Shown in pieces: positions 1 to 7,355 of a stretch of 7,355 bases of DNA. Position 1 is the stretch's first letter. Each line of letters starts with the position of its first letter. Location: NCBI GenBank assembly GCA_900546665.1, contig URDY01000048.1, positions 1 to 7,355 of the forward strand, written 5' to 3'. The translations under genes were made by a program, and so were the position numbers. Below the pieces are notes generated by a model, which ran no database searches, was not told where the DNA came from, and was given only the letters and a program-made list of their open reading frames with translations. Source of the stretch: an uncultured Paraprevotella sp. (lineage in GTDB: Bacteria; Bacteroidota; Bacteroidia; Bacteroidales; Bacteroidaceae).

Positions 1-128
1 GCTTCCGGCAACGGAGTCTTCAGAAACGCATCCTGCACCTGACCGAATATAAGACTTTGAGAAAAAGCGCTCAATGTAGAACCACATACAATGAGTAAAG
101 TAATAATTCTGTTGATAAATGATACCAT
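1..128 (-). CDS. N-terminus of a secreted/outer-membrane protein with a carboxypeptidase-regulatory-like start (partial)
   Basis: Only the first 42 codons are inside the window; the gene runs off the low-coordinate edge. The start ATG at 128-126 is preceded by a strong purine-rich site (GGGGAGG, 142-148) and no other in-frame start is near. The protein opens with a typical Sec signal peptide: a short n-region with one Arg (MVSFINR), a hydrophobic stretch (IITLLIVCGSTLSAFS), then Gln-Ser. The Cys in LIVC has Val at -1, so it is not a convincing lipobox. The following residues, FGQVQDAFLKTPLPEA, fit the first strand and turn of the carboxypeptidase regulatory-like (Ig-like) domain ('G.V.D..T..PLP.A'), which in Bacteroidetes usually begins TonB-dependent receptors and other outer-membrane beta-barrels. 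Role by context (inference): an envelope protein that exports, receives or is targeted by the neighbouring peptide. It follows a terminator, so it may be transcribed separately. The full domain content cannot be seen. Confidence 0.72.
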   Translation of the reverse strand, partial: MVSFINRIITLLIVCGSTLSAFSQSLIFGQVQDAFLKTPLPE

Positions 129-141
129 TGCTATTTTTTTA

Positions 142-148
142 CCTCCCC
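142..148 (-). promoter_or_regulatory. Strong Shine-Dalgarno-like site for the partial gene
   Basis: The minus strand reads GGGGAGG followed by TAAAAAAATAGCA and then the ATG at 128. The spacing of about 13 nt is a little long. Strong SD sites are uncommon in Bacteroidetes, so it supports the start chosen for the partial gene. It lies a few bases downstream of the long hairpin at 157-211. Confidence 0.5.
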
Positions 149-156
149 ACACTTCA

Positions 157-211
157 AATAGCTACAACCAGATTGATTCTTATATTGATAAGAACCAATC
201 TGCTTGCTATT
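157..211 (-). repeat. Long near-perfect inverted repeat (hairpin) in the leader of the partial gene
   Basis: Positions 169-183 pair with 188-202 around the 4-nt loop 184-187. The only imperfection in these 15 pairs (176/195) is an A-C mismatch on the plus strand but a G-U wobble in minus-strand RNA. The stem continues with 165-167/204-206 after one mismatch (168/203). After a 3-nt bulge (162-164) a further 5 bp form between 157-161 and 207-211. That gives about 23 pairs in 55 nt, better formed in minus-strand RNA than in plus. There is no U-tract directly after it in either direction, so it is not a standard terminator. It could be a 5'-leader RNA structure, an operator for a dimeric regulator, or a small palindromic repeat element. 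No flanking target duplication is obvious. Confidence 0.65.
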
Positions 212-271
212 CTATCTCCAGTAGGGACAATTCAACTTGATTTTTCAGCCACGCATTAAGTTATTCATGTG

Positions 272-299
272 AAAAACAAATACCGGTTCTGTTAACCGG
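272..299 (-). terminator. Factor-independent terminator after the precursor gene
   Basis: On the minus strand, one base after the TAA of the peptide precursor, CCGGTT (299-294) pairs with AACCGG (288-283) around a 5-nt loop. A U-rich run (TATTTGTTTTT, 282-272) follows. The stem is only 6 bp but is G/C-rich at its base and sits correctly for ending the operon. It may be leaky. Confidence 0.62.
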
Positions 300-300
300 A

Positions 301-540
301 TTATGATTTCACACAGACATAACCTGAAACTTTAATCTCAAGATTTCCATTCCACCACGAATAATCCAGATATTGACAAGTACCTGTATAATGCGCACCA
401 TCTGTGCCATACAAGCAGGCTTCTCCTACATTCTCACTATTACATTCTTCATGGAGGTATACTCTTCCATACAATTTGGACATTTCTTCGGATGACAGGA
501 AATGGCTTTGATTCAGATTGAATTTTTTAATTTTTTTCAT
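301..540 (-). CDS. Peptide natural-product precursor, Bacteroidales GG-leader-like family
   Basis: This 79-residue protein has a Lys-rich start (MKKIKKFNLNQ) and a helical acidic patch ending SSEEMSKLYGR (16-26). That layout matches leader peptides of Bacteroidetes ribosomal natural-product precursors (TIGR04149-like, usual ending 'EM..L.GG'). If the register is kept, Leu23 is at -4 and Gly25 at -2, with Arg26 in place of the second Gly. The probable core of about 53 residues has four cysteines (33, 42, 55, 76), Gly-rich spacing (GEACLYGTDGAHYTGTC, 39-55) and a Tyr/Trp patch (YSWWNG, 60-65). There is no Sec signal peptide. It is the last gene of the operon, 98 nt after the VKOR-thioredoxin gene and just before a terminator. 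Four Cys next to a disulfide-forming enzyme suggests two disulfides; Ser, Thr, Tyr or Cys could carry sugars (inference). The family call rests on leader shape and neighbours, not a search. Confidence 0.78.
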   Translation of the reverse strand: MKKIKKFNLNQSHFLSSEEMSKLYGRVYLHEECNSENVGEACLYGTDGAHYTGTCQYLDYSWWNGNLEIKVSGYVCVKS

Positions 541-638
541 GATTCTTTAAAATTTAATATGATGCACTTTTACAGCAGAAGAGCTAATTCGCTGCCAATG
601 GGACGTGCTTGCCATTGTATATCTTGCAAGATGTATTT
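541..638 (-). other. 98-nt spacer before the precursor gene, with short inverted repeats
   Basis: This is the only sizeable gap inside the operon. On the minus strand, just after the VKOR stop codon, is a perfect 12-bp palindrome ATCTTGCAAGAT (621-632). It is followed by a 6-bp inverted repeat, CAATGG/CCATTG (612-617 with 596-601, 10-nt loop). An AT-rich stretch leads to the ATG at 540. I see no convincing Bacteroidetes promoter (TTTG then TAnnTTTG); TAAATTTT close to the start is a weak partial match too near the ATG. There is no clear SD site. The spacer could uncouple precursor expression from the enzymes through RNA processing or an internal promoter, but this is not shown. Confidence 0.35.
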
Positions 639-2189
639 CTACTTTATATCAGTATTGACAATCATAGCCAAATCTTCCAATTCATACTCATCAGGAAGTT
701 TATAGCCATTTATCAATATGGTAGGAGTAGCTACCAAAGAGGTCTTATTACGCCACCTTTTATGTTTTTCCATTTCATCTTCAACAGCTTGTGTATGAAT
801 ATTTGTTTCATTAGCTTTAATGATTTTTTTATAGTCAAACTTTTCTTTGGCGTACCAGAGTGTAAATCTTCGCAAAGCTTCCTCTTTGGGATTGTCCAGA
901 TAACAGGATATCAGATACCGGCTGCTGTCTTCCAATTCTTCATTAAATGAAGAAAAAATGTACTGCACACAGAAGTCACCCTCATTCATCTTTAAGAACT
1001 TTTCTACCCGTTTATGCATTCTGGCACACGGATTGCAATGAGGATTGCTCAGTATGGTCACCAGTATCTTTGCAGCAGGATTGCCGAAAATAACAGAAGA
1101 ATCATCAAGTGTAGTCTTATAGTACTCTCCTTTCTCAATAAGAACTTTCGCCACATCACCATTGGCTTTAAGAGAACGATACCGTTGTACCGCGCGCACA
1201 CGTTCCTGATCCGCTATCCTTGCAGAAGCAGAGTGATGCACGGCCAGGATGGTAATAGCAAAAACCATACAAGAAAGCAAACTGTCCTCAAGACCGAAAG
1301 CATAAGGCACCGCCATGCATGAAAAAATTGCAATTAGCCCCATTATCCAAATAATGACCTGCACAATGACACAGAGCACACACCAGCTTTTGGCTATGCG
1401 CCATTGATAGTAAACGCTCCAAAGCCCATAAAGCATGGCTACCCAATTGATTATTGCCACAAAGAAAGATGAAGCCGGGAATAAGGAAAGAAGCATGATA
1501 TTGGCTACAAAATAGCCCAAACCGATCTCACTCCAACTGATACCAAAAATCTTCGACACAGGTCCGTCAAGCACACTGTTGCAGTCGGCATGATGGAACA
1601 GGCTACATACCTTGTCGCCATACCTGCTCTCTCCAAACAACTGCTTCTCCATAAGCATGCAACATACCAGCACACCAGACAAACATAACACGATGCGCAG
1701 AATATCCCCCAAAACTATGCTTCCAAGATTATGTATGATTCCGATAATCACAGCCAACAGCAACATGACAGAAATACTGTATGTTTTCACAACTGAAACC
1801 AACTCATTACACCGATTTTTCTTGTAATCCGGTTCAACAGCATCCGTAGTTTCTTCTACCACAAGGGCATTGCCAGTCCACATTCTTTTAAAAACATCAT
1901 GACCCACTGTCGTTTCCTTACCATATTGCCGGTAAGTTATTGTATCGGCATCACAACCTACTCCTATAATAAAGTCACCATAGATATGCAGAATACAAGG
2001 AAAGGTTAGTTCTGACAAGTCTTTGGTATCAAAACACACACCCAAAGTTTTCACTCCATACACGTCCAGCATTTTTTTCAGTCCATACATATTATATTTG
2101 TGCGGATGTTCCTGAAACAATGCAGTCGCAAAATGTCTTGTATAATCAATCTCTAAGGCATCTAAAAAATATTCAAGGATAGTTTTCAT
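639..2189 (-). CDS. Membrane VKOR-thioredoxin thiol oxidase with degenerate C39-like N-terminal domain
   Basis: This 516-residue protein has three parts. Residues 1-115 resemble a C39 peptidase fold (YNMYGLKKMLDVYGVKT, 32-48; later FIIGV) but lack the catalytic Cys of the usual DCG motif, and Asp72 stands where the His is expected, so it is probably a non-proteolytic peptide-binding domain. Residues 135-320 are the vitamin K epoxide reductase (VKOR) domain with about six hydrophobic segments, loop cysteines C195 and C203, and the active CxxC C270-VL-C273. Residues 370-516 are thioredoxin-like, with C385-NP-C388 and a cis-Pro candidate at P489 (ATPT). VKOR-Trx fusions pass electrons from thiols to quinone and so make disulfides on the periplasmic side. 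Here the likely client is the four-Cys peptide encoded next (inference). It overlaps the preceding glycosyltransferase gene by 4 nt (ATGA). An extra helix (135-156) before the canonical first VKOR helix could place the C39-like domain in the periplasm; the topology is uncertain. Confidence 0.88.
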   Translation of the reverse strand: MKTILEYFLDALEIDYTRHFATALFQEHPHKYNMYGLKKMLDVYGVKTLGVCFDTKDLSELTFPCILHIYGDFIIGVGCDADTITYRQYGKETTVGHDVFKRMWTGNALVVEETTDAVEPDYKKNRCNELVSVVKTYSISVMLLLAVIIGIIHNLGSIVLGDILRIVLCLSGVLVCCMLMEKQLFGESRYGDKVCSLFHHADCNSVLDGPVSKIFGISWSEIGLGYFVANIMLLSLFPASSFFVAIINWVAMLYGLWSVYYQWRIAKSWCVLCVIVQVIIWIMGLIAIFSCMAVPYAFGLEDSLLSCMVFAITILAVHHSASARIADQERVRAVQRYRSLKANGDVAKVLIEKGEYYKTTLDDSSVIFGNPAAKILVTILSNPHCNPCARMHKRVEKFLKMNEGDFCVQYIFSSFNEELEDSSRYLISCYLDNPKEEALRRFTLWYAKEKFDYKKIIKANETNIHTQAVEDEMEKHKRWRNKTSLVATPTILINGYKLPDEYELEDLAMIVNTDIK

Positions 2190-2965
2190 TTCATTATATA
2201 TGACTTCAGTTCAACAGGTGACATACAGCAAATCTTTATAAGCTCTTCTCTCTGACGTCTTGTTTCTTCTTTTGACAGACTGTTAGAATTTGTACCTGTA
2301 GGATGATACAAATGAAAAAGTTCGCCATAAGATATATGGCAGGCCTTAAACCCGAGAATGGTTACCCGATGCTGACGCTCAGCGTCTTCCGGTCCCCACC
2401 CCGTAAAATGTTCGTTTTCACCGCCGCACTGCAGGTACCGCTGCTTATGAACAAGATAAGCGCCTCCACACAATTGGCGTCCAAGAAATGATTTCATTCT
2501 GAAACTCCGAAGATAACCGAAATCCCAATTCTGACGGATTTGTACCGAAATCTCTTCTGACAGTTTTATAAAACGTCCATCGTACGGATAAGATATGGTG
2601 GCTCCATTCCGTATCATTAACAGAGCCTCGAAAATCTGAGGATAATCCACAAGGACATCCGCATCCCAAATCCCTACCACCTCAGTCTGAGCCATTTGAA
2701 GAAGCAGGTTGATATAATGTGTCCTGTGAAAAACAGCATTGGTATCCTTAATAAACCGATAGTCCACTGAATTCTTTCTGCAAAGATCAGCCGCCAAGGG
2801 TTGCTCATCAGCCTCCAGTACCATAATACGGCATTGTAGAAGGGCAAGATATTTAATCACGACCTGCAGATTGGCCTTTCTCTCTTCACTATCTATACGT
2901 ACGGGAATGCCAATCGTAAGACATTCCGATATTATGGGGTTTGTTTTCATATTTTGCATGTACAT
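2186..2965 (-). CDS. GT-A glycosyltransferase, GT2/GT7C-like (galactosyltransferase-related)
   Basis: This soluble enzyme of 259 residues (254 from the alternative start) has a GT-A fold. It shows an N-terminal strand LTIGIPVR (16-23), the metal-binding DxD motif as WDADV (100-104), and GGENEHFTGWGPEDAERQ (181-198). The latter is the acceptor-site/catalytic block of the galactosyltransferase C-terminal (Glyco_transf_7C) family (GWG-E-D). HLYH (218-221) is a further metal-ligand candidate. Such enzymes transfer a sugar from a UDP donor; the sugar here could be xylose, galactofuranose or another hexose, and the acceptor could be the peptide or the first sugar on it (inference). It overlaps the upstream gene by 19 nt from the start given. 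The in-frame ATG at 2950-2948 gives the ATGA 4-nt overlap seen at two other junctions of this operon and starts the protein at MKTNPIIS, so it is at least as likely. It ends in an ATGA overlap with the VKOR gene. Confidence 0.85.
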   Translation of the reverse strand: MYMQNMKTNPIISECLTIGIPVRIDSEERKANLQVVIKYLALLQCRIMVLEADEQPLAADLCRKNSVDYRFIKDTNAVFHRTHYINLLLQMAQTEVVGIWDADVLVDYPQIFEALLMIRNGATISYPYDGRFIKLSEEISVQIRQNWDFGYLRSFRMKSFLGRQLCGGAYLVHKQRYLQCGGENEHFTGWGPEDAERQHRVTILGFKACHISYGELFHLYHPTGTNSNSLSKEETRRQREELIKICCMSPVELKSYIMK

Positions 2966-4569
2966 ATTTTCAAGGCATTATGCAATATTTCCTGTTCTGA
3001 CAAAAGACATCTGTCATCATAGGCTATTTTATTACACTCCAATATATTATTGACCTTTGTCGGGTAAAACGAACAGGCTTTCATATCAAGCAATACTTTA
3101 TGCAGTTCTACCGGTAACGGCTCATTTTCCACTACCTCACCAATCCAATCCAAATAATAGATCAGATATTCCCTTATCAAAGCAAGCTGGTCTGCATTGG
3201 CCACATTCTCTTTTTCCATTTGCGACACGCGCCACCACAGGTAACATCCAATACCGCTAAGGCCATAGAAATCCAAATCCATATCCGGATGACTGTTTAT
3301 CAAAGCAATCATCCGGTTATCGATATGGGGCAGAAAATCTACCGAAACATGGTTGCCTGTACGCTCTAATATTCTCAACAAAGCATTTTGAACGCCTCCG
3401 GTCATCGCCTCAACAGTGTAACATTTTTCATACTGTCTACTGACAGCCTCCGACAGAGAATGGTATGCCGCATTATCTGATAACAGCAAATCCATTCGCG
3501 AGGCAATCTGCGCTACAAAATCCTCTTCATTGAAATCTTCATCATTGACATGAATCCGTAACTGTGGTGTAGCGTCAAGCATTTCTGCAAGTCCAATACG
3601 GTCAGTACCTATTACAGGAATACCATGCCGCATCATTTCAATGACCGTATAGCTGCATTGCTCATGAAACGAAGGTATAACACCGATATAAGCAGACCGA
3701 TAAAGATCCTCTATCTCATCTTTGCCCGTTTTTCCGAAGAATACCACACGTCCCGGTAAAGTCCTGCTTTGAGCCAGATACGGCTGAAAGTCACCGTCAC
3801 CCACAATTACCAATTTTGAATCAGGATAAGCATCCGCAATCCGGACAAACGCCTCTATCAGATACTTCACCCCCTTGTCTTTTTCAAGACGCCCGACAAA
3901 AAGAACCGTTCTAAAACCGTCCTTATTTCCATCTTTCTGGTCGTCTATCCTGCTGCCGGCACCATTATACACAAGAAATAACTTTTCCGGTGCAACTTTA
4001 TAGTCATCTATAAGGATATCCTTGGTTTTTTGGGACAGCACAAACACAGCGTCAGCCAAATGCATGAACCGTTCTTCTGAAGTGAAACTTGATTCCACAC
4101 TTTTCTCCTGGTCATCCGACAACTCATGACCTTCCGCCATGATTTCTTTCATACGACGGATATTTCCATTCAATTCAAAACACCAGCTCAAATAATGTAC
4201 GGTCAGGACAATCATGCTTTGGGGATACCATGCCTTTAACAATATAGCTAATAAATAATGCTGGAAATAATTAAACTGGAATACTGTCCTTTCATTTTCG
4301 CGAACGTCAATGTCTCTTGCAAGAAAATAGAATATACTACGATAATACGCCTCACTCTCCATAGCAGATTTCAATGGAGGTATCAGATAATGTGTATGTC
4401 CTGAATCATCAACATTCACAGAGAATTCCTTTGTATCAGCATACATTTCCACAAAAGACACCTTCGTATCGGGTATGGCGGAAAATCCCTCAGACAACTG
4501 CCTGATGTAAGTACCTATGCCATAACCTGCCGCACGACTTGCATTGTTGAATATGAAGATATTTATCAT
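2947..4569 (-). CDS. GT4-type glycosyltransferase with extra C-terminal domain (TIGR04157-like)
   Basis: This GT-B enzyme of 540 residues has an N-terminal Rossmann half with a Gly-rich acceptor loop (GYGIGTYIRQLSEGF, 15-29). The donor half begins at the linker VYNGAG (200-205), with LFVGRLEKDKGVKYLIEA (223-240) supplying the phosphate-binding Arg/Lys. The EX7E motif EQCSYTVIE (303-311) defines GT4 retaining enzymes. The size and setting match the glycosyltransferase family described beside Bacteroidetes GG-type precursors (TIGR04157; recalled, not searched). About 130 residues after position 410 are not needed for a GT4 fold. They contain DLDFYGLSGIGCYLWW (431-446), which looks like a LanC repeat motif and resembles GLAGIG in the neighbouring LanC-like protein. 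Function by inference: it glycosylates the peptide or extends its glycan using UDP-sugars made by the first two genes. The ATG overlaps the LanC-like stop (ATGA, 4566-4569). Confidence 0.87.
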   Translation of the reverse strand: MINIFIFNNASRAAGYGIGTYIRQLSEGFSAIPDTKVSFVEMYADTKEFSVNVDDSGHTHYLIPPLKSAMESEAYYRSIFYFLARDIDVRENERTVFQFNYFQHYLLAILLKAWYPQSMIVLTVHYLSWCFELNGNIRRMKEIMAEGHELSDDQEKSVESSFTSEERFMHLADAVFVLSQKTKDILIDDYKVAPEKLFLVYNGAGSRIDDQKDGNKDGFRTVLFVGRLEKDKGVKYLIEAFVRIADAYPDSKLVIVGDGDFQPYLAQSRTLPGRVVFFGKTGKDEIEDLYRSAYIGVIPSFHEQCSYTVIEMMRHGIPVIGTDRIGLAEMLDATPQLRIHVNDEDFNEEDFVAQIASRMDLLLSDNAAYHSLSEAVSRQYEKCYTVEAMTGGVQNALLRILERTGNHVSVDFLPHIDNRMIALINSHPDMDLDFYGLSGIGCYLWWRVSQMEKENVANADQLALIREYLIYYLDWIGEVVENEPLPVELHKVLLDMKACSFYPTKVNNILECNKIAYDDRCLLSEQEILHNALKICTCKI

Positions 4570-5171
4570 TCGAGTATGTTTTTTAAAATGTAATAAGCAG
4601 AACCTCCATCTATACCTATGGGCTTGTCCAAATAGTCATCTATTGCAAATGAAGGTGCGTTTAGCAATCCTATCAGTTTTGTAGAAGAATTTATCATTAC
4701 TCTGTTTGTCAAAGCTGATTGTAATTCTGCAAGATACTGGCTGTCGAATGTCAACAAAGGCATGCCTGTTTTCTGCCTTTCTGCAAGATAGAGCAATAAT
4801 CCGCCCGCACCTGAACGCACGGAAAAATCCGTCATTCGACGCGGATCACGCTCCATGATTTTTGTATCGATTTCAGCCAAAACGGCATTCAGATCACATT
4901 CTACCCATCCCCATTCACACAACAACGTAGTGCCATAGCCGATTCCGGCCAGTCCGTACTCCAGATTGACGGGTGAATCAGTATTTACACCGTCATAAAC
5001 CTGCTGAAACAGCTCCCATGCAAATTCTTCCATCAATTTGTCCTGATATCGTTTGGCATAAGCATATAACGATATGACTATACCCATTTTTCCATGAAAC
5101 AGCCCGACATCAGACATACATGAACTGTTAAAAAGGAGATAGTCGGTTATTCTTCTAAGTTCTTTATCCAT
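4566..5171 (-). CDS. Short LanC-like protein without the zinc site
   Basis: This protein of 201 residues is about half the length of usual LanC cyclases (about 400). Motifs in order: GLFHGKMGIVISLYAYA (23-39), NLEYGLAGIGYGTTLL (69-84), SVRSGAGGLLLYLA (117-130) and PIGIDGGSAYYIL (184-196). The spaced GxxGI helices are those of the LanC alpha/alpha barrel as seen in Bacteroidetes LanC-like proteins. The zinc ligands that make LanC a lanthionine cyclase (WCYG and CHG motifs) are absent; its only cysteines are C18, C85 and C92. It is therefore unlikely to close thioether rings and may bind the precursor or partner enzymes (inference). It overlaps glf by 8 nt and the GT4 gene by 4 nt, so it is translated with them. 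Either a true short family or the N-terminal half of a LanC whose other half sits at the GT4 C-terminus would fit. Confidence 0.75.
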   Translation of the reverse strand: MDKELRRITDYLLFNSSCMSDVGLFHGKMGIVISLYAYAKRYQDKLMEEFAWELFQQVYDGVNTDSPVNLEYGLAGIGYGTTLLCEWGWVECDLNAVLAEIDTKIMERDPRRMTDFSVRSGAGGLLLYLAERQKTGMPLLTFDSQYLAELQSALTNRVMINSSTKLIGLLNAPSFAIDDYLDKPIGIDGGSAYYILKNILE

Positions 5172-6297
5172 ATAGCTTTCCCGTCAAATCTATTATTTCA
5201 TTAATGGTCTTATCCATATCGAAATACTTATACGAGCCCAATCGGCCTGTAAATACAGTATTCGGTGCTTCTTTTTCGGCCAACATGCGATACTCTCCAT
5301 ACAAAGCCGCATTACGTTCATCATTTATCGGATAGTATGGTTCTCTTCCAGACATGAACGCTTGAGGATATTCACGGGTGATGACCGTATGTGGAGAATT
5401 GACGGCATCATCATTGCGGATGTCAAACCATTTATGTTCCACTATCCTCGTATAAGGTACATTGCCTCCCGTATAATTCACGATAGCATTGCCCTGATAG
5501 CTATTGATCGGCAGATCTTCCTGCTCAAAACGTAAGCTTCGGTATTCCAACCGTCCTAACCGGTAATTGAAATATTCATCTATCGGACCTGTATATATGA
5601 TTCTTTCCGCCATTCCTTCCAAATGAGTACGATTGTCAATATAGTTACAATCAGTCTTACATTCCACATCTTCAAGCAGACCTTCAATCAATGCATTATA
5701 ACCTCCTGCCGGTATACCCTGGTACAGATCGTCAAAATAATCATTATTAAAGCTATATCGCACCGGAATACGCCTGATGATATCAGCGGGCAAATCCCGG
5801 CATGGACGTCCCCATTGTTTTTCCGTATACCCCTTGATAAGGGTTTCATACATATCCGTTCCTACCAGACTGATGGCTTGCTCCTCCAGATTACCGGGGC
5901 ATTCTGATCCGACTTCAAGACGCTGTTTCTTTATTATGGCCTCAGCTTCTTCCGGCCTGGTCACGCCCCACATCTGATAAAACGTATGCATATTGAACGG
6001 CAGGTTGTAAAGTCTGCCGTCGTAATTGGCAATGGTATTGAGTGTAAATCGGTTGAAAGTAACAAACCTGTTGACAAATCGCCAGACCCTCTCGCTGTTA
6101 GTATGAAAAATATGCGGTCCGTATTTATGAACGATTATTCCGCCTTCTTTCTCACAATACACATTACCGCCAAGATGTGGCCGTTTGTCTATCACCAGAC
6201 AACGTTTGCCATGCTGTCTGGCTATATAGGCAAAAGTGGCTCCCGACAAGCCTGAACCGACTATCAGGCAGTCATATTCCTTCCGTTTCCGTACCAT
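5164..6297 (-). CDS. glf: UDP-galactopyranose mutase
   Basis: The length of 377 residues is normal for the family. It is an FAD enzyme that converts UDP-galactopyranose into UDP-galactofuranose, the donor for galactofuranose. Visible family signatures: the dinucleotide-binding GSGLSG (14-19), DKRPHLGGNVY (37-47), the FAD/substrate motif GPHIFHTN (60-67), GYTEKQWG (156-163), GIPAGGY (194-200), EHKWF (287-291), TREYP (307-311) and GRLGSYKYFDMD (351-362). The Arg in the last motif (R352) corresponds to the conserved substrate-diphosphate Arg. It starts 10 nt after the UXS stop with a clear GAGG ribosome binding site, and overlaps the LanC-like gene by 8 nt. glf is common in capsule and O-antigen clusters, but here the partners are peptide-modification genes, which points to galactofuranose as a possible decoration of the peptide (inference). 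No disrupted motif is seen. Confidence 0.95.
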   Translation of the reverse strand: MVRKRKEYDCLIVGSGLSGATFAYIARQHGKRCLVIDKRPHLGGNVYCEKEGGIIVHKYGPHIFHTNSERVWRFVNRFVTFNRFTLNTIANYDGRLYNLPFNMHTFYQMWGVTRPEEAEAIIKKQRLEVGSECPGNLEEQAISLVGTDMYETLIKGYTEKQWGRPCRDLPADIIRRIPVRYSFNNDYFDDLYQGIPAGGYNALIEGLLEDVECKTDCNYIDNRTHLEGMAERIIYTGPIDEYFNYRLGRLEYRSLRFEQEDLPINSYQGNAIVNYTGGNVPYTRIVEHKWFDIRNDDAVNSPHTVITREYPQAFMSGREPYYPINDERNAALYGEYRMLAEKEAPNTVFTGRLGSYKYFDMDKTINEIIDLTGKLYG

Positions 6298-6299
6298 AT

Positions 6300-6305
6300 T
6301 CCTCT
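6300..6305 (-). promoter_or_regulatory. Ribosome binding site for glf
   Basis: The minus strand reads ACAGAGGAAT and then the ATG at 6297-6295 in the 10-nt gap between the first two genes. GAGG (6304-6301) is a recognisable SD core, a few bases from the start, and supports this start codon. Confidence 0.45.
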
Positions 6306-6307
6306 GT

Positions 6308-7267
6308 TTATTTACAGATTACACCACGGAAATAGTCTATGGTTCTCACCAGACCTTCATGAATACTGACCTTTGGCTGCCAGCCGTCCAGTATTTTATT
6401 GGCCAGACTGATATCAGGCCTGCGACGATACGGATCATCCTGAGGCAGCGGTGTACAAACAACCGTTGATGAAGAACCGGTTTTTTCAAGCACCATGCTT
6501 GCAAGCGTATTGATTTCAATCTCATCAGGATTACCGATATTAATCGGCCCGTGCTGTACACCATCTTGCATAACCCGCATAATCGCCTCGATAAGATCGT
6601 CAACATACTGAAAGGAACGTGTCTGCTTTCCGTTACCATGGATAGTCAAAGGCTCTCCCTTTAATGCCTGTACGATGAAATTAGAGACAACCCGACCGTC
6701 CCCGATACTCATATTCGGACCGTATGTATTGAATATGCGAATGATACGTGTGTCTACACCATACATATTATTATAGTCATGAAAAAGAGTCTCGGCGCCA
6801 CGCTTACCCTCATCATAACAACTGCGAATACCGTAAGGATTTACATTTCCCCAATACAACTCATTCTGTACGGCTACTTGTGGATCTCCATACACCTCGC
6901 TCGTTGAGGCAAGCAGAATCCTTGCGCCATTCTCTCTTGCCATTTCAAGAAGATTCATGCTCCCTATAATGGATGTCTTATACGTGTGTATCGGATTTTT
7001 CTGATACTGGACAGGAGAAGCCGGACAAGCAAAATTAAAAATCATAGCTACATTACTGACTGTCATCGGATAAATCACATCATGATTTATAAATGAAAAT
7101 TTATCATCTGACATCAGATGCGAAATATTGTTCATATTGCCTGTACTAAGATTATCAACACACAACACGCGATGTCCTTCCTTGACAAGCCTGCTGCATA
7201 AATGAGAACCTATAAAACCGGCTCCACCTGCCACAAGTATGATTTTATTGTCGGCATTCTTTTTCAT
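6308..7267 (-). CDS. UDP-glucuronate decarboxylase (UDP-xylose synthase)
   Basis: This extended short-chain dehydrogenase of 319 residues is the typical size for bacterial UXS without a membrane anchor. It uses NAD to oxidise and decarboxylate UDP-glucuronate, giving UDP-xylose in the cytoplasm. Seen: the NAD-binding GGAGFIG (14-20), ACPASPVQYQ (80-89), the catalytic STSEVYGDP (121-129) and YDEGK (151-155, the YxxxK pair), RIFNTYGPNM (177-186), KQTRSFQYVDDL (214-225) and DDPYRRRPDI (277-286). The ACPASP, SEVYGDP and DDP-RRPDI blocks separate UXS from dTDP-glucose dehydratase and GalE. The bifunctional or 4-keto-pentose-releasing alternatives cannot be fully excluded. It is the first gene of the operon, about 55 nt downstream of a good -7 promoter box, and is followed after 10 nt by glf. 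The pair supplies two unusual UDP-sugars to the two glycosyltransferases downstream (inference). Confidence 0.92.
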   Translation of the reverse strand: MKKNADNKIILVAGGAGFIGSHLCSRLVKEGHRVLCVDNLSTGNMNNISHLMSDDKFSFINHDVIYPMTVSNVAMIFNFACPASPVQYQKNPIHTYKTSIIGSMNLLEMARENGARILLASTSEVYGDPQVAVQNELYWGNVNPYGIRSCYDEGKRGAETLFHDYNNMYGVDTRIIRIFNTYGPNMSIGDGRVVSNFIVQALKGEPLTIHGNGKQTRSFQYVDDLIEAIMRVMQDGVQHGPINIGNPDEIEINTLASMVLEKTGSSSTVVCTPLPQDDPYRRRPDISLANKILDGWQPKVSIHEGLVRTIDYFRGVICK

Positions 7268-7322
7268 AAAGCCATTATTTGATATTTCGGTTGTATTAGC
7301 ATTTAATATTTAAAAACAGTTG

Positions 7323-7330
7323 CAAATATA
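7323..7330 (-). promoter_or_regulatory. Bacteroidetes-type promoter -7 box for the operon
   Basis: The minus strand reads TATATTTG, an exact match to the Bacteroidetes sigma-ABfr -7 consensus TAnnTTTG. The matching -33 element (TTTG about 19-21 nt upstream) is weak: only TTTA is found about 18 nt upstream, close to the window edge. Transcription would begin roughly at 7313-7318, leaving an AT-rich leader of about 50 nt before the ATG at 7267. Confidence 0.55.
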
Positions 7331-7355
7331 TACAATATATTTTGTTTATAAATAA

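Follow-up and report, generated by a model that had tools for sequence, protein, structure and literature searches.

Glycocins such as sublancin and glycocin F combine a Cys-rich leader peptide with a glycosyltransferase, thiol oxidation and a C39 exporter, and a peptide glycosyltransferase of the GT2 SunS type is the defining feature of this group. The GG-Bacteroidales rSAM systems (TIGR04148, TIGR04149, TIGR04157) share with the locus described here the type of leader, the pairing of a LanC-like protein with a GT4 enzyme and, in several loci, a C39 exporter. Additionally, a mining study describes Bacteroidales clusters (BGC3-5) in which LanC-like proteins without the zinc residues accompany GG-type precursors and CAZymes or glycosyltransferases; these clusters differ from our locus in containing radical SAM and pseudo-rSAM enzymes, and the main text of the study mentions neither VKOR nor vitamin K nor disulfide (Fernandez-Cantos et al., 2023; PMC10352776). 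No description of the present gene set was found among the titles and abstract openings searched, or in passages of PMC10352776, PMC9576775, and PMC7268733.

The DNA analysed in this work, referred to as the window, is a stretch of 7,355 nucleotides from an uncultured Paraprevotella species. ORF and profile analysis revealed seven genes, all of them on the minus strand and part of one operon. We consider it reasonably probable that this operon encodes a four-Cys precursor peptide together with the enzymes predicted for its glycosylation and Cys oxidation, its export depending upon genes that likely lie outside the window. With glycocins the operon shares a Cys-rich leader peptide and a glycosyltransferase, and predicted thiol oxidation and a C39 exporter (the latter seen in full or in part in the loci of relatives, not in the window) may be common to both. 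It differs from them in its VKOR-based oxidase with a degenerate C39 domain, its nucleotide-sugar genes, a mini-LanC protein and an outer-membrane protein (OMP), and in having a GT4 and a Glyco_transf_7C (GT7C) enzyme in place of the GT2 SunS type. No SunS-type model appeared among the matches displayed for any window protein, and the glycosyltransferase matches above cut-off were to GT4 and Glyco_transf_7C. The "glycocin-like logic" put forward in the initial annotation is hence a fair analogy, but because of the identity of these glycosyltransferases the operon should not be counted as a glycocin locus. Overall, the observations of that annotation were confirmed in part, and its interpretation was likewise supported in part.

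In comparison to the GG-Bacteroidales rSAM systems, the window contains a pseudo-C39/VKOR/thioredoxin protein instead of a radical SAM enzyme, its Cys-rich cores are differently patterned, and its GT4 enzyme carries a helical C-terminal extension. Its leader (14.7 bits, cut-off 25) and GT4 enzyme (348.8 bits, cut-off 400) fall below the curated thresholds, and none of TIGR04149, TIGR04148, and TIGR04157 could be assigned in the window. An intermediate is provided by a rumen contig (L010), in which similar UXS, mini-LanC, GT4, and GT7C genes are retained and a TIGR04148 radical-SAM maturase (538 bits, cut-off 300) replaces the oxidase; its precursor scores 47 bits against TIGR04149. No relatives of this maturase were found in the nine other loci (L001-L009). 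As L010 exchanges the oxidase for a maturase while keeping the sugar genes, the operon appears to be a variant of those systems that relies on disulfides.

Organization of the Operon and its Occurrence in Related Genomes

The genes are arranged in the order UXS, GLF, mini-LanC, GT4, GT7C, oxidase and peptide, with successive spacings of +10, -8, -4, -19, -4, and +98 bases (gaps positive, overlaps negative). The tight minus-strand operon reported earlier is thus borne out by the short gaps and overlaps, but the terminator said to close it is not. A hairpin at positions 283..299 (minus strand), detected by terminator scanning and folding between the peptide and OMP genes, is a weak terminator or attenuator candidate; it is one of nine terminator-like sites in the window where 5.0 are expected (SD 2.3), the folding of its region exceeds that of shuffled sequences by a modest margin only (z = -1.58; 13 of 200 shuffles were equally good), and the OMP gene starts beyond it. 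The start of this outer-membrane beta-barrel gene (1..128, minus strand), cut by the window edge, was recognized by its likeness, judged by eye, to the beginnings of the OMPs in L006 and L005; its 42 residues (..FGQVQDAFLKTPLPE) have a beginning that by eye resembles a signal peptide. Because this ORF resembles the OMP located downstream of the peptide in all eight relatives, the transcription unit probably continues past the window edge. At the other end, a candidate promoter box TATATTTG (7323..7330, minus strand) is present 55 bases upstream of the start codon of UXS. It matches TAnnTTTG, the Bacteroidales -7 consensus. A promoter scan of the window is uninformative, since it gave fewer sites (17) than the shuffled versions (21.7). 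No Rfam families were found in the window.

This arrangement of genes is found again in related Prevotella and Paraprevotella genomes, among them those of two commensal strains, Paraprevotella clara YIT 11840 (L005) and P. xylaniphila YIT 11841 (L008). In all eight close loci that extend far enough (L001-L006, L008, and L009; L007 is cut inside GT7C), the order is mini-LanC, GT4, GT7C, oxidase, peptide and OMP, and neighboring genes often share 4-base overlaps. A DUF4422 gene is located between GT7C and the oxidase in L003, L004, and L009, and L009 also has an extra small gene and a second peptide ahead of the OMP, which in L001 belongs to PF14905. A full or partial C39 ABC exporter, of which there is none inside the window, was observed in six of the eight relatives, the exceptions being L005, which ends inside the OMP, and L004, where only a 45-aa exporter-like ORF was present. 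In view of this recurring order, the product is likely a peptide destined for export, with sugars and disulfide bonds as its predicted modifications. Of the whole set, mini-LanC, GT4, GT7C, oxidase, and peptide occur together in these eight loci, but among the nine loci L001-L009 UXS is in place in only four and GLF in three (one of them cut).

The mean identity is 82% for the exporter, 34% for the peptide core and 30% for the OMP, the last two being hypervariable. Peptide and OMP co-vary weakly (Mantel r = 0.32, p = 0.04, with L008 as an exception), and as eight loci are too few, this link is not built upon here.

Precursor Peptide and Presumed Oxidase

The precursor (301..540, minus strand; identified as an ORF and by alignment) is 79 aa long, with a leader of approximately residues 1-26 and four Cys (33, 42, 55, and 76) in the core. 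The earlier description of a leader-bearing four-Cys peptide holds in that all four Cys lie past the leader, but the leader MKKIKKFNLNQSHFLSSEEMSKLYGR (463..540, minus strand) falls short of the TIGR04149 cut-off and ends in Y-G-R instead of the standard G-G; its G25 is invariant in 15 aligned precursors, and the end of the leader is the putative cleavage site. Across the precursors the leaders are conserved and the cores divergent. Among 52 distinct cores, 43 contain either six (38) or, like that of the window, four Cys (5), while four have five and five have one to three. The peptide profile matched no PDB sequence up to an E value of 1.

The presumed disulfide oxidase (639..2189, minus strand; Pfam, conserved Cys) is a membrane protein whose VKOR, Thioredoxin_4 and Peptidase_C39 domains all exceed the Pfam gathering scores, as initially proposed. 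The hallmarks of a VKOR-thioredoxin oxidase, viz. the loop Cys pair (C195, C203), the VKOR CxxC (C270, C273) and the thioredoxin CxxC (C385, C388), are invariant in all 11 aligned proteins. By contrast, Pfam and alignment results indicate that its C39 domain (1848..2183, minus strand) is degenerate: the Cys-His-Asp of the peptidase is absent from all nine oxidase C39 domains and kept in all six aligned exporter domains. Due to this loss, the oxidase domain probably serves only in docking leaders. No PDB sequence matched the oxidase up to an E value of 0.01. In a wider sample of 20 oxidase loci, a candidate peptide, taken as an ORF within 2.5 kb on the same strand that has a GG leader and four or more core Cys, is present in 11, and eight lack a peptide by this pattern; one further match (L103) was set aside as implausible.

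UDP-Sugar Genes and Glycosyltransferases

Both UDP-sugar enzymes of the initial annotation were upheld. The SDR protein encoded at 6308..7267 (minus strand) is best matched by human UXS1 (353 bits versus 140 for the next kind), identifying it as a UDP-glucuronate decarboxylase (UDP-xylose synthase, UXS), and the UDP-galactopyranose mutase (GLF; 5164..6297, minus strand) scores 385.6 bits against TIGR00031 (cut-off 303.75) and also matches PF03275. At E<=1e-60, UXS is present in five and GLF in six of the nine genomes of L001-L006 and L008-L010, a set that includes several MAGs; the truncated GLF of L003 does not reach this threshold and is uncounted. As both genes are missing from some of the relatives' loci and genomes, the sugar is not necessarily limited to xylose or galactofuranose.

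Of the two glycosyltransferases noted earlier, the Glyco_transf_7C enzyme (2186..2965, minus strand; GWGPEDAE motif) scores 33.9 bits against PF02709 (cut-off 23), whereas the GT4 enzyme (2947..4569, minus strand; E303-x7-E311 by alignment) stays below the threshold of TIGR04157, although this is by far its best-matching model. Its C-terminal extension (approximately residues 405-540; 2950..3357, minus strand), as seen from the alignment and predicted structure, contains a LanC-repeat-like stretch, and it is present in 11 of the 19 aligned GT4 sequences (the window and L001-L010) and absent from eight distant ones. An hhalign comparison with the mini-LanC profile gave P = 9.6e-4 but a probability of just 22%. 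The GT7C family profile finds its best PDB match (6.3e-6) in beta-1,4-galactosyltransferase 7, an enzyme that transfers galactose onto xylose in the linkers of proteoglycans; the two also have in common a GWG-ED motif, and the GT7C enzyme is encoded together with a UDP-xylose synthase. However, the match extends over 49 to 82 residues (E values 6e-6 to 1e-5), and galactosyltransferase 1 follows closely at 1.7e-4.

UXS and GLF are often found in pathways for surface glycans, and loci with the oxidase and peptide that lack the mini-LanC/GT4/GT7C set occur elsewhere in Bacteroidales. The sugar genes could then serve to modify a polysaccharide of the cell surface, a lipid or the neighboring OMP, with the peptide, disulfide-bonded and exported, sharing the operon only by chance; a KDO transferase is indeed one of the ORFs flanking L006. 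We regard this explanation as unlikely. The order of sugar genes, oxidase and peptide is constant across all eight loci, often with 4-base overlaps, and L010 pairs similar sugar genes with a different maturase and again a GG peptide. Further, no capsule flippase or polymerase was found by Pfam among 20 flanking ORFs of L001, L002, and L004-L008 (part of the flanking ORFs of these seven loci), which include, besides the KDO transferase, aminotransferase-like, biotin-synthase-like, DnaB, toxin-antitoxin and aldo-keto reductase genes. A reading centered on the peptide would have been undermined by homologous loci that lack the peptide gene and lie in capsule clusters; given the constant order and the absence of capsule genes from the scanned flanks, this is not what was found.

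Mini-LanC Protein

The mini-LanC protein (4566..5171, minus strand), of 201 aa, adopts a predicted LanC fold covering approximately half of the toroid. The LanC-like assignment made initially is therefore retained for the fold, but the match to PF05147 reaches only 18.3 bits (cut-off 23.2) and the length is half. The zinc site (C...CH) of the LanC cyclases is absent, CHG occurring in none of the 120 homologues listed; in an alignment of 47 sequences it is seen once, in the distant L019. In the fetched loci, 37 of 49 LanC-like ORFs either form a fusion with a glycosyltransferase or directly adjoin one and 12 do not, a proportion biased upward since the GT4-paired subfamily was the starting point for collecting them. 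No relatives of mini-LanC or the oxidase were found among viral contigs, and spread of mini-LanC by plasmids is without support, as the three matches in plasmid records were weak and partial, none covering 80%.

From genome mining, PMC10352776 reports that zinc-free LanC-like proteins are frequent in Bacteroidales, and judges them to lie outside lanthipeptide clusters and, near CAZymes, to be more endoglucanase-like. A hydrolase-like toroid of this kind acting upon glycans is very improbable for the present protein: LanC-fold chains occupy rows 1-23 of the Foldseek and rows 1-17 of the VIA-align results, the nine PDB sequences matched by the family profile (best E value 6e-4) belong either to LanC proteins and lanthipeptide synthetases or to chains annotated simply as kinase-domain proteins, and the N-termini in the alignment do not, by eye, resemble signal peptides. 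A lanthipeptide pathway, in which this protein cyclizes dehydrated residues, has in its favor the similarity to PF05147 and LanM, which is below cut-off in every case. It is hardly credible, as the window genes include no dehydratase, the protein is of half length, CHG is absent from the 120 homologues listed, and the VKOR-thioredoxin protein points to disulfides.

Proposed Pathway and its Significance

For the favored reading, that of a glycosylated and disulfide-bonded exported peptide, we infer every reaction on the peptide, the topology and the role as follows. UDP-xylose would come from UXS and UDP-galactofuranose from GLF, and the GT4 enzyme, paired with mini-LanC, would attach a first sugar to a core Ser, Thr, or Cys in the cytosol, which the Glyco_transf_7C enzyme may extend or supplement with a second. 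Mini-LanC, having lost the cyclase chemistry, could act as the peptide-holding subunit of GT4. The leader would dock on the intact C39 domain of the exporter, where it may be cleaved, and also on the degenerate C39 domain of the oxidase, bringing the VKOR-thioredoxin module to the emerging core, where this module would form two disulfides in the periplasm. As for the OMP, which is variable, it may be the cognate outer-membrane exit, a receptor decoy or an immunity protein, and the product would most likely be an antagonistic (bacteriocin-like) peptide.

A broader proposal, which we advance tentatively and with considerable doubt, is that the LanC fold in Bacteroidota serves as a general peptide-holding module, with zinc-free mini-LanC proteins as substrate-binding partners of peptide-modifying enzymes. 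Here it would form a two-component peptide glycosyltransferase with GT4, whose extension would carry a matching LanC-like repeat, and elsewhere it would be fused directly to GT2, DUF707 or radical-SAM domains. On the exported peptide, locked by disulfides, the pair would assemble a glycan of xylose and galactose that parallels, in bacteria, the linker of proteoglycans, and the dead C39 domain would recruit the oxidase.

The work also yields a search rule, i.e. a C39-like domain fused to VKOR beside a GG-leader Cys-rich ORF, that gave candidates in more than half (11/20) of the sampled loci. If the favored reading is correct, the zinc-free LanC-like proteins and the pseudo-C39/VKOR proteins would each acquire a testable function, and the Bacteroidales would possess glycosylated, disulfide-locked exported peptides that are made by a toolkit unlike that of the Firmicutes glycocins.

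Gene content of the operon

The stretch from 301 to 7267 of the window is filled by seven minus-strand genes, separated by +10, -8, -4, -19, -4, and +98 bases (gaps positive, overlaps negative). Family searches, together with sequence searches against PDB, identified these as a UDP-glucuronate decarboxylase (UXS; 353 bits to human UXS1, next kind 140), a UDP-galactopyranose mutase (GLF; TIGR00031, above cut-off), a 201 aa LanC-like protein scoring under the Pfam cut-off (mini-LanC), a GT4 enzyme whose nearest model is TIGR04157 (348.8 bits vs. a cut-off of 400), a Glyco_transf_7C enzyme (GT7C), a C39/VKOR/Thioredoxin_4 protein (the oxidase), and a 79 aa precursor peptide with four Cys, every one in its core. 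The single minus-strand operon proposed in the initial annotation is thus borne out, but not the terminator said to close it, which is weak (z -1.58); a same-strand ORF, whose start looked signal-peptide-like by eye, begins at position 128.

Related loci and conservation of gene order

A mini-LanC alignment of 20 rows (A1) led to 22 loci in species genomes. The mini-LanCs of L001–L009, derived from Prevotella, Paraprevotella, and MAGs named Prevotellaceae, Bacteroidales or only "bacterium P3," are 54–68% identical to that of the window. In eight of these nine loci, the genes for mini-LanC, GT4, GT7C, oxidase, peptide, and an outer-membrane protein (OMP) occur in that order; L007 stops within GT7C. 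A DUF4422 gene lies between GT7C and the oxidase in L003, L004, and L009, and the OMP of L009 is preceded by a small gene and another peptide. A C39 ABC exporter, full or partial, is found downstream of the OMP in 6/8 loci; L005 stops in the OMP, before any exporter, and L004 has an exporter-like ORF of only 45 aa, then a second OMP. No capsule flippase or polymerase was found among 20 flanking ORFs of seven loci. The strong form is rare: mini-LanC matches exceeding 250 bits occurred in 1 of 393 genomes sampled across the order and in 2 of 398 sampled within the genus to which G001 (the genome of L002) belongs, G001 included in each.

A conserved hydrophobic protein of 67–72 aa directly follows the exporter in L006 (19988–20206), with counterparts in L001, L002, and L008; the L006 copy had no Pfam match, and the protein may confer immunity or serve simply as a membrane anchor. 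A further cluster in G001 (L096, G001:C9:40000-59524) contains a 543-aa oxidase ORF, UXS split between two ORFs, one six-Cys GG peptide, a gene resembling GT7C, and three OMPs. In Prevotella P3-122 (L107, 12122–16751) and P. xylaniphila (L109, 1190–3605), a DUF707–LanC-like fusion lies beyond the exporter, adjoining a gene that weakly matches DUF3405. Downstream of these, P3-122 also has GLF, another Cys-rich GG peptide, another OMP, and part of an exporter, as if the operon ran on into a second peptide module.

The rumen locus L010 contains UXS, mini-LanC, GT4, and GT7C, followed by a radical-SAM maturase (TIGR04148, 538 bits) and a precursor peptide (TIGR04149, 47 bits). It is assigned to a Lachnospiraceae MAG from buffalo rumen, a label that may be a binning error, as all of its relatives here are Bacteroidota. 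In L120 (4819–6585), a LanC-like domain is N-terminal to a radical-SAM domain in a single protein.

The oxidase and the peptides

In alignment with exporter C39 domains, the N-terminal domain of the oxidase lacks the catalytic-Cys segment and the SDP segment and has GDF, SGF or NDF at the NHF position in 9/9 proteins, whereas all three segments, which carry the catalytic residues, are present in 6/6 exporters. All 11 aligned oxidases retain the VKOR loop Cys as well as the CxxC motifs of VKOR and thioredoxin. We infer that the degenerate C39 domain docks the leader; the membrane topology of the oxidase is likewise a predicted one.

Among 20 wider loci chosen by oxidase similarity, 11 contained, on the same strand and no more than 2.5 kb from the oxidase, GG-leader ORFs whose cores have four or more Cys, and the pairing of oxidase and peptide therefore extends beyond the sugar genes. 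One further match (L103) looks spurious, and in 8/20 this pattern found none within 2.5 kb. In raw counts from the same stretches, 28 GG-leader Cys ORFs were near the oxidase vs. 11 elsewhere or on the opposite strand. The pseudo-C39/VKOR protein has no sugar genes with it in L100, L102, and L094 but is accompanied by four, seven, and four Cys-rich GG-leader ORFs, respectively, which suggests that systems for disulfide-peptide export form a broader family in Bacteroidales.

The first search yielded four peptide homologues and a 15-row alignment 48. M1, K3, K5, F7, L15, and G25 of the leader are invariant in all 15 rows; the cores are not conserved. The 48 database proteins, the window peptide, and 10 from the loci gave, after merging of identical cores, 52 distinct cores, with six Cys in 38, four in five, five in four, and one to three in five that appear short or frame-altered. 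The window-type core reads C-x8-C-x12-C-x20-C, and its four nearest homologues retain Y[TS]GxC. The five-Cys cores (L001 first peptide, L005, L006/P0126, and P0143) leave one Cys over, a possible site of glycosylation.

Mean pairwise identity was 82% for the exporter (6 loci), 60% for mini-LanC and the oxidase, 58% for GT4, 34% for the peptide core, and 30% for the OMP. Across eight loci, peptide identities were weakly correlated with those of the OMP (r 0.32, p 0.04), but not of the oxidase (r 0.08, p 0.38), GT4 (r -0.16) or mini-LanC (r -0.14). L008 is an exception to this trend, its peptide sharing 68–74% identity with the L002 and L003 peptides but its OMP only 23–24% with theirs. L005 and L008, from two Paraprevotella species, have GT4s that are 94% identical, with peptide cores at 22%, OMPs at 24%, and oxidases at 51%, as if the downstream half had been swapped.

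Predicted sugars and relationship to known systems

Genes for UXS and GLF were detected (E ≤ 1e-60) in the genomes of 5/9 and 6/9 relatives, respectively; hence, these two donor genes are accessory, unless incompleteness of some MAGs explains their absence. The presence of UXS points to UDP-xylose as a donor. The best PDB matches of the GT7C profile were to beta-1,4-galactosyltransferase 7 (6.3e-6, 1.2e-5, and 1.4e-4), followed by galactosyltransferase 1 (1.7e-4). Since beta-1,4-galactosyltransferase 7 puts galactose onto xylose, a xylose–galactose glycan is a natural, if speculative, proposal. The animal linker is unlikely to be copied exactly, as GT4 is expected to retain anomeric configuration.

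The glycocin-like logic initially proposed holds in outline of function, but not as membership of the glycocins. The operon is best read as a variant of the GG-Bacteroidales peptide systems that uses disulfides and sugars, in which we infer every reaction on the peptide.
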